DNA of 62,454 nt from Vasconcelosia minhoensis LEGE 07310. Its GTDB lineage: Bacteria; Cyanobacteriota; Cyanobacteriia; Phormidesmidales; Phormidesmidaceae. Below, piece after piece: positions 1 to 62,454 of this stretch; position 1 is the stretch's first letter; every line of letters begins with the position of its first letter. The stretch is from positions 1 through 62,454 of the forward strand of contig NZ_JADEXG010000026.1 in the NCBI RefSeq assembly GCF_015207255.1, in the 5' to 3' direction. The translations under genes were made by a program, and so were the position numbers. The notes under the pieces are model-generated. The model was given only the letters and a program-made list of their open reading frames with translations. It made no database searches and was not told the DNA's origin.

Positions 1-112
1 CCTCCATCCCCTCCATGCCTTCGTGGTTCATACTATCCACCCCGCTAATTCTTCCCACCCCGCTCACCCCACCGATTAAACTAAGGAAACGATTAGCCAA
101 TAGGAAACTCAG

Positions 113-1078
113 ATGCCGTCTGTCAGCCTGATTCGCGCCGCTACCTACAAAACGGAAGCCCTGCATCAAAGCTTAGAAGGCCTCCTCACCCCCTTAGGCG
201 GCATCAGACAGTTTGTGCACCCGGGCGATCGCGTCTTACTCAAACCCAACCTGCTGACGGGCTCTAAGCCGACCCAAGAATGCACGACCCGCCCCGAGCT
301 AGTCCACTGCGTTGCACAGATGGTGATGGCAGCGGGTGGAAAGCCTTTTTTAGCCGACAGTCCCGCCTTTGGCAGCGCTCGCGGGGTGGCCAAGGCCAAT
401 GGCTATCTGCCCTGGACTGAACAGCTGGGGCTGCCCATTGTCGAACTGCACGGGCAGCGCTATCCGAGCGAAGGAGAAGAATTCGACCATCTACTGCTCT
501 CTAAGGAAACGATGGCGGCAGATGTCGTGATCAACCTGCCGAAGGTCAAATCCCATGTGCAGCTGACGCTGACCCTAGGGGTGAAAAACCTGTTTGGCTG
601 CGTTCCTGGCAAAATGAAGGCCTGGTGGCATATGGAAGCGGGAAAAGACCGCCAGCGCTTTGGCACAATGCTGGTTGAAACGGCTCGCGCGATCGCGCCT
701 GAGCTGACTATTATCGACGGCATTATCGGGCACGAAGGCAATGGCCCCAGCGGTGGCGAACCCCGTCAGCTGGGATTGCTGGGAGCATCTGCCGATGTTT
801 TTGCACTGGATCGCGGCCTAGTAGAAGTTTTAGGCGTGCCGCCAGCGGACATCCCGACCATTACCCAGTCACAGCGACTAGGGCTTTGTCCCGAGCTAGA
901 TCAAATTGACTATCCACTGCTGTCCCCGGCTGACCTCCGAATAGCGGACTGGAAGCTGCCTACAGAGCTGATGCCGATTGACTTTGGACTGCCTCGGGTG
1001 GCTCGCTCAACCTTTAAGCATCTCTATATCCGACTGATTAAGGAACCTATCGCTGCCTACGTCAGCCCATCGACCTAG
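113..1078 (+). CDS. DUF362 domain-containing protein
   Basis: A 321-residue protein of the DUF362 family, often annotated as an iron-sulfur or uncharacterised protein. The family signature is visible: an early segment with VLLKPNLL (about residues 41-48), LADSPAFGSARGVAK (about 80-94), VINLPKVKSHVQLTLTLG (about 139-156) followed by KNLFGCVPG, and IIDGIIGHEGNGPSGGEPR (about 199-217). There is no ferredoxin-type Cys cluster at the C-terminus, unlike the longer ferredoxin-fused members, so this is the short form. The ATG follows AGGAAA-like sequence. The biochemical role of the short form is unknown. It is followed by a convergent gene with a hairpin between them. Confidence 0.85.
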   Translation: MPSVSLIRAATYKTEALHQSLEGLLTPLGGIRQFVHPGDRVLLKPNLLTGSKPTQECTTRPELVHCVAQMVMAAGGKPFLADSPAFGSARGVAKANGYLPWTEQLGLPIVELHGQRYPSEGEEFDHLLLSKETMAADVVINLPKVKSHVQLTLTLGVKNLFGCVPGKMKAWWHMEAGKDRQRFGTMLVETARAIAPELTIIDGIIGHEGNGPSGGEPRQLGLLGASADVFALDRGLVEVLGVPPADIPTITQSQRLGLCPELDQIDYPLLSPADLRIADWKLPTELMPIDFGLPRVARSTFKHLYIRLIKEPIAAYVSPST

Positions 1079-1095
1079 CGATCACCTACAGCAAA

Positions 1096-1129
1096 CCCGC
1101 CGCTGCGGAAAATCACCAGCAACGGCGGG
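1096..1129. terminator. hairpin between convergent genes
   Basis: CCCGCCG at 1096-1102 pairs with CGGCGGG at 1123-1129 around a 20-nt loop, between the end of the DUF362 gene and the end of the convergent gene at 1151. No clear T-run follows on either strand, so termination is inferred from position only. Confidence 0.4.
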
Positions 1130-1150
1130 CTCAGCTGAATCGGCGCTAGA

Positions 1151-1720
1151 CTATGCCTCCTTACCGACCTCTTTAGCCATTTGCTTAAACGAAGAAAGGC
1201 TAGGCCCTGGGCGACGGCGCTGATTGCTAGAGGGCGTGACCAGGTAGTCGGTAGCGAAGGTTTGCTCAGCCACATGGCTATTGTCTTGATAGGTCGATTT
1301 AGGTGCCCGAGCAATCGCCTGAGCAATGATTTCCTCAGTCGAGAGAGGCCGCTGAGGCTTAGCTTCAGCCTCAGTCTGAGAGGCCTGACCCTTCTGCCCC
1401 CCCTTCTGGTCCTTTGAAGGCTGCGCCTGCTTACCGTTCTTAGACGACTGATGCTTTGCGGACCGGTTTGCCGGGTCGCCGCCTGCCGTTGCTCGGGCAG
1501 GTTCTTGACCATCAGACGCGATCGCGTCTACGACCGCACCCGCTGAAGCGGCAGTCGCCTTCGCCACAGATTTAGCCGTCTCTGGCAGGCTGTCGGTTTT
1601 GGATTCTTCAAGTTCCAGGTAATATTCAGACTTACCGATGCCGAAAAGCTTACCGGCAACCCCAAATAAACTGCCGAAGAAGGCAGAAATGCCACCAAAA
1701 ATCTTTTTAATCAGGCCCAT
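1151..1720 (-). CDS. conserved cyanobacterial protein of unknown function
   Basis: A 189-residue protein I cannot assign to a named family. It opens with an amphipathic/hydrophobic segment (MGLIKKIFGGISAFFGSLFG) that could anchor it to a membrane. The middle (about 55-125) is low-complexity and rich in Ala, Lys, Gln, Ser and Gly. The C-terminal third looks ordered, with STEEIIAQAIARAP (about 127-140) and a basic tail RRRPGPSLSSFKQMAKEV, which resembles conserved tails of small cyanobacterial proteins. It lies between DUF362 and clpC, with its own ATG and about 190 nt of upstream spacer. Confidence 0.65.
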   Translation of the reverse strand: MGLIKKIFGGISAFFGSLFGVAGKLFGIGKSEYYLELEESKTDSLPETAKSVAKATAASAGAVVDAIASDGQEPARATAGGDPANRSAKHQSSKNGKQAQPSKDQKGGQKGQASQTEAEAKPQRPLSTEEIIAQAIARAPKSTYQDNSHVAEQTFATDYLVTPSSNQRRRPGPSLSSFKQMAKEVGKEA

Positions 1721-1860
1721 TGCAGTTGATCGCTCCCAAGCTGATGAATAAGGTTAAAAAATTGAGTTCTTTGATCTAAATTATCAAATTTGGCCCGGCC
1801 CCAATGCAAGACAGCGTTACGTCTGTTCACATACGTTCACGGCGTTCGTGGTAGTCAAGC

Positions 1861-1893
1861 GAAAGAGGGCTTAGAAACGCCAAGCCCTCTTTC
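1861..1893 (-). terminator. stable hairpin downstream of clpC
   Basis: GAAAGAGGGCTT at 1861-1872 and AAGCCCTCTTTC at 1882-1893 form a perfect 12-bp stem with a 9-nt loop, 18 nt after the clpC stop codon. A T-run is not obvious, but position and stem strength fit a terminator. Confidence 0.6.
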
Positions 1894-1910
1894 GCGACTC
1901 AGCCAGTCTG

Positions 1911-4379
1911 CTACTCAGCGACCTGGGGCAGCAGTTCGCGGCGCTCCTTGATCTGGACTTGGATCTTGCCGTCTTCATCGACATCGACAACGGCCGTATC
2001 GCCTTCCTTCACCCGACCCGAAAGGATTTCCTCAGCCAGACTATCCTCCAGCAAACGCATAATGGCTCGACGCAGCGGCCTAGCCCCGTAGCTGGGGTTA
2101 TAGCCCTCTTCGACTAAGCGATCCTTGAATTTCTCCGTCACCTCTAAGGTGATGCCCTGCTCGGTCAGGCGAACGAACACCTCTTTCAGCAGGATGGTAG
2201 AAATTTCTTTCACCTCTTCCTTCGTCAGCTGACGGAAGACGATAATCTCATCTAGCCGGTTGAGGAACTCTGGGCGGAAGTACTGCTTCAACTCTTCGTT
2301 CACCAGCGAGCGGATTCGGTTGTACTGCGACTCGGCCTGATCCACTTCGAGCTCAAAGCCCAGACCGCTGGCCCCCTTCTCAATCACCTTTGAGCCGATG
2401 TTAGAGGTCAGGATCAGCAGCGTATTTTTGAAATCGACCGTGCGGCCCTTGGCATCGGTCAGACGACCGTCTTCCAAGATTTGCAGCAGCATGTTGAAAA
2501 CGTCGGGGTGCGCCTTTTCAATCTCGTCGAACAGGATGACGGTATAGGGACGACGGCGAACGGCTTCGGTCAGCTGACCGCCTTCGTTATAGCCGACATA
2601 GCCTGGAGGCGAGCCGATCAGCTTGGAGACCGTGTGGCGCTCCATAAATTCAGACATGTCCAGCCGCACCATCGCTTCTTCAGACCCGAAAAAGTAGGCC
2701 GCGAGAGACTTGGCCAGCTCGGTCTTACCCACACCGGTTGGGCCAGAAAAGACAAAGCTGGCGATCGGTCGATTGGGATTCTTCAGCCCCACCCTAGCCC
2801 GCCGGATAGCGCGGGAAATGGCTTTGACAGCTTCGTCTTGACCAATTAGCCGCTGATGCAGGGTGTCTTCCATATGCAGCAGCTTCTCAGACTCAGACTC
2901 AGTCAGCTTGCTGACGGGGACACCGGTCCAGGAGGCGACAATATAGGCAATGTCCTCCTCGGTTACCATTGGCGAGACGTCACCGTCTTCTCCTTCAGAT
3001 TTGCGATTCTGGGCGATCGCGCGGATCTCTGATTTGATTTCCATCTCGCGATCGCGCAGCTCGCCAGCCTTGTCGAAGTCCTGAGAGCGCACCGCATTGT
3101 CCTTATCCTTCAGCACCTGACGCAGCTCTTTATCGAGCTCCTTGGCCGCCGGCGGCAGCTGGGAGTTGATCAGGCGCACCCGCGACCCGGCTTCATCAAT
3201 TAGATCGATAGCCTTGTCAGGCAGGTAGCGGTCAGAGATGTAGCGGTCAGAGAGCTTGGCGGCAGCGTCGAGGGACTCATCGGTAATTTTGAGCTTGTGG
3301 TGCTGCTCGTAGCGATCGCGCAAACCGTGGAGAATTTCGATCGTCTCTTCGACCGAAGGCTCGCCCACCATCACCGGCTGGAAGCGTCGCTCTAAGGCGG
3401 CATCGCGCTCGATGTGCTTGCGGTATTCGTCGAGCGTCGTCGCCCCGATACACTGAAGCTCACCGCGGGCTAGCGCTGGTTTAAGAATATTCGCCGCGTC
3501 AATAGCGCCCTCGGCAGCCCCGGCCCCAATCAGGGTGTGGACCTCATCAATCACCAGAATCACATTCGCCGCCGAGCGAATCTCATCCATGATTTTCTTC
3601 AGCCGTTCTTCAAATTCGCCCCGATACTTCGTCCCGGCAACGAGCAGGCCAATATCTAAAGTAACCACGCGCTTTTCTTCGAGAATGTCGGGCACGTCGT
3701 TGTTGCCAATGCGCTGGGCCAGGCCCTCCGCGATCGCGGTTTTACCGACGCCTGGCTCACCAATCAGCACGGGATTGTTTTTGGTGCGCCGACCCAGAAT
3801 CTGAATCACCCGCTCAATTTCCTTCTGTCTGCCAACCACCGGATCGAGCTTGCCCTCAGCAGCCATCTGGGTCAGGTTGGAGCCAAACTCATCGAGCGTC
3901 GGCGTCTTCGTCCGACCCTGGCTGCCACCAGTTGAGACCTCAGCGGTTTCACCCAGCATCCGAATCACCTGCGTCCGCACCTTGGAGAGATCGACGCCCA
4001 GGTTTTCGAGCACCCGGGCAGCGACGCCTTCGCCCTCGCGAATTAGGCCGAGCAGCAAATGCTCCGTTCCAATATAGTTGTGGCCGAGCTGACGGGCCTC
4101 TTCCAACGATAGCTCTAGGACGCGCTTGGCACGGGGAGTAAAGGGAATCTCAACCGCGACGAAGCCGGAACCTCGACCAATAATTTTTTCGACTTCAATG
4201 CGAGCGTCTTTAAGGTTGACTCCCATTGATTTGAGCACTTTGGCAGCAACGCCGGTGCCCTCTCCAATCAGGCCGAGAAGAATCTGCTCGGTGCCTACAA
4301 AGTTGTGCCCAAGTCTACGGGCTTCCTCCTGGGCGAGCATAATTACTTTAATGGCTTTTTCTGTAAAGCGTTCAAACAT
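1911..4379 (-). CDS. clpC: ATP-dependent Clp protease ATP-binding subunit ClpC
   Basis: An 822-residue Hsp100/AAA+ unfoldase, full length for cyanobacterial/chloroplast ClpC. It unfolds substrates and feeds them to ClpP-type peptidases. Visible domains: two Clp_N repeats (about 1-145), first AAA module with Walker A GEPGVGKT (about 208) and Walker [12 protein letters not shown], a UVR-type middle segment (about 425-460, [14 protein letters not shown]), second AAA module with GPTGVGKT (about 548) and the C-terminal ClpB_D2-small domain ending in LLPQVAE. It is a single gene with its own upstream region; the roughly 200 nt at 4380-4578 presumably hold its promoter. Confidence 0.98.
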
Positions 4380-4578
4380 GGCGGTTATCCATCACCTGCT
4401 GTGGGCTGGTACGCTGATTCTAACACAGGCAAATTTGGTAGGCCGGGGGCGGTATTCACGACTTTTGTGACAATTCCGATAAAGTTTTTGCTCAGCTGTC
4501 CCCCGGTTTAAGTCACGGGTCAAAATTCTGTTGCGGGTTATGCTATTTCGCATTTTTTTTGCCGGGCCGTATTTGAGA

Positions 4579-5211
4579 TTAGGTCTCTAGCCACTGCCAC
4601 CGATGCTGGCCCAAAGCTCGCAGGGCCTCTGTCTGCAACTGCTGCCGCTGCTGGATAAAGGCGTCACTCTGGAGGCCGCTGCGCCAAAGAATGAGCGCGT
4701 CTTCTCCGTCGGCATAGTAGCGCCGTCGCCGACCGGCCGTTTGAAAGCCAAATTTCTCGTAGAGCTGCCGGGCTGCACAGTTCGAAACCCGGACTTCTAA
4801 GGTGGCCCGCTGTAGCTGCCGGCGCTGGCCGTCGCGCAGGAGCAGGCTGAGCAGCAGCTGACCCAGTCGCTGGCGGCGATAGGCTGGGTCGATCAGCAAA
4901 ATCGTCAGATGGGCCTCTTCTAGGATGGCCCAAAGGCAGCCGGTGCCGACCAGGGTTAGCGCGTCGCCTGCCGCCGCGCCTTTCCGCCGCTGGAGCAGCG
5001 GTGCCGCAGTTTCAGCGGCGGCGAGTACGAGCAGCGTACTGTTGGGGCTCTCGATCTCCCGCTGATAGCCCGCTGCGGTCCATAGGCCGCCCAGGCAGCG
5101 CTGGTCCAGCGCTAGCACGGCGGGCAGGTCGGCAGATATCAGGGGTAAACAGGCTAAAAAAGTCAAGCAGTTTCGAGAAAAAGCTAAACAACACAGCGGC
5201 CAATTGTACAC
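4579..5211 (-). CDS. rimI: RimI-like ribosomal-protein-alanine N-acetyltransferase
   Basis: A GNAT-fold acetyltransferase, up to 210 residues. In the RimI family it acetylates the N-terminal alanine of a ribosomal protein. Key signs are LDQRCLGGLW near the N-terminus, the acetyl-CoA loop YRRQRLGQLLLSLLL (about 131-145), and the C-terminal ATLEVRVSNCAARQLYEKFGF segment typical of RimI. The ATG at 5211 gives an unusual hydrophobic 15-residue extension. Homologues normally begin a few residues before the SADLPAVLALDQ segment, so an in-frame TTG at 5166 (195 residues) is a real alternative. It diverges from lysA across a very short shared region. Confidence 0.8.
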   Translation of the reverse strand: MYNWPLCCLAFSRNCLTFLACLPLISADLPAVLALDQRCLGGLWTAAGYQREIESPNSTLLVLAAAETAAPLLQRRKGAAAGDALTLVGTGCLWAILEEAHLTILLIDPAYRRQRLGQLLLSLLLRDGQRRQLQRATLEVRVSNCAARQLYEKFGFQTAGRRRRYYADGEDALILWRSGLQSDAFIQQRQQLQTEALRALGQHRWQWLET

Positions 5212-5257
5212 TGGACTTTTGGAGCTCTGGCTCCGCCCGTCTTATCGCATCGTGCCC

Positions 5258-6667
5258 ATGGTATCTATTCTCCCAACCGACCATCCAGCTGACCAGATAC
5301 TGTCCAGCCGCCACTATCTGCCTGCCGGCGATCGCGCCCCCAATCAAACCTTGCTGCCGCTGACGGCGGCGGTTAACGCTCAGGATCACTTGGTGATTGG
5401 CGGCTGCGACGTGCCTGAGCTGGTGCAGCAGTTTGGATCACCGCTCTATATATTAGATGAATCGACGCTGCGGACGGCCTGCCGTCAGTATCGGCAAGCG
5501 TTCAAGCGATACTATCCGGGTGAGGCGCTAACGGTCTACGCCTCAAAGGCCTGGAGCTGCCTGGCCGTCTGCGCGATCGCGACCCAGGAGGGATTGGGCA
5601 TCGACGTCGTCTCCGGTGGCGAATTGCATACGGCGCTACAGGCGGGGGCGGCTGCCGAGCAGATTTACTTCCACGGCAATAACAAGTCTTTGGATGAGCT
5701 GCAGATGGGGCTGGAAGCGGGCTGTCGGATCGTCGTCGATAACTGGTACGAACTGCGATCGCTGACCCAGCTGACGGCGCAAATGAACCAGACGGCGACG
5801 ATTCTGCTGCGCCTCACCCCCGGCATCGAGTGCCACACCCATGAATATATCCGCACCGGCCATATTGATAGCAAGTTTGGGTTTGACCCCGAGCAGCTTG
5901 AGCCGGTATTTGCCTACGTCAGTCAGCAGTCGGGGCTGCGCTGTATCGGCCTGCATGCCCACATTGGCTCTCAGATCTTTGAACTCCAGCCCCATCAGGA
6001 CCTGGGCGCAGTGATGATCCAATGGTTTCAGCAGGCGATCCGCCACGGCCTGCCCATAACCGAGCTCGATATTGGCGGCGGCCTGGGCATTTGCTATACC
6101 GAAGCAGACGACCCGCCCAGCATCGAAGCCTGGGTGCAGACGGTTGCTCGGGGTATCGCTGACGCCTGCGCTGCTGCGGATCTGGCGCTGCCGCGGCTGC
6201 TGTGCGAGCCGGGGCGATCGCTAATCGGCTCGGCCTGTGTGACGGCCTACACTGTCGGCAGCCAGAAAACCGTTCCCGGTATTCGCGACTACCTGGCCGT
6301 AGATGGGGGCATGTCGGACAATCCTCGCCCGATTACCTATCAGTCTTCTTACCGAGTGCTGGCCGCCGATCGGATGTCGGCAGCCCTAAGCCAGACCGTC
6401 ACCTTAGCCGGCAAGCACTGCGAATCAGGAGATGTGATTATTCCATCGGCAGCGCTACCGGAACTGGAAGCGGGGGCTGTGGTGGTAGTCGCGGCAACAG
6501 GTGCTTACAATTACAGCATGGCTTCGAACTATAACCGAGTGCCACGCCCGGCTGCCGTTTTGGTCAATCGGGGTGAGGCCCAGCTGATTTTGCGTCGAGA
6601 AACGCTCGCAGACTTAGTTCGGCAAGACTGTCTACCTGCTGCGCTCAATCCATCGAAGTTGAGGTAA
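5258..6667 (+). CDS. lysA: diaminopimelate decarboxylase
   Basis: A 469-residue fold-III PLP enzyme that decarboxylates meso-diaminopimelate to L-lysine, the last step of lysine synthesis. Seen: the PLP-lysine segment VYASKAWSC (about 93-101; family YAxKA), the HGNNKS motif, GLHAHIGSQIF, the Gly-rich phosphate loop LDIGGGLG, CEPGRSL, and the C-terminal CESGDV and ATGAYNYSM motifs. Cyanobacterial LysA carries a 50-60 residue N-terminal extension like the one here (ending LVQQFGSPLYILDE). I chose ATG 5258 over the upstream 5204 codon because homologues begin near MVSxxP. It diverges from the rimI-like gene. Confidence 0.96.
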   Translation: MVSILPTDHPADQILSSRHYLPAGDRAPNQTLLPLTAAVNAQDHLVIGGCDVPELVQQFGSPLYILDESTLRTACRQYRQAFKRYYPGEALTVYASKAWSCLAVCAIATQEGLGIDVVSGGELHTALQAGAAAEQIYFHGNNKSLDELQMGLEAGCRIVVDNWYELRSLTQLTAQMNQTATILLRLTPGIECHTHEYIRTGHIDSKFGFDPEQLEPVFAYVSQQSGLRCIGLHAHIGSQIFELQPHQDLGAVMIQWFQQAIRHGLPITELDIGGGLGICYTEADDPPSIEAWVQTVARGIADACAAADLALPRLLCEPGRSLIGSACVTAYTVGSQKTVPGIRDYLAVDGGMSDNPRPITYQSSYRVLAADRMSAALSQTVTLAGKHCESGDVIIPSAALPELEAGAVVVVAATGAYNYSMASNYNRVPRPAAVLVNRGEAQLILRRETLADLVRQDCLPAALNPSKLR

Positions 6668-6757
6668 GGTCACGGCATACTCGACGGGCTGATGGGGTTG
6701 AGAGGCCCTGTCAAAGATGGGTTGCAATCAGGATGAAACCGGGATAGGAGCCGACTT

Positions 6758-7639
6758 TTGCTTCGCCTCATCGATATTGGTCTAGTCCTCGTATCGATCT
6801 ACGCGGTGCTCGTCGTGATCGGCGAGCGCCGTACGCTGTGGATGGTGCGGGGACTGATTGTGCTGATGCTGGTGGCGGCCCTCAGCCGAGCCGCTCAGCT
6901 GGAGCTGCTGGCCTTTGTGCTAGACAAGCTCGTGATCGGGTCGGCCGTGGCGATGGCGCTGATTTTGCAGGCCGAGTTTCGGCGGCTGCTAGAGCAGCTC
7001 GGCCGGGGAGAGGTGATTCAGCTTTTTCTGCCGCGCGATCGCACTCCCCCCAAGCCCAACAGTGTGATCGACGAGCTGGTCGATGCTGTCAAAGAACTGT
7101 CTCAAAACCGGACCGGGGCGCTGATGATTTTGGAAACCAGCAAGCCGCTAGATGAGAGCAACTTTTCGGTACCGGGCGTCCGGCTGAATGCCGAGCTTTC
7201 CAAAGAGCTGCTGCAAACGATTTTTCAAACGACGACGCTATTGCACGATGGGGCCGTTCTTATTCGGGCCTCGCGGATCGTTTCGGCCGGTGTGATTCTG
7301 CCGATTTCAGAAAAAGATGCCTCGCGTCAGCTTGGTACCCGGCATCGAGCCGCGATGGGCATTACCGAACGGGTGGAAAACTGCATTTGCGTAGTGGTTT
7401 CCGAAGAGACCGGATCAATTTCTGTAGCAGACGGGGGAATGCTGAATCGACCCCTGACGAGCAGCAAACTGAGAGACCTATTGCGTGATAAGTTTGCTCC
7501 ATCTGCCGATGGTGACCCCGTCGCGCCCCAGCTTCGCAGCCTGGGACGACGGCTGAGCCTACAGGGAATCAGCTTTTTCAGCGCCCTGAAACGTGTCCTG
7601 CGTCTGCCATCGACTACTCGAAAAAAAAATGACAGCTAA
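6758..7639 (+). CDS. cdaA: membrane diadenylate cyclase CdaA
   Basis: A 293-residue diadenylate cyclase making the second messenger c-di-AMP from two ATP. Three N-terminal membrane helices (about 3-65) precede the DisA_N/DAC domain with its two signature motifs, HDGAVLI (about 165) and GTRHRAAMG (about 197-205). The start is a TTG at 6758, supported by the strong Shine-Dalgarno GGATAGGAG at 6742-6750; an in-frame TGA at 6734 excludes an upstream ATG. The 3' end overlaps uppS by 11 nt, so the two are translationally coupled. c-di-AMP is known to affect osmotic and potassium balance and night survival in cyanobacteria; the link to cell-wall lipid synthesis here is inferred from context. Confidence 0.95.
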
Positions 7640-8387
7640 GCCAACGGCTCTGACCGCTCTTCCTCACGATCTCAAGCCAGACCTGCTGCCGCGGCACATT
7701 GCGGTGATTATGGACGGCAATGGCCGCTGGGCTAAGCAGCGCGGGCTGCCCCGAATTATGGGCCACCGCCGAGGTGTCGATACCCTCAAGAAACTACTGC
7801 GCTGCTGCCGCGACTGGGGAATCGGTGCCCTCACTGCCTACGCCTTTTCGACGGAAAACTGGGGTCGCCCGATTGGCGAGGTTGATTTTTTAATGACCCT
7901 GTTCGAGCGGGTGCTGCGCAAAGAGCTGAAAGAAATGATGGAAGAAGACGTCCGCATTCAGTTCGTCGGCGACCTGTCGGCCCTACCCGACACGCTCCAG
8001 CGGGAAATCGATCGCGCCGTTGCCGATACCCAGGTAAATCAGGGCATTCGCTTCTCTGTTGCGACCAACTACGGCGGTCGGCAGGAGATCTTGCAGGCCT
8101 GCCGGGCGATCGCGGATCAGGTGCAGCAGGGTCATCTAGCCCCCCACGAGATTGACGAGTCGCTATTCAGCCGCTATCTATACACCTCTAATATCAGCGA
8201 TCCCGACCTGCTGATCCGCACCAGCGGCGAAATGCGAATCAGCAATTTTCTGCTCTGGCAGCTGGCCTATTCTGAGTTCTACATCACCGACACCCTCTGG
8301 CCCGACTTCGACCAGGCCGAGTTCCACCAGGCCCTGATCGCCTACCAGCAGCGCCACCGCCGCTTTGGCAAAATAGAAAATTCCTAA
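7629..8387 (+). CDS. uppS: isoprenyl (undecaprenyl) diphosphate synthase
   Basis: A 252-residue cis-prenyltransferase that extends FPP with IPP to C55 undecaprenyl diphosphate, the lipid carrier for peptidoglycan and surface glycans. Diagnostic motifs are present: [13 protein letters not shown] with the catalytic Asp, [19 protein letters not shown], and the C-terminal [21 protein letters not shown] chose ATG 7629 over an upstream codon at 7593 because the family starts shortly before [12 protein letters not shown]. It overlaps the end of cdaA by 11 nt. Cyanobacteria can carry more than one such enzyme, so dolichol-like chain length is not excluded. Confidence 0.96.
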
Positions 8388-8482
8388 CCCCATCACTCAA
8401 TCACCCCATTACTCCCCTACTCCCCCCACTCTTCCATCCCCCCACTCTTCCCTCCTCCCTCTCTCACTCTTCACTCTCCACT
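8388..8482. repeat. polypyrimidine low-complexity tract
   Basis: The + strand from the uppS stop to the last codons of the convergent gene is almost entirely C and T, with imperfect repeats of CCCAT/CACTC/CCCCC. A weaker stretch of the same kind lies at 1-75. It holds no gene; it separates two convergent coding regions. Confidence 0.7.
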
Positions 8483-8982
8483 TCCTCAATCTGAACCAAA
8501 ATCTGCTCCCGAAAGTCGGGGTCCCGATTAGCCAGGCCCAAGAGCTGCAAGTATTCCGATAGCGTCAGCTGGTTTTCGCCGATCAGGTGAAACGCCTCAG
8601 TCTGGATGGCGGCCTGAATTTGCTGCGATTCGGTCTCGGTTTCGGCCTGCTGAAGCTCGCTTTCTCGCCGGTCGATCAGGTCGATCACCTGGAGATAGGC
8701 CTGGGCGAACTGGCTGATTTTTTCAGAGGCGACATCGGCCAGGAGCGGGGATGGGAGCGTGATCGCCAGTGCTGGCAACGGCAACCCAATCGTCCCCAGT
8801 CCTAAAATGACAGCCAGCCCCCAGCTCAGCCCCCAGCTCAGCCCCCGACTGAATCCTGGCCCAGTCTGCCCCCCGGCTGTTATGGACTTCAGGCAGCTTA
8901 GGATAGGGATCAGCCACCCCAGCGGGTTATATTTTCTCACTCGGTTTAAAAACCCCACTATATTGAATACAGGCGTAAGCAT
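8464..8982 (-). CDS. DUF4168 domain-containing secreted/anchored protein
   Basis: A 172-residue protein. The C-terminal half (about 85-165) matches the DUF4168 family in cyanobacteria: SEKISQFAQAYLQVIDLI, a Glu/Gln-rich helix (RRESELQQAETETES) and LSEYLQLLGLANRDP. The region at about 45-75 has a direct repeat encoding LSWGLSWGL and then a hydrophobic stretch ending LPALA, which looks like a signal peptide. That suggests the true start may lie within the first 45 residues, though no internal ATG exists. Only 24 nt separate this ATG from the divergent regulator gene, another reason to doubt the start. Function unknown. Confidence 0.7.
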   Translation of the reverse strand: MLTPVFNIVGFLNRVRKYNPLGWLIPILSCLKSITAGGQTGPGFSRGLSWGLSWGLAVILGLGTIGLPLPALAITLPSPLLADVASEKISQFAQAYLQVIDLIDRRESELQQAETETESQQIQAAIQTEAFHLIGENQLTLSEYLQLLGLANRDPDFREQILVQIEEVESEE

Positions 8983-9006
8983 AAATGCACATCAGCGCGT
9001 AAAACC

Positions 9007-9318
9007 ATGTCAGGCAGCGAATCTTCTCAGACAAATCTTTCGGCGAAGGAGCAGAGTCTTTCCGACCGAGAATTACAAATTGTGGAACTGGTTGCTTCGG
9101 GACTGACGAATCAAGAAATCTCGAAAAAGCTGGACATCAGCAAGCGAACGGTGGATAACCACATCAGCAATATCTTAACCAAGACCTCTACCGGTAACCG
9201 GGTCGCCCTGGTGCGCTGGGCCCTCCAGTGGGGCAAGGTCTGTCTGGATCAGGTAAACTGCTGCGTTCTCCCTACCGTAGAGATCGGTGAGGAGGCAAAT
9301 CATGAGCACCCGAGCTGA
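9007..9318 (+). CDS. pedR: small LuxR-family regulator, PedR-like
   Basis: A 103-residue, single-domain LuxR/FixJ-type DNA-binding protein with no receiver domain. The helix-turn-helix is clear: LSDRELQIVELVASGLTNQEI and KKLDISKRTVDNHISNIL (about 18-58). It is followed by the tail NRVALVRWALQWGKVCLDQVNCC, which I recognise from the cyanobacterial PedR group. PedR senses photosynthetic electron-transport activity through thioredoxin and a conserved Cys; the Cys in KVCLD and the CC pair are candidates here. The match to PedR is from memory of family features, so the symbol is tentative. Its last 17 nt overlap the next gene. Confidence 0.8.
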   Translation: MSGSESSQTNLSAKEQSLSDRELQIVELVASGLTNQEISKKLDISKRTVDNHISNILTKTSTGNRVALVRWALQWGKVCLDQVNCCVLPTVEIGEEANHEHPS

Positions 9319-9565
9319 GTTCGTAACCCAGCGGCTATCTTGTCAGCGGCTGCCGCTCGCCGTCTACCGCGAGGTCGCGGCCCACCTGCGCCAGTTTGAC
9401 GGCGTTCAGGTGGCGCTGCTGCCGCAAACTGCTCAGGCCTTTGACTATTTGCAAAGCCAGGTGGGAGGATTAGAAATTCGCTACCCGGCTCCGGCCCGCG
9501 ATCTCGTTAACGCCGTGCTGGACTACTACCGCGATCGCTTCGGCCCCTGGCAAGACCTACCGTAA
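9302..9565 (+). CDS. conserved cyanobacterial protein, about 87 residues
   Basis: A short protein with no recognised domain. It is predicted soluble, with alternating helical stretches (LAVYREVAAHLRQF, AFDYLQSQVGGLEI) and a C-terminal LVNAVLDYYRDRFGPWQ. The ATG at 9302 lies inside the end of the PedR-like gene in another frame, with GGAGG at 9290-9294 as ribosome binding site, so the two genes are probably co-translated. It may work with that regulator or simply share its transcript. Function unknown. Confidence 0.7.
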   Translation: MSTRAEFVTQRLSCQRLPLAVYREVAAHLRQFDGVQVALLPQTAQAFDYLQSQVGGLEIRYPAPARDLVNAVLDYYRDRFGPWQDLP

Positions 9566-9630
9566 CGGTGCCTGGTGACCGAAATTTCCTACCATATCGA
9601 TTTCAGAGCTAGATATTAGAGACATTGACC

Positions 9631-10929
9631 ATGAGCACCATTCAGGCGATTAAGGGCACCCGCGACATCTTGCCGGGCGAAGTAATCCGCTGGCAGCAGG
9701 TCGAAGCAATCGCCAAAGCCATTTTGGAGCGGGCCGCCTATCGCGAAATTCGGCCGCCGGTAATGGAGTTTACCGAGCTGTTTGCCCGCGGCATTGGCGA
9801 AGCCACAGACGTGGTGAGCAAGGAAATGTATACCTTTCCCGACCAGTCTAAGAAGCAGCGATCGCTGACCCTACGGCCCGAAATTACCGCTGGGCTAGTA
9901 CGGGCTTTTATTCAAAATAAGCTGTTTGCAGAAGGGTCGGTACAGCGCCTGTGGCACATTGGCCCGGCCTTCCGCTACGAGCAGCCACAGCAGGGGCGGC
10001 AGCGGCAGTTTCATCAGCTCGATGTGGAAGTGATCGGCAGCCGCAATCCCCGGGCCGATGTGGAGGTGATCGCGATCGCGACTGACATTCTCCAGGCGCT
10101 GGGGCTGAAGTCACTACGCCTGGATCTAAACTCGGTGGGTCAGGGCGAAGACCGCCAGCGCTACCGTGAGGCGTTAGTCAGCTACCTCACGCCGTATCAG
10201 GACGAGCTCGACCCGGACTCCCGCGATCGGCTAACGCGCAACCCGCTGCGGATTCTTGATAGCAAAGCCCCCCGAACGCAGGAAATTGTTCAATCTGCCC
10301 CTAGCCTGCTCGACTATTTAGGGTCAGATGCGCAGCGGCACTTTGACCAGGTGCAGCAGCAGCTCACCGCCCTGGGTATTTCCTTTCAGGTGAATCCGCG
10401 TCTGGTACGGGGGCTAGACTATTACACCCATACTGCCTTTGAGATACAGTCCGACGACCTGGGGGCGCAGGCGACGGTCTGCGGCGGTGGTCGCTACGAC
10501 GGGCTGGTGGCTCAGCTGGGCGGCCCCGATACGCCTGCAATCGGCTTTGCGATTGGGCTAGAGCGCCTGATTATCCTATTGGAACAGCTCCAGCGTCAGC
10601 CGCCACCGGCCCTAGATTTTTACCTGGTCGCCCGGGGGGGGAAAGCCGAGGCTCAATCTACCGTCCTGGCGCAGACGCTGCGGCAGAGCGGCTGCTCGGT
10701 GGAATTGGACCTCAGCGGCAGCGCCTTTGGCAAACAGTTCAAGCGGGCCGACCGCAGCGGTGCGGTGGCCTGTCTGATCCTGGGCGAGGCCGAAGCCGAG
10801 AGCGGTCTGGTGCAGCTCAAGTGGCTGGCTTCCGGTGAGCAAACCGAACTGTCCCAGGCCGAGCTATATGCTCAAGTTCCAGACCTGCTAGCCACTATTC
10901 ACCCGCTTCGAGCCGATGCGATCAGCTGA
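9631..10929 (+). CDS. hisS: histidyl-tRNA synthetase
   Basis: A 432-residue class II aminoacyl-tRNA synthetase that charges tRNA-His. Class II motif 1 lies near YREIRPPVMEFTELF, motif 2 at TLRPEITAGLVRAFI through WHIGPAFRYEQPQQGRQRQF, and motif 3 at IGFAIGLERL. The histidine-binding segment LVRGLDYYTHTAFE is complete, and the C-terminal anticodon-binding domain follows. The N-terminal IQAIKGTRDILP is the usual HisS start, which supports ATG 9631. The gene overlaps the next reading frame by 14 nt. Confidence 0.97.
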   Translation: MSTIQAIKGTRDILPGEVIRWQQVEAIAKAILERAAYREIRPPVMEFTELFARGIGEATDVVSKEMYTFPDQSKKQRSLTLRPEITAGLVRAFIQNKLFAEGSVQRLWHIGPAFRYEQPQQGRQRQFHQLDVEVIGSRNPRADVEVIAIATDILQALGLKSLRLDLNSVGQGEDRQRYREALVSYLTPYQDELDPDSRDRLTRNPLRILDSKAPRTQEIVQSAPSLLDYLGSDAQRHFDQVQQQLTALGISFQVNPRLVRGLDYYTHTAFEIQSDDLGAQATVCGGGRYDGLVAQLGGPDTPAIGFAIGLERLIILLEQLQRQPPPALDFYLVARGGKAEAQSTVLAQTLRQSGCSVELDLSGSAFGKQFKRADRSGAVACLILGEAEAESGLVQLKWLASGEQTELSQAELYAQVPDLLATIHPLRADAIS

Positions 10930-11455
10930 GATTGTGACGACTTACTTAGAAATGCATTCCCGCAGTCAGCTGGTGGCGGCAAAACCGAGCCCGCTGACCG
11001 TGCTAGAAGCGCAGATCGCCTGCCCCGAGTTCAGCCGCTTTCTCTACAGCGCCGTTGGCGGTCAGTGGTACTGGCTGGGCCGGCTTGACTGGACCTACCA
11101 GCGCTGGCTCGACTATTTGAGCCAGGAAAGTATGCGAACCTGGGTGGGTTACGTTGGCGGCAACCCAGCGGGCTTTTTTGAGCTCTCGCGAGCTGAGGCT
11201 GGCGATGTCGAAATCGTTTCCTTGGGTCTGCTGCCGCAGTTTATTGGACAGGGGCATGGCGGGCATTTGCTCACCTGCGCCCTGCAAAAGGCTTGGGACT
11301 GGGGCGCAGCCCGGGTCTGGCTGCATACCTGTAACCTGGATGGAGCCCATGCCCTGGGCAACTATCAGGCCAGGGGGTTGAAAATTTACAAACAAACTCG
11401 AACCCAGCACTCGCTGCCCGAGCAGCCCCCCGGCCCCTGGCCCGGTTGGCAGTAA
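10916..11455 (+). CDS. GNAT family N-acetyltransferase
   Basis: A 179-residue acetyltransferase of the GNAT superfamily; substrate unknown. The acetyl-CoA pyrophosphate loop reads LLPQFIGQGHGGHLL (about 102-116; the family is Q/RxxGxG/A), preceded by the beta-4 strand VEIVSLGL and followed by the ARVWLHTCNLDGAHALGNYQ motif typical of bacterial GNAT enzymes. The ATG lies inside the end of hisS, so the two are probably co-translated. The C-terminal tail is Pro-rich (EQPPGPWPGWQ). Confidence 0.85.
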   Translation: MRSAEIVTTYLEMHSRSQLVAAKPSPLTVLEAQIACPEFSRFLYSAVGGQWYWLGRLDWTYQRWLDYLSQESMRTWVGYVGGNPAGFFELSRAEAGDVEIVSLGLLPQFIGQGHGGHLLTCALQKAWDWGAARVWLHTCNLDGAHALGNYQARGLKIYKQTRTQHSLPEQPPGPWPGWQ

Positions 11456-11515
11456 AGTCCCAAATTAGTTAGAAAGGAGTCGCCGCTGCTGGCTGTTCCA
11501 GTCTTTTACTGCCCT

Positions 11516-12172
11516 ATGCCATCCGACCGCGCTGACCTACTCCGGTTTATTGAAGCTGCTCGCCAGCAAGGCGCTTCTGACGAATTTCTCAGCCAGCTTT
11601 TGCGCAGCTACGGCTGGCCCCAGCGGGAGATCGAACGGGCTTTTTTTGAGCTGTATGAACGGCTGACTGAGCAGCCGATTCCGGCTCCGAGCGGCGGCGC
11701 TGGCGAATCGGCTAGAGATGCTTTTGTCTACCTGCTGGCGTTTTCTACCCTAGGAATTTGGACTCAGGCGCTGGGGCAGCTGGGCTTTATCTATGTCAAT
11801 CAGTTCATTCCCGACCCGGTTTCGCCCAGCTACGGTGATCCGGCCTTCGACGTGGCTTTTTCCTTGGCGCGGCTGATCGTGGCCTACCCGGTCTATCTGC
11901 TGTTAATGCGTCAGCTCATTAAGGAACTGCGGCTCTACCGCGAAAAGCACTATTCTGGCGTGCGCAAGTGGCTGACCTATCTGACCCTGCTGATTACCGT
12001 CCTGATCGGTGTGGGAACGCTGATTACCTTTCTCACCTCCTTTTTGCGCGGAGAACTAACGCTGCGATTTTTGCTCAAGGTCATCATTGTGCTGGCTTTA
12101 GACGGCGGAGTACTAGCTTACTATGGGGCCTGGCTACGGCGGCGGCCGGTCCAGAGGCAGAATCCCACATGA
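11516..12172 (+). CDS. DUF5671-like membrane protein
   Basis: A 218-residue integral membrane protein. The N-terminal 50 residues form a soluble helical segment (LLRFIEAARQQGASDEFLSQLL), followed by four membrane segments: about 65-90, 105-128, 146-170 and 178-200. The layout and the segment RDAFVYLLAFSTLGIWTQALG match DUF5671 proteins. Its stop codon overlaps the ATG of the next gene (ATGA), so the pair is translationally coupled. Function unknown. Confidence 0.7.
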   Translation: MPSDRADLLRFIEAARQQGASDEFLSQLLRSYGWPQREIERAFFELYERLTEQPIPAPSGGAGESARDAFVYLLAFSTLGIWTQALGQLGFIYVNQFIPDPVSPSYGDPAFDVAFSLARLIVAYPVYLLLMRQLIKELRLYREKHYSGVRKWLTYLTLLITVLIGVGTLITFLTSFLRGELTLRFLLKVIIVLALDGGVLAYYGAWLRRRPVQRQNPT

Positions 12173-12621
12173 CTCAACTTGACCGTAATTTCGCGATCGC
12201 GGCCACCCTCGCCGTCGTCCTTGGTATCATCTCCGGCTTTTGGATTTTAGGTACGCCCCAGCGGCAGCGGCTAATTGCCGCCGACCGAGAGCGCATCCGC
12301 GACCTGATCAACATTTCGAATCAGCTCTATCAGCAGGCCAGCAGTGCGCAATCGCGCAATCAGCCCTTTGAGCTACCAGCCAGCCTAGACCAGGTTAGCC
12401 GCATTGACCAGGCGGTCCAGACCGATCCAATCACTAATCAGGCCTATACCTATCGCCGCCTAAGCGACACCACGTACGAACTTTGCGCAACCTTTGCCAC
12501 CGACACCAGCAGCTATTCACTCCAGCCGACTCCCAACGGCGCTAATCAACGCTGGCAGCATCCGGTAGGAGAGCACTGCTTTGAGTTTGATGTGCTAGAG
12601 CCGGCCCAATACGCCTACTAG
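12169..12621 (+). CDS. single-pass membrane protein paired with the DUF5671 gene
   Basis: A 150-residue protein that begins with a membrane helix (about 8-28, AATLAVVLGIISGFWILG), then a likely extracytoplasmic domain. It contains IRDLINISNQLYQQA and RIDQAVQTDPITNQAYTYRRL, and two Cys (in YELCATF and GEHCFEF) that could form a disulfide. The ATG overlaps the previous stop by 4 nt. No family recognised; the arrangement of a multi-pass DUF5671 protein plus an anchored domain suggests a two-protein membrane complex (inference). Confidence 0.7.
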   Translation: MTQLDRNFAIAATLAVVLGIISGFWILGTPQRQRLIAADRERIRDLINISNQLYQQASSAQSRNQPFELPASLDQVSRIDQAVQTDPITNQAYTYRRLSDTTYELCATFATDTSSYSLQPTPNGANQRWQHPVGEHCFEFDVLEPAQYAY

Positions 12622-12678
12622 CGACATTTCTGTGTGAATCATCGCAGGGTTTGCTACGATTGCCCCTATACAATCGGG

Positions 12679-12708
12679 CCAAACATCGCCAAACATCGCC
12701 AAACATCG
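12679..12708 (+). repeat. three tandem copies of a 10-bp unit before a start codon
   Basis: CCAAACATCG is repeated exactly three times at 12679-12688, 12689-12698 and 12699-12708. The candidate ATG follows at 12709. The unit length is not a multiple of three. Confidence 0.9.
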
Positions 12709-15114
12709 ATGGAGGCCTCTCAGCCACCGCAGCTTTTAACCCGTATGAACCATTGGGAGTTTCTGATTCAGAAGGAAGGCGATCAGGCTTGGCTGCCCCT
12801 ATCGCAGCAGGTCGAGATTTTGGCCGGACGCTACCGGGTGGTTGCCCATACCAACCGCAGCGATACGGCTGTTGAGGTCCGCGTCAGCCAGATGGTGCTA
12901 GATGAAATGCCGCCCCGGCGACGGGTGCGCAAGCGCCTGGGCCAGACCGACGCCGACGGATTAATTCTGATCATCCCGTTTATGTGGCTACAGCCGGGAC
13001 GCTGGGAGCTGAGCTGTAGCAATACTAACGTCGCCGACGAGCTGCTGGGTCAGGGCTGGCAGCATTCCATTCAGCTACAGGTGCTGCCCCTGACTGAAGC
13101 TAGCCAGGACTGGACGCCGGCGTCAGACTGGTCGGAGGAAAACGCTGTCGATGAAACGGCAGTGCTGCCTAATCCAGAAACCGAGACAGAAGCCAGTCCA
13201 GAAGCCGACCCAGACCATAACGGTAGCCCGGCTCATCCAGAAGATGACCTATCACCGGGGGGCTACCCGGATGCTGAAGCGCTAACTGAGCAAATCGTTA
13301 ACTCGCTTTTTGATTCGATTGAGCCTCTTGAAGCCGATAGTTCGCCCCTAGCTCAGGCGCGATCGCAGCCGACCGCGATTACCCCTAACTCTGGCTATCT
13401 TGTCAGCCTCCGGCAGCAGGCCTACGTGGCCCAGCGACAGAAACCGCTGATGATTGCTGGCCAGGTCTATCTCGATACCAACGTCCAGGCCCCAGCGCTA
13501 CTCGACGGTCAGCTGTGGATTCGGCTGCGCGATCCGCAGACAGGCCGACCGATTTTGGAAACCCACCGCCGGCTACAGGCGGCAACGCTGCCGGTAGACT
13601 TTAAAGTGCAGGTGCAGCTACCGGAAATAGCTGAAACTCGGGTTATCCTGGGCGAAGTGCTGCTGCGGCTAGGAGCCGCCGAGCCGCAGCAGCCCGCCCT
13701 AGCCGCAGCGGCCTTTACCATTACAGTGGGGCTCGATAGCCTGTTGGAGATCTTGGCTAACCACACCGAGTTGGACTTTGACGAAGAGGTCTCAGTCTTT
13801 CCCGGCACGACGGTGCCTTTCAGCCAGCCCAAGCCAAGCCCAGCCACCCTGGTTTCCCCCAACCTGCCCCTGTCGCCGCCGCCGTCCAAAAGCTTGGTAC
13901 CGGCGGTCGGCCAGATTTTGCCGCCCCAGCTCGATTTTCCCGAACCTGATGCAACCGGCGATCACGCCCCTAAACTACCGGGATTTACCCCGGTAACGGA
14001 TCGCCGGCAAAGCGCTAAGGCACCGACGGCAAACAGCTCAGCCGCTTCTCCTGAGTCTCGCCCCCAGCCTCATCCTGAGCCTCATCCTGGGCCTGACGAT
14101 CTCACAGCCGACCTTTGGTCCAACTCGACGGGAGAACCGGCTACCGAGACCGCCGCAAAAGACCGCAGGAAACCCGCCGGGACGCCTCAGCCTAGCCCAA
14201 CGCCCGCTCGACCTGAACCCCATCTGCCTAAATTTTCTCCAGCGGTGCGTCAGCAGCCGGCTATTTTTGACAGCGACAGTATTGCAGATAGCGACCTTGA
14301 TGCCGACTGGGTCGCCTCCACCCTGGCTGAGATTGACGAGCCGGGGCAGCGCCCAACCCAGCTTGGCCTGACGACCGGCTCTAACCCCGGCTCTAACGCT
14401 TTATGGACCGAAGCAGAAGCTGACCCAGAAGCTGACTCGAAATCCGCATCGGCAACCTCCCCAAACGGTTTGAGCAGTCGGTTTATGAATCGACTCTCGG
14501 ATCTCACCTATGCCAGCCGGCAGGCCACCGCTGAGCTGCGCAGCCTGATGCAGGCCGCTGGTGTCCAAAGTCCAGAGCTGGTCGATCCAGAGCCCTCGCT
14601 GCCCCCAGAGCCGGTCGCCGCTCTGCCCAACGAGGTGGTGATATATGAGGAGGAGCCGCCATCGCCGGTTACGCTCCCGCCCGAGCTCTCCGGCATATCG
14701 CCGGAGCCTTCGCCGCCAGCTGACCTGACCGTACCCGACGCTGGCACTGCGGTCGTCGAAATTATGTCGCCAGTGATTGCCATTCCCAATCGGGAGCTCA
14801 TCGCCGGGGAAACAATTGCGCTGACGGTCCGGCTGCGGCCACAGCAGTGGCCACTCTATATCAAGCTGTGGGCCAGCGATCGCCAAACCCGCACCCTGGT
14901 CGGCGAGCCTCATTTGCTGATGGACCTTACACCCAATGACCTGGGCGAGCTAGAAGCCCAGATGTCGATGCTGATTCCACCGGACTGCCTAGAGATTCAG
15001 TTTGCCGCGATCGCGATTGCCGTAGAGACCCATCAGGAAAGTGATAAGGCCGTCGTCAATCGGCATATTGTGCCGCCTGGGCTGCCGACCCAAACCTTAG
15101 ACGACCTGATTTAA
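12709..15114 (+). CDS. large conserved cyanobacterial protein with Pro/Ala-rich linkers
   Basis: An 801-residue protein with no recognised catalytic domain. The N-terminal domain (about 12-135; [19 protein letters not shown] onward) and the block around 235-360 ([30 protein letters not shown]) look like beta-rich Ig-like modules. A further beta-rich block is at about 680-790 ([38 protein letters not shown]). Long Pro/Glu/Ser/Ala-rich linkers separate them. There is no signal peptide or membrane helix. A GTG at 12634 would add 25 residues, and ATG 12745 begins the conserved MNHWEF segment, so the start is uncertain. Function unknown. Confidence 0.75.
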
Positions 15115-15235
15115 AGCAGTCAATTCGCAAAGAACCGCAAAGAAACCGGCTCCTGAGTCCCAATTCGGAGTAGGCTTAGGGGAAGTGCAGCAGCGCACTG
15201 GTGTAATACTGACGTTAGTAATTAGGAAACCTCCC

Positions 15236-15346
15236 ATGGCAGCTTCTTTTTTACCCTCTATTTTGGTCCCCTTGGTTGGCCTGGTTTTTCCGGCGGTCGC
15301 GATGGCATTTTTATTCCTGTATGTTGAGCGCGGCCAAGAGGCTTAG
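15236..15346 (+). CDS. psaI: photosystem I reaction center subunit VIII
   Basis: A 36-residue single-helix protein, the normal size for PsaI. It reads [20 protein letters not shown], then a second half of the helix ([11 protein letters not shown]), then a short charged tail RGQEA. The SFLP-IL-P-VG-FPAV pattern is typical of cyanobacterial PsaI, which sits beside PsaL in the photosystem I trimer interface. It has its own 120-nt upstream region. In many cyanobacteria psaI lies beside psaL; here it stands alone and faces psbJ across a hairpin. Confidence 0.9.
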
Positions 15347-15380
15347 ACCCTTTGGCTTAGATCATTTAAAAACATTCCAT

Positions 15381-15416
15381 AAAGCGCGGCCCCCACTTAG
15401 GTATGGGCCGCGCTTT
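15381..15416. terminator. bidirectional terminator between psaI and psbJ
   Basis: AAAGCGCGGCCC at 15381-15392 and GGGCCGCGCTTT at 15405-15416 form a perfect 12-bp stem with a 12-nt loop. A-rich and T-rich ends on both arms suit termination of psaI from the left and psbEFLJ from the right. Confidence 0.8.
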
Positions 15417-15468
15417 GTATTTGGTATTTGGTATTTGAGAAACGGAATACTAAAGTTGGTTGACCCAC

Positions 15469-15588
15469 CTACATGGCGGAACCAACCCCGGCATAGGATC
15501 CGTAGAAAAACAGACCAACGACGACAAGGATGCCAGTCCCGGCAACCGTAGCGACGATCCAAAGGGGAATCTTACCATTTTGAAACAT
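15469..15588 (-). CDS. psbJ: photosystem II protein J
   Basis: A 39-residue single-span subunit at the edge of photosystem II near cytochrome b559, involved in plastoquinone and electron flow on the acceptor side. The protein starts [20 protein letters not shown], continues with a hydrophobic helix and ends YAGVGSAM, matching PsbJ in size and pattern. It is the last gene of the psbEFLJ cluster, 32 nt after psbL. Confidence 0.95.
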
Positions 15589-15620
15589 GGGCAATCGCTC
15601 CTACCAGCAGCAGTGGGGGT

Positions 15621-15743
15621 TTAGTTAAAGAAGTAGCTCGAGAATAGCAGACCGAGGACGAAAATCAGCAGCAGACCGAGAAAAAGCGAGGTCCGATTCA
15701 GTTCGACCGGCTGTTTGTTGGGATTTGGAGTTCTTTCGGGCAT
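15621..15743 (-). CDS. psbL: photosystem II protein L
   Basis: A 40-residue single-span photosystem II subunit located at the monomer interface. It starts [20 protein letters not shown] and ends LLFSSYFFN, both highly characteristic of PsbL. It lies 9 nt after psbF and 32 nt before psbJ in the same operon. Confidence 0.97.
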
Positions 15744-15752
15744 ATCGGGCTC

Positions 15753-15887
15753 CTAGCGTTGAATAAACTGCATGGCCGCGATCGCGCCTAGAAAAAAGAC
15801 GGAGGGTACCGCCAGGGCGTGAACGGACAGCCAGCGTACGGTAAAGATGGGATAGGTAACAGGTTCGTTGGGATTGCGACTGGTCAT
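15753..15887 (-). CDS. psbF: cytochrome b559 beta subunit
   Basis: A 44-residue subunit that with PsbE binds the b559 heme. The heme-ligand His lies in the segment [20 protein letters not shown], as in all PsbF, and the protein ends FIQR as expected. The gene sits 44 nt after psbE and 9 nt before psbL. Confidence 0.98.
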
Positions 15888-15931
15888 GGGTCGGCTCTCA
15901 ATAAATCGACGGTTTTCAAAAGCAAAACGGG

Positions 15932-16186
15932 CTACTTAGCCTGGTCGTTGTAGTCTTTAATTTGATTGTTAGCTTCAAAGCGATCGCTAACAATCGGCAG
16001 CTCCATCTGGTTGGTCGGATAGTATTCATTCGGGCGCGGTGTGCCAAAGGCATCGTAGGCCAGGCCCGTCTGGACAAACAGCCAGCCCGCAATAAATAAA
16101 GCTGGGATGGTGATGCTGTGGATGATCCAGTAGCGAACGCTGGTGACAATATCGCCAAAGGGTCTTTCGCCAGTACTCCCTGCCAT
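15932..16186 (-). CDS. psbE: cytochrome b559 alpha subunit
   Basis: An 84-residue photosystem II core subunit. It starts [20 protein letters not shown]; the heme-ligand His follows in the [11 protein letters not shown] helix, and the lumenal tail contains [14 protein letters not shown]. An in-frame codon further upstream is ignored because MAGSTGERP is the usual start. It opens the psbEFLJ operon, 114 nt downstream of ycf48. Confidence 0.98.
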
Positions 16187-16300
16187 GTTTAAAATCTCCT
16201 GTAAACTTACGGTAAATGTTGTCTTTTCTCTATCATACGGAACCGAGCTACTCCCAAACAAGCGCGTCCAAAAACTTTAAGATGCTAGAGCCGGGGAGAA

Positions 16301-17362
16301 TCAGCTGCTCTCAGCCGCCTCCGGGCGGCCGGCGTACCGCAGCAGATAGCCGCGCTCACCCAGAATAAAGCCGCGCTCGGGAGCCAAGAACTTAATTCGG
16401 TAGAAGTTTGTCGGCACATCTTCCACATCGCGATCTTTGACCCAGGTCTCACCGCCGTCTGGGCTCATCAGCAGATTGCCGCTGCCGCCGGATACCCAAA
16501 CTTCGTCAGCCGTGCGGTAGGCCATATCGAGCAGGCCCCAGCTGGTCGCCGGTTCCGGCGCAATCGGGTCGCTCCAGGTTTCATAATCCGCGTCGGGCTG
16601 GCCAAACTGCAGCTGTCCGCCCCGAGCGATCAGCCAAAGCAGGCCGTCCTTAGTAAATCCAGCATTTTGCAGCCGTTTGGAATTTTCGCGGTTGTGGGGC
16701 TGCCAGACCTGCTGTCCGGGGTCCCAGGTGGAGTAAAAGTTGCCCCGTGAAGACACCGCGATATAGCGGCCATCTTCATTTCGGTTCATATTGCGCACTA
16801 CGCCGACTGCGCCCTGCACCAGCGCTCGCCAGTTACGCCCGCCGTTCTCGGTGAGATAAATTGCGCCAATGTCGGTTGCTAGCTCAGCCTTAGCTGAACC
16901 CAGGGCGGTGACTAAAAACGGATCGCCCGGCAGCTTCGGATCGAGCTCAATCGAAGACCAGCTCTGGCCCCCGTCCGTCGTATGCAAGAGCAGCGTCGGC
17001 TGACCGGCAATCCAGCCTTCATCGCCGTCAAAGCTTATGGAGGTAAAGGTGTAGCGTGGGTTGTCGAGCTCCAGCCTGCGAGGAGTCCAGCTCTGGCCCC
17101 CGTCCGTCGTTTCAAGCAGGGTGGAGCGGCTGCCCACCAGCCAACCATGATTCCGGTCGGCGGTGAAGGCAATGTCAGAGAGGGTCGCCTCCCCCGGTAC
17201 GGCCACTGTCTGCCAGGGATTGGTGTCCATTGCAGGCAGGTAAACTTGAGAGCAGCCCAGGGTAAAAAGCGCGATCGCCAATACGAGTCCTATTCTTGCC
17301 CGCCGAGCCCTCTGAAAGGTCCTTAGGGAAGCCTTTAAAAATGATTTTAAAACCGTCAGCAT
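16301..17362 (-). CDS. ycf48: photosystem II assembly factor Ycf48
   Basis: A 353-residue lumenal lipoprotein, homologue of plant HCF136, that binds newly made D1 during photosystem II assembly and repair. The N-terminus is a signal peptide with lipobox LFTLGCSQ (Cys at about 36). A seven-bladed propeller follows; the BNR-like repeats are visible as TTDGGQSWTP, TTDGGQSWSS, TENGGRNWRA and SPDGGETWVK. It lies between rubredoxin and psbE, the classic rub-ycf48-psbEFLJ order, which is itself good support. Confidence 0.97.
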   Translation of the reverse strand: MLTVLKSFLKASLRTFQRARRARIGLVLAIALFTLGCSQVYLPAMDTNPWQTVAVPGEATLSDIAFTADRNHGWLVGSRSTLLETTDGGQSWTPRRLELDNPRYTFTSISFDGDEGWIAGQPTLLLHTTDGGQSWSSIELDPKLPGDPFLVTALGSAKAELATDIGAIYLTENGGRNWRALVQGAVGVVRNMNRNEDGRYIAVSSRGNFYSTWDPGQQVWQPHNRENSKRLQNAGFTKDGLLWLIARGGQLQFGQPDADYETWSDPIAPEPATSWGLLDMAYRTADEVWVSGGSGNLLMSPDGGETWVKDRDVEDVPTNFYRIKFLAPERGFILGERGYLLRYAGRPEAAESS

Positions 17363-17437
17363 AGCAACTCAGACACAACAAAAAATAATCCTAAACACTT
17401 GGCTGATTGAGCGATCGCCGTTCGTCAAGGGACTGGA

Positions 17438-17857
17438 CTACCGCAGCCCGTAAAGACTTAGAAAAAACAGCACGCCCAGCGCCAGCGCGCCAAAGATCAG
17501 CAGATTTTTCTGCCCCGGCGTCAGCCGATTGACGCCAAAGCCATAGTCTAAGTTTGCTTTGAATCCAGACGCCTGACCGACCGGCCCCACATTGCTAAAC
17601 TGCCGCTTGCCAGCCCCACAGACCGGACAGCGCCAGTCTGCTGGCAGCGCCTCGAAGGGCGTGCCTGCCGCAATATTAGCCCGGTTATCACCTTTGCTCG
17701 GCTCATAGGTATAGCCACAGGCGCGGCATTCATACTGATCCATCTCGGCGGGTGTCAGCCCTTTCTCAGCCGCAGCTTCATGAGCTTCGGGAGCAGACTC
17801 AGAAGTCGCCGGACGCTCCGAATTCGCAGCCCCATTTGGATCTGAATCGGTACTCAT
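17438..17857 (-). CDS. rub: membrane-anchored rubredoxin (RubA-type)
   Basis: A 139-residue protein with a rubredoxin domain at about 40-95. The iron ligands are YECRACGYTYEP and ADWRCPVCGAGK (two CxxC pairs). A membrane helix lies at the C-terminus (about 115-138), typical of RubA, which is needed for photosystem assembly. The first 38 residues are acidic and disordered. It heads the cluster rub-ycf48-psbEFLJ and diverges from ndhC. Confidence 0.93.
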   Translation of the reverse strand: MSTDSDPNGAANSERPATSESAPEAHEAAAEKGLTPAEMDQYECRACGYTYEPSKGDNRANIAAGTPFEALPADWRCPVCGAGKRQFSNVGPVGQASGFKANLDYGFGVNRLTPGQKNLLIFGALALGVLFFLSLYGLR

Positions 17858-18246
17858 CTAGGGTAGGCGGGCAATTAGCCCAGCAGTAGAAATCGATTGG
17901 GAATCTCTATCAATCGCCGACGTTTGAGAACGCCAGTAATTTGTAAAATGAGAGCATCTGTCAACAATTATTGCATAGAGTGACCTATCTAACCGTTTGT
18001 CCATTCAATCGGGTTTTCCATTTTCGGCAGTCGCTGAACCAATCACTGCTTTGGAACCGTCCTCCAAGACAATAATGGGGACAGTACTGTCCCAGTACTG
18101 AGGTAAGATTTGCGCGGCGAGCTCGCCAGATTAGCCAAACTCGTTAAGATAGGTAAGGCCGACTCCGTTCAGCCAAATTCAGATTGAGCTGAATGAAGTC
18201 AGCCCCGATGTCAGTTTTTACGAAGGTTATTTAGGTAAACCCAACC
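17858..18246. promoter_or_regulatory. divergent rub/ndhC intergenic region with palindrome
   Basis: A 389-nt region with no reading frame I can support. It must hold promoters for rub-ycf48-psb and for ndhCKJ. It contains the perfect 16-bp palindrome GGGACAGTACTGTCCC at 18078-18093, and the octamer CAGTACTG occurs twice, at 18082-18089 and 18093-18100. These could bind a dimeric regulator; no known cyanobacterial box is matched with certainty. Confidence 0.5.
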
Positions 18247-18621
18247 GTGCCGGAATCTAACTTTGTCCTCAGCGGATACGAATATTTTCTAGGCTTTCTA
18301 CTGATCAGTAGTCTTGTGCCTGTGATCGCGCTCGTTGCTTCCAAGCTGCTCAGACCGGCCAGCGGCGGCCCGGCTGGGCGAACCACCTACGAGTCGGGCA
18401 TGGAACCCATCGGTGGAGCCTGGATCCAGTTCAACATTCGCTACTACATGTTTGCGCTGGTGTTCGTCATCTTTGATGTTGAAACCGTCTTCCTCTATCC
18501 CTGGGCCGTTGCCTTCAGTCAGCTGGGGCTATTGGCTTTTGTGGAAGCCCTGATCTTTATTGGAATACTGGTTGTCGGTCTAGTCTACGCCTGGCGCAAA
18601 GGAGCCCTAGAATGGTCATAA
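18247..18621 (+). CDS. ndhC: NAD(P)H-quinone oxidoreductase (NDH-1) subunit 3
   Basis: A 124-residue, three-helix membrane subunit of the cyanobacterial NDH-1 complex (NuoA homologue), serving respiration and cyclic electron flow. The loop after helix 1 has the conserved [13 protein letters not shown], then [26 protein letters not shown]. The start is GTG at 18247 with AGGT upstream; homologues begin a few residues before [12 protein letters not shown]. It overlaps ndhK by 10 nt. Confidence 0.96.
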
Positions 18622-19361
18622 ATTCCAAAACTCAACCCCCTAGCAGCCTTCTCAATCCCGATGAGCGGATGATGAACCCGGCTGCCCCTCCTCAGGTCAC
18701 CCAGGACCTTTCTGAAAACGTCATTTTGACGACGGTAGATGATTTGTATAACTGGACTCGGCTCTCGAGCCTGTTTCCGCTGCTGTATGGCACCGCCTGC
18801 TGCTTCATTGAATTTGCGGCGCTGATCGGTTCGCGATTTGACTTCGATCGGTTTGGCCTGCTGCCCCGCTCTAGCCCCCGACAGGCCGACCTGATTATTA
18901 CTGCGGGGACTATCACCATGAAGATGGCCCCGGCTCTGCTGCGCCTATACGAGCAGATGCCCGAACCCAAATATGTCATGGCGATGGGAGCCTGCACGAT
19001 TACCGGCGGTATGTTTAGCGTCGATTCGCCGACAGCGGTGCGTGGGGTTGATAAGCTGATTCCCGTTGATGTCTATATTCCCGGCTGCCCACCGCGACCG
19101 GAGGCAATCTTTGACGCCATTATCAAGCTGCGCAAGAAGATCGCCAACGAGTCGATGCAGGAGCGCGGCTATCTGCAAGAAACGCACCGCTTCCATACCG
19201 TTAGCCATGAGATGGAAGCCGTTGCGCCCATTCTCACCGGCCACTATCTGCGCTCTGCGACCCGCGAAGCGCCGCCAAAAGAGCTGATGGCCGATCTGGG
19301 TATGCCGGTGCCAGAGGCCCTGGAAGCCGCCCCCGAAAAAGCTGAAGAGGAGACGAACTAA
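18612..19361 (+). CDS. ndhK: NDH-1 subunit K (iron-sulfur cluster N2 subunit)
   Basis: A 249-residue NuoB homologue that holds the last 4Fe-4S cluster (N2) before quinone reduction. All four ligands are present: the Cys pair in [10 protein letters not shown] (63, 64), MGACTITGG (128) and PGCPPRPE (159). The first 20 residues are poorly conserved and an in-frame ATG at about 18669 is an alternative start. The C-terminus has an Ala/Glu-rich tail. It overlaps ndhC and shares a base of its stop with ndhJ. Confidence 0.97.
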
Positions 19362-19906
19362 TGGCAGAGGAAGAAACCAAGGCCCCGGCCGAAGCAGAAG
19401 CTTCCGCCGAAGAAGCAGGGGAGCTTGTCCAAGCGGGTGAGATCTCGACCTGGCTGACCGAGCAGGGGTTTGACCATGAGGTCATGGAGCGCGACCATTC
19501 CGGGATCGAGGTGCTTAAGGTTGAGCCCGACTTTCTTCTGCCGTTCTGTACCGCGCTGCAGGCCTATGGGTTCAACTACCTTGCCTGCCAGGGCGCTTAC
19601 GATGCGGGTCCCGGCAAAAGTTTGGTGAGCTTCTATCATCTCACGAAGCTGAGCGATAATGCCGACCGCCCGGCCGAAGTGCGGATTAAGGTTTTTCTAC
19701 CCCGAGACAATCCTAAAGTCCCCTCCGTCTACTGGATTTGGCAGGCTGCCGACTGGCAGGAGCGCGAAAGCTATGATATGTACGGCATCGTCTACGAAGG
19801 GCATCCCAACCTGAAGCGGCTGCTGATGCCTGAAGACTGGGTGGGCTGGCCGCTGCGGAAGGACTATATCTCGCCTGATTTCTTTGAACTCCAGGATGCC
19901 TATTAG
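19361..19906 (+). CDS. ndhJ: NDH-1 subunit J
   Basis: A 181-residue NuoC homologue of the NDH-1 hydrophilic arm. The family signature is [20 protein letters not shown] followed by [18 protein letters not shown] and GWPLRKDYI. The N-terminal 28 residues are Ala/Glu-rich and variable. The start codon overlaps the ndhK stop (TAATG), showing tight translational coupling in ndhCKJ. Confidence 0.96.
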
Positions 19907-19961
19907 GGACGTGCATGTTAATAACGTACCAGCCATCAGCACCGGAGCTCTACATCCCCAG

Positions 19962-20033
19962 CCCTTCTCCCGAGGGGAGAAGGGAGCCGGATTCAAAGTC
20001 CCTCTCCCCGGGAGAGGGATTTAGGGTGAGGGC
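19962..20033 (+). repeat. REP-like palindromic element
   Basis: Two adjacent palindromes: CCCTTCTCCC/GGGAGAAGGG (19962-19971 and 19975-19984) and CCCTCTCCC/GGGAGAGGG (20000-20008 and 20010-20018), followed by ATTTAGGGTGAGGGC. This combination is familiar as a short dispersed intergenic repeat in many bacteria. The rest of the 317-nt ndhJ-trpB gap holds only the terminator at 20100 and the trpB leader. Confidence 0.7.
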
Positions 20034-20099
20034 GAACCGCTACGCTATTTAATTGCCATTCCCTTAGCGCTGCCGCTGGCAACCAAGTTGCTTAATCGA

Positions 20100-20137
20100 T
20101 AATGAGGAGGCAGAGTTTTAAATCTGTCTCCTCATTA
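20100..20137 (+). terminator. terminator of ndhCKJ
   Basis: A 15-bp stem, TAATGAGGAGGCAGA at 20100-20114 with TCTGTCTCCTCATTA at 20123-20137 (one G-U pair), closes an 8-nt loop and is followed by TTATTTTTAG. This is a good intrinsic terminator between ndhJ and trpB. Confidence 0.85.
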
Positions 20138-20223
20138 TTATTTTTAGAACCCTTAGCGAATGTACTTTCCGTAATTCCCCAGCACTTTCTATAATGGGGA
20201 ACTGATTCCCATAGGCCTGACCC

Positions 20224-21471
20224 GTGACCAAGACCCCAATTTCTCCGACTGCTCAACCACTTTCCCTTAACGCTCGGCCCGATCGGCTGGGCCGCTTTGG
20301 TCGCTTTGGCGGCAAGTATGTCCCCGAGACGCTGATGCCCGCCCTGAGCGAGCTCGAAGCAGCCTATCAGCGCTACCGGCAGGAGGATGGGTTTAAGGCA
20401 GAGCTGGACGGCCTACTCAGGGACTATGTGGGTCGGGCGAATCCACTTTATTTTGCTGAGCGGCTGACCCAGCACTACGCTCGGCCCGACGGCAGCGGGC
20501 CGCAGATTTATCTCAAGCGTGAGGACCTCAACCACACGGGTGCTCACAAGATTAATAATGCCCTGGGACAGGTCCTGCTGGCCAAGCGCATGGGTAAGCA
20601 GCGGGTGATTGCCGAGACCGGAGCCGGGCAGCATGGGGTCGCGACGGCGACCGTCTGCGCCCGGTTTGGCCTCGACTGCGTGATCTATATGGGCGTTCAG
20701 GACATGCAGCGGCAGGCGCTGAATGTCTTTCGGATGCGGCTGATGGGGGCAGCGGTACGTCCGGTCGAAGCCGGGACGGGCACGCTGAAGGACGCAACCT
20801 CAGAAGCAATTCGCGACTGGGTAACGAACGTAGAAACGACCCATTACATTTTGGGTTCGGTGGCGGGTCCCCATCCCTACCCAATGATCGTGCGGGACTT
20901 TCACGCCATTATTGGGCAGGAAACCCGAGCCCAATGCTTGGAGAAGTGGAACGGCCAGCCGGATATTTTGATGGCTTGCGTGGGCGGGGGCTCCAATGCC
21001 ATGGGCCTGTTTCACGAATTTGTCAACGATGCCGATGTGCGCATGATTGGGATTGAGGCGGCTGGAGAAGGTGTGACAACAGATAAACATGCGGCAACGC
21101 TGACTCAGGGCCGGATTGGCGTGCTGCATGGGGCGATGAGCTATTTGCTACAGGACGGCGATGGGCAGGTGGTTGAGGCCCACTCCGTCAGCGCTGGACT
21201 AGACTATCCTGGCGTCGGGCCAGAACACAGCTATCTGATGGAGCTGGGCCGCGCTGAATATTACAGCGTTACCGATGCCGAAGCGCTGGAGGCGTTTCAG
21301 CTGATCTCTCGCCTAGAGGGAATTATCCCTGCCCTAGAAACGGCCCACGCCTTTGCCTATTTAGAAACGCTGTGTCCAAAGCTTTCAGGTCAGCCGCGCA
21401 TTGTGATTAACTGCTCGGGTCGCGGGGATAAGGACGTGCAGACGGTGGCAAAGGTGCTTAAGCTGGACTAA
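20224..21471 (+). CDS. trpB: tryptophan synthase beta chain
   Basis: A 415-residue PLP enzyme that joins indole (or indole from TrpA) with serine to make tryptophan. Seen: [19 protein letters not shown] near the N-terminus, the PLP Lys in [31 protein letters not shown], the phosphate-binding [14 protein letters not shown], and the C-terminal [11 protein letters not shown]. Start is GTG at 20224; homologues have a similar short N-terminal lead. There is no trpA beside it, as usual in cyanobacteria. Confidence 0.98.
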
Positions 21472-21505
21472 GCCCTGGTGCGATTTTTGGTTGAACGGAG
21501 AAACA

Positions 21506-22129
21506 ATGGATAACTTTCAGGTGTGCGATCGCGACCTTCCCCCTGACCTGCTAGAGCGCTACCTGGCCGCAGAGGCGATCGCAGCTGATACCGAGACTAT
21601 GGGGCTAAATCCGCATCGCGATCGCCTCTGCCTGGTCCAGCTCAGCGACCCGGAGGGCTACGTCTCGGTGCTCCGGATTGCCCGGGGGCAGACCGAAGCC
21701 CCTCGCCTCAAGCAGCTTTTAGAAGCGCCTCGAATTACTAAGATTTTTCACTTTGCCCGCTTCGATCTGGCCATGCTTCAGCACCATCTGGGCATTGTCG
21801 TCGCGCCGGTCTTCTGTACCAAGATTGCCAGTAAGCTGGCCCGCACTTACAGCCCACGCCACGGGCTAAAGGAGCTGGTCAAAGAAATTGCCGACGTGGA
21901 GTTAGACAAATCGGCCCAGAGTTCCGACTGGGGCAACGCCACCCAGCTCAGTGAAGAACAGCTCAGCTATGCGGCAAACGATGTCCGCTATCTGCACAAG
22001 CTGCGGCAGCAGCTGATCACCATGCTCAAGCGCGAGGATCGCTGGGCATTGGCCCAACAGTGTCTACAATGTCTGCCCACGCTGGTTGAGCTGGACCTGA
22101 TGCAGTACGACAACATATTTGAACATTAG
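21506..22129 (+). CDS. short ribonuclease D-like 3'-5' exonuclease
   Basis: A 207-residue DEDDy exonuclease. The catalytic motifs are AADTETMGLNPHRDRLCLVQL (ExoI, split D-x-E), FHFARFDLAML (ExoII) and YAANDVRYLHKL (ExoIII, with the Tyr of the DEDDy class). It lacks the HRDC domains of full-length RNase D, so it is the short cyanobacterial form; trimming of tRNA or other RNA 3' ends is likely but not shown. ATG 21506 is preferred because GGAG sits 5 nt upstream. The 250 nt downstream, up to 22381, hold nothing I recognise. Confidence 0.85.
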   Translation: MDNFQVCDRDLPPDLLERYLAAEAIAADTETMGLNPHRDRLCLVQLSDPEGYVSVLRIARGQTEAPRLKQLLEAPRITKIFHFARFDLAMLQHHLGIVVAPVFCTKIASKLARTYSPRHGLKELVKEIADVELDKSAQSSDWGNATQLSEEQLSYAANDVRYLHKLRQQLITMLKREDRWALAQQCLQCLPTLVELDLMQYDNIFEH

Positions 22130-22381
22130 TCTGTACAGCCGATTAGCCGAGCTGTTGCAGTTTCGATGTTGACGGCCAAATGCTTGAGGCTAGGAGAACT
22201 TTCTCTCAGTCCTACATTCTGAAATCTTTTGTTGCAGTCTCGTATCTGTTCTGAAAGGAATCTAGGACTATGAGGCCTCTGTTGAAGATTATCGTTAACT
22301 GCGATTTTGCTGACTGGCCTAACGGTATAGATAATCGCAATGAGGTCAGGCGGGGGGCGACAAGTAGCGAGAACAGCAGGA

Positions 22382-23743
22382 TTATGGGCCAATCGGCAGC
22401 CGGATTGTAAAGCTACTGCCTTTGCCGAGCTGGCTCTGTACTTGGATGTTGCCGCCGTAGGAATGCGCGATCGCGATTGCAATCGATAATCCCAATCCCG
22501 ATCCGCCGCTCTGACGAGATCGATCCTGACCCACCCGATAGAACCGACCAAAAATACGGTCCTGGTCTGCTGGAGCAATCCCAGTGCCAGTATCTTCTAC
22601 GGTAATCAGGGCTTGTCGTTCGGATTGCTGAAGCTGAATCATGACTTTCCCCTCAGGCGGAGTATGCTGCAGGGCATTGCTCACGACGTTTAGCACCAGC
22701 CGGTAGAGATGGGCTTCATTTCCCATAGCCGGAATTGGGATATCGGGCTGCTCAAGCATCAGATGAATGTGCTTCTTCAGCGCCAGAGCGGCCAGCTCTT
22801 CTTGAATGTCGCTGAGAATATCGCGCAGGTCACAGCAGGCAATCTGAGACGGGCTCTGGGTATCCAGCCGGGACAGCAGTAAGAGGTCGCTCACTAACGT
22901 GGTCAGGCGTTGATTTTGACGGGCGATGACCTGGAGCGTCTCGCGCGCTTCGGAATCGGAAATTTGGGGAAGTCGGATTACCGACTCTACTGTTGCTCGC
23001 ACTGCTGTAAGAGGCGTCCGCAGCTCGTGGGCAGCATCGGCGGTAAACTGCTGGATTTTACTATACGACGTCTGTACCGGCCTCAGCGCTACCCCTGCCA
23101 GCCACCAGCTGGCGATCGCAATCAATGCCATCGTGATGGGCAAGCTCAGCCAGATAATCCAGCGAACCGCTCTTAAGTAGGCGGCAAAGTCGTTATAGGA
23201 ACGCCCGACGAGCAAGGTTCCTAGCCGAGCTTGGTCATCTAAAGCATACAGCGGCAGAGCAACCTGGCGATATAGGTTACCCTGGCTGTCCCGCAGGGTT
23301 TGCCAGGATGATGCGCTATAGGCTACCGGCAACTCCTTTGCAGAGATACCCGCTATGGCAATCAAATCCTCATTGGCAGAGAGCACCCGAACATAATAGC
23401 TGCTCCGATACAGGTCTCGGTCGTGATGGCTGGGCAAGGGCTCAACAGGTAAGCAGCGCCCGGCTGCGCATAGCGTGAGTAGCCGGCGGGGCGTAATCGC
23501 ATCGATTGAACGGTTTGCGGTCAGGGTCGTCTCTAGCGCATCATGGATCGGTTCAGCCACAGCTCTGAGTTCTCGATCGGCGGTTACCTGATGGGCATGG
23601 GCGATCGCCTGGTAAACGCCAATCCCGCTCAGCCCCAGTACCGCCGCCATGACGCTGGTATACCAGGCGGTGAGCTGCCAGCGGCTGCGGCGAAAGAGCT
23701 TATTCGGCTTTGAAGCGGTATCCCATCCCATAGACGGTTTCAA
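22382..23743 (-). CDS. rppB: sensor histidine kinase, RppB/NrsS type
   Basis: A 453-residue membrane histidine kinase. Two membrane helices (about 28-50 and 190-215) flank a periplasmic domain of about 140 residues. That domain has a pair of Cys in CAAGRC and His residues in PSHHDRD, plausible metal ligands. The H-box is AHELRTPLTAVRATVE; N, G1 and G2 boxes read NVVSNALQH, DTGTGIAP and GGSGLGLSIA. RppB/NrsS in Synechocystis senses nickel and redox; here it lies beside a copper region, so the ligand is uncertain. Its start overlaps the regulator gene; ATG 23731 is an alternative. Confidence 0.9.
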   Translation of the reverse strand: MKPSMGWDTASKPNKLFRRSRWQLTAWYTSVMAAVLGLSGIGVYQAIAHAHQVTADRELRAVAEPIHDALETTLTANRSIDAITPRRLLTLCAAGRCLPVEPLPSHHDRDLYRSSYYVRVLSANEDLIAIAGISAKELPVAYSASSWQTLRDSQGNLYRQVALPLYALDDQARLGTLLVGRSYNDFAAYLRAVRWIIWLSLPITMALIAIASWWLAGVALRPVQTSYSKIQQFTADAAHELRTPLTAVRATVESVIRLPQISDSEARETLQVIARQNQRLTTLVSDLLLLSRLDTQSPSQIACCDLRDILSDIQEELAALALKKHIHLMLEQPDIPIPAMGNEAHLYRLVLNVVSNALQHTPPEGKVMIQLQQSERQALITVEDTGTGIAPADQDRIFGRFYRVGQDRSRQSGGSGLGLSIAIAIAHSYGGNIQVQSQLGKGSSFTIRLPIGP

Positions 23744-24392
23744 TCAGGTGATCACAGCCATACTGTCCCAGCTTACGGCGTAACAATCGCATCTGGGCTG
23801 CCACGACGTTGCTATTGGGTTCCGCTCCAATTTCCCAAAGCTGGTTTAACACCTGATCGCGGGTGAGAATTTGGTTGGGGTGCTCCATCAAATATTGCAG
23901 CAGCTGAAACTCTTTTTGGGTGAGTTCAATGGACTGTTCTGAAGTTTTGCCAGGTCGGAGGAACGCGACTCTGCGATCGCAGTCCAGCAGCAGCGGCCCA
24001 ATCTGAATTTGGGCCGGCTTGAGGTCGGGCGATCGCCGTCGCAGTGCCCGCAGTCGCGCCAGCAGCTCAGCCATGCTGAAGGGCTTGACCAAGTAGTCAT
24101 CGGCCCCCGCATCGAGCCCGGTAATGCGATCTTCAATTCGGTCTTTGGCCGTCAGGATGAGGACCGGCAGAACGTAGCTACGTGACCTCAGCCATTGACA
24201 CAGCGCGACTCCCGACAGGCCGGGCAGCATCCAGTCGAATATCCCGACCGTGTATAGCGTAACGTCGCTTTCTAGGTAGGCCAGGGCCTCATCTCCTGAC
24301 TGTACCCAGTCCACCACGTAGGCCTCTTGGGTCAGGGTACGCTTGATGGCTTTACCCAGATCAGGTTCGTCTTCAACCAGTAAAATGCGCAT
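23700..24392 (-). CDS. rppA: OmpR-family response regulator, RppA/NrsR type
   Basis: A 230-residue regulator: receiver domain (about 1-120) and winged-helix DNA-binding domain (about 130-228). The receiver has the acidic pair in VEDEPDLG, phosphoacceptor Asp in IFDWMLPGLSG, and Lys in DYLVKPFSMAELLARL. The output domain shows ELTQKEFQLLQYLMEH, the recognition-helix region SNVVAAQMRLLRRKLG and IETVYGMGYRFK. The kinase gene follows with a 44-nt overlap. ATG 24392 gives the standard MRILLVEDE start. It is the best candidate to bind the OmpR-type direct repeats found further right (inference). Confidence 0.93.
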   Translation of the reverse strand: MRILLVEDEPDLGKAIKRTLTQEAYVVDWVQSGDEALAYLESDVTLYTVGIFDWMLPGLSGVALCQWLRSRSYVLPVLILTAKDRIEDRITGLDAGADDYLVKPFSMAELLARLRALRRRSPDLKPAQIQIGPLLLDCDRRVAFLRPGKTSEQSIELTQKEFQLLQYLMEHPNQILTRDQVLNQLWEIGAEPNSNVVAAQMRLLRRKLGQYGCDHLIETVYGMGYRFKAE

Positions 24393-24411
24393 AGGCCGCT
24401 GCCTGAATGGG

Positions 24412-25125
24412 CTATTCTGGCAGCTGGTCAGGATCAATGCCCTGCGACCTGAGATACTCTGCTAGACGGTCAGCCCGCTGCTGTGCCTGATCAGCCCGCT
24501 GCTGTGCTTGGTCAGCCCGCTCGTCACCCGTGAGTAGAATGCTACCATCGCCGTTTCGCCAGCGCAGCCAGCTATCCTGCCGCCCTTCAAATTCCCCCTG
24601 CCAAATGGTCAAGCCCAGACTGACCTGCTCCAGCCAGGATTCTTCCATCTCAGCGTAGTGCATCCCTCGTAGTTCATAGAGCCGCAGCGCAGCCCCTCCC
24701 AGCTGTAAGCTAGGGTCGTATACCGCATAGTAGCTCACCCGCATATGCTCGTAGATTTCGAACTTATCGGTGAGCTCCTTGCCGATCTTGTTAGAAACGA
24801 CCTCGATCGCGATCTCCGGCGGCTTGCCAAAGTTCCAGACCAGGTAGCAGCGATTTGGCTTTTCCCACCACTCATCAGGGACCTGTACGTCGAAGCTGAC
24901 AAATACGTCTGGAACGATGGCGGGCTGGCTAACGGTGTGATAAACGCCGACGTTGGCTTCGGCTAGAAAAACTTGATTGGATAAGGAACTGTAGAGAGAA
25001 CTGACCAAGAGCCTTTGCTGCTTAGCAGATGGAAAATTATCCACCGGGGCGTCATCCTCCGTGATCAGCTGGCTCGCATCTGGAAAAGTGACCTCATCGG
25101 TAGGAATAGCTAGCTGATCAACCAT
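24412..25125 (-). CDS. Uma2 family (DUF820) endonuclease-like protein
   Basis: A 237-residue member of the Uma2/DUF820 family, abundant in cyanobacteria, with a PD-(D/E)xK nuclease-like fold and no settled function. Family signs are VPDVFVSFDVQVP, then IAIEVVSNKIGKELTDKF (putative catalytic Glu-Val) and YYAVYDP. The C-terminus carries near-perfect tandem ADQAQQR heptads followed by RLAEYLRSQGIDPDQLP, coming from a 21-bp DNA repeat. ATG 25125 has GGAG 6 nt upstream, better than ATG 25137. Confidence 0.88.
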   Translation of the reverse strand: MVDQLAIPTDEVTFPDASQLITEDDAPVDNFPSAKQQRLLVSSLYSSLSNQVFLAEANVGVYHTVSQPAIVPDVFVSFDVQVPDEWWEKPNRCYLVWNFGKPPEIAIEVVSNKIGKELTDKFEIYEHMRVSYYAVYDPSLQLGGAALRLYELRGMHYAEMEESWLEQVSLGLTIWQGEFEGRQDSWLRWRNGDGSILLTGDERADQAQQRADQAQQRADRLAEYLRSQGIDPDQLPE

Positions 25126-25411
25126 GAGTGACTCCATCTATGCCTTGCTCCATTGTAATGGTAAAGTCTATATAGGGTCCGCGATTGGGTGCTGAAACGA
25201 TTGCTAGGGCAATCACGGCGATGTAAACCAAGACACCCCAAATGCCAGTATTGGTAATCTCCTGCTTCAAGCCCTGGGGCGTTAGCAGATTAATTTCGGC
25301 CTGGGTAGACACCCAGCCATAAACCGCTAGCGAAAGCGCTAGCACGCCTAGAACAATCAAATTTTGCTGCCGAAATAGTAGCCGCAGCCGTCGCCGCCAT
25401 CTAGGGGCCAT
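25118..25411 (-). pseudogene. truncated TVP38/TMEM64 (DedA-like) membrane protein
   Basis: A 97-residue reading frame. Residues 1-70 look like the N-terminus of a TVP38-family membrane protein: a basic start (MAPRWRRRLRLLFRQQN), a membrane helix (about 18-33), GLKQEITNTGIWGVLVYIAV and a second helix. Intact members run on for another 120 or so residues after this point with a proline/glycine-rich loop. Here the similarity stops near IVSAPNRG and the last 20 residues come from the region just upstream of the Uma2 gene. The ATG is 3 nt from the multicopper oxidase stop, so it was probably co-transcribed with that gene. Confidence 0.6.
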
Positions 25412-25414
25412 GAT

Positions 25415-26872
25415 CTAAGCCTGCTGAATCTCCAGAATTCCCATCATGCCGCGATCTTCATGGTCTAAAACATGGCAGTGGTAAACAGTTTTACCAATGT
25501 AGTCCTGAAACGGGATGCGGATGCGAACGTTCTCTCCGGGACTCACCGACACGACATCTTTCCAGGCCAGGTAGGGCGAAGCCTGACCATTTTGGCTCAC
25601 CACCTGAAACTTGTTGACATGAACATGAAAAGGATGGGTCATCGTGCCGGTATTGATAATTTCCCAATCTTCGACTGTATCGAGGGCCACCTGAATATCG
25701 ATGCGGCTGGGGTCAAATGCCTGTCCGTTGATTAGAAACGCCATGCCCATGCCCATCCCGTGATTTAGGGTGAACTGGCGCACGGTCTGCGGCTCTGGCA
25801 GCGGCTCAACGGAAATCAGCTGGGTAGGTAGTGGAATCTGATCGACTGAGCCGCTGTAGGTCAGCGTGGCAATCGGTTCTGCATTCTCCTGACTTGAAGC
25901 ACCGCCCATCGTGTTGCCGCCCATCATGCCACCGCCCCTTCCCTGAGCCGGGTTAAAGGGCTGATTGAATAAGCGGTACTGCCCGGGTTCGCGGTTTCCC
26001 TGTACGAGTACTTCGACTCGTTCGCCAGGCACTAAAACCAGATCCCTAAGCTCAACTGGGGCTGAGATAGCGCCGCCGTCCGTTGCAATTAGATAAAACG
26101 GGTGGCCTTCTAAAAACAGCCGAAAAAATCGCGAAGAGGAGGCATTTAGCAGCCGCAGCCGCAACAGGCCGCCCTGAGGAATTTGCAAACCTGGATTAAA
26201 CTGCCCGTTGACCGTGAGCAGGTCGCCCATGCGTCCAGTCATTTGAGCCATATGCCCCGGTGAGGGAATGTTGCCGCTGCGATCGAGAGCAAAATCTTTG
26301 AGAACGAGAAATTTTTCCTGAGCCGCTTTGACTTCGGGAATTTCGTCGAGTTCGCCCCGGACAATGAATAGTCCGGCCAGGCCGCCAAAGAGCTGCTCGG
26401 CCACCAGTCCATGATAGTGCGGATGGTACCAGAACGTTCCAGCGGGGTGGTTTTGAGGCAGCTGGAACTCGTAAGTATGGCTTTCGCCGGGGGGGATTTC
26501 TAGGAAAACGTTGTCGCCGGTACCAGTAGGGGGAATATGCAGCCCGTGATAGTGGAGATTGGTAGGCTGGCTGAGCTGATTGGTAAAGCGAACCTGAATC
26601 GTATCGCCGTGTTTAGCCTCTAGCCTGGGACCAGGCATCCGACCATTGTAGGTAAGCAGGTTGGCACTGCGATCGCCCAGCTGTACTTGCTGCGCCCTGG
26701 CTTCTAAATCGACTTTTAGCAACCCCCCTTCGCTGCTGACGATTTGGGCCTGAGCCAGGGTGGAGCCAGGCGAGCTCGCCTGGGGCGATTCTCTAGAACA
26801 CTGAGACAGCAGAATAGCCGCAGTCGCCCCCGAGCTTAAGGTCAAAAATTTACGCCGTTTGATAGCACTCAT
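25415..26872 (-). CDS. multicopper oxidase, Tat-exported
   Basis: A 485-residue CueO/laccase-type oxidase that probably oxidises Cu(I) or phenols in the periplasm. The start at 26872 gives a twin-arginine signal (KRRKFLTLS) followed by a lipobox-like LLSQC, so it may be a Tat lipoprotein. All copper-ligand motifs are present: HYHGLHIP, FWYHPHYHG, HPFHVH and VYHCHVLDHEDRGMM. Two Met/Gly-rich stretches (GGGMMGGNTMGG, HGMGMGMAF) recall the Met-rich copper loop of CueO. It is followed by the truncated TVP38 gene. It diverges from the PEP-CTERM gene across a 193-nt spacer. An in-frame start at 27133 exists but would run far into the divergent gene. Confidence 0.95.
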   Translation of the reverse strand: MSAIKRRKFLTLSSGATAAILLSQCSRESPQASSPGSTLAQAQIVSSEGGLLKVDLEARAQQVQLGDRSANLLTYNGRMPGPRLEAKHGDTIQVRFTNQLSQPTNLHYHGLHIPPTGTGDNVFLEIPPGESHTYEFQLPQNHPAGTFWYHPHYHGLVAEQLFGGLAGLFIVRGELDEIPEVKAAQEKFLVLKDFALDRSGNIPSPGHMAQMTGRMGDLLTVNGQFNPGLQIPQGGLLRLRLLNASSSRFFRLFLEGHPFYLIATDGGAISAPVELRDLVLVPGERVEVLVQGNREPGQYRLFNQPFNPAQGRGGGMMGGNTMGGASSQENAEPIATLTYSGSVDQIPLPTQLISVEPLPEPQTVRQFTLNHGMGMGMAFLINGQAFDPSRIDIQVALDTVEDWEIINTGTMTHPFHVHVNKFQVVSQNGQASPYLAWKDVVSVSPGENVRIRIPFQDYIGKTVYHCHVLDHEDRGMMGILEIQQA

Positions 26873-27065
26873 AGGTATGGTCGTGTGAACGGTAAAAGTC
26901 TCCGATGCTAGCTTCTGTAAGTAACAAGTCCTTACAAAGGATAAAGAATGGTTTATCTTCCCAGGATTTATAAAAGCTGTGACATAAAATTCATCCAAAG
27001 AAAAGATAAGTATCCATTGCTTTAAAGAACTGATATTGCAGAACCACTCCTGGGAATTCAACGCT

Positions 27066-28082
27066 ATGAAAAACAAGATTTTGAGCTTTAGCATAGGCGG
27101 TGTTGGTATGTTGCTCAGTACCGGATTTACCATATCCGTTCAAGCGGCTGAGCTGAAGCGAGTTTCTTCGGTAGGAGATTTCTACGAGGCTTACGGTCCT
27201 TCAGACAGTTTCTCACCGGAATCTAAGGCAATTATCGACGGCCTGTTTGGCTATGCTGACCCTTTTATGGGAGCGTCTGGCTTGCAAAATGCGGCTGCCG
27301 CTGGTTATGTGCCGATGACTAAGGACCTGCGATTTCATGGGACTCATTGGTTCAACCCAGCGCTATTTCTCAGCAATTCGTCTCCAAACCCCTTAGCGCC
27401 TACTGGTTTGAACTTTGACCAACAGGGCAAATTGGTCGCTGTATTTTGGCCTGAACAAAAGTATGCCATTACAGCGGAGGTCTTGAATAGCTTGGCCACT
27501 GCCGACCCGGCTAGCTTGCCTGCTTTGTACGAAGGCGTAAAAACAGCGACGCTCAAGTCTAAGCCTGACATTTTAGATCCTTTTGGCGATGTAGACTGGC
27601 ATTCCCATGAAAACGTTTTGATTGAAAATGTGGGCAATCGCGACCCGGCTACTGGTGCTTATACCGGCGACGTTCTGTTTAGACAGTCGTTGACAAATGA
27701 AAACTTTGTTGGCGAAGTTCTAGCAGCTTTAGCCGATCCTGAAGTTACGATCGCGCCTTTTGAATTTTCCTCTGATCCCAGCGTTTATCCTCCTTTTAAT
27801 ACGCTAGCGGACGCAGGTTTTTACATGGCTCATATGTGGTTAGGACTGGAAAATCCCGATGGCCTATTCGCGGGCACTCATCCAGCCGTATCGATTGATG
27901 CGCCTGGAGAGCATACAACGTTCGAAGATGGTAGCGGCGGTCATCACGGCCATTCGCCCGATCCGGGTCATGAAAAACCGGGTCATGTTTCAGTTCCAGA
28001 ACCGTCTTTTGTTTTGGCACTCTTGGTAGTAGGTGCCTTCGGATTCCGGAGTCGGCGCAGACAGCTCCAGCATCAGCCTTAG
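27066..28082 (+). CDS. secreted PEP-CTERM protein with His-rich tail
   Basis: A 338-residue secreted protein. It has an N-terminal signal peptide ending near SVQAAE, and a C-terminal sorting signal: VPEPS, then a hydrophobic helix, then RSRRR, typical of PEP-CTERM proteins processed by an exosortase. The body has conserved-looking His-containing segments (RFHGTHWFNPALF, DVDWHSHENVLIENVG, FYMAHMWLGLENPDGLFAGTHP) that could bind metal. Just before PEP lies the His-rich stretch GGHHGHSPDPGHEKPGHV. I know similar secreted proteins of unknown function from other phyla but cannot name the family. It diverges from the multicopper oxidase. ATG 27066 is chosen over 27036. Confidence 0.75.
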   Translation: MKNKILSFSIGGVGMLLSTGFTISVQAAELKRVSSVGDFYEAYGPSDSFSPESKAIIDGLFGYADPFMGASGLQNAAAAGYVPMTKDLRFHGTHWFNPALFLSNSSPNPLAPTGLNFDQQGKLVAVFWPEQKYAITAEVLNSLATADPASLPALYEGVKTATLKSKPDILDPFGDVDWHSHENVLIENVGNRDPATGAYTGDVLFRQSLTNENFVGEVLAALADPEVTIAPFEFSSDPSVYPPFNTLADAGFYMAHMWLGLENPDGLFAGTHPAVSIDAPGEHTTFEDGSGGHHGHSPDPGHEKPGHVSVPEPSFVLALLVVGAFGFRSRRRQLQHQP

Positions 28083-28285
28083 GTCGCTGACTCGCCGATC
28101 AACGCAAGCGATGCATTTGACATCTCTGGAGAAGTGTAGCTGCGGCACTCTCCAGAGCCCATCATGCTGCCCTGCATCATGCCGCCGCGCATCATTCCTG
28201 CCATTGCTAGAAAGCCCACAAGTAGGGTCGCGACAATACCGACGACAAAGCCTACTGAACCCGTCACTAGAGCTTTGCTGTCCAT
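28079..28285 (-). CDS. small Met-rich membrane protein
   Basis: A 68-residue protein with one membrane helix (about 5-32, LVTGSVGFVVGIVATLLVGF) followed by a Met-rich stretch MAGMMRGGMMQGSMMGSGEC, which could bind Cu(I) or Ag(I). The remainder is short and polar. ATG 28285 has AGGAAG about 7 nt upstream. Its stop overlaps the stop of the convergent PEP-CTERM gene. A TGAAAT direct repeat lies 161 nt upstream. No named family. Confidence 0.65.
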   Translation of the reverse strand: MDSKALVTGSVGFVVGIVATLLVGFLAMAGMMRGGMMQGSMMGSGECRSYTSPEMSNASLALIGESAT

Positions 28286-28445
28286 AGTTAATCTTCCTTT
28301 ACAATATGGTTTTGGCGGGGGATTACTCAGTGACATTCTCCCCATCGCTCTTAATATAAACTCTCCAGTTGGCTGTAGAGTCAAGCGGATTCTTAGAAAG
28401 ATGCCTTGATTCATCGATCAACCCGGTCAGCCTAGACCTAAATGA

Positions 28446-28462
28446 TGAAATCAGAATGAAAT
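28446..28462. promoter_or_regulatory. OmpR-type direct repeat (copy 1)
   Basis: TGAAAT-CAGAA-TGAAAT, two perfect hexamers 11 bp apart. It lies between the small Met-rich membrane protein (minus strand) and the copper gene remnants (plus strand). Reading toward the Met-rich gene it is ATTTCA-N5-ATTTCA, the same orientation as the other two copies have toward their genes. Confidence 0.7.
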
Positions 28463-28567
28463 CGCCTTGGCTCACAAGATGTAAATTAGGGTTCTCTCTT
28501 CAGAAGGGTGCGGAAGTGAATAGTTTCTAGTTAAGTCTGAATTATTAGCCAAAATTGGAGAGCGACT

Positions 28568-28690
28568 ATGTTTTTGCATCACAAGGAGTACCAGTCTAGC
28601 TTTGAGAAAGCTGTGGCCTATGCGGTGGGTGAGCACTGTGCTGAAGCATTTATAGGTAATGCCGATATGGTGAAGTGTGCCCGTATGTAA
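28568..28690 (+). pseudogene. degenerate DUF326 (four-helix copper-storage) N-terminus
   Basis: A 40-codon frame with a good ribosome binding site (GGAGAG, 6 nt upstream). It reads HHKEYQSSFEKAVAYAVGEH then CAEAFIGNADMVKCARM and a stop. Intact DUF326/Csp-type proteins have a Cys-rich start of the form EYQSCIEACxxCAVACEHCA. Here most of the expected Cys are replaced (Ser, Ala, Tyr, Glu) while the EYQS, HCAEA and ADMVKCARM parts remain, and TAA interrupts it where the family continues with LD-C-DIC. I read this as a decayed copper-storage gene; the assignment is from memory of the family. Confidence 0.45.
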
Positions 28691-28723
28691 TTAGACATGG
28701 GGGAAAGCTATCTTCCATACAAA

Positions 28724-28743
28724 ACTTTTCTGTTTAGAAAAGT
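28724..28743. terminator. hairpin before the DUF305 gene
   Basis: ACTTTTCT at 28724-28731 and AGAAAAGT at 28736-28743 form an 8-bp stem with a GTTT loop, followed by GCGTTTT. It may end the transcript of the small remnant gene. Confidence 0.4.
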
Positions 28744-28777
28744 GCGTTTTGCCACGTCACATTTACATTGAATATTA

Positions 28778-29357
28778 ATGGCTATTACAGATAATACAAT
28801 CGACAACCGTACAGATGCTGGGCATCACAAAGGAATGCAGGGTAGCTACGTCAGATACTTTGCGATGATTGGGACCTCAATCGTTACGATGTTCTTCTTG
28901 ATGTACCTACATTCCTATCAAATTCTTGATCATGCTTGGTTTAGTGAAACGCGGGCTTATATGGCCCTAATTATGGGTGCCGCAATGATGGTTATCATGT
29001 TAGGGTTTATGCTCAACATGTACAAGAGCAGAAAAGCTAACATCGCAATCTTTGTTGGGGCCATCCTGCTGTTTGGCGCAGCCTTAGGGCTGGTGCGCAG
29101 CCAAATTACGGTGAGCGATGTAGACTACATGGAAGGCATGATTCCTCACCACTCAATCGCAATCCTAACGAGCGAGCGAGCTCAGATCAAAGACATTCGT
29201 GTCCGTGAAGTTGGCTGATGAGATTATCGCATCACAGCGCCGAGAGATTAATGAAATGGAGTGGCTGATTGCCGATATCAGAGAAAATGGAGTGGCAAGC
29301 ACACCAGCTGAGGTAGAGGCAAGACCGCTGCCAGACTTTTCCTCACGTCCTGAATAA
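28778..29357 (+). pseudogene. DUF305 membrane protein, frameshifted
   Basis: The N-terminal 146 codons encode four membrane helices and then the DUF305 core with MEGMIPHHSIAILTSERAQI, a His/Met motif tied to copper handling. The frame ends at a TGA at 29216. Removing one base at about 29210 restores the family sequence: VRE continues as LADEIIASQRREINEMEWLI and on to a TAA at 29357. So an intact gene is one base away. It is either a true frameshift or a sequencing error. Reading through gives about 192 residues, a normal size for this class. Confidence 0.75.
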
Positions 29358-29378
29358 GTTATCAACCTTAAAAACCTC

Positions 29379-30101
29379 ATGAATCTAAGCTGGGCACATG
29401 TTCACTTACTGCTGAATCACTTTCCTATCGTCGGTGCAATCATTGCTCTGATGATTTTTATTGTTGGCCTGGCTAGGCGAAGCAACGCGCTAAAGCAGAC
29501 AAGCTACTGGACTTTCTTTCTGATGGCTTTAACTGCGATCGCGGTCTTCTACTCGGGCACCCAGGCGGTTCAGGCGGTCGAAGGTCTACCCAACGTCACC
29601 GAAGCCGTTATCCATCGCCATCGAGAAGTTGGGGAATGGTCGCTGATTGGGATCGAGATTGCGGGAGCGCTCGGTCTGGCCGGAATTTTGCTATACCGGC
29701 GGGCTAAGCTAGCTCCGGCTTGGTTCAATATTACATTTTTGGGAATTGCGATCGCGGCCACTACCCTAGTGTTCTGGGCTGGGCTACATGGCGGCACCAT
29801 TCGCCATACGGAAATACGAGGCGAGCTGAACGCTCTCATGTTGAGTACAGAATCTTTTGAACATGAGGACGGTGACGGCCATGACCATTCCGAAGCGGCT
29901 AGCGATGGTCAACCGGCTGAACCCTCCTCCAAATCATCACCCGATAGTGCTTCTGAAGAAACTAGCGATGGTCAATCTGCTGAACCGTCTTCTGAAACGA
30001 CCGATGACGCTGCTGAAGAAACTAGCCCTTCTCAGCCTGCTGAGCAGACTTCTGAATCATCGCCGGGTCATGCCGAGGAACCTGGCCATTCCCACGAGTG
30101 A
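29379..30101 (+). CDS. DUF2231-like membrane protein with His-rich repeated tail
   Basis: A 240-residue protein with four membrane helices in residues 1-145. The first holds HVHLLLNHFPIVGA, a DUF2231-like motif whose His residues could bind heme or metal. Residues 155-240 form an acidic, His-ended tail with three imperfect repeats of about 20 residues (DGQPAEPSS, DGQSAEPSSE, PSQPAEQTSE), finishing GHAEEPGHSHE. It sits between the DUF305 gene and a copper ATPase remnant, so a role in copper handling is inferred. Shine-Dalgarno is weak. Confidence 0.75.
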   Translation: MNLSWAHVHLLLNHFPIVGAIIALMIFIVGLARRSNALKQTSYWTFFLMALTAIAVFYSGTQAVQAVEGLPNVTEAVIHRHREVGEWSLIGIEIAGALGLAGILLYRRAKLAPAWFNITFLGIAIAATTLVFWAGLHGGTIRHTEIRGELNALMLSTESFEHEDGDGHDHSEAASDGQPAEPSSKSSPDSASEETSDGQSAEPSSETTDDAAEETSPSQPAEQTSESSPGHAEEPGHSHE

Positions 30102-30111
30102 TTAAGGAATC

Positions 30112-30403
30112 GACCGGGGCGGGGACCAACGTAGCGATTGAGTCCGCCGACCTGGTGCCGATTGAAGCCGACCCAATGGACGCTGTAAAAGTCCTGAATC
30201 TGGCGAAAAAGACTTACAGCAAAACCATTCAAAACCTGCTTTGGGCGACGGGCTACAACGTTGTCGCCATTCCTCTAGCAGCAGGGGTGCTATCGGCTTG
30301 GGGGATCGTGCTATCGCCTGCTATAGGAGCCTTGCTGATGAGTCTTTAAACCGTGATTGTGGCCATCAATGCCGTGCTGCTGCGACGGGCAAAGTTAGCT
30401 TAG
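30112..30403 (+). pseudogene. C-terminal fragment of a copper P-type ATPase
   Basis: Only the last 95 or so codons of a CopA-type ATPase remain: GAGTNVAIESADLV (the end of the P-domain), then the last two membrane helices with QNLLWATGYNVVAIPLAAGV and SPAIGALLMSL. Next comes TAA at 30347-30349 exactly where the family has Ser (MSLSTVIVAIN), and the same frame continues TVIVAINAVLLRRAKLA to a stop at 30401-30403. The catalytic Asp, ATP-binding and metal-binding domains are absent. This is a remnant made by a large deletion plus a nonsense mutation. Confidence 0.85.
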
Positions 30404-30405
30404 AT

Positions 30406-30706
30406 GGATGGCATAATTTAGTCAGAGGGACTGCTCCTCCAATCTTAGATGTGCTTAGATGTGCGGACTGCTCAGGAAAACGAAGCAGGCCATATCGCTG
30501 GTGCAGTCAACATCCATTTTGGAGAACTTGAGGCGCGTATCGATGAAATTTCAGCTCTAAAAAAATCAGTTATTGTCGTCTATTGTGAGCGTGGAATCAG
30601 AGCGAATATTGCTGAGGCAACTCTACGCGAAGCTGGGTTTGAATCCATAGTTCATCTACAGGATGACATCTTTGCATGGCGAAAAAACGGGCTGCCGCTT
30701 GAGTAA
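30406..30706 (+). pseudogene. rhodanese-domain protein broken by a 10-bp duplication
   Basis: A rhodanese (sulfurtransferase) domain, with the active-site loop VVYCERGIRAN (Cys) and HIAGAVNIHFGELE. The first 16 codons (GWHNLVRGTAPPILDV) are in one frame and the rest in another. The break is an exact tandem duplication, TTAGATGTGC at 30445-30454 and again at 30455-30464; deleting one copy restores PPILDVRTAQE. An ATG at 30449 could still express an 85-residue product lacking the first strand. The frame also has no start codon of its own because the ATPase remnant runs into it. Confidence 0.8.
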
Positions 30707-30938
30707 GATAGCGCTTTGTGCTGTACTTATTAGACTTCAGTGAGAATATTCTTGTACCCAGAGTATCCGAGCTTTCGAACATCAGGTTCTTTATTGTTAG
30801 GAGATTCCGCGTTGGAAAACATCAAGCAGATTAACTTGGAATACAGCAGTTGTATCTTTTGCCCATTTCCTCTCAGGTAGGCGGCTTACATTGGTAAATA
30901 AGATAACTTCTCGAATAACAAATACCTAAAGGAACAGT

Positions 30939-33900
30939 CTAAGGCAGATCTAGACGAGGCAACTCAGCCCGCTTTGAGCGCCGCCGCATCCGTTTGAAAA
31001 ATTCTGTAGCATCATCGACAAAAGAATAGACCACCGGCACGACCACCAGGGTTAGCAGCGTAGAGACCACTAGCCCCCCCAAAATGACAGTCGCAATCGG
31101 CGAATAGGCGTCCATGCCCGTCTCAGGAAAAAAGGCCAGGCGCACAATCACAATCAGGGTCGTCAGGGTGGTCATGACAATTGCTTTGAGCCGGACTGGG
31201 CCTGCCTGACGAATCGCGATCGCGCGTGGCACTCCTTCCTGCCGCTTCGCTAAAATCAGCTCCAGTAGCAAAATCGCGGCTGACAGCGAAATGCCTGAGA
31301 GGATCACAATACCCAAAATCGATACGGTCGAGAGCGTTTGATTAGCCAGCAGCAGTGCCCCAAAGACGCCCACCAGCTGTAAGGGTACGGATAGCATCAT
31401 CACCAGCGGCTGCACAAATGAGCCAAACTGGATGACCAAAATCAGGTAAAGCAGCACCAGTGAAACCAGCAGTCCCTTCAGCAGTCGCCCAAACTCAATC
31501 ATCATGTCCGTCATATCGCCCATTGAGTCGATGCCATAGCCGGGCGGAAAGTCAAGTTCTGCCCCTGCCTGCATCGCGATCGCCATCGACAAATCCATCG
31601 AGGCCGGGCCATTTTTGCGGTAGTAGCCATTTACATAGACCACCCGTTTCCCATTCACGTGCTCAATCAGCGTTGGCCCCTGCTGGCGCTCCAGCGTTGC
31701 CACCGTACTCAGCGGCACTTGTTGACCCGTGCGACTGGTAATATAGGTCTCAGAGAGATCTTGCACCGTACCGCGATCGGCCTCGTCGTAGCGCACTAAA
31801 ATTGAATTTTGCCGCAGGTTGGGGCGGTTGTAGTACCGACGAGTGAACCCGCCGTTGAGCGCATAGCGAGCCTGTTCTGACACCTCTCGAATGTTTAAAC
31901 CCAGCTCCTGGGCTCGGCGGCGGTCGATCTGCAGCTGATACTCCGGCTGAGAATAGGCTGAGCTCGTAAAGGGCATCACGATATCAGGATTGGCAGCGGC
32001 AATTTGTTGCACCCCTTGTGCCAAACGGTAGAGCACATCCAAGTCATCGCCATAGACGGCCAGCTGAATTGGGGCCGCAGAGGTTGCCATCACATCTACC
32101 CCCATCTCTTTAATCGCCAGGCGACGAATACCAGGAATCGTGCGCTTCGCTTCGGCGTCAATGCCGTCCATAATTTCCCAGATATCTCGCTGCCGCTCAG
32201 TCAGTGGGGTAATCGTTACCGTCATCGCCGCTGTATTGACGCCGCCCATGCTGTAGCCACTGAAGTAGGTACTATTGCGAGTCAGTTCAAAGCCCACCTG
32301 GGAGGAGACTTTTTCGACCTCAGGCTGTTCTAACATTATTTGCTCGAACCGAGCAGCAGCGGCATCGGTCGCCGTAAACGAAGTGCCCGCCTCCATTTCT
32401 AAGGCAGCCATAAACTGGCCCGAGTCACCCAGCGGCATCATCTCTTGGGGGATGAAGCTATACAGCGCGATCGCCAGCACCACCGAGGCCGCCGCTACGG
32501 CCAGCGTAATCTCTCGATTTCTTAGACAGCGATCCAGCAGCCAGGCGTATCCCCGCTCTAGCCGTCGGAAGCCGTAGCGCACCGGAGTTGTCAGCACCTG
32601 TAGCCAGGTACGACGTTGAGGCCTGGCGGCAAGGGGTTTCAGAGTAAAAGCCGCAACCAGCGGAATTAGCGTAATCGACACCAGCAGCGAGGCGATAAAG
32701 GCAAACACCATCGGCCAGACAATGCCCACAAACATCAGCCCAGTCAGCCCCCCGGCCAGGATAGTGGGCAGCAGTGCCGCAATCATCACGCAGCTGGCCG
32801 CTGCACTCGCCAAAAAGACTTCTCCAGTCCCCTTGATTGCTGCCTGCATCGGCATTAGCCCCTGCCTCAGCTTTTGGTCAATCGAGTCGAGTACAATAAT
32901 CGAGTCGTCAACTAGCTTGCCAATGGCCATCATCATGCCAATCAGCGTCGAGGAGTTGAGCGACATGCCGATGGGGATAAACGGCAGCGTCGAGAGCGCC
33001 AGGCTGGTGGGGATGGAAATCATGATGATGGCCGTAGCGCGAAAATCTTCTAAGAAGAGCAAAATCACGAATCCAGCCAGGACGACACTGACCAGCAGCT
33101 CTTGAAAAGTGCTGCTGAGAATCAGGTTGACCAGGTAAGAATTGTCATAGGCTTCTTGAAATTCTAAGCCGGGATATTCTGCTTGCAGGCTTTCCAGCGC
33201 TGCCCTGACCCGCTCGATTACCTGAGGCGAACTAGAGTCAGGCTTTTGAATGACGTTCACCGCCAGGGCTGACTCACCGTTATAGCGGTAGCCGCTACGG
33301 CGCTCTTCGTAGGTGTCTTTCACCGTAGCCACATCGCGGACATACACCACCCGTCCCTCCTGTTCCAGGATTGGATAGTCCATCACGGTAGCGGCCTCTA
33401 GCGCTCGCTCATCGGTACGCACCAAAATCTCGCTGTCGCCCTGGGTCAGTACGCCTGCGCCCTGGCTGACGTTGTTGGCATCAATCGCATCGCGCACCTG
33501 CAAAATTGACAAGCCATAGGCGGCGAGCTGCTGGCGATCGACGACTATCTGCAGCTGGCGGCGATAGCCGCCAAAGATAGAAACGGCCTGCACATTCTCG
33601 ACTTGGGTCAGTCGATCAACCAGGACATTGTCGGCAAACTCCCTCAGCTGTAGCGGATCCCACCCGTCGCCCCTGAGTGCCAGAGTTAACACCGGTCGAT
33701 TGAGCGGGTCAATCGGCAGCACCCAGTAGGTTCGAGAATTGATGCCATCCAGCTGCAGGTCACCCTCAGCAGCCGTCATGACGCTCTGGACAGACTGCAC
33801 GGCTTTGTCAATGTCGCCGCCCCAGGCAAACTGAATCGTCACCAGAGAGCTATCCTGCTGGGAGCTAGAGCGAATAAACCGCACGCCGTCCAGCACGCTG

Positions 33901-34118
33901 AGCCGCTGTTCGATGGGCTTACTAATATAAGCTTCTACCTCGGCGGGGGATGAGCCCGGCGCCATCGTCACTATAGAGACCAGCGGGCTTTCGACGTAGG
34001 GCATCATCCGCACGGGCAGAAGAAACAGCGTCAGCAGCGATAGCATGACCACTGCGATATAGACTGCTACGACCACAACCGGGTTCTTGATCGACCAGCG
34101 GGTAAAAAACTCTTTCAT
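30939..34118 (-). CDS. RND efflux transporter, inner-membrane permease
   Basis: A 1059-residue pump of the RND superfamily, likely expelling metal ions or small molecules to a partner adaptor. It has the usual 12 membrane helices and two large periplasmic loops; the HAE/HME start is SIKNPVVVVAVYIAV. TM4 holds IGKLVDDSIIVLD, with the DD pair of the proton relay. TM10 reads GISLSAAILLLELIL and lacks the Lys seen in drug pumps such as AcrB, while the Cu-pump Met triad cannot be placed with certainty. The C-terminus is basic (RMRRRSKRAELPR). It follows the adaptor and lipoprotein genes on the same strand, so it is the last gene of that unit. Confidence 0.93.
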   Translation of the reverse strand: MKEFFTRWSIKNPVVVVAVYIAVVMLSLLTLFLLPVRMMPYVESPLVSIVTMAPGSSPAEVEAYISKPIEQRLSVLDGVRFIRSSSQQDSSLVTIQFAWGGDIDKAVQSVQSVMTAAEGDLQLDGINSRTYWVLPIDPLNRPVLTLALRGDGWDPLQLREFADNVLVDRLTQVENVQAVSIFGGYRRQLQIVVDRQQLAAYGLSILQVRDAIDANNVSQGAGVLTQGDSEILVRTDERALEAATVMDYPILEQEGRVVYVRDVATVKDTYEERRSGYRYNGESALAVNVIQKPDSSSPQVIERVRAALESLQAEYPGLEFQEAYDNSYLVNLILSSTFQELLVSVVLAGFVILLFLEDFRATAIIMISIPTSLALSTLPFIPIGMSLNSSTLIGMMMAIGKLVDDSIIVLDSIDQKLRQGLMPMQAAIKGTGEVFLASAAASCVMIAALLPTILAGGLTGLMFVGIVWPMVFAFIASLLVSITLIPLVAAFTLKPLAARPQRRTWLQVLTTPVRYGFRRLERGYAWLLDRCLRNREITLAVAAASVVLAIALYSFIPQEMMPLGDSGQFMAALEMEAGTSFTATDAAAARFEQIMLEQPEVEKVSSQVGFELTRNSTYFSGYSMGGVNTAAMTVTITPLTERQRDIWEIMDGIDAEAKRTIPGIRRLAIKEMGVDVMATSAAPIQLAVYGDDLDVLYRLAQGVQQIAAANPDIVMPFTSSAYSQPEYQLQIDRRRAQELGLNIREVSEQARYALNGGFTRRYYNRPNLRQNSILVRYDEADRGTVQDLSETYITSRTGQQVPLSTVATLERQQGPTLIEHVNGKRVVYVNGYYRKNGPASMDLSMAIAMQAGAELDFPPGYGIDSMGDMTDMMIEFGRLLKGLLVSLVLLYLILVIQFGSFVQPLVMMLSVPLQLVGVFGALLLANQTLSTVSILGIVILSGISLSAAILLLELILAKRQEGVPRAIAIRQAGPVRLKAIVMTTLTTLIVIVRLAFFPETGMDAYSPIATVILGGLVVSTLLTLVVVPVVYSFVDDATEFFKRMRRRSKRAELPRLDLP

Positions 34119-34191
34119 ACCAAACCTATGGGACAGTGCTCGGGATTAGCGAAGCCAACCCCAAGCCTTGATAGCAGCGTGAGCAGGTAAC

Positions 34192-34662
34192 CTACTGGGC
34201 CTCCAGCATAAAGTGGGCTGTCCCTGCTTTTTCGCCTTCGTCCACAGCGGCGTTGATGGCCCAGGGGCCTTCCATACTCAAATAGGTTTGCACCTCGTAT
34301 AGGCCCGGTTCGGCTCCAGGGGAGACTGTTGTCTCCGTCATCATCGGCTCCATTCCTTCCATTGCCATAGAAACATCAACCTTGAGGCTATCTGTGGTCA
34401 CAGGCTCGCCAGTCGCCGCGTCTTTGACTTCTAGAATCATTTCTGTATCGCCCATTGGCACAGAATCGTGAGGGCTAACCAGACTAATTTCAACATTGCC
34501 TTCGCTGGTCGATTCCATCCCTTCCATTTCGGGCATGGTGGCATCGGCAGACTCGGCGGCGTCAGGTGTCGCGTCTGCCGCTGTCGTCTCTGGCTCTGAG
34601 GTATTGGTACAGCCGGTGGCAATAATGCCAACTGTGATCAGGCTTAGCAACAGTTTTTTCAT
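34192..34662 (-). CDS. FixH-like domain lipoprotein
   Basis: A 156-residue exported lipoprotein (lipobox IIATGCTN, Cys at about 18). A Thr/Ala/Asp/Met-rich linker (about 20-52) has MPEMEGMES. Residues 55-156 form a YtkA/FixH-like beta domain (SLVSPHDSVPMGDTEMILEV, ATGEPVTTDSLKVDVSMAME, GLYEVQTYLSMEGPW). This is clearly related to the C-terminal domain of the adaptor encoded just upstream. ATG 34662 is preferred because it starts the signal peptide. Function: possibly a periplasmic chaperone or metal-binding partner of the pump (inference). Confidence 0.8.
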   Translation of the reverse strand: MKKLLLSLITVGIIATGCTNTSEPETTAADATPDAAESADATMPEMEGMESTSEGNVEISLVSPHDSVPMGDTEMILEVKDAATGEPVTTDSLKVDVSMAMEGMEPMMTETTVSPGAEPGLYEVQTYLSMEGPWAINAAVDEGEKAGTAHFMLEAQ

Positions 34663-34708
34663 AGATCGATCCAGGATAAAGAGTAGGACTTGTGTGAGCA
34701 GCGAAAAC

Positions 34709-36460
34709 TTATTTGACAAGTAGGCTGAGGCGCGCTTTACCAGCCTGTTCGGCAGCGGTGACGGTGGCTTCTAGCGTCCAGTCCCCTTTCATCCCAAGAA
34801 AAGTGCTGACCTTAAACTCTCCGGAGCTGTCAGCAGGTTCAAGCGCCACCTTGGCGGTCATCGGAGCCATGTTTTTCATCGGCATGGTGAGATCCACCGT
34901 CAGGTCGTCAGTGGTGATAGCCAATGGTTCCCCAGTCTCAGAATCCTTCAGGGCAATGGTAAATTCAGCTTTACTGCCTGATTTCAGGTTGGCAGGGTTG
35001 ACCAGCGCGACCTCAAGGGTGCTGGACTCAGCACTTGCAGAAATTTCTGCTGGATTGCCTAGCGCATCGACAATAGTAACTTGACCGTTTTCCATCAGAC
35101 GGCTGTGGCCGGAGGTAATCACCCGATCGTTCGGCTCTAGACCATCGGTAATTTCAACGCGATCGCGACTGGTCAGCCCAGGGGTCACCTGTCGTCGCTG
35201 AGCGGTTTCCCCATTCACGACCCAAACCGCCGGTTCGCCATTGAATTCAACCAGCGCCTTTTGGGATACCGATAGAGCATTATCACGGCGCTGGATAATC
35301 ATTTCCATATCCACAAACTGCCCCGAAAGCAGCTGCTGATCGGGGTTATCGACAACGGCTTCAACCGTCACTGTGCGCGTTGTCGTCTCGGTTTGGGGAA
35401 AAATGCTAGTAATTTCACCGCGAATGACTCCGGTATCCGCACCGGGTACCTTGGCCAAAATCGGCGTCCCGACCCGAATCCGGTTGGCATCTTGCTGGGC
35501 CACATTGGCACGCAGGCGCACTTTCTGATAGTCACCAATTTTGAAAATCCCCATGCCGGGCTGTACGACCACTCCCGGATCGGCCATCCGGGCTTGAACG
35601 ATGCCGCTGATTGGGGAAGTAATTTGGGTATAGCTCTCGAAAGCAGAAGCGGTGCCCACCTGGGCCTGAGCGCGATTGGCTTGAGCCTGGTCACTGGCAA
35701 CTCTGGCCTGTAGACGAGCGAGCTTAGCATTCGCCCCTTGCAACATTGATTCCTTAGCAACGACCTGGGAGATCAGCAGATCATACTGGTCTTGCGAGGT
35801 AGCCCCTTCAGCGGTGAGGCGGGCAAAGCGATCGCGCTGAAGGCGCAGATAGTCTAGATCGGCCTGAATCTGATCAATTTGCTGCCGTTGCTCTTCGACT
35901 TCTAGCTGGCCAGCTTCTACCGTCGATGACAGCGCCGCCGCCGCTGCCTCAGCTTCATTGGTTTGGCTAACCCGTTCAATCGCTTCCAATGTAGCTAGCG
36001 TCTGCCCAGCGGCGACCCGATCACCCGGATAAATTTCGTAGTGGGAAAGCTGCCCAGTCACCCGGGGATACACCGTCACCTCGGTGTAGGGATAAATTGC
36101 CCCCGTGTAGCTGACGCTCGCCTCTAGCTGAGTGGGCTGCACGACTTCTACCGTAACCGGCGTTGGGTTAAAGGCTCCATCCACCCCCATCATATCGCCG
36201 TGACCCATGCCCTCCATACCCGACATGCCTTCCATCCCAGACATGGCCATCGACCTAAAAATATTGGTGGTGACTAGAATGCCTGCGGCTAGGGCTGCGA
36301 ACACGCCCACGCCGAGTAGTGCCTTGCCAGATGCTTTCCACCAGGGGAGCGGGGGCGCTGGAGGCTCGTACATTTCAACCTTTGATAGCGATTCTTCTAA
36401 TCCCGCCTCCTTAGTTGACTCAGGCGTTTCAGCTGACTCGGATGGATGACTCATCGGCAC
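34709..36460 (-). CDS. RND periplasmic adaptor with C-terminal FixH-like domain
   Basis: A 583-residue membrane fusion protein. It has one N-terminal membrane helix (about 43-68), then a Met-rich stretch (MAMSGMEGMSGMEGMGHGDM, about 72-91), then an HlyD-type core: the lipoyl/barrel start VTVYPRVTGQLSHYEIYPGD, a long coiled coil (about 165-275), and the second half FESYTQITSPISGIVQAR. Residues 485-583 add a YtkA/FixH-like domain (LTVDLTMPMKNMAPMTAKVA). That domain is uncommon on an RND adaptor. It is first in the unit adaptor-lipoprotein-pump. ATG 36454 is an alternative start. Confidence 0.9.
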   Translation of the reverse strand: MPMSHPSESAETPESTKEAGLEESLSKVEMYEPPAPPLPWWKASGKALLGVGVFAALAAGILVTTNIFRSMAMSGMEGMSGMEGMGHGDMMGVDGAFNPTPVTVEVVQPTQLEASVSYTGAIYPYTEVTVYPRVTGQLSHYEIYPGDRVAAGQTLATLEAIERVSQTNEAEAAAAALSSTVEAGQLEVEEQRQQIDQIQADLDYLRLQRDRFARLTAEGATSQDQYDLLISQVVAKESMLQGANAKLARLQARVASDQAQANRAQAQVGTASAFESYTQITSPISGIVQARMADPGVVVQPGMGIFKIGDYQKVRLRANVAQQDANRIRVGTPILAKVPGADTGVIRGEITSIFPQTETTTRTVTVEAVVDNPDQQLLSGQFVDMEMIIQRRDNALSVSQKALVEFNGEPAVWVVNGETAQRRQVTPGLTSRDRVEITDGLEPNDRVITSGHSRLMENGQVTIVDALGNPAEISASAESSTLEVALVNPANLKSGSKAEFTIALKDSETGEPLAITTDDLTVDLTMPMKNMAPMTAKVALEPADSSGEFKVSTFLGMKGDWTLEATVTAAEQAGKARLSLLVK

Positions 36461-36538
36461 GGTGACCCAACAGTAATAGCTCCGGCGTTAGCTAGGCCGG
36501 TACTGACTCATACAGCTCTGAACAATACGGACTAATTG

Positions 36539-36555
36539 TGAAATGAAGGTGAAAT
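36539..36555. promoter_or_regulatory. OmpR-type direct repeat (copy 2)
   Basis: TGAAAT-GAAGG-TGAAAT, two perfect hexamers 11 bp apart, 79 nt upstream of the adaptor gene start. Read on the adaptor's strand it is ATTTCA-N5-ATTTCA. Confidence 0.75.
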
Positions 36556-36610
36556 TTGCTAGCGATTGAGTCTTGCTAGCATCATAGAATGAGGGCTTTT
36601 GCAGCCTGAG

Positions 36611-36770
36611 CTATAAGTTTTTAGAATATAACCCAACTCCGCGCACGGTCTGAACCAGCCGGGCTTCTCCAGTCGCTTCCAATTGTAAATCTCTACTGCC
36701 GATAGCCCCGGCAGCTCTACATCTAGAATCAGCAATCGCGGCTGCGCCTACCGCGCCGTCATCAAAACCT
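36611..36770 (-). pseudogene. collapsed OmpR-family response regulator remnant
   Basis: In the order of a response regulator, but with a large internal deletion, the minus strand reads a receiver piece QPRLLILDVELPGLSAVEIY, directly joined to the last strands of a winged-helix domain, QLEATGEARLVQTVRGVG. The latter then needs a further 1-base shift to give YILKT. A TAG lies just before the receiver piece. The remnant sits between the two operator-like repeats that flank this 512-nt gap (36461-36972). The rest of the gap shows no gene. Confidence 0.7.
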
Positions 36771-36830
36771 GACTGTTCGCACTAGCATTTCAGGCGGCCT
36801 ATGGGGAAAACCATAGGAATTCATTCTCCT

Positions 36831-36847
36831 ATTTCATCCTTATTTCA
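36831..36847. promoter_or_regulatory. OmpR-type direct repeat (copy 3)
   Basis: ATTTCA-TCCTT-ATTTCA (TGAAAT-N5-TGAAAT on the other strand), perfect hexamers 11 bp apart, 126 nt upstream of the gene at 36973 and oriented toward it. Confidence 0.75.
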
Positions 36848-36972
36848 TTTTTATCTGCAAAGCTAGCTCCGAAGTGCTTCGTAATAATAAAGGATAGCAG
36901 AGGGAAGTCCTTGCTGCTCCTGATTGAGCAACAGGTCTACAGAATCCATCGACAGGCAAGGAGTTTGAGGGT

Positions 36973-37410
36973 ATGGCTCAGCAAACACAACGGGGCCGGA
37001 TAGCCCTCACAGGCGGGACTGTAGCGGTTGGGGCTCAGCTCTTAGCTGCGCAAAGCGGATCAGCCCATACTGGCCCGCACGGAGATGAGGCTGCTCAGTC
37101 AGACAGGCCTGTGACCGATGAGCACCACGATCTGGCTTCCGAATCACCCCCTGCGGAAGTCTCATCAAATTTTGACAAAGCTGACTCTAATAGGACTAGG
37201 ACGCCAATGCGGTCAGCCAAGGTCAAAGACAGTGGGGGAGACGAAACCCCAGGCCAGAAGGTTACAGTGACTCAGGCATCTCCTGCAACCGCAGCAACCA
37301 AAGCTAGCCTGCCTGATGGATTTTCTATTGGTTTAGGAGAATCTCTGTTCGGGCTGGTTATCGCCGGGCCGTTTCTCTTAGCCTCTTTGAAAAAGCAGCT
37401 CCAATCGTGA
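36973..37410 (+). CDS. small anchored protein with His-containing segment
   Basis: A 145-residue protein. The N-terminus looks like a weak signal peptide (RIALTGGTVAVGAQLLAAQS), followed by AHTGPHGDEAAQ and DEHHDLASE, which carry His and acidic residues. The C-terminus has a membrane helix (about 117-138, SIGLGESLFGLVIAGPFLLA) with a short basic end. This topology suggests a periplasmic loop held at the inner membrane. Copy 3 of the operator-like repeat lies upstream. No named family; a role in metal handling is inferred from location. Confidence 0.6.
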   Translation: MAQQTQRGRIALTGGTVAVGAQLLAAQSGSAHTGPHGDEAAQSDRPVTDEHHDLASESPPAEVSSNFDKADSNRTRTPMRSAKVKDSGGDETPGQKVTVTQASPATAATKASLPDGFSIGLGESLFGLVIAGPFLLASLKKQLQS

Positions 37411-37432
37411 TTCTGGTTGAGTAATCCGGACT

Positions 37433-37723
37433 ATGAAATTTAATCAAGCCCGCCTGAGGCAGCTGCATAAAGCGCTGGTTCCGATCATGGTGCTGCCGCT
37501 GCTGCTCACTTTAACGACTGGAACGCTATTCCAATTCGCTGTAGCTGGCGAGCGCGCCGATGATTTCCTCTGGCTGCTTGCCTTGCATCGAGGCAAGTTT
37601 GGTCAGGTCAACCTGGAGTATGTCTACCCCATCCTCAATGCATTGGGGCTTTTGACCCTGATTGTCACAGGCTTCTTGATTTGGCTACAGTCCCCGAGCC
37701 GCAGCCGCAAAAAGCCTCAGTAG
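37433..37723 (+). CDS. small PepSY-associated helix-like membrane protein
   Basis: A 96-residue protein with two membrane helices (about 15-36 and 62-85). The N-terminal RQLHKALVPIMVLPLLLTLT resembles the first helix of PepSY-associated proteins (Lys-His start, TGxLFQ). LHRGKFG between the helices also matches that group. It follows the gene at 36973 by 22 nt and is probably in the same operon. Role unknown; PepSY proteins are often linked to metal uptake or reduction. Confidence 0.7.
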   Translation: MKFNQARLRQLHKALVPIMVLPLLLTLTTGTLFQFAVAGERADDFLWLLALHRGKFGQVNLEYVYPILNALGLLTLIVTGFLIWLQSPSRSRKKPQ

Positions 37724-38089
37724 TTCGCTACCGCCGCCTCAGCTGCTGACTAATATTCGTAAGGGTCATCGGGTTCGGGAATGGATGCAATATCGGTAGG
37801 CGCGATCGCAACTCTCAACCCTCCATCTATCTCCAGAATAGTCATCGTACCTTTGACTGCCAGCCAGATGTCTTCGCAGTCGGCAGAGCAGTCAGCAGAA
37901 CTGTTCTAATTTCATTTTCAGCTGATGCGCAGCATAGACAAAGTTGAGAATAGCCTAAATACGGCTTCATAAGTCAGCCCCCCTACTTTTTGACGATTGC
38001 TCAGGCTCCCTTGACTCTCTAGTCGATAGGAGAGTATAAGCTATAGTTTTAGAACTGAAAGCAGTCTAATTTCTAACGGAGAGAGCTAG
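37724..38089. other. intergenic region without a convincing gene
   Basis: A 366-nt gap before the DUF411 gene. A short minus-strand frame (about 37750-37906) encodes a Cys-Asp stretch SADCSADCEDIW and ends PEPDDPYEY, but its only ATG gives 31 codons; I treat it as a possible remnant. ATTTCATTTTCA at 37909-37920 resembles half an operator copy but lacks the 11-bp spacing. Confidence 0.5.
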
Positions 38090-38596
38090 ATGAATCGTCG
38101 GATGTTTACAGCTCAGTTTTTAACGGTCGGACTGGCTGCAGCTGGCGTCGGGCTGACGGGCTGTACTCTGGCCCAAGGGCCTGAGGCCGAGACTGGCGAA
38201 GATGGAGCTCAGGGGGTGATGACTCAAGAGCTGACGGTTTTTCGGAGTCCAACCTGTAGCTGTTGTGGAAAATGGATCGAGCATATGGAAGCAGCAGGCT
38301 TTCAGGTGCAGGACGAAATTGCAGAAGACATGACCGCTGTTAAACAGCAATATGGCGTTCCGGCCAACCTGGCCTCCTGTCATACGACCGTGGCGGATGG
38401 CTACGTCATCGAGGGGCATATACCAGCAGCATATGTACAGCGATTGCTCACCGAAAAACCCGACGTGGCTGGAATCGCGGTTCCGGGAATGCCCATCGGT
38501 TCTCCTGGGATGGAATCGGGGGACTACGTTGAACCCTACACCGTTTTTTCTTTTACCGAAGACGGCAATACAGAAACCTTTGTTGAACACTCATAA
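38090..38596 (+). CDS. DUF411 metal-binding lipoprotein
   Basis: A 168-residue periplasmic DUF411 protein; members are found beside copper and silver resistance genes and bind metal. The signal peptide (MNRRMFTAQF) ends in lipobox LTGCTLA (Cys at about 25). The conserved core shows SPTCSCCGKWIEHMEAAGF (metal-ligand Cys), NLASCHTTVADGYVIEGHIP (Cys-His), and GIAVPGMPIGSPGME near the end. It follows the gene at 37433 by about 370 nt on the same strand and precedes a small interrupted gene. Confidence 0.9.
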   Translation: MNRRMFTAQFLTVGLAAAGVGLTGCTLAQGPEAETGEDGAQGVMTQELTVFRSPTCSCCGKWIEHMEAAGFQVQDEIAEDMTAVKQQYGVPANLASCHTTVADGYVIEGHIPAAYVQRLLTEKPDVAGIAVPGMPIGSPGMESGDYVEPYTVFSFTEDGNTETFVEHS

Positions 38597-38617
38597 CAGC
38601 TAATTAAGGGCGTTGCC

Positions 38618-38770
38618 ATGAACAGAAGGATCGTGCTCTTTTCAATGTTTGGTGGAATAGTGATAGGAGCTCTAGGGATTGCCTCACTTCAAGCTGTTCA
38701 TGTTATCCCAAAGTCAACCGATGCAGGGTACCAACTTAAGCCGGGAAAAGCTTTGAGTGAGGGGCGTTGA
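38618..38770 (+). pseudogene. N-terminal fragment of a secreted protein cut by a transposase
   Basis: A 50-codon frame with an N-terminal membrane/signal segment (RIVLFSMFGGIVIGALGIAS) and then HVIPKSTDAGYQLKPGKALS. Its end runs into the terminal codons of the transposase gene on the other strand, so the natural 3' part of the gene has probably been lost by insertion. It lies 21 nt after DUF411, so it was likely part of that operon. Family unknown. Confidence 0.45.
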
Positions 38771-39839
38771 GCTGAGGTGCTTGAGAAGACCTTCTGGGCA
38801 TTGGCAAGTCAGTAAAGTTACCGAGAACCCATTCAAACAGGTCGGGGAAGTCATGGCCAAACAGGCGCTGAGCTGCAGTAGAGCCGTCGGGACGTTTGAG
38901 GTCAAAGTTGTGAATGATCGTCAGGGACTTCAAGGCTGGCTCAGAGAAACCCCGACTGACATGATGACGCTGAGAGAGATAGCCATTTCTGCCCTCCACC
39001 GCAGAGGAGGTACGTTGATACTTGGCAGTGATCCAGCGGCCCCACTGCACCCAGCAGCATTGTTCAGCATTGTCTAAGGCGAGGGTGAGGGGATGCTCAA
39101 AGAGCTGGTCAAAGGCATCGCTAGTGGCTTGTTGATAGCGCTGCTTGAGGGTGGGTTGACGGGTTTTATCGGCCTGCTGCGACCAATAGAGCCAGGGCAG
39201 TAGGGCTGTGAGTACCCAGTTTTGACATTCGCTGTCAGAGGTTTCGGCGGCGAGGGCTTGGGTAGCCCATTGCCACCAGGCATGAATGCCTTCAGCCCAG
39301 GACGGCAGGTGGGACTCAAAGGTGGCAATCGCCTGGTGGCTCCTCTGGCCTTTGGTGATAGGGACTAGCTGGGCCAGGGCTTGTAGGGGCACAGCCAGGC
39401 GGGCAGTGAGGGCCTCGCCGAGCTGCCACTGAGGGGCCCCGAGGCTGAAGGGATGAACGGCCAAGCTAATCGTTTCCATGGCGCTGTGGTAGGTCTGCTG
39501 GTCTTGCTCGAGTTGGCGCTGCTGCTGGGCCAGCGCATCAGTGCAGGGGAAGTAGGGCTCAGCGAGTTGCTGCTGTTTGCTGAGCGCCCTGGCCCGCTGA
39601 CCCAAAGCGCTGCCGAAGGGCTGCCCCAGCGCTCGCATGGCGTGGAATAAGTCGGCCCCACTGACGCAGCCCAAGCCCGATACGGCCAGCTTAATCAGCG
39701 CTGGCGCACCGTCGCTGACTAAAAAGTGGCACTGCCACTGAGACTGTGCCCACCAGGGCTCAATCTGCTCGAGCCAAGTGCGATAGGTGCGCTGCTCGCA
39801 TTCGACTTCGGTCAAACTGAGGCGCTTTTGCTGGCTCAT
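38736..39839 (-). mobile_element. transposase-like protein (DUF6399 type), probably truncated
   Basis: A 367-residue protein of a type common in cyanobacterial genomes and annotated DUF6399, related to transposases. Seen: ECEQRTYRTWLEQIEPWWAQ, WQCHFLVSDGAPALIKLA with a likely catalytic Asp, and a C-terminal SSAVEGRNGYLSQRHHVSRG with the Glu. Family members I recall are longer at the N-terminus, so this copy may be truncated. No flanking inverted repeats were found by eye. It has interrupted the gene at 38618. Activity is doubtful. Confidence 0.6.
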
Positions 39840-40013
39840 ATTTACAGAGAAGACGGGGTTACGTGAGACACCTGTTCCCTAACTTACCCCTTCTCTAGGC
39901 CTGAATCGCTGTCTATTCGAAAATTTAGAAGTCATCTAATACTAAATAATCTTATGCAGGCAAATCTCACCTTCCCTGTAGGGTACGTTGCTCCAGGAAA
40001 ACGCGCTCCCAAA

Positions 40014-40223
40014 CTATTCCCGTACCAGGACAATTATCTCTTTGTCCAGCTGAGCGCCGATGGTGTCTTCAGCCATGTCTAAGTCGTAATCCATCTGTAG
40101 GCCCAGCCAGAACTGAGGTGCCATGTTGAAATAACGGGCCAGGCGTAGAGCTGTATCGGCGGTTACTCTACGTTTGCCATGGATGATTTCATTAATCCGG
40201 CGGGTTGGCACTCTATTGAGCAT
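40014..40223 (-). pseudogene. higA: HigA-type antitoxin, N-terminus missing
   Basis: A 69-residue frame whose main part is a Cro/XRE-type HigA antitoxin: VPTRRINEIIHGKRRVTADT, then ALRLARYFNMAPQFWLGLQ. Intact members have about 25 more residues, including the first helix (HPGEILxEEFL-type), before this. Those are missing, and only MLNR precedes it. It overlaps the toxin frame by 11 nt. Confidence 0.75.
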
Positions 40224-40467
40224 TGATGCGGATGCTATATTGACCTTCTCTGCTGTCCTTTAAACGCTCTAACCGATTTGCCGGTGGAATACGAAGATCT
40301 TGAAGGGTCGCTGCTCGATTGAGCATACGCAGTTTTCGTAGGGCAACCGGCTGAATTTCTGACGGCAATTTTCGTGAGCGCTTTCGCTCAAAAATTTTCT
40401 GAGTCTCTCCTGATATACTTGCATCGTTTATAGTGTTTGGCACACCACGAATGCCGATTACTGACAA
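40213..40467 (-). pseudogene. higB: HigB/RelE-type toxin, C-terminus missing
   Basis: An 84-residue frame. The conserved part TQKIFERKRSRKLP, LRKLRMLNRAATLQDLRIPP and REGQYSIRINAQ matches the HigB/RelE fold, an mRNA interferase. The family continues with WRICFRW-type strands that end the active site, but here it stops at TAG within the start of higA. The first 22 residues also look unusual. The toxin is therefore almost certainly dead. Confidence 0.75.
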
Positions 40468-40505
40468 GAAGGGAAACCTATCTGCTTGAGCCGTGACGAA
40501 GCTGC

Positions 40506-40913
40506 ATGTCTAATCCGCTGCGATCGCTAAAATATTTGCCCTGGTCAATGCTATTTCAGGTGGCGGCCCTGACGGTTGCGATCGCGACCGCGATTGACAT
40601 TCTGCTGGCGATCGCAATTGAGCAGTTTGGCCTCGGACGCCTGATTGTCAGCATCTTTCTGCTGCCCGACCTGCTGCCGCTGGTCGCCGCCTATGGGGTT
40701 GGGGCGCTGGGGACGGTTTTGCTAGAGCGGCTGTTTCGGCAGACCTTTATTACCAGCAATATTCTCTGGGCGCTGGTGGGCTGCCTGATGGTCATCCTGT
40801 GGGTAAAGTCGCTGCTGCCGATTCCGGCGCTCTGGGTCAGCCTGGACTACTTCAGTCTGATGGGCATGATCCTGGGCGTCTTTTGGCAAGGGCGGCGCTA
40901 CTGGCGACGATAG
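40506..40913 (+). CDS. conserved membrane protein of unknown function
   Basis: A 135-residue protein with four membrane helices (about 15-38, 45-66, 80-100 and 104-122) and a basic C-terminus (GRRYWRR). There is no recognised domain. Its HIP1-rich codons fit the surrounding core genome. It sits between the broken higBA and the TpsB gene; no operon is obvious. Confidence 0.65.
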   Translation: MSNPLRSLKYLPWSMLFQVAALTVAIATAIDILLAIAIEQFGLGRLIVSIFLLPDLLPLVAAYGVGALGTVLLERLFRQTFITSNILWALVGCLMVILWVKSLLPIPALWVSLDYFSLMGMILGVFWQGRRYWRR

Positions 40914-40941
40914 TTTAATGCATTGACCCCACAGAAACGAG

Positions 40942-42738
40942 TTAAAAGGGCGTATAGCGAACCGAGAAATAGAAGCCATTGTCCTGTAAGCGGTCGCCCG
41001 AATTGTCGTCATCGATCAGCGGCAGGCCCCAGTCCAGGCGAGCACTAAAGTTGTCTCCCTGCTGCCAGAGCAGCCCCAGCCCAACGCCAACCAGCGTATC
41101 TGCGCGATCGCGATAGTTCCAGGCCGTGCCCAGGTCCACAAACGGCGTCACCTGTAATCGTCCGTCAATCGTCTCTATGCGCAGAATCGGCAAGCGCACT
41201 TCTGCCGACAGCAGCAGCCCGTTGTCACGCAGCAGCGCATCCTGCCGATAGCCGCGCAGGGTAGACTGCCCGCCCAGGCTAAACTGCTCGATGGCGAGCA
41301 GGTCAGTGCTAGCCAGCTGGGCACTGCCGCGTAAAAAGACCAGCAGATCGGGGGCCAGCCGTCGCACCCACTGGGCCTGACCGCGCCAGGCGAGAAACTG
41401 GCTATCGGGAGCCGCCGCCGACCGAGACGCGTCGAACAGGCCGATCCCCAGGCTAAACTGCGATCGCACTGCCATCACCTGGTTGGGCTGACGTCGAGAC
41501 CAGGTTTGTGCAAACCGCAGTGCCGTCACCCGGGTAGTCCCGTTCGCGTTCGCTCCGGGTGAGAGCAACGGCAAAATCTCGCTCTCCTCAAGGCCGAGAC
41601 CGAGCAGACTGCTCCCATCTCCGAGGCTGAGCTGGCTCTGTTGATGGGTCAAAGCTAGCTCCAGTCTCAGCTCTTGTGTCAGCCTGCTCAGCAGCGGCTG
41701 GCTGACTTCCAGCTCGGTATAAAAGCCATCGGCATTAATTTCAAAATTTTCAAATTCATCAGCGATCACGTGACTTTCAGATATGCCTGCGGCCAGCTGT
41801 AGCCGAGTGTTGTATGGGCTAAGTGGGACAGCGTAGCGAAAGTCGAGACTGCCGCTGCCGTCGGTGCGGGCATAGGTCAGAGAAATGCGATCGCCCAGTC
41901 CAGTTAGGTTAATATCACTCGCCGCCAGCTGCCGCCGAAAGCTGCCGACATTGGGCGAGCGCTGATTGTCCAAATTGACAGTGACCTCCACCGGATCGGC
42001 TTCGGTGACTGTAACCTGGAGCAAACTGCTCCCCGGCTCTGTTCCAGCCTGGAGATTGGCCGCAATCGTCTCAATCACCGGATCGCGCTGAAGCTTTTGC
42101 AATGCCGCCAGCAGCGCTTTGACATTTAAGGGAGGTGAGGCCACCAATCGCAAGCGGCTGAGAATGTAGGCGGGCTCGAGATGGGTTGTCCCCGTAATCA
42201 CAATGTCCTCAAGCGTGCCCTCCGTCACCTGAATGGTGACCGTACCAGCCTCGACCGTCTGCGGTGGAATGAATGCGTTAGAGGTGAGGTAGCCTTGGTC
42301 AATATAGCGCTGGGTAATCGCCGCAGCGATGTTAGAAAGCTGGCTGAAGGTGATTTCGCGATCGCGATATTCGGCAAAGACAGCAGCAAAATCGGCATCG
42401 GTAAAAACGGTGCTGCCGATTAGCTGAAAGGACTCAACGTAAAACGTCGGTTCGGGAATGACCGTGCCTCCTCGCCGGGCTGGCACTACCCTATCCAAAG
42501 GTGAGGGGGCCGGGACCAGCAGCTCTGGTGCGGGTAGCGCTGGGGACTCTGCTGGGGACTCTGGCAGCGACAGTTCCTCCGGTGGAATCAGTTCGGGCGG
42601 CGGGTCACCGCTATTTGTTGGAATGTAGATATCGGGGTTGACAGGCGGTGGCGCTGCTTGCGCCCAGGCAGCAGAAAACCCACAGCCAACCACAGCAAGC
42701 TGGATAAAATAAACCCAAACAGTCCGTAATGAACCCAA
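40942..42738 (-). CDS. TpsB/ShlB-type outer-membrane transporter
   Basis: A 598-residue two-partner secretion transporter (ShlB/FhaC/HecB family) that exports a large partner protein through the outer membrane. A signal peptide (about 1-27) and a Pro-rich stretch are followed by POTRA domains (FYVESFQLIGSTVFTDADF; VTIQVTEGTLEDIVITG) and a 16-strand barrel. The substrate-recognition motif LGGQSTLRGYRQD is present near the C-terminal half, and the last strand ends NGFYFSVRYTPF with a terminal Phe. The start is TTG at 42738. No TpsA-type partner lies in the window. Confidence 0.93.
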   Translation of the reverse strand: MGSLRTVWVYFIQLAVVGCGFSAAWAQAAPPPVNPDIYIPTNSGDPPPELIPPEELSLPESPAESPALPAPELLVPAPSPLDRVVPARRGGTVIPEPTFYVESFQLIGSTVFTDADFAAVFAEYRDREITFSQLSNIAAAITQRYIDQGYLTSNAFIPPQTVEAGTVTIQVTEGTLEDIVITGTTHLEPAYILSRLRLVASPPLNVKALLAALQKLQRDPVIETIAANLQAGTEPGSSLLQVTVTEADPVEVTVNLDNQRSPNVGSFRRQLAASDINLTGLGDRISLTYARTDGSGSLDFRYAVPLSPYNTRLQLAAGISESHVIADEFENFEINADGFYTELEVSQPLLSRLTQELRLELALTHQQSQLSLGDGSSLLGLGLEESEILPLLSPGANANGTTRVTALRFAQTWSRRQPNQVMAVRSQFSLGIGLFDASRSAAAPDSQFLAWRGQAQWVRRLAPDLLVFLRGSAQLASTDLLAIEQFSLGGQSTLRGYRQDALLRDNGLLLSAEVRLPILRIETIDGRLQVTPFVDLGTAWNYRDRADTLVGVGLGLLWQQGDNFSARLDWGLPLIDDDNSGDRLQDNGFYFSVRYTPF

Positions 42739-42865
42739 AATGAAGCTTCAATAAAGCTGCATAGAGAACGCGCTACCCTCTATCGTTCCCAATTCATCAA
42801 TTTATTTACATATTTATGACATCCGTTCGGAAGTTTTTAGTCGGTCTCTAGGTCCCCGGATGCCC

Positions 42866-43552
42866 CTATCGACGGCTGCCCGATGGAGATGTAGCGGCTG
42901 TCTCCAAAGCCGGTCGCTTCAGCAAAATCGCCTTCAGTCCTGCCGTCCTAGCCCCCTCATAGTCCTCCCGGCGGCTGTCGCCCACGTGCCAGGCCAGCTC
43001 AGGCCCACAGTCATGCTTCTGGATCGCCTTTTGAAAAATGAGCGGGTCGGGCTTGACCGCGCCAGCCTCGGCCGACAGCGTCACCGACTTAAAGTAGGAC
43101 ACCATTCCTAGCGCCTCCAAAACCGAGTAGAGCCGCGAGTCAAAGTTAGAAATAATTCCGAGCTCAATTCCCATCCCCTGCCAGCGCTGAAGAGACGGCA
43201 GCGTGTCTGGGTAAACTTGCCAGGGAGCCGCCGTTGTGAAATAGGTATAGACATCGTCAAAAAAGGTATCAAAGTCAGCGAACTGCTCGAGTCCCCTGGC
43301 TCGCTCAAACGTTTGCCGGACAATCGTTCTCCACCAGCGATACTCCAACCCCGGCACGTTAGTCGCTGGTACATCTGGAAAAGCCATCTTCTCAGCCGCC
43401 GCAAAGCTCTTGTGAAAGGCCCAGTCTAGCGTTGCCGGATCGACCTCAACCCCAGCCGTCCGAGCCAGATCGCTGTAGACCAACCCAACCGTTCCCTTCA
43501 CCCCAAACAGCGTCCCCACTGCATCCAAAAAAATGACCTTAGGATATTCCAT
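42866..43552 (-). CDS. HAD superfamily hydrolase (HAD-IA)
   Basis: A 228-residue phosphatase-like protein. HAD motif I reads VIFLDAVGTLFG, where the second catalytic position is Val rather than Asp (DxVGTL), as in several haloacid-dehalogenase-like members that lack classical phosphatase Asp. Motif II is LGIISNFDSRL, motif III KPDPLIFQKAI and motif IV AWHVGDSRREDYEGARTAG. Substrate unknown. It lies 27 nt upstream of, and on the same strand as, nothing obvious, though the NDH-2-like gene at 43580 precedes it by 27 nt and may be co-transcribed. Confidence 0.88.
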   Translation of the reverse strand: MEYPKVIFLDAVGTLFGVKGTVGLVYSDLARTAGVEVDPATLDWAFHKSFAAAEKMAFPDVPATNVPGLEYRWWRTIVRQTFERARGLEQFADFDTFFDDVYTYFTTAAPWQVYPDTLPSLQRWQGMGIELGIISNFDSRLYSVLEALGMVSYFKSVTLSAEAGAVKPDPLIFQKAIQKHDCGPELAWHVGDSRREDYEGARTAGLKAILLKRPALETAATSPSGSRR

Positions 43553-43579
43553 TCCCCCTCAACCCGTCCCCCTCTGCCC

Positions 43580-44761
43580 TCAAGAAGCCGACAGCAAATC
43601 CCTCAGCGGCTGCCCCACCCAGTTCAGCCCCACCCGAATCTGATGCTCCAGCGTCGGCATCCGATACAGATAGGTCAGTCGCCTTACCACGTGAGCCAGT
43701 CCGCCGTCCAGCTTGACTCCCAGTCCAGCCAGGGTCGCGTCGTCACTGCCGAGGGTCATCATCTCACCCAGGTGCTGATAGCGGAAGGGCAGCAGCGGTC
43801 GCTGGGTCAGGGTTGCCCAGACATTCCAGGCGACATAGTCAGCCTGCTGTAGTGCGGCTTGGGCCGTGGGCGGGACAAGCTTACCGTCAGCATCACGACC
43901 GTCAGCCAGGTCCCCTAGCGCAAACACATTGGCCTCACCGGCAACCTGTAGAGTCGGCTCGACCACCAGCTGCTGCCGGTCGTTGCGCGGCAGCGGCAGC
44001 GCATCAAGCACCGGGTTAACGCGGCTACCCACCGTCCATAGAACAATATCCACCAGCAGCGTATCGATTTTGTCCTGGAACTGGAGCGACATGCTATCGG
44101 CCGTTACCTCAGTCACCGTTGTTTCGTAGTCGATCCAGATACCCTTTTCAGATAGGGCCTTTTGCGCCGCTTTTTGATTAAACGCGGGCGAGTTTTGCAG
44201 AATTTCACCGGCTCGCTCTATGATCCGAATCCGGCCCCGTGACCCCAGCCGCTCAGCCAGTTTGCAGGCTAGCTCAACCCCACTGTAGCCCCCGCCCACG
44301 ACCGCCACTCGAATTTTCTCGGCATCGGAGCTTTCGAGCATCCGCAGGCGCTCCTGCAGCCGGTAGGCATCTTCCAAAACCCGAAAGGGAATGGCATGTT
44401 CGGCAGCGCCAGCGGCCATATCCATCGGCGTTTCGCTCCCCAGCGCCAGCACCAGTCGGTCATAGGCCAGGCGTTCACCATCGTCTAAGCTGACCTGATT
44501 GGCCGTTAGGTCAATGCGCTCAACCCCGCTCTGGTGAAAGCGGACACCTGTATTGGTCAAAATCTCTTCGTAGGGGGGCGCAATTTCCCAGGTTTGCAGC
44601 TCGCCGGTGACGAGTTCGTAGAGCAGCGGTGAAAAGAGAAAGCGATCTCGCTGGTCCACCAGCACAATCTCGGGCTGATGGGTGTCCCAGTCTAATTTGC
44701 TCAGGCTCAGGGCCGTATAGAGGCCGCCGAAGCCGCCGCCCAAAATGCAGATGCGGGTCAT
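43580..44761 (-). CDS. ndbB: type II NAD(P)H dehydrogenase, NDC1/NdbB-like
   Basis: A 393-residue FAD-dependent oxidoreductase with two dinucleotide folds: ICILGGGFGGLYTALSLS (about 4-21, FAD) and RVAVVGGGYSGVELACKLA (about 150-168, NAD(P)H). RFLFSPLLYELVTGELQTWE matches plant NDC1 and Synechocystis NdbB, an enzyme needed in phylloquinone (vitamin K1) synthesis before the final methylation. ALGDLADGRD marks the FAD-contact site. The C-terminus may bind the membrane surface. Assignment to NdbB rests on remembered similarity; a respiratory NDH-2 is the alternative. Confidence 0.85.
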   Translation of the reverse strand: MTRICILGGGFGGLYTALSLSKLDWDTHQPEIVLVDQRDRFLFSPLLYELVTGELQTWEIAPPYEEILTNTGVRFHQSGVERIDLTANQVSLDDGERLAYDRLVLALGSETPMDMAAGAAEHAIPFRVLEDAYRLQERLRMLESSDAEKIRVAVVGGGYSGVELACKLAERLGSRGRIRIIERAGEILQNSPAFNQKAAQKALSEKGIWIDYETTVTEVTADSMSLQFQDKIDTLLVDIVLWTVGSRVNPVLDALPLPRNDRQQLVVEPTLQVAGEANVFALGDLADGRDADGKLVPPTAQAALQQADYVAWNVWATLTQRPLLPFRYQHLGEMMTLGSDDATLAGLGVKLDGGLAHVVRRLTYLYRMPTLEHQIRVGLNWVGQPLRDLLSAS

Positions 44762-44864
44762 GGGGAAGGGAGTTGAGGACGTTATTCAGGATAGCAAAGT
44801 CGCCCCGAATTAACCGCCGTCTAAGCTGGTGGACCAAAACGGGGGGGCAGATCATGGGCCTGGG

Positions 44865-46727
44865 TCATTCCCACTCGTTAAATTTGCGTTCTGGTTCCCG
44901 GTCTCTAGGTCGGCGCGGACGGCCGCGGCTGTCCTGCCAGGCGCTGCCGACGCCTTTGAGAATGCCGCGTCCGACCAGGCCAATGCCGCGTCCGACGACC
45001 TCGGTTAGCACATAGACCAGACCGCTGCCGACAAAGGCGATCGCGGCTCGCACCCTGGGCGCCAGCGCATCGCGGGCTTCGAACGCCAGCGTTGTCGCCC
45101 ACTGTAGGCCAGAAAGCTGGTTGAGCTCATCTCGCCGGGGGGCGTAGACTGAGGTTTCAGTAATTCCCGCGGCGGTCAGGATAAAGAGTCGGTAGCGGCT
45201 TTCAAAAATGGCCTTAGGCTGGGCCACCCACTGGTCCCAGCGATAGCGCCAGGCCAGTTCGTTGCGAAATCGCTCAATCTCTCGTGAAGACATCAGGCGA
45301 CGGCTGTAGAGGCTCTTTTTAATGGGTTCGACGTCGGAGAGGCGATTGAGCAGCGGCTGCATGACCGCATTGCCCACCTGGATGATTAGATTTTCTAGCA
45401 GTATTTCGCTATGGCGGATGGCCTCCGGCGTCGTCGCTAGGTAGGGCGCTCCGTCGATCAGCAGCGGTTCCTGAAACAGCCAGTGCCCCAGCAGGCTGGG
45501 GACCAGGGGAATCGGCTCGAGGATTTCGGCTTTGACGATGGGTTTTTCCTGCTGAATCAGCGACACCACGGCTTCCTCGACACCGCTGATTTGCACGGTA
45601 TAGTATTTGCCAAAAAACTCGATGACAACGGTATCCCACAGGTCTTCTAGCACCGGCCGCGACCGCTCGGGCAGCTGCCCCGGCTGCACTTGGGAATGGC
45701 GTAAGTCCTCGAGCCGATCCTCCAGCTGACGCAGCACAATGTAGAGCAGCTCTCGCTTTTTTTCGACTCGCAGAATATCGATCTCCAGGGGCACATCGCT
45801 GACGTTTTCTAAGCGGCGCTGAAGCTTCCGAAAGACGCCTTCAAAAACGGTGGCCTGTACGTCAGCCGGGTCAGCCTGGAACCGGCCTGGAGCCGCCGCG
45901 ACTAAGGCTGATGGGAGTGGCAACAGGGCTGTGCCAGTCTGGCGGGATTGGCTTTCAGACTCAGAGCGGGGCAGCCAGGCAGCGCTATCCGGGGTATCGG
46001 TTCGGCGGGTGAGATCGTCGAACCGCGGCGTGGCCCAGAGCTGACCCACGAGCCAGCGCGCCGCCCGCAGCTCCCGGCGCTTACCGTCTACGATGGCGCG
46101 ATTAATCCAGTAGCGCGGCTGGGCAATCGTCTCTAGGTCGGCTAGCGTTTGGTCGATTTGCTGCATGGCCGAAAGCCGCAGACTGATCCGCATTGCGGTC
46201 AGCGGGCCTGGAATGGCGGGCGGCTCGGCTGAAAAGTCGCACCTCGACTGCCGCTCGGGCAGCGGTAGTCGTCCCGGCTCCCCCGCTGCTACCCGCCGAA
46301 TCAGCTGCGCTAGCTGCCGCACTGGCATCCCCCGAGCCCCGTAGCCATCGGCCCCAACCTGGGCAGCGGCAGCCTGCAATACGGGTTCTAGCTGAGCGCT
46401 CAGCACCAGCACCGGCAGCTGGACAAACTCCGTCTTGATCTGCTGACAGAGTCGCAGCCCCGGCATCGCCTCGGGGTCGCCCGCCCCCAGCCCCAGATCT
46501 AAAATAACTAGGTCAATCGGCTGGGCCGCAACCGCTCGCAATTCAGGCTGGTCAAGGCTGCGCTCGAAGGACTGACGGCGCGATCGCAGAATATCTAGCG
46601 TCTCTGCCCCAGTGCTGGCTTCAGCCACCACCTGAAACTCGTTGAGCTGCTCTAGCCAGACGCGCAGACCCAACCGAAAAACCGGATCTTCGTCTACCAG
46701 CACGAGTTGCAGGGGGCGATCGCTCAT
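44865..46727 (-). CDS. DUF3685 protein with N-terminal receiver-like domain
   Basis: A 620-residue cyanobacterial protein. The first 160 residues form a receiver-like domain (LQLVLVDEDPVFRLGLRVWL, then LVILDLGLGAG with the candidate Asp, and LVLSAQLE). The rest matches the DUF3685 family: a long helical region, LQRRLENVSDVPLEIDILRV, VVIEFFGKYYTVQISGVEEA, PLNRLSDVEPIKKSLYSRR, and a hydrophobic segment near the end (VLTEVVGRGIGLVGRGIL). Such proteins occur throughout cyanobacteria and in some plastids; the function is unknown. It precedes the gene at 46741 by only 13 nt in the opposite gene order, so the two are probably co-transcribed from the right. Confidence 0.85.
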   Translation of the reverse strand: MSDRPLQLVLVDEDPVFRLGLRVWLEQLNEFQVVAEASTGAETLDILRSRRQSFERSLDQPELRAVAAQPIDLVILDLGLGAGDPEAMPGLRLCQQIKTEFVQLPVLVLSAQLEPVLQAAAAQVGADGYGARGMPVRQLAQLIRRVAAGEPGRLPLPERQSRCDFSAEPPAIPGPLTAMRISLRLSAMQQIDQTLADLETIAQPRYWINRAIVDGKRRELRAARWLVGQLWATPRFDDLTRRTDTPDSAAWLPRSESESQSRQTGTALLPLPSALVAAAPGRFQADPADVQATVFEGVFRKLQRRLENVSDVPLEIDILRVEKKRELLYIVLRQLEDRLEDLRHSQVQPGQLPERSRPVLEDLWDTVVIEFFGKYYTVQISGVEEAVVSLIQQEKPIVKAEILEPIPLVPSLLGHWLFQEPLLIDGAPYLATTPEAIRHSEILLENLIIQVGNAVMQPLLNRLSDVEPIKKSLYSRRLMSSREIERFRNELAWRYRWDQWVAQPKAIFESRYRLFILTAAGITETSVYAPRRDELNQLSGLQWATTLAFEARDALAPRVRAAIAFVGSGLVYVLTEVVGRGIGLVGRGILKGVGSAWQDSRGRPRRPRDREPERKFNEWE

Positions 46728-46740
46728 GCGGGGCTAGGGG

Positions 46741-48567
46741 TTACCACTCTCCGTAGTAGTCATCTTCGTAACCCTCATCGTACTGCTCGTAAGGCGCTTC
46801 GTCGTAATAGTCATCGTAGACGGGCGCTTGCAGCGACCGAATATACGCTCGGTCGGCATCCCAGATCGCGATTGAGTTCTGGGCTTCGCGGTAGAGGGCG
46901 CGTCCGGCCCCAATTTGAGCGGCCAGGTTGATCGCTGCCGTCAGGCTGCCCTCGGCGGCCAAGGCCTCGGCTTCCCGCAGGATCGGCCGATCTTCAGCCA
47001 CCTGCACCTGGTAAGTCCAGTCGCGAACCGACGCCTGGGCCTGGTCGTACAGGGCGCGGCCCTTTTCAATCTTCTTCGCTGCGGCGATTGCCTGCCGCAG
47101 TTTGCCACCGCTGGCCAGCTTCACCGCCTGGTCTAAAATTGGCTGGTCTTCGATCACTTCGATCCGGTTGGCCCAGGCTGCAATTTTAGTCTGGGCGTCG
47201 ATCCGCATGGCCCGTCCTAAGGCAATCTGGCTGGCTTTCTGAATCGCTGCTTGCAAGTCAGGAATTCGGTCTTTGGCCGCGAGCCTTGTCGCTGCGGTGA
47301 GGATTGGCCGGTCTTCTAGTCGCTCAATTTCTTTACGCCAGTGGGAAACCAGCGTTTGAGCCCGGACCCGCTGGAGGCGGTTTGGCGGTATGGTCTGGGC
47401 TTTGGCGATAGCCAGGCGGTAGGTCGGCTCCTGGCCAAACTGAGCCAGCGCATTGGCAAACTGGAGCCGGGAGGTATCTTCTAGCTTTTGCTGCCATTCT
47501 ATGAGGCTGGCCTGGGCGTCTGCATAGAACGGGCTGGATGGCGAAACCTGCTGCACCGCCTGAATCGCCTCGATTAGGTTGAGCATCTGACCGTAGGTCG
47601 GAATCCACTGGTCGTAGGGATCGACGGCTAGTCGCTGGGCATGGCCATAGCGCAGCAGATCCTGGGCCTCGGGGGTAAGGGCGAGATCGGCGGGTACCGC
47701 CTGCACCGCCGCTAGGGCCGCCTCGATATCTTCTGCCTCCCATTTTTCAAAGCTGTACTGGAGGACGGTTTCAGCCCAGCTATCGATATTTTCTTTGGCT
47801 TCTGACCAGGCCCGACTCTGCAAATCGACCGTTTGAGCCAGCGAGATCGCCTGTCCTAGCTGGGCAATATCGCCGGTCTCAGCCAGTTTCTGGGCCTGGT
47901 CCAGCTGGGCGCGGGCCGTTCGCTCCCGCTGGAGCTCGGCTTGGAGCTCGTCGTGTCGGGTCTGCACCCAGTAGTCACTCTCCAAAATTTTGAGACCCTG
48001 AAGCGCCTTTTTGGCGCCGTCCCAGTCACGGCTTTGGATGGCTCGCTCCACTTTCTCAGCGATGTCGTTACCGGCCTTCCACTCATCCTGCCAGGCCGCG
48101 ATCGCGCTTTCCACTTCGGGATAAACTGCCGCGCGTTCGGGAATCTGCTGCGCTAGCTCCAGCGCTCGGCTGAGATTACCCTGCTGTACCTGCTGCTCCA
48201 AAACCTGGAGCAGGGCCTGGGACCAGCGGTTAATCAGCGCCTGCGATTCTTCATAGAGTGGATGGGTTTCGGTCCAGGGTGTCACCAGATTGATCGCCGC
48301 TACCAGCTCTTCGGTTGAACCCGATTCAATCTCAGCTTTGGCGCAGTAGAGTCGCTCGTTATCGGTGCTGAAGCCCGACATCTGCTGGCAGTCCGGCAGG
48401 GGCGGAATGCGAGTGAGCCAGACCACCGCCCATAGCGCAATTGTGCTAGAGCCAACCAGAATGCTTAGCCACAGCAGCGGCCAGCCCCACACCGCCAGCC
48501 GCGACCGGCGGCCCGGCTGATGAATGGTCGAGTCGATGGGTTGAGTCTGCGGTGGGGTAGATGTCAT
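46741..48567 (-). CDS. membrane protein with repeated helical modules
   Basis: A 608-residue protein with one membrane helix near the N-terminus (about 27-52), then an extracytoplasmic or cytosolic helical domain. From about 380 to 590 there are repeats of a module of about 40-45 residues containing ALxxAxxI...GRALYxxAQxxIxxW, for example IEKGRALYDQAQASVRDW and IGAGRALYREAQNSIAIW. The C-terminus is Tyr/Glu/Asp-rich (YDDYYDEAPYEQYDEGYEDD). Conserved in cyanobacteria; function unknown. It lies upstream of the DUF3685 gene on the same strand. Confidence 0.75.
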   Translation of the reverse strand: MTSTPPQTQPIDSTIHQPGRRSRLAVWGWPLLWLSILVGSSTIALWAVVWLTRIPPLPDCQQMSGFSTDNERLYCAKAEIESGSTEELVAAINLVTPWTETHPLYEESQALINRWSQALLQVLEQQVQQGNLSRALELAQQIPERAAVYPEVESAIAAWQDEWKAGNDIAEKVERAIQSRDWDGAKKALQGLKILESDYWVQTRHDELQAELQRERTARAQLDQAQKLAETGDIAQLGQAISLAQTVDLQSRAWSEAKENIDSWAETVLQYSFEKWEAEDIEAALAAVQAVPADLALTPEAQDLLRYGHAQRLAVDPYDQWIPTYGQMLNLIEAIQAVQQVSPSSPFYADAQASLIEWQQKLEDTSRLQFANALAQFGQEPTYRLAIAKAQTIPPNRLQRVRAQTLVSHWRKEIERLEDRPILTAATRLAAKDRIPDLQAAIQKASQIALGRAMRIDAQTKIAAWANRIEVIEDQPILDQAVKLASGGKLRQAIAAAKKIEKGRALYDQAQASVRDWTYQVQVAEDRPILREAEALAAEGSLTAAINLAAQIGAGRALYREAQNSIAIWDADRAYIRSLQAPVYDDYYDEAPYEQYDEGYEDDYYGEW

Positions 48568-48934
48568 GGGAGAAACAGTCGCCGTATTTCGGCGGCGATG
48601 CTCGGCAAACTGCTGAGCATCACCGTAGAACCCTAAAATTTGCTGATATTGTAGTGGTAATTGGCCTACTTTCTCGCCTATTCCTAAAAAATAGGCAATC
48701 GCCTATAGCGACCAGCCTGCTAGAGGCTTCCTGAGCCGGCCCAATATTGCCATGGTTGCCCGCGATTGCATCTCAGCTGAAGCTGACCCACTGGCAGACC
48801 CGCCCGACTAGCTAATCGAAATTCGCTACCAAGACTTGTCCATCATCTATGCTAGTAGTGAAACAATATCTATCCTCGGCAATTTTTCAGCTCTCACCGT
48901 AGAGTCTGTGATCGCCATGACTCAGCAGCGATAA
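48568..48934. other. intergenic region upstream of a toxin-antitoxin pair
   Basis: A 367-nt gap with no supported gene. It holds small inverted repeats around CGCCTATT/AATAGGC (about 48674-48695). Promoters for the divergent genes at 48567 and 48935 are expected here. Confidence 0.4.
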
Positions 48935-49642
48935 ATGGCCTCCACTCACGATTCGCTCGATATCCGTAACGTAGCGACTTACCCAGTTGCAGATGCGGCT
49001 CGCTACTTAGCTATTCCAGCGGGTACATTGCGGTCGTGGCTACACGGGCGCTCATATCCGACGACAAATGGCACCCGGTATTCCGAGCCGTTAATTCTTC
49101 TGCCTGATATCAATAATCCTCAGCTCTCATTTACGAACTTGGTAGAGGCTCATGTTTTAAGAGTCATTCGTCAAAATCACCAGATTCGATTGGATAAGGT
49201 TCGGACTGCCTTGGATTATGTGGAGCAAAAGTTTAGACTGCCTCATCCCTTAGCTCGAATCCAATTCCAGACAGACGGGATGGATTTGTTTCTAGAGTCG
49301 GTAGGCCAGCTGCTCAATGCCTCTAGACATGGTCAGCTGGCTATGCAAAAAACCTTGCGGCATCTGCTCGAGCGCATAGAGTGGGATCAAGAGGGACTAG
49401 CGCAGCGCCTATTTCCATTGGTTCAGCTACAGCGGGCCGACGCCCCTCGGATACTAGTCATTGACCCTCGCATTTCTTTTGGTCGGCCTGTGATTGTCAA
49501 CACTGGAATTCCCGTCGAGGCAATTATCGATCGGTTCAGGGCGGGTGAAGATTTAAAGGAATTGGCTGAGGATTACGGGTTCAGTCATCGGCAAATTGAG
49601 GAAGTCTTGCGATACGAAATAGCCTTGTCTAAGACCGCGTGA
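48935..49642 (+). CDS. DUF433 domain antitoxin-like protein
   Basis: A 235-residue protein whose C-terminus (about 160-230) is a DUF433 domain: ISFGRPVIVNTGIPVEAIID, then LKELAEDYGFSHRQIEEVL, a helix-turn-helix-like fold found in antitoxins of VapBC-like systems. The N-terminus has a MerR-like segment, VADAARYLAIPAGTLRSWLHG, that suggests DNA binding. The next gene starts within the last codons (GTGA overlap), the usual arrangement for antitoxin-toxin pairs. Confidence 0.85.
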   Translation: MASTHDSLDIRNVATYPVADAARYLAIPAGTLRSWLHGRSYPTTNGTRYSEPLILLPDINNPQLSFTNLVEAHVLRVIRQNHQIRLDKVRTALDYVEQKFRLPHPLARIQFQTDGMDLFLESVGQLLNASRHGQLAMQKTLRHLLERIEWDQEGLAQRLFPLVQLQRADAPRILVIDPRISFGRPVIVNTGIPVEAIIDRFRAGEDLKELAEDYGFSHRQIEEVLRYEIALSKTA

Positions 49643-50070
49643 ATCAAGAGAATCAGCCCACTTTTTTCATCGATCGGGCCTTAGGCCGGAAAGCCATCGC
49701 AGGAGGGCTCCGTAAAGCTGGTGCTACCGTCGAGATCCATGATGATCATTTTCCTCCAGAAGCTCTGGATGTTGAGTGGCTACCGATTGTTGGGCAGCGG
49801 GGATGGTTAATTTTGACTAAGGATGGTGGGATTGGTCGTAGATTACTAGAGCAAATTTCGGTAGCGACTTCAGAAGCAAGGGTTTTCGTTCTTTCCTCAG
49901 GTAATCTGACCGGTTCGGAGATGGCTGAAATCTTTGTATCTGCGCTGTCCAGGATGCAGCGATTTGCCTTGGGCAATCCTCAGCCCTTCATTGCCAAGGT
50001 CTACAAGTCAGGAACTGTTCGGATGTGGCAGTCGCGCAATCAGCTGCTGAAGTTGCTTAAACCACGTTAG
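49639..50070 (+). CDS. PIN-like toxin (VapC45 type)
   Basis: A 143-residue protein with a PIN-like fold. Acidic residues expected for metal binding are in FIDRALGR, HDDHFPPEALDVEWL and LTKDGGIGRR, the pattern of the VapC45/Mut7-C-like group. It starts with GTG overlapping the upstream stop by 4 nt. Together with the DUF433 gene it forms a toxin-antitoxin pair. Whether the toxin cuts tRNA or mRNA is unknown. Confidence 0.8.
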   Translation: MNQENQPTFFIDRALGRKAIAGGLRKAGATVEIHDDHFPPEALDVEWLPIVGQRGWLILTKDGGIGRRLLEQISVATSEARVFVLSSGNLTGSEMAEIFVSALSRMQRFALGNPQPFIAKVYKSGTVRMWQSRNQLLKLLKPR

Positions 50071-50101
50071 TGACCAGGCTGATTCTGGAGTTAAGAAATA
50101 A

Positions 50102-50174
<73 letters not shown>

Positions 50175-50315
50175 CCGACCAGACCCCGCTGAAGGCATTA
50201 GGCGGAGCAATACAGATTGTATCTATGATTTTTCACCTGAGGCAACTGGGTACCCTGAAAGTAATCGCTTTGCTCTGGTAGCTTTGCCAGCCCGACAGGA
50301 GTTTACTGCAGCGCC

Positions 50316-50546
50316 ATGTTTATTCTAAAACGTTCCGACGTTGACATCACCACCATCCAGCATCCGACCAAAGCGCGTAAGCTGCCTGTCCTAGGCTACT
50401 ATGGGCAAACCTTTCGGCTGCTCAGCGCCTTTGGGGCCGACCAGGAAAATGAAGCCCATGCCCTGTGGCGAGAGCTGACCGACCAGCAGGGCAAAGTTTG
50501 GCATTGCGGGAATGGTCGCCAACGCCGAGGTGACGGCCCAGAGTGA
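50316..50546 (+). pseudogene. N-terminal fragment of an Npun_F0813-like protein
   Basis: A 76-codon frame. Its first 57 residues (MFILKRSDVDITTIQHPTKA, RKLPVLGYYGQTFRLLSAFG, LWRELTDQQGK) look like the start of a conserved cyanobacterial protein of about 200 residues. The similarity stops at GK, and the last 16 residues come from another frame. The remaining two thirds of the gene are absent. Deletion is the simplest cause. Confidence 0.5.
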
Positions 50547-50799
50547 CTTACAGATAGAGATTGTGGCGGCGGCCGATCTGGCTGAGCCGATGACCAATGA
50601 AGCTAGCAGCAGCGCTCCGGCAGTGATTGAGGCGATCGATCAGATGATGGCCCCGCTAGAGAATGTGATTGGCCTGCTGTACGTGATTGGCGACTGCATT
50701 CTGGTGGTGATGGCAGCCGCGATGCCTATGTCGAAGGCGCGCTTTGGGAAGTATCTGGATTTTCTCAGCGATCTTCTTTGCTTTGGGGGCGGTGGTTGA
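50512..50799 (+). CDS. short reading frame of doubtful status
   Basis: A 95-codon frame beginning in the end of the preceding fragment. It encodes an acidic segment and then a hydrophobic stretch (ENVIGLLYVIGDCILVVMAA), ending LLCFGGGG. Another frame beyond it encodes a second hydrophobic segment, GSIWIFSAIFFALGAVVEYG, with a basic end. This suggests a membrane protein split by a frameshift. I do not recognise a family, and it may be the 3' remnant of the gene deleted at 50316. Confidence 0.3.
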   Translation: MVANAEVTAQSDLQIEIVAAADLAEPMTNEASSSAPAVIEAIDQMMAPLENVIGLLYVIGDCILVVMAAAMPMSKARFGKYLDFLSDLLCFGGGG

Positions 50800-50900
50800 A
50801 TACGGTATTTCCAGTCGTTCTCGCCGCGGCGGTCGCAGAAAAGCATAAGTCGGGCTTTAAGCTGTCATACTGGGAGTGATATTTAGGATGACCCAGCAGC

Positions 50901-51938
50901 ATGGCTCCGCGAAAACTGTCTGACACAGACAAACGCGATATTATCGAGTTGTATAAACAGCCGAACGAAACCACATCGACCATTGCTGAGCAGTACGATG
51001 TCAGCAATAGTACGATCAGCCGGATTCTCAAAAGTACGCTGCCTGAAGCAGAGTACGGTGCCCTGATTGCCCAGAAGCGGCTAGCCGGGGCGGATAGAAG
51101 CGACGCTCAGACGGCCCAGACTCAGACCAAGTCCCGGCGATCGCGCCAGTCGGCCAAGTCCGAGGCCGCTGCGCCAGCCCCTCAGATCCAGCCGACCGCC
51201 AGCCCCGAGCCAGCGCCTGAGCCCGAGCCTACCGCCGCCAAAAAACCCGCCGCCGCGCCCAAGCTTAAGTCCGCCGCCGATCGCGCCGCAGCGGCAGATC
51301 CAGCCCAGGGGACGCAGCGCGCTGCCCGGAGCCGCTCAGATAGTGCTAACGATTCTACTCAGCTTTCCCTAACCGAAACAGCCCCCGAGACAGTCGAGTC
51401 CGAGCCTGCCAGCGTCGCTGAGAAATCGCCCCAGGCCCCGATCCTCAAAAAAGATCGAAAACCGGCGCGCGAGACCGAAGCGCTGGACATCGACTATAGC
51501 GATTTAGATGATGACGACCTCGACGACGACGACCTCGACGACGACCTCGACGACGACCTTGACGACGACGACTTTGATAGCAGTGAGGAGGACGACCGAG
51601 CTTTCTCACGGCGACAGGGCTCGGGCCTAGTCCAGATCATGCCCTTAGACCAGGCCGCGATGCCCAAGCCCTGCTATCTCGTGATCGACCGTTTGTCGGA
51701 GCTAATTACCCGACCGCTGAGCGACTTTTCTGAGCTGGGCCAAATTCCCAGCGATGAGGAAACCTCCCAGACGCTGCCGGTCTTTGAGAACCACCGCGTT
51801 GCCCGCCGCTTCTCCCATCGCAATCAGCGGGTCATCAAAGTGCCCGACGGCCGTCTGCTGACCAAGACTAGCCCCTACCTCCAGGCCAAAGGCATCACTC
51901 GCCTGCTGATTGATGGCCAAGTCTACGCCCTAATGTAA
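50901..51938 (+). CDS. helix-turn-helix protein with acidic Asp-rich segment
   Basis: A 345-residue protein. The N-terminal 50 residues form a transposase-like helix-turn-helix (KRDIIELYKQP, TTSTIAEQYDVSNSTISRIL), used by cyanobacterial regulators. A Pro/Ala/Glu-rich linker (about 60-180) follows, then an Asp/Leu-rich segment (about 197-223) made of a DDLDDD repeat, and a conserved C-terminal domain of about 110 residues ending HRNQRVIKVPDGRLL and LIDGQVYALM. Function unknown; the HTH points to DNA binding. Confidence 0.75.
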   Translation: MAPRKLSDTDKRDIIELYKQPNETTSTIAEQYDVSNSTISRILKSTLPEAEYGALIAQKRLAGADRSDAQTAQTQTKSRRSRQSAKSEAAAPAPQIQPTASPEPAPEPEPTAAKKPAAAPKLKSAADRAAAADPAQGTQRAARSRSDSANDSTQLSLTETAPETVESEPASVAEKSPQAPILKKDRKPARETEALDIDYSDLDDDDLDDDDLDDDLDDDLDDDDFDSSEEDDRAFSRRQGSGLVQIMPLDQAAMPKPCYLVIDRLSELITRPLSDFSELGQIPSDEETSQTLPVFENHRVARRFSHRNQRVIKVPDGRLLTKTSPYLQAKGITRLLIDGQVYALM

Positions 51939-51999
51939 GTTTGGGCCTGAGGGTTGATCTGGGATTGTTTCCCGGGTGGGTAGGGGCATTGCTAAACCC

Positions 52000-53286
52000 C
52001 TACGAATATTTCTGGCTGGTCGATTCCAGGTTAAACAGCACCTGGAGGGTTTGCATCGCCTGGTCTCGGGCTTCGAGATCGCGCTGGGATCGCAGCTGCA
52101 CCATCGGGTCGTGGAGAATTTTGTTGACGATACCGCGGGTGAGGGCTTCGACGACGCCCCGATGCTTCTCAGAAAATTCGCTTCCCAGGCGAGACATGGC
52201 TTTTTCTAGCTCCTGCTCGCGAATTGTTTCCACCTTGCTGCGCAGGCTGCTGATCGTTGGCACCGTATCGAGCGATCGCCACCAGTCCATAAACGCATCG
52301 ACTTCTTCTTCCAGCAGCGTTTCGGCCTCCATCGCCATCTGGCGGCGGCTTTCCTGGTTTTGGGCAACCACGGCCTTGAGGTCATCGACGTTATATGCCT
52401 GTACATGGTCTAGCTCGTTGGCATTGCTGTGGACGTTGCGCGGCACGGCAATGTCGAAAAGCATTAGCGTTTTATCCCGACAGGCTGGGGCCAGGTTCTC
52501 GCGGTGCAGGATCGGATCGGTCGCAGCGGTACAGGTAAAGATAACGTCAGCCGCCGCTAGCGTCTCTAGCAGGGTTTCCAGAGTCGCGGTTTGAATACTG
52601 ACGTCGCCAAACTGAGCGGCTAGCTCATCGGCCCGGCGCAGGGTTCGGTTGAGAATTGTGATCTGGTTGGCCCGCTTGGAGATCAGGTGCTGCACCAGCA
52701 GGCGGGCCATCTTGCCCGCTCCCAGAATGGCAATGTGGCAGTTGGTCAGGTCGGGGACCTTGGTCTGAGCCAGCTCGGCGGCGGCTGAGCTAATCGAAAC
52801 GGCTCCGGTGCCAATGCTGGTTTCCGTCCGGACCCGCTTACCGGCTGTGATCGCGTCCTTCAGCAGCCGATTGAGTACTCGCCCAACGCCCTTATGCTGC
52901 TGGCCTAAACTGTGGGCATGTTTGACTTGAGAAAGAATTTGGCCCTCACCGAGGACTAGGCTATCTAACCCGGCCGACACGCGCATCAGGTGCATAATCG
53001 CATCTTGCTGAAGCAGCATAAACAGGTGCGGCCGCAGCTCAGACAGCGGTAGCTGCGCATAGTCTGAGAGGAATTGGAGGGCTTCGCGAAGGCCGGCCTC
53101 AGTTTCTGTGATCACCAGGTGCATCTCGAGTCGATTGCAGGTGCTGAGGATCGACACTTCCTGGATGTGGGGGCAGCTGGTGACCTGCGAGATCGCGTCG
53201 GCGGTCTGTGGGGTCGAAATGCTGAGCTTCTCGCGGACTTCGACCGGCGCGGTGCGGTGGCTGAGTCCGATGACGGCAATGTTCAT
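52000..53286 (-). CDS. hemA: glutamyl-tRNA reductase
   Basis: A 428-residue enzyme that reduces glutamyl-tRNA to glutamate-1-semialdehyde, the first committed step of heme and chlorophyll synthesis. Seen: [18 protein letters not shown], catalytic Cys in [29 protein letters not shown]-binding [15 protein letters not shown] and the C-terminal dimerisation helices. ATG 53286 follows a GGGAGGAAG site. An in-frame start at 53298 is possible. It is downstream of glpX, a common order in cyanobacteria. Confidence 0.97.
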
Positions 53287-53330
53287 TCTTCCTCCCAAAA
53301 GATGTTTGATAACTGTTTATTAATAGAGAA

Positions 53331-53372
53331 GCACTCCCCTGCTGGCTCTGGTCGAGCCGCAGGCAGGAGTGC
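53331..53372 (-). terminator. hairpin between glpX and hemA
   Basis: GCACTCCCCTGC at 53331-53342 pairs with GCAGGCAGGAGTGC at 53359-53372 with a 2-nt bulge. It follows the glpX stop on the minus strand, so it could end or attenuate that transcript before hemA. Confidence 0.5.
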
Positions 53373-53412
53373 CCAAAATCTAAACGAAGCTGACGATGAA
53401 CCTACTGCGATC

Positions 53413-54453
53413 TTACTTGAGCTGGATGTATTTTGGCCGATCTTTCATGTGGACAGTGTCGATAAAGCGAGCCGTCCGTGACTGGCTGGAGATCACCAAA
53501 CTTTGAGTGCGGTAGCCACCGCCGAAAAAGCGCACCCCTTCCATCAGCGTGCCGGGGGTAATGCCACAGGCCGCAAATAGCACCGTCTCACCGCTGGCCA
53601 GCTCTTCGGCGTTGTAGACCTTGTCGGGGTCGGTGATGCCCATAGACTTGAGCCGCTCCAGGTTAGACTCCTTGCTTTCGCCGATCAGACCGGTCTTGAC
53701 CACCGCCGGGTCGTAAACTAGCTGTCCTTGAAAGTGGCCGCCCAGGCAGCGCATCGCCGCCGCTGAAATCACGCCTTCTGGTGCCGCCCCAATCCCCATC
53801 AGGGCATGCACGTTGGTTCCCGAAAAAGCGCAAGATAGGGCTGCCGACACGTCGCCGTCGCTGATTAGCCGCACCCGCGCTCCGGCATCGCGAATCTCCT
53901 GAATCAGCTCGTTGTGCCGCTCTCGCTTCATCACGATGACGACTAGCTCTTCGATCGAGCGTTCTAGGCATTCGGCCAGGATTTTCAGGTTTTCGGTCGC
54001 AGATTTACGAATGTCAACCTTGCCCCTGGCCGCTGCTGGGGCCGCCAGTTTGCGCATGTAAAAATCCGGTGCGGCAAACAGGCCGCCCTTTTCTGAAATG
54101 GCCAGTACCGCCATTGCCCCGGGCTGACCGTAGGCACAGAGGTTCGTCCCTTCGCAGGGGTCAACGGCAATGTCAATCTCGATCAGCTCATTCGGATTGC
54201 AGACCGCATCGGCGTCTTCACGGGTACAGATACCGACTTCTTCACCGATATAGAGCATTGGCGCATCGTCGCGCTCGCCTTCACCAATCACGATTTTGCC
54301 GCGCATGTGGATTTCGTTCATCCGCTCGCGCATCGCTTCCACCGCGACTTCGTCGGCAATGTCCTTTTCGCCTTTACCCATCCAGCGGGCAGATGCGATC
54401 GCGGCCTGCTCGACAACCTCAATAATTTCCAACCCGAGGGTGGTTTCCAACAT
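53413..54453 (-). CDS. glpX: fructose-1,6-/sedoheptulose-1,7-bisphosphatase, class II
   Basis: A 346-residue GlpX-type phosphatase. In cyanobacteria this enzyme acts on both FBP and SBP in the Calvin cycle. Metal-binding and substrate motifs are [19 protein letters not shown] (about 56-74), [20 protein letters not shown] and [15 protein letters not shown]; Cys is present for redox control ([12 protein letters not shown] and others). It is full length. Light control through thioredoxin is known in the family but not visible here. Confidence 0.97.
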
Positions 54454-54570
54454 TCCCTAATCCTCCAAACTGCTGATCTTGCGAGCTTTTACATACTCCG
54501 CCATCCGTTTTAAAGGATATCAGACGGCGGAACCAGGCGGACAGCATTAAGTTTTGTGAGATTGCTGAAA

Positions 54571-56304
54571 TTAGGGCGTTTTCTCCCGAGCAAGCCTGAC
54601 ATAGATGTCATAGTTAACGCTGCGGTCGTCCTGGATAGCGGTGGTGACGCCTAGCGCTTCGATTGCCGAGGTAAAGGCGGTGTTGTCCTCATCCAGCGCC
54701 TGATCCAGCGGTGGAATGGGAAAGGCTGCCCCGAGCTGGTTGAGTGCCTGCAAATTGAGAAAGAAGTGGCCATTGTTCGGTTCTGGGGCGCGGCTGGTGA
54801 GGGTCTGAAACAGGCTGGTGGCAGCTAGCGGCCGTTCGGGTTGGGGCGACAGTACCCGATTGGCCCCGGCCCCGATCGCAAAAAAGGTGACATTGCCTTC
54901 CAGCCAGCCGTGGCTAAATTGAATGCCTTGAAAGGGTGAAATCCACTGGGTCACCGGGCTGCCGTTGCGGTCTGAACGGGTCACCTCAAAACGATAGCGA
55001 CTGCGCATGACCTGATCGAGCTGAGACCAGGTGGCTTCAGCCGCGGCGCGATCGCTCGCCTGCACCATCAGCACCAGCGGCGCCATCTGCACTGGCAGGG
55101 CTGACTCTTCTCCGGCGGCGACGGGTACCGGCGACAGCAAACCCAGGGCAAATTCGCCATCGGCCCAAGGCATGATCGCGTCTTCCAGGTCGAGCCCGGT
55201 CTGATTTTGCAGCCCGGCCCTGAGACTGCTGGGGTCGGGCAGAAAGGGCAGGGGTGTCTCCGTACGGCTAAAGCGCTGCCAGAACTGCTGGAGATTGCCC
55301 CCAGACATCATCATCAGGGTGCTTTCGGGCAGATAGCGCGGCAGCTCGCCGGCCGAATTATCGAGGTCGGCATAGGTGATCTCGCGATCGGCCTGTAGCC
55401 AGCTCGTGCCCCGAAAGTGAATGCCGTCGGTGACGAGCGTCGCGGTTGCCCCAAAGCCCTGACTGCCCTGGAGCGGGACCACGCTGGCTGCCGGGTTGGC
55501 GCCAGCTTCGGCTCTCGCCTCAGCTGAACCCAGAACCTGCGTCGCAGCGGGAATGTTGACATAGATTTGGGCAAAGGATTGGGGTTCGACGATTCGCTGC
55601 ATCGCCCTGCGATAGCCGGGAGTCTCCAGAATCGATGGATCGCCTTTATAGGTATCGATCGTTTGCTCAATGGCCTCAGCCGTACTGCCAACCAGCACCC
55701 AGTCCGAACCCAGTACAGCGGTCTCTAGGTCGCTAGCCGCACCACTAGAAGATTTTAGGGTCCGCACGGTAACATCCTTGTATTCTCGTTCTGCCCAGGC
55801 CTGTTCTGGGGGAGTCGGAGCAGCGGCTGTGAGCAGCGCTTGGGCCTGCTGCGGGTCGTCAATCGGCAGCACCATGACCACATTCTCGACAATCTGCGCC
55901 GTTGGCGTGGTCGGCGGTCGGCTGGGGTCGGGGTCGCCCTCGGGTAGAAAGGCTAGGGTGACGCGGTCTCCAACCCAGGGCCGAATATCCCGCTCGAAGC
56001 TGAGCCTATTCAGGGTGAGGACGCGATCGCGCCATTGCTCTAGCTGGTCGGTAAATTCTTGCTGCGTCGCCGGTGTGCCAAAGCGCTGTAGCTTGCTCCA
56101 GTCGCTTGCTTGGGTAGATAGGGTCAATGTCATCAGGGCCGGTTGCGGCACCAGCTGCATGCCGGTGGGCAGCGCCGTCTTTTGGGGCAGACGAGAGAGC
56201 AGCCAGTAGGCCAAGGCACCGCCGCCGATCAGGCCGACGGCGGCCCCGACCGTCAGCAGCAGCGGTGGTTTTTTAGGGAAAAACTGGACAGATTTCAGTC
56301 GCAC
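54571..56304 (-). CDS. DUF3352 domain-containing protein
   Basis: A 577-residue protein anchored by an N-terminal helix (about 13-37, LLLTVGAAVGLIGGGALAYW). The rest matches DUF3352: VALSLTLSTQASDWSKLQ-type start (LMTLTLSTQASDWSKLQRFG), DRVTLAFLP, GTSWLQADREITYADLD, and PESTLMMMSGGNLQQFWQRF. Members are found in cyanobacteria and a few other bacteria; the function is unknown. It diverges from menA. Confidence 0.85.
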   Translation of the reverse strand: MRLKSVQFFPKKPPLLLTVGAAVGLIGGGALAYWLLSRLPQKTALPTGMQLVPQPALMTLTLSTQASDWSKLQRFGTPATQQEFTDQLEQWRDRVLTLNRLSFERDIRPWVGDRVTLAFLPEGDPDPSRPPTTPTAQIVENVVMVLPIDDPQQAQALLTAAAPTPPEQAWAEREYKDVTVRTLKSSSGAASDLETAVLGSDWVLVGSTAEAIEQTIDTYKGDPSILETPGYRRAMQRIVEPQSFAQIYVNIPAATQVLGSAEARAEAGANPAASVVPLQGSQGFGATATLVTDGIHFRGTSWLQADREITYADLDNSAGELPRYLPESTLMMMSGGNLQQFWQRFSRTETPLPFLPDPSSLRAGLQNQTGLDLEDAIMPWADGEFALGLLSPVPVAAGEESALPVQMAPLVLMVQASDRAAAEATWSQLDQVMRSRYRFEVTRSDRNGSPVTQWISPFQGIQFSHGWLEGNVTFFAIGAGANRVLSPQPERPLAATSLFQTLTSRAPEPNNGHFFLNLQALNQLGAAFPIPPLDQALDEDNTAFTSAIEALGVTTAIQDDRSVNYDIYVRLAREKTP

Positions 56305-56459
56305 GGGTGACAGCTCGCCCTGATATAGTCCTGCCCTGACAATTTAGCAGAGGTTTTGCGGCCTGCGCCGTCGCCTAGAGCATTAGTTTTTGTGACTAAC
56401 TCAACCAAGAAGCCTAGGCAAACCGCTATGCTAGCCGTGAGCTTCTAAATCAGACCACT

Positions 56460-57368
56460 ATGACCACCCAAACCCTTGGACCTGCCGACAAACAGCTGTG
56501 GCTGGCCGCGGCGAAGCCACCGATGTACGGCGTTGCCATTATGCCAATCTGCGTGGGCAGCGCGATCGCCTATGCCGAAACGGGGCTGTTCAATCTGAGT
56601 GTGTTTGCGACTTTTTTGCTAGCGGCGGTGCTGCTGCTAGTCTGGGAGAATCTCAGCAACGATGTCTTTGATGCTGAGACGGGAATTGACGTCAACAAGC
56701 ATCACTCGCTGGTCAATCTGACCCGCAATCGAGGCCTGATTTTTGGGTTGGGCAATCTCTGTTTGGCGTTAGGCATTGCCGGCATTGTCTCGATTTCGCT
56801 CTGGCAGCGCGATCTGACCGTGCTGGGATTAGTCCTCCTGTGCTGTGTCCTGGGCTACCTATACCAGGGGCCGCCCTTTCGGCTGGGATACCACGGTCTG
56901 GGAGAAATTCTCTGTTTCTTGAGCTTTGGCCCGCTGGCGGTGGAGGCGGCCTACTACAGCCAGACCCAAAGCCAGTCGGCAGCAGCCTGGGTGGCCGCTG
57001 CGGTGATCGGCCTGACAACGACGCTGGTGTTGTTCTGCTCCCACTTTCACCAGGTTGAGGACGACCGGGCCGCGGGCAAGCGTTCGCCGATTGTGCGGCT
57101 GGGGACCCGGCGCGGGGCGGCACTGCTGCCCTGGGTCTGTGCTGTGGCTCTGGGGCTGGTGCTGGTCGCGATCGCGATAGGCTGGTTCTCTGCTTGGACG
57201 GCGCTTAGCCTGATTGGCCTGCTGCCTGCGATTGCGCTCTGTCGGCATGTTGGCCGGTATCACGACCAGCCTGCCCGAGTCAGCAACGCTAAGTTTTTGG
57301 CCATCCGGTTTCACTTTTGCAGTGGTCTATTGCTATGCCTCGGGGTTTTGCTGCCCGCGAGTCTTTGA
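56460..57368 (+). CDS. menA: 1,4-dihydroxy-2-naphthoate phytyltransferase
   Basis: A 302-residue UbiA-family prenyltransferase that attaches a phytyl chain to DHNA, giving demethylphylloquinone, the photosystem I electron carrier precursor. Eight or nine membrane helices. The two Asp-rich motifs are NLSNDVFDAETG (about 64-75) and HFHQVEDDRAAGKRSP (about 196-211). It is followed closely by menC and menE on the same strand, so the three probably form an operon. Confidence 0.95.
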   Translation: MTTQTLGPADKQLWLAAAKPPMYGVAIMPICVGSAIAYAETGLFNLSVFATFLLAAVLLLVWENLSNDVFDAETGIDVNKHHSLVNLTRNRGLIFGLGNLCLALGIAGIVSISLWQRDLTVLGLVLLCCVLGYLYQGPPFRLGYHGLGEILCFLSFGPLAVEAAYYSQTQSQSAAAWVAAAVIGLTTTLVLFCSHFHQVEDDRAAGKRSPIVRLGTRRGAALLPWVCAVALGLVLVAIAIGWFSAWTALSLIGLLPAIALCRHVGRYHDQPARVSNAKFLAIRFHFCSGLLLCLGVLLPASL

Positions 57369-57395
57369 GCCCAGCCCGCCGATTCAGGTTGCGCA

Positions 57396-58376
57396 ATGGC
57401 CTACCGCTTTGAGTTTCGCCCCTATTGTCGGCCTTTTCGGCAGCCGCTGAAAACCCATCACGGGCTTTGGCAGCAGCGTGAGGGCATCATTCTCAAGCTC
57501 ACCGATGACCGAGGCCGGGTGGGCTTTGGCGAGGTAGCCCCGCTGCCCTGGTTCGGGTCAGAAACTCAGGCCCAGGCCCTGGCTTTTTGCCAGGACATGC
57601 CGCCCCAGCTGGCCACAGATAAGGCCTTCTCAATTTTGCCGACGCTGCCAGCCTGCCAGTTTGGGCTTGAAGTTGCCGTCAGCAACCTGACCCGCCGCTG
57701 TCGTCGGCCCGAACTCGCACCGGCTCATTGCAGCGCCCTGCTGCCAACGGGTGAGGCGGCCCTGTCGGCTTGGGCGCCGCTGTGGTCGGCGGGCTATCGC
57801 ACCTTTAAGTGGAAAATTGGCGTGGCCCCAGTGGCGATCGAGCTGGCCTGGCTCAGCCAGCTGATGCGGCAGCTGCCGCTGGGGGCAAGGCTGCGACTCG
57901 ATGCCAACGGCGGACTCGATGAGCTGACCGCCCATCACTGGCTGAGCTACTGCGATCGCGGCGGCGGGCGAATTGAATTTATTGAACAGCCGCTGCCCCC
58001 CGGCGATTTTGCTGCTTTAGTGAAGCTGAGCCAGCGCTACCAGACGCCGATTGCGCTAGATGAGTCGGTGACGACCCTAGACCAGCTGAAGATGCACTGC
58101 TTTCGCGGTTGGCAAGGTATTTATGTGATTAAGGCCGCTATTTTAGGTCCTCCCAGCCGGCTGATTCAGTTTTGCACGGACTATCCCATCGATATTGTGG
58201 TGTCATCGGTGTTTGAAACCGACATTGGCCGTCAGACCCTGATTGACCTGGCTGCCGAGCTGGCCACGCTGCTGCCCCACTATCCCCGCCGCTCGCTGGG
58301 GCTGGGCACGCAGCGCTGGCTGCCCTGCGACGGGCTCGACGACCCGGACTGGGAAGCGCTATGGCAGCGGCTCTGA
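57396..58376 (+). CDS. menC: o-succinylbenzoate synthase
   Basis: A 326-residue enolase-superfamily enzyme that dehydrates SHCHC to o-succinylbenzoate. Catalytic Lys in TFKWKIG, metal ligands in RLDANGG, EFIEQPL and ALDESVTT, and the second Lys in YVIKAAILG are all visible. The ATG is 28 nt after the menA stop. The last codon overlaps menE (TGATG). Confidence 0.96.
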   Translation: MAYRFEFRPYCRPFRQPLKTHHGLWQQREGIILKLTDDRGRVGFGEVAPLPWFGSETQAQALAFCQDMPPQLATDKAFSILPTLPACQFGLEVAVSNLTRRCRRPELAPAHCSALLPTGEAALSAWAPLWSAGYRTFKWKIGVAPVAIELAWLSQLMRQLPLGARLRLDANGGLDELTAHHWLSYCDRGGGRIEFIEQPLPPGDFAALVKLSQRYQTPIALDESVTTLDQLKMHCFRGWQGIYVIKAAILGPPSRLIQFCTDYPIDIVVSSVFETDIGRQTLIDLAAELATLLPHYPRRSLGLGTQRWLPCDGLDDPDWEALWQRL

Positions 58377-59809
58377 TGCCAGCTGATAGTTCGCCGGTTG
58401 AGCTATGGCAGCGGCGGCGGTGGACGCCCTGGCTGCTGGATAGCCAGCCAGCGGTCCTAGCGACGGCGGTGGCGGCTCGGCGGCGACAGCTCCAGGCCCT
58501 TCAGCAAATCCATCCCCGGCCCCGAATAGTACTGGCGGAATCAGACCCGGTACAGTTCCTGGCAGGCTTTTTGGCGGCCTGCTTAGCGGGCTGCGATGTC
58601 GCTTTGGGCAATCCGGACTGGGGGCAACGGGAATGGCGGCAGGTCCAGTCTAAAATCAGCCCCCACCTCTGCTGGGGCGGTCCAGAGTTGCCAGAGTTGC
58701 CAGATTTAACGGTGTTGCCGGCGGTGGACGCCTTCGCCCCGCAGCCACCAGCCGATCGAACAGCCGTCATTCTGATTCCGACGGGTGGCACGGCTGGCTC
58801 GGTCCGCTTTGTCGTGCATCGCTGGCAGACCCTGCTGGCGGCAGTGCGGGGCTTCTGTGACGGGTTTGGCCAACCGGTCAATGCTTACTGCGTTTTGCCG
58901 CTCCATCATGTCAGCGGCCTGATGCAGGCGCTACGCACCTGGATCTCGGGCGGACAGCTGGTAACCCAGCCGTTCCGGTCGCTGGTCACCGGGCAAATTT
59001 TAGTTCCGTCACCCCAGGACTGGACGATCTCACTGGTGCCGACGCAGCTCCAGCGGCTGCTGTCCCAGGAGCGGTTGGCTCGATGGCTAGCTCAGTTTCG
59101 AACCGTGCTGCTGGGCGGGGGACCTGCCTGGCCTGACCTGCTCGCGGCCGCGCGCGGTCGCAAAATTCCCCTAGCTCTGACTTACGGTATGACCGAAACG
59201 GCCGCACTGGTCGCCGCGCTGATGCCCGATGAGTTTCTCCGAGGCCAAACTGGTGGCAGCAGCCTGCCCCATGCTCAGCTTCGCATTGTTGGCCCAGCCG
59301 GCGATTTGCCGCCCGGTGAAATCGGCCCGATTGCCATTCAGACCAGCTCTCTGGCTGAGGGCTACTATGGTGAACCGTCGCCTGCCTTTACGGAGGCAGG
59401 CTGCTTCTATCCAGACGATCTGGGCTATCTAGACGCGGCGGGCGGTTTGCATATTGTGGGCCGGGACAGCGACAAGATCATTACTGGCGGCGAAAATGTC
59501 TTTCCAGCAGAAGTTGAGGCGGCCCTGCGAGCGACCCGACAAGTTGCCGATGTCTGCGTGATTGGGCTGCCTGACCCGCAGTGGGGACAGGTGGTGACCG
59601 CTGTCTATGTGCCGGACAGCGATTGTTCTGAAGATTTGCCGACAGCCCTGAAGGCAGCCCTGGTTGGACAGCTCAGCCGCTATAAGCACCCTAAACGGTG
59701 GGTTGCGGTAGCGGCGCTGCCGCGCAGTCCCCAGGGCAAGCTCAGCCGTCCGGCCGTTCTCAAGCTGGCTCAGCATTCAGCCGCAGCCAGTCCAGCAGCG
59801 CCGTCGTAA
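58376..59809 (+). CDS. menE: o-succinylbenzoate-CoA ligase
   Basis: A 477-residue adenylate-forming enzyme that activates o-succinylbenzoate as the CoA thioester. The P-loop is LIPTGGTAGSVRF, and the conserved LTYGMTETA, GRDSDKIITGGENVFPAEVE and PQGKLSR (catalytic Lys) follow. The start overlaps the menC stop (TGATG); an upstream ATG at 58361 gives five extra residues. The 3' end overlaps the convergent thioesterase gene by 50 nt. Confidence 0.95.
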   Translation: MPADSSPVELWQRRRWTPWLLDSQPAVLATAVAARRRQLQALQQIHPRPRIVLAESDPVQFLAGFLAACLAGCDVALGNPDWGQREWRQVQSKISPHLCWGGPELPELPDLTVLPAVDAFAPQPPADRTAVILIPTGGTAGSVRFVVHRWQTLLAAVRGFCDGFGQPVNAYCVLPLHHVSGLMQALRTWISGGQLVTQPFRSLVTGQILVPSPQDWTISLVPTQLQRLLSQERLARWLAQFRTVLLGGGPAWPDLLAAARGRKIPLALTYGMTETAALVAALMPDEFLRGQTGGSSLPHAQLRIVGPAGDLPPGEIGPIAIQTSSLAEGYYGEPSPAFTEAGCFYPDDLGYLDAAGGLHIVGRDSDKIITGGENVFPAEVEAALRATRQVADVCVIGLPDPQWGQVVTAVYVPDSDCSEDLPTALKAALVGQLSRYKHPKRWVAVAALPRSPQGKLSRPAVLKLAQHSAAASPAAPS

Positions 59810-60185
59810 GCGGGCAGCGCTGCCGCGATCGCGCCTGAATGCAAACATGCCGGGTCAGCGCCCGGGCGAGCGATTGGGCATCGCGCTGGAGGCGATAGTC
59901 AATTTCAAAGCTGTCGGGGCCGAGCTGCCGGGGCGAGAGGCAGACGGTGACGCGATCGCCGCAGTACAGGGGCCGGTAAAAGTCAGCAGCGGTGTGGACG
60001 ATCGGGACCGCGATCGCGTTATCAGGGTTGCTGGCGTCGCTAAAAAACTGCCGCAGGTCGAACCCTGCCGCAGCCAGCGAAGCTTCGTAGGCTTCATGGC
60101 AGAGGGCCAGCAGATTGGCGAAATACATCACACCCGCAGCGTCGGTTTCCTCGAACCGAATGCTGCGGGTGTGGCAGAAAGGCAC
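59760..60185 (-). CDS. 1,4-dihydroxy-2-naphthoyl-CoA hydrolase
   Basis: A 141-residue hotdog thioesterase that releases DHNA from DHNA-CoA, the step before MenA. The family motif RSIRFEETDAAGVMYFANLL contains the catalytic Asp; IVHTAADFYRPLYCGDRVTV follows. A GTG at 60185 gives the normal size for this enzyme (about 138), while an upstream ATG would add 36 unrelated residues and overlap the M23 gene. It is tail-to-tail with menE, overlapping by 50 nt, and works in the same pathway. Confidence 0.9.
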   Translation of the reverse strand: MPFCHTRSIRFEETDAAGVMYFANLLALCHEAYEASLAAAGFDLRQFFSDASNPDNAIAVPIVHTAADFYRPLYCGDRVTVCLSPRQLGPDSFEIDYRLQRDAQSLARALTRHVCIQARSRQRCPLTTALLDWLRLNAEPA

Positions 60186-60195
60186 CGCGAGAAGG

Positions 60196-61836
60196 CTAGC
60201 TTGCGTTGGGCTGAGCCGGCCGGAAGGGAATTTGTAAGTCCAGCGGTGAGCGGCTATCAAACTGAGGTCCGCCGAGAGCGTTCGGGCCAGCAACAGCCGA
60301 ATTGAGTGCCTGTAGCGGATTGTTCAGCCCCTGGGTGAGATTGGCCAAGGTCTGATAGATCAGATCGTCAGGATTGACCGCCACCCAGCCCTGGTCGGTG
60401 AGCTGCCTGAGTTCAAAGTGTAGGTGGGGACCGGTCGAATTGCCAGTGCTGCCTACCAAGCCTACGACTTCGCCCTTTTGGACTCGGTCACCCGGCTGCA
60501 CCAGCAGCTGAGAAAGGTGAGCATAGCGACTTTCTAAGGTCTCGTCCTGGTCATGACGCAGCACCACCATCAGCCCGTAGCCGCCAGCATAGTCAGCAGA
60601 GGACACCTGTCCAGCCTGCGCGGCTAGCACAGGTGTCCCGAGTGGTGCACCAATATCGGTTCCAGAGTGAAACCGCTGAGTGCCGGAGATAGGATGAATC
60701 CGCCAGCCAAATAGGGACGTAATCGGCGCTGGAATCGACAGGGGGAAAATAAAGTTTTGCTGAGCCTGGAGACTAACCACGGGGAAAACCGACCGATTGT
60801 AATACTCCCGACCGGCAGCTGTCGTCGCCCCCGAAAAGCGGAGCCCTGCTGCGTCTAGGCTCACCGGTCCGACGTTAACAGAGGCATTGACATGGGGGGC
60901 ACTGGGGGCAGGGCTAGAGGCTCTACCTGTTGTCACCGCTACGGGTGCCGGACCGCTGGTCACCGGTGCTGCTGGACTGCTGCAGGCTCCATTGGGCAAC
61001 GATTGCCCCTGCCCGACCGTAAATTTGCAGCCGGTCGAGCGCTCCGAGAAGACGATATCCGGAGACTGGGTTTGGCCCACGCTGTAGTCAGTCGGATCGA
61101 TAAATACGCTGCCATAGTCCGCTGGAACGTTTTCGGTGGTCCGAATTGACGGTGGCACAATGGGGTCGGGCTGGACTTCGGGGGCCGCCTGCGGGGCCTC
61201 AGAAGCTGTTGGAGCGGCAGGCGGAGCAGGTTCTGGGAAAAAGTCAGGCTTAGCGGCCTCGGGTGAAGCCGGTGCTGCCGGCGGCGTAATGTCAGTCAGG
61301 GCTAAGGCCGGACTCGTAGGCGCGGCTTCGGTCGGCTCGGGAACTGGCGTGGGGAGCGTTGCTAGACCATGAGTCGCAGCCATCGCGGGCGAGGCGATCA
61401 GAAAGTTAGAAAACGCAGAAGCGGTTTTGAACGCCTGATCGGCACCTGAGGACGCTTTCTCTTCAATCATCGGCAGCGCCACCGAGGACGCTGGATTGCT
61501 CTCCGAGACGGCGGCGGTAGGGACCGTGACAGCAGCCGTATCAGCGGCGTTGAGCTGCTGATTGAGCGGTGAAGGCGTCGGAGCAGTCGATATTTCTCTT
61601 TCTGTCGATATCTCTATTTCTGCTGATAAAGGCGATTCAACAGCCCATTCGGCGCTGGTCGCGCTGAGCGCAGCTGCCAGCGGGGTCGGCTGCTGTACCT
61701 GGGTCTCGGCAAAGCTGACCTGACTCCCCACTAACCCCAGGCCACCCAATAGGCCCAGACCGATAAATCGTAAAATTTTAGCGGAGCCCTGCGTAGGAAC
61801 TCTATCGGTAGAACACCGTCTCTGATTCATCATCAC
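60196..61836 (-). CDS. M23 family metallopeptidase
   Basis: A 546-residue murein endopeptidase-like protein. It has an N-terminal membrane/signal segment (about 22-45), a long Pro/Ala/Ser-rich linker (about 50-330), and the zinc domain near the C-terminus: [39 protein letters not shown] and [11 protein letters not shown], giving the HxxxD and HxH ligands. It probably cuts peptidoglycan cross-links in the periplasm. ATG 61836 overlaps the birA stop by 4 nt. Confidence 0.93.
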
Positions 61837-62454
61837 TTAACTGCCTGCAATCCCAGATTATTGTAGCCTAGGCGGATCTCCCCTGGGCGAAAATGGGCCG
61901 TATATGCCGTATGAACGGACCCGGCTTCAAACCGCACCTGTAAATCTCCTGATTGGGAGACGCCTATAATTTGCCCAACTCGGTGACCCGACGAAACAGT
62001 GTCACCTAAATTCATCAGCCGCGACTCGTAGGCCCGGATCAGCGCTACCTGCCCATACCGCTGCTGGAAGCAGCATCCCTGCCAGATCCCCCGCAAAACA
62101 ACCGCTGTTAGGGCTTCGATGCAATCCAGCGACGGTAGAAGACGCTGGTTCAAAATTTTACTAAACCCAATTCCGGTCTCGGGGACGGGATTGTGCCAAT
62201 TAATTCCGACCCCAACCACAGCCTGCCGAATCTGGCCCTGCTCTACTCGGGCTTCGGTCAGAATGCCGCCGAGCTTCTGGCCCTGGTATACCAGATCGTT
62301 AGGCCATTTGATCTGTACCGGCAGGCCCAACCTATTCAGGGCCGTTACAATGCCCCAGGCGGTACAGCAGGTGAGCTGAGCGGCTGCGCTGACTGGCCAG
62401 TCAGGCATTAGCGCTAGCGAAAGGTATAGCCCCCCAGCTGACGACTGCCACTGC
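61833..62454 (-). CDS. birA: biotin-[acetyl-CoA-carboxylase] ligase, partial
   Basis: The catalytic part of a biotin protein ligase; the N-terminus lies beyond the right edge. The frame stays open to base 62454 and reads [20 protein letters not shown], which fits the family after the RGRxxR biotin loop. [20 protein letters not shown] and [12 protein letters not shown] are the core motifs, with the C-terminal SH3-like domain after them. It attaches biotin to the carboxylase carrier protein. The M23 gene follows with a 4-nt overlap. Confidence 0.93.

Follow-up and report, generated by a model that had tools for sequence, protein, structure and literature searches.

A probable copper-inducible RND efflux operon with fused and free copies of a CrdA-type domain in a cyanobacterium

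The locus studied here (positions 34192–36460) lies within a 62,454-nucleotide stretch of DNA from Vasconcelosia minhoensis LEGE 07310, hereafter called the window, which is part of a 5.26 Mb cyanobacterial genome. It encodes an RND periplasmic adaptor carrying a YtkA domain at its C-terminus, and a separate lipoprotein with this same domain as its mature part; the gene for an RND permease follows. Both domains are relatives of the Helicobacter pylori copper chaperone CrdA, and the operon probably specifies a tripartite RND exporter that is induced by copper and has its CrdA-type Cu(I) chaperone in duplicate, in which the pump may be fed copper by one tethered and one mobile copy. That a fused and a free metal chaperone serve a single pump was the core of the original prediction, and it is the best-supported reading of the locus, with metal binding and hand-over as its conditional parts and with YtkA/CrdA in place of FixH as the family.

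The three genes are on the minus strand, in the order adaptor, lipoprotein, permease, with gaps of 46 bp and 73 bp between them. The adaptor, or membrane fusion protein, spans 34709–36454 and is 581 residues long when read from the conserved ATG at 36454, which I prefer to the upstream GTG at 36460 from which this gene, real in itself, had been read initially. The lipoprotein (34192–34662, 156 residues from the ATG at 34662) consists of a signal sequence, a variable linker and the YtkA domain, and 14 homologues all retain its lipobox cysteine (C18). The permease (30939–34118) matches the ACR_tran family with an E-value of 2.6e-208.

The adaptor belongs to the RND type, as indicated by its matches to HlyD_D23 (E 7.7e-27) and to the TIGR01730 RND_mfp model (188 bits, against a cut-off of 94.9). 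An AF2 model of this protein, generated from 17 sequences (mean pLDDT 68.7, and about 70–80 over residues 478–581), possesses the usual adaptor architecture, followed by a C-terminal beta sandwich, and its residues 95–465 match the folds of BesA, AcrA, MacA and CusB. At the N-terminus, a membrane helix is predicted in a hydrophobic sequence between residues 45 and 69 (36248–36322, minus strand). The C-terminal domain, residues 478–581, is encoded by 34712–35023 on the same strand, and includes the motifs MPMKNMAPM and GMKGDW.

Pfam identifies YtkA (PF13115) in both proteins, at residues 477–564 of the GTG frame for the adaptor (E 8.1e-13), and with an E-value of 2e-16 for the lipoprotein. The two domains score 60.8 and 49.3 bits, above the curated cut-off of 25.9, and the genome has no other YtkA match. 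They are clearly related to each other, as had been proposed: BLASTP aligns adaptor and lipoprotein over 99 residues with 37% identity (E 3e-19), and the profile-profile comparison of the adaptor domain with the lipoprotein gives an E-value of 7.6e-32. The original label “YtkA/FixH-like” is thus correct in its first half only, since the FixH model has no match among the window proteins at E-values up to 0.1. One homologue, from Stanieria, did match FixH, yet below the cut-off, and FixH was rejected as the family; the RefSeq label for such lipoproteins is “FixH family protein”.

I compared the modeled adaptor domain (residues 478–580) to known structures. The best match is H. pylori CrdA, with a Z-score of 10.8 in VIA for the apo form (9ll2; RMSD 2.2 Å, 96 aligned residues, 22% identity), and of 10.6 for the form with silver (9ll4; RMSD 2.5 Å, 96 aligned residues); a third CrdA structure is available as 9ll5. 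The fold alone would not settle this identity, because some filamin-type domains (Z 8–10.5), PcoC (8.8) and CopC (8.3) also score, but the sequence does. Both the lipoprotein profile (E 5.5e-10) and the adaptor domain profile (E 6.1e-6, hmmsearch) retrieve CrdA as their only credible relative of solved structure; a single-sequence phmmer search of the PDB with the domain gave no credible match. Fold model and sequence profiles together identify the domain as one of the CrdA copper-chaperone type, a point that the original prediction had overlooked. A CusF-type domain was also considered and was not found, the only Pfam match of the adaptor C-terminal domain being YtkA and its best structural match CrdA. 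By Pfam, AF2 model and structure comparison alike, the protein is an RND adaptor with a C-terminal metallochaperone-type domain, and a chaperone role for this domain may be inferred from its homology to CrdA.

CrdA binds Cu(II), with a measured affinity in the micromolar range, and a Cu(I) site made of Met69, 72, 75, 78 and 99 has been proposed for it (PMC9182242). The same arrangement, a methionine cluster and a distal methionine, can be read in the sequences of both window domains. In the adaptor domain, the five methionines concerned (524, 526, 529, 532 and 555, in the pattern MPMxNMAPM...GMxGxW) are all conserved, with a probability of 8e-5 for random placement among the conserved columns. 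In the lipoprotein domain, four of nine methionines are invariant (M99, 101, 107 and 130). The two motifs are unlike, with MxMEG...M in the lipoprotein against MPMxNMAPM in the adaptor, and the copper affinities of the two may therefore differ. The importance initially given to Met-rich stretches is borne out for these domain methionines, but not for the MEGM repeats, which are lineage-specific and located behind the membrane helix of the adaptor and in the linker of the lipoprotein. In the alignments, the Met-rich stretch just past this helix (residues 69–93; 36176–36250, minus strand) retains only M83, M88, M89 and a few neighbours (V91, G93). By its place it may be analogous to the N-terminal methionine site of CusB (PMC7558416).

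The fused and free pair is not confined to this genome. I counted a pair where a genome has exactly two YtkA matches above the cut-off, in an adaptor-sized and in a small open frame, within about 4 kb, and this was found in 17 of 390 genomes of the class, where the frames measure 583–633 and 153–239 residues respectively; the same fusion does occur elsewhere, as the original prediction had proposed to look for. An eighteenth genome has a single YtkA match above the cut-off, in an unrelated large protein. The gene order adaptor-lipoprotein-pump is kept in most loci, the small YtkA gene being found beyond the pump in two genomes (G083 and G094), and before the adaptor in another (G211) and in a Nostoc plasmid. 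Beyond Cyanobacteriota, the search covered plasmids, one scan of genome contigs and 14 control genomes. All relatives of the locus found by the scan of genome contigs are cyanobacterial, and among plasmids the YtkA-adaptor fusion occurs in cyanobacteria only. Other cyanobacterial genomes (loci L021, L022, L023 and L025) encode a secreted His/Met-rich protein of roughly 300 residues with only a weak match to PF13115, and with two repeated regions (motifs HLHPEY/HIHPEY and YIHAHA); in L021, a copper-type operator lies upstream of its gene.

The distribution is patchy even inside genera (12 of 59 genomes of the family), and copies of the operon are plasmid-borne in Stanieria, Acaryochloris and Nostoc, with two of these plasmids typed as conjugative. 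Both observations fit horizontal spread. In a tree of 51 YtkA domains, a single branch (support 90/93) divides all adaptor copies from all lipoprotein copies, implying that the pair arose before the operon spread through the lineages sampled. The neighbouring duplicate described initially is therefore real as a pair, but a recent local duplication is ruled out by this deep split. The domain is present throughout this clade of adaptors, a circumstance that would have spoken against a chaperone function had it come with another role, but no other role is known there.

Upstream of the operon lies the direct repeat TTTCACCTTCATTTCAC (36538–36554, minus strand), a putative operator. In 14 of the 15 related loci for which upstream sequence is available, a repeat of the form TTTCAYNYYNATTTCA precedes the adaptor ATG by 64–98 bp, and the exception, L046, has the variant repeat TCTCATTCTGATCTCAT. 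Three such operators are found in the window, where 0.04 would be expected with up to one mismatch allowed, and only four in the whole genome; the second is at 36832–36848 (plus strand) and the third at 28445–28461 (minus strand). The only other exact site in the genome (G000:C135:47928-47944, locus L057) is beside the gene of an unrelated permease that contains a His-rich stretch. In Synechocystis, the same operator form is found without mismatch in the promoter of copM and with a single mismatch upstream of copB. Both of these operons respond to CopRS and copper, with the site given as TTCATN4-5TTCAT (PMC4182526). A two-component pair is encoded nearby in the window, on the minus strand: the response regulator (23700–24392) is 62% identical to Synechocystis CopR over 228 residues (and 37% to CusR), and the sensor kinase (22382–23743) is 42% identical to CopS over 443 residues. 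A CopR-type direct repeat before the operon and a CopRS-like pair close to it are the arrangement of a CopRS regulon. The operator alone is not proof of copper, because the same type of site is also present at the nickel nrs promoter of Synechocystis (PMC4182526).

Other genes of the window likewise point to copper. A multicopper oxidase is encoded at 25415–27133 (minus strand), with HxH and HCH copper motifs in its translation. Downstream of the second operator, the genes between 36973 and 38596 (plus strand) probably form a second copper-induced transcription unit with it. Its last gene (38090–38596) encodes a DUF411 protein (PF04214, E 3e-26) with a CxCC motif, of a family which I take to be that of CopG. 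CopG binds copper through such a motif (PMC7558416). Upstream of the DUF411 gene are genes for a secreted or membrane protein (36973–37410) and for a PepSY_TM-like protein (37433–37723). Multicopper oxidase and DUF411 genes recur beside the operon in other genomes, with oxidase homologues flanking it in five loci (L035, L036, L037, L046 and L047), and one gene of the Stanieria plasmid cluster is annotated as a multicopper oxidase. The third operator precedes a small Met-rich membrane ORF (28079–28285, minus strand), which may be a shortened DUF305/CopM-type gene. Near it, a DUF305-like (CopM-type) ORF on the plus strand (28778–29218) has a frame break near 29205, its apparent C-terminus continuing in another frame; this is either a pseudogene or a sequencing error. 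Gene context, operator and CrdA homology, taken together, strongly indicate copper as the metal.

The pump itself is less typical. Its homologues in these operons form a single RND clade (support 100/100), and those sampled share 68–89% identity with the window pump. Compared to CusA, CopA, AcrB, MdtB and MdtC, which represent both HME and HAE pumps, the window pump is only 22–28% identical, and in the tree its clade joins HME at just 78/76 support, with long branches. Against the TIGR00914 model for CusA/CzcA it scores 353 bits, below the cut-off of 701. The residues aligned to the methionine path of CusA (M271, 391, 403, 410, 486, 501, 573, 623, 755 and 1009) are not methionines in the window pump, and M672 of CusA aligns to a gap, with M677 close by. 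These missing methionines mark CusA rather than all HME pumps, since Synechocystis CopA retains only one CusA Met-site residue. The pump clade has invariant methionines of its own, for example 624, 672, 677 and those of SMGDMTDMM (865–873). Its TM4 motif, GKLVDD, contains a lysine, replaced by arginine in the Nostoc plasmid copy. A structure model of the pump (pLDDT 42) was too poor and was set aside.

This divergence raises the alternative that the pump exports something else, such as a drug, a copper complex, a copper-binding metabolite, silver or nickel, with copper acting as inducer or cofactor only. In its favor, the permease clade is separate and about equally distant (about 25% identity) from HME and HAE pumps, its score against the CusA/CzcA model is as low as noted above, and the operator type is shared with a nickel promoter (PMC4182526). 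In H. pylori, CrdAB-CzcBA also affects tetracycline efflux (PMC12319023), and the substrate may therefore not be metal only. Nonetheless, a methionine site of apparent Cu(I) type is fixed in the adaptor, the neighbours are copper detoxification genes, and I regard a non-copper substrate as improbable.

In the exporter that I favor, copper excess would activate the CopRS-like system, which would bind the TTTCA-N6-TTTCA type operator and induce adaptor, lipoprotein and pump jointly. The lipid-anchored CrdA-like protein would gather periplasmic Cu(I) with its methionine cluster, and pass it to the fused domain of the adaptor. In known pumps, the membrane-proximal domain of the adaptor sits on the permease. 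The fused domain would consequently stay by the pump entrance, because it is from the membrane-proximal domain that the adaptor C-terminus leaves. From there it would either load the permease with Cu(I) or turn the pump on, in the way that CusA is served by CusF and by the N-terminus of CusB. The channel in the outer membrane would presumably be a TolC-like protein encoded elsewhere.

It is alternatively conceivable that the fused domain is solely a Cu(I) sensor or assembly switch, which opens or assembles the pump, and that the lipoprotein is only a periplasmic copper buffer. Direct activation of CusA by CusB has been reported, as has metal binding by the N-terminus of CusB alone (PMC4446572). 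At the aligned positions, the window pump lacks a methionine relay of the CusA type, and transfer could take place at the separate conserved methionine stretch in the N-terminal part of the adaptor. On the other hand, two versions of the methionine site in one operon, and the precedents of CrdA and SilB, fit carrying better, and the roles of sensor and carrier are not exclusive, making a pure switch unlikely. It is more improbable still that the lipoprotein serves the assembly of cuproenzymes (metallation of the oxidase or of cytochrome oxidase) and lies beside the pump only through a shared copper response: its YtkA relatives CtaK and YcnJ do support cytochrome oxidase assembly (PMC13344008) and an oxidase gene is often near the operon, but this gene is not always adjacent, and in most loci the lipoprotein gene separates the adaptor gene from the pump gene, and all 17 genomes pair it with the fused domain.

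Within the favored copper exporter, a bolder version is possible, which I put forward tentatively: the pump would represent an RND subfamily of its own, apart from the classical HME group, exporting Cu(I) without the CusA methionine ladder, through a two-stage CrdA relay of mobile lipid-anchored and adaptor-tethered copies. There would be six tethered copies per complex, if the CusB6-CusA3 stoichiometry applies.

Several elements of this design have been described separately. The H. pylori CrdA-CrdB-CzcB-CzcA proteins form a copper efflux system in which CrdA, a copper-binding lipoprotein, is a free copper chaperone (PMC9182242, PMC12319023). As in the window, CrdA is a free, lipidated protein of the same fold with a methionine cluster, encoded with an RND pump, and induction goes through a two-component system, the counterpart here being the CopRS-like pair. 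Unlike in the window, CrdA is described as a separate protein, with no mention of a fusion (PMC9182242, PMC12319023), the channel CrdB is included in the system, and its permease is referred to as a homologue of CzcA. In Cupriavidus metallidurans, SilB is an adaptor with a CusF-like C-terminal domain (PMC4446572), and hence also an RND adaptor ending in a metallochaperone domain whose fold occurs free as well. However, the SilB domain is a CusF-type OB barrel and that of the window a CrdA/CopC-like beta sandwich; the window adaptor is analogous to SilB in design, with an unrelated domain, and is not itself of the SilB type. Bacillus subtilis possesses a fused YtkA domain in YcnJ (CopC-CopD-YtkA) and a free one in CtaK, partly redundant in copper trafficking (PMC13344008). 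This parallels the presence, in one organism, of a fused copy and a free lipoprotein copy of the same domain family, but the YtkA domain of YcnJ is fused to a copper importer and serves cytochrome oxidase assembly, not RND efflux.

A further related system is the copper RND efflux of Synechocystis PCC 6803, CopBAC/CopMRS (PMC4335983, PMC4182526), which has the same two-component type and the same operator form. It is not the same thing: Pfam gives no YtkA match in CopB or CopC, and the window pump shares about 25% identity with CopA, which belongs to the HME pumps. The third gene of copBAC on pSYSX, copC (L050 13638-14117), encodes a poorly characterised, small lipoprotein-like product. Homologues of this CopC match PF13115 weakly (best E 3.2e-5), and a small CopC alignment matches the window lipoprotein with 92% probability, part of the matched region being in the signal and linker. 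Synechocystis CopBAC may thus include its own, distantly related lipoprotein of the YtkA type.

I found no description in the open-access literature of a YtkA/CrdA (or FixH) domain on an RND adaptor. The original prediction knew of no account of this architecture, and none was found for the combination of fused and free CrdA-type copies with an RND pump in one operon, which is what is new here; the concept is not wholly so, in view of the free CrdA encoded with its RND pump, the chaperone domain on the SilB adaptor, and the fused and free YtkA domains of YcnJ and CtaK. If the proposed function is correct, a copper chaperone tethered to an RND adaptor arose at least twice, with unrelated folds (the CusF type of SilB and the CrdA type), and this twofold origin would make hand-over at the pump entrance look like a general need. 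The idea of a relay from free to tethered copy and on to the pump is directly testable, because the copies share an operon and differ at few positions. As the pump falls outside the CusA-type family, the finding also raises the question of how copper is moved by an RND pump that lacks the methionine path of CusA. Finally, since the operon resides on cyanobacterial plasmids, including some that are typed as conjugative, copper tolerance of this kind may be transferable, which would be relevant to the use of copper-based algaecides.
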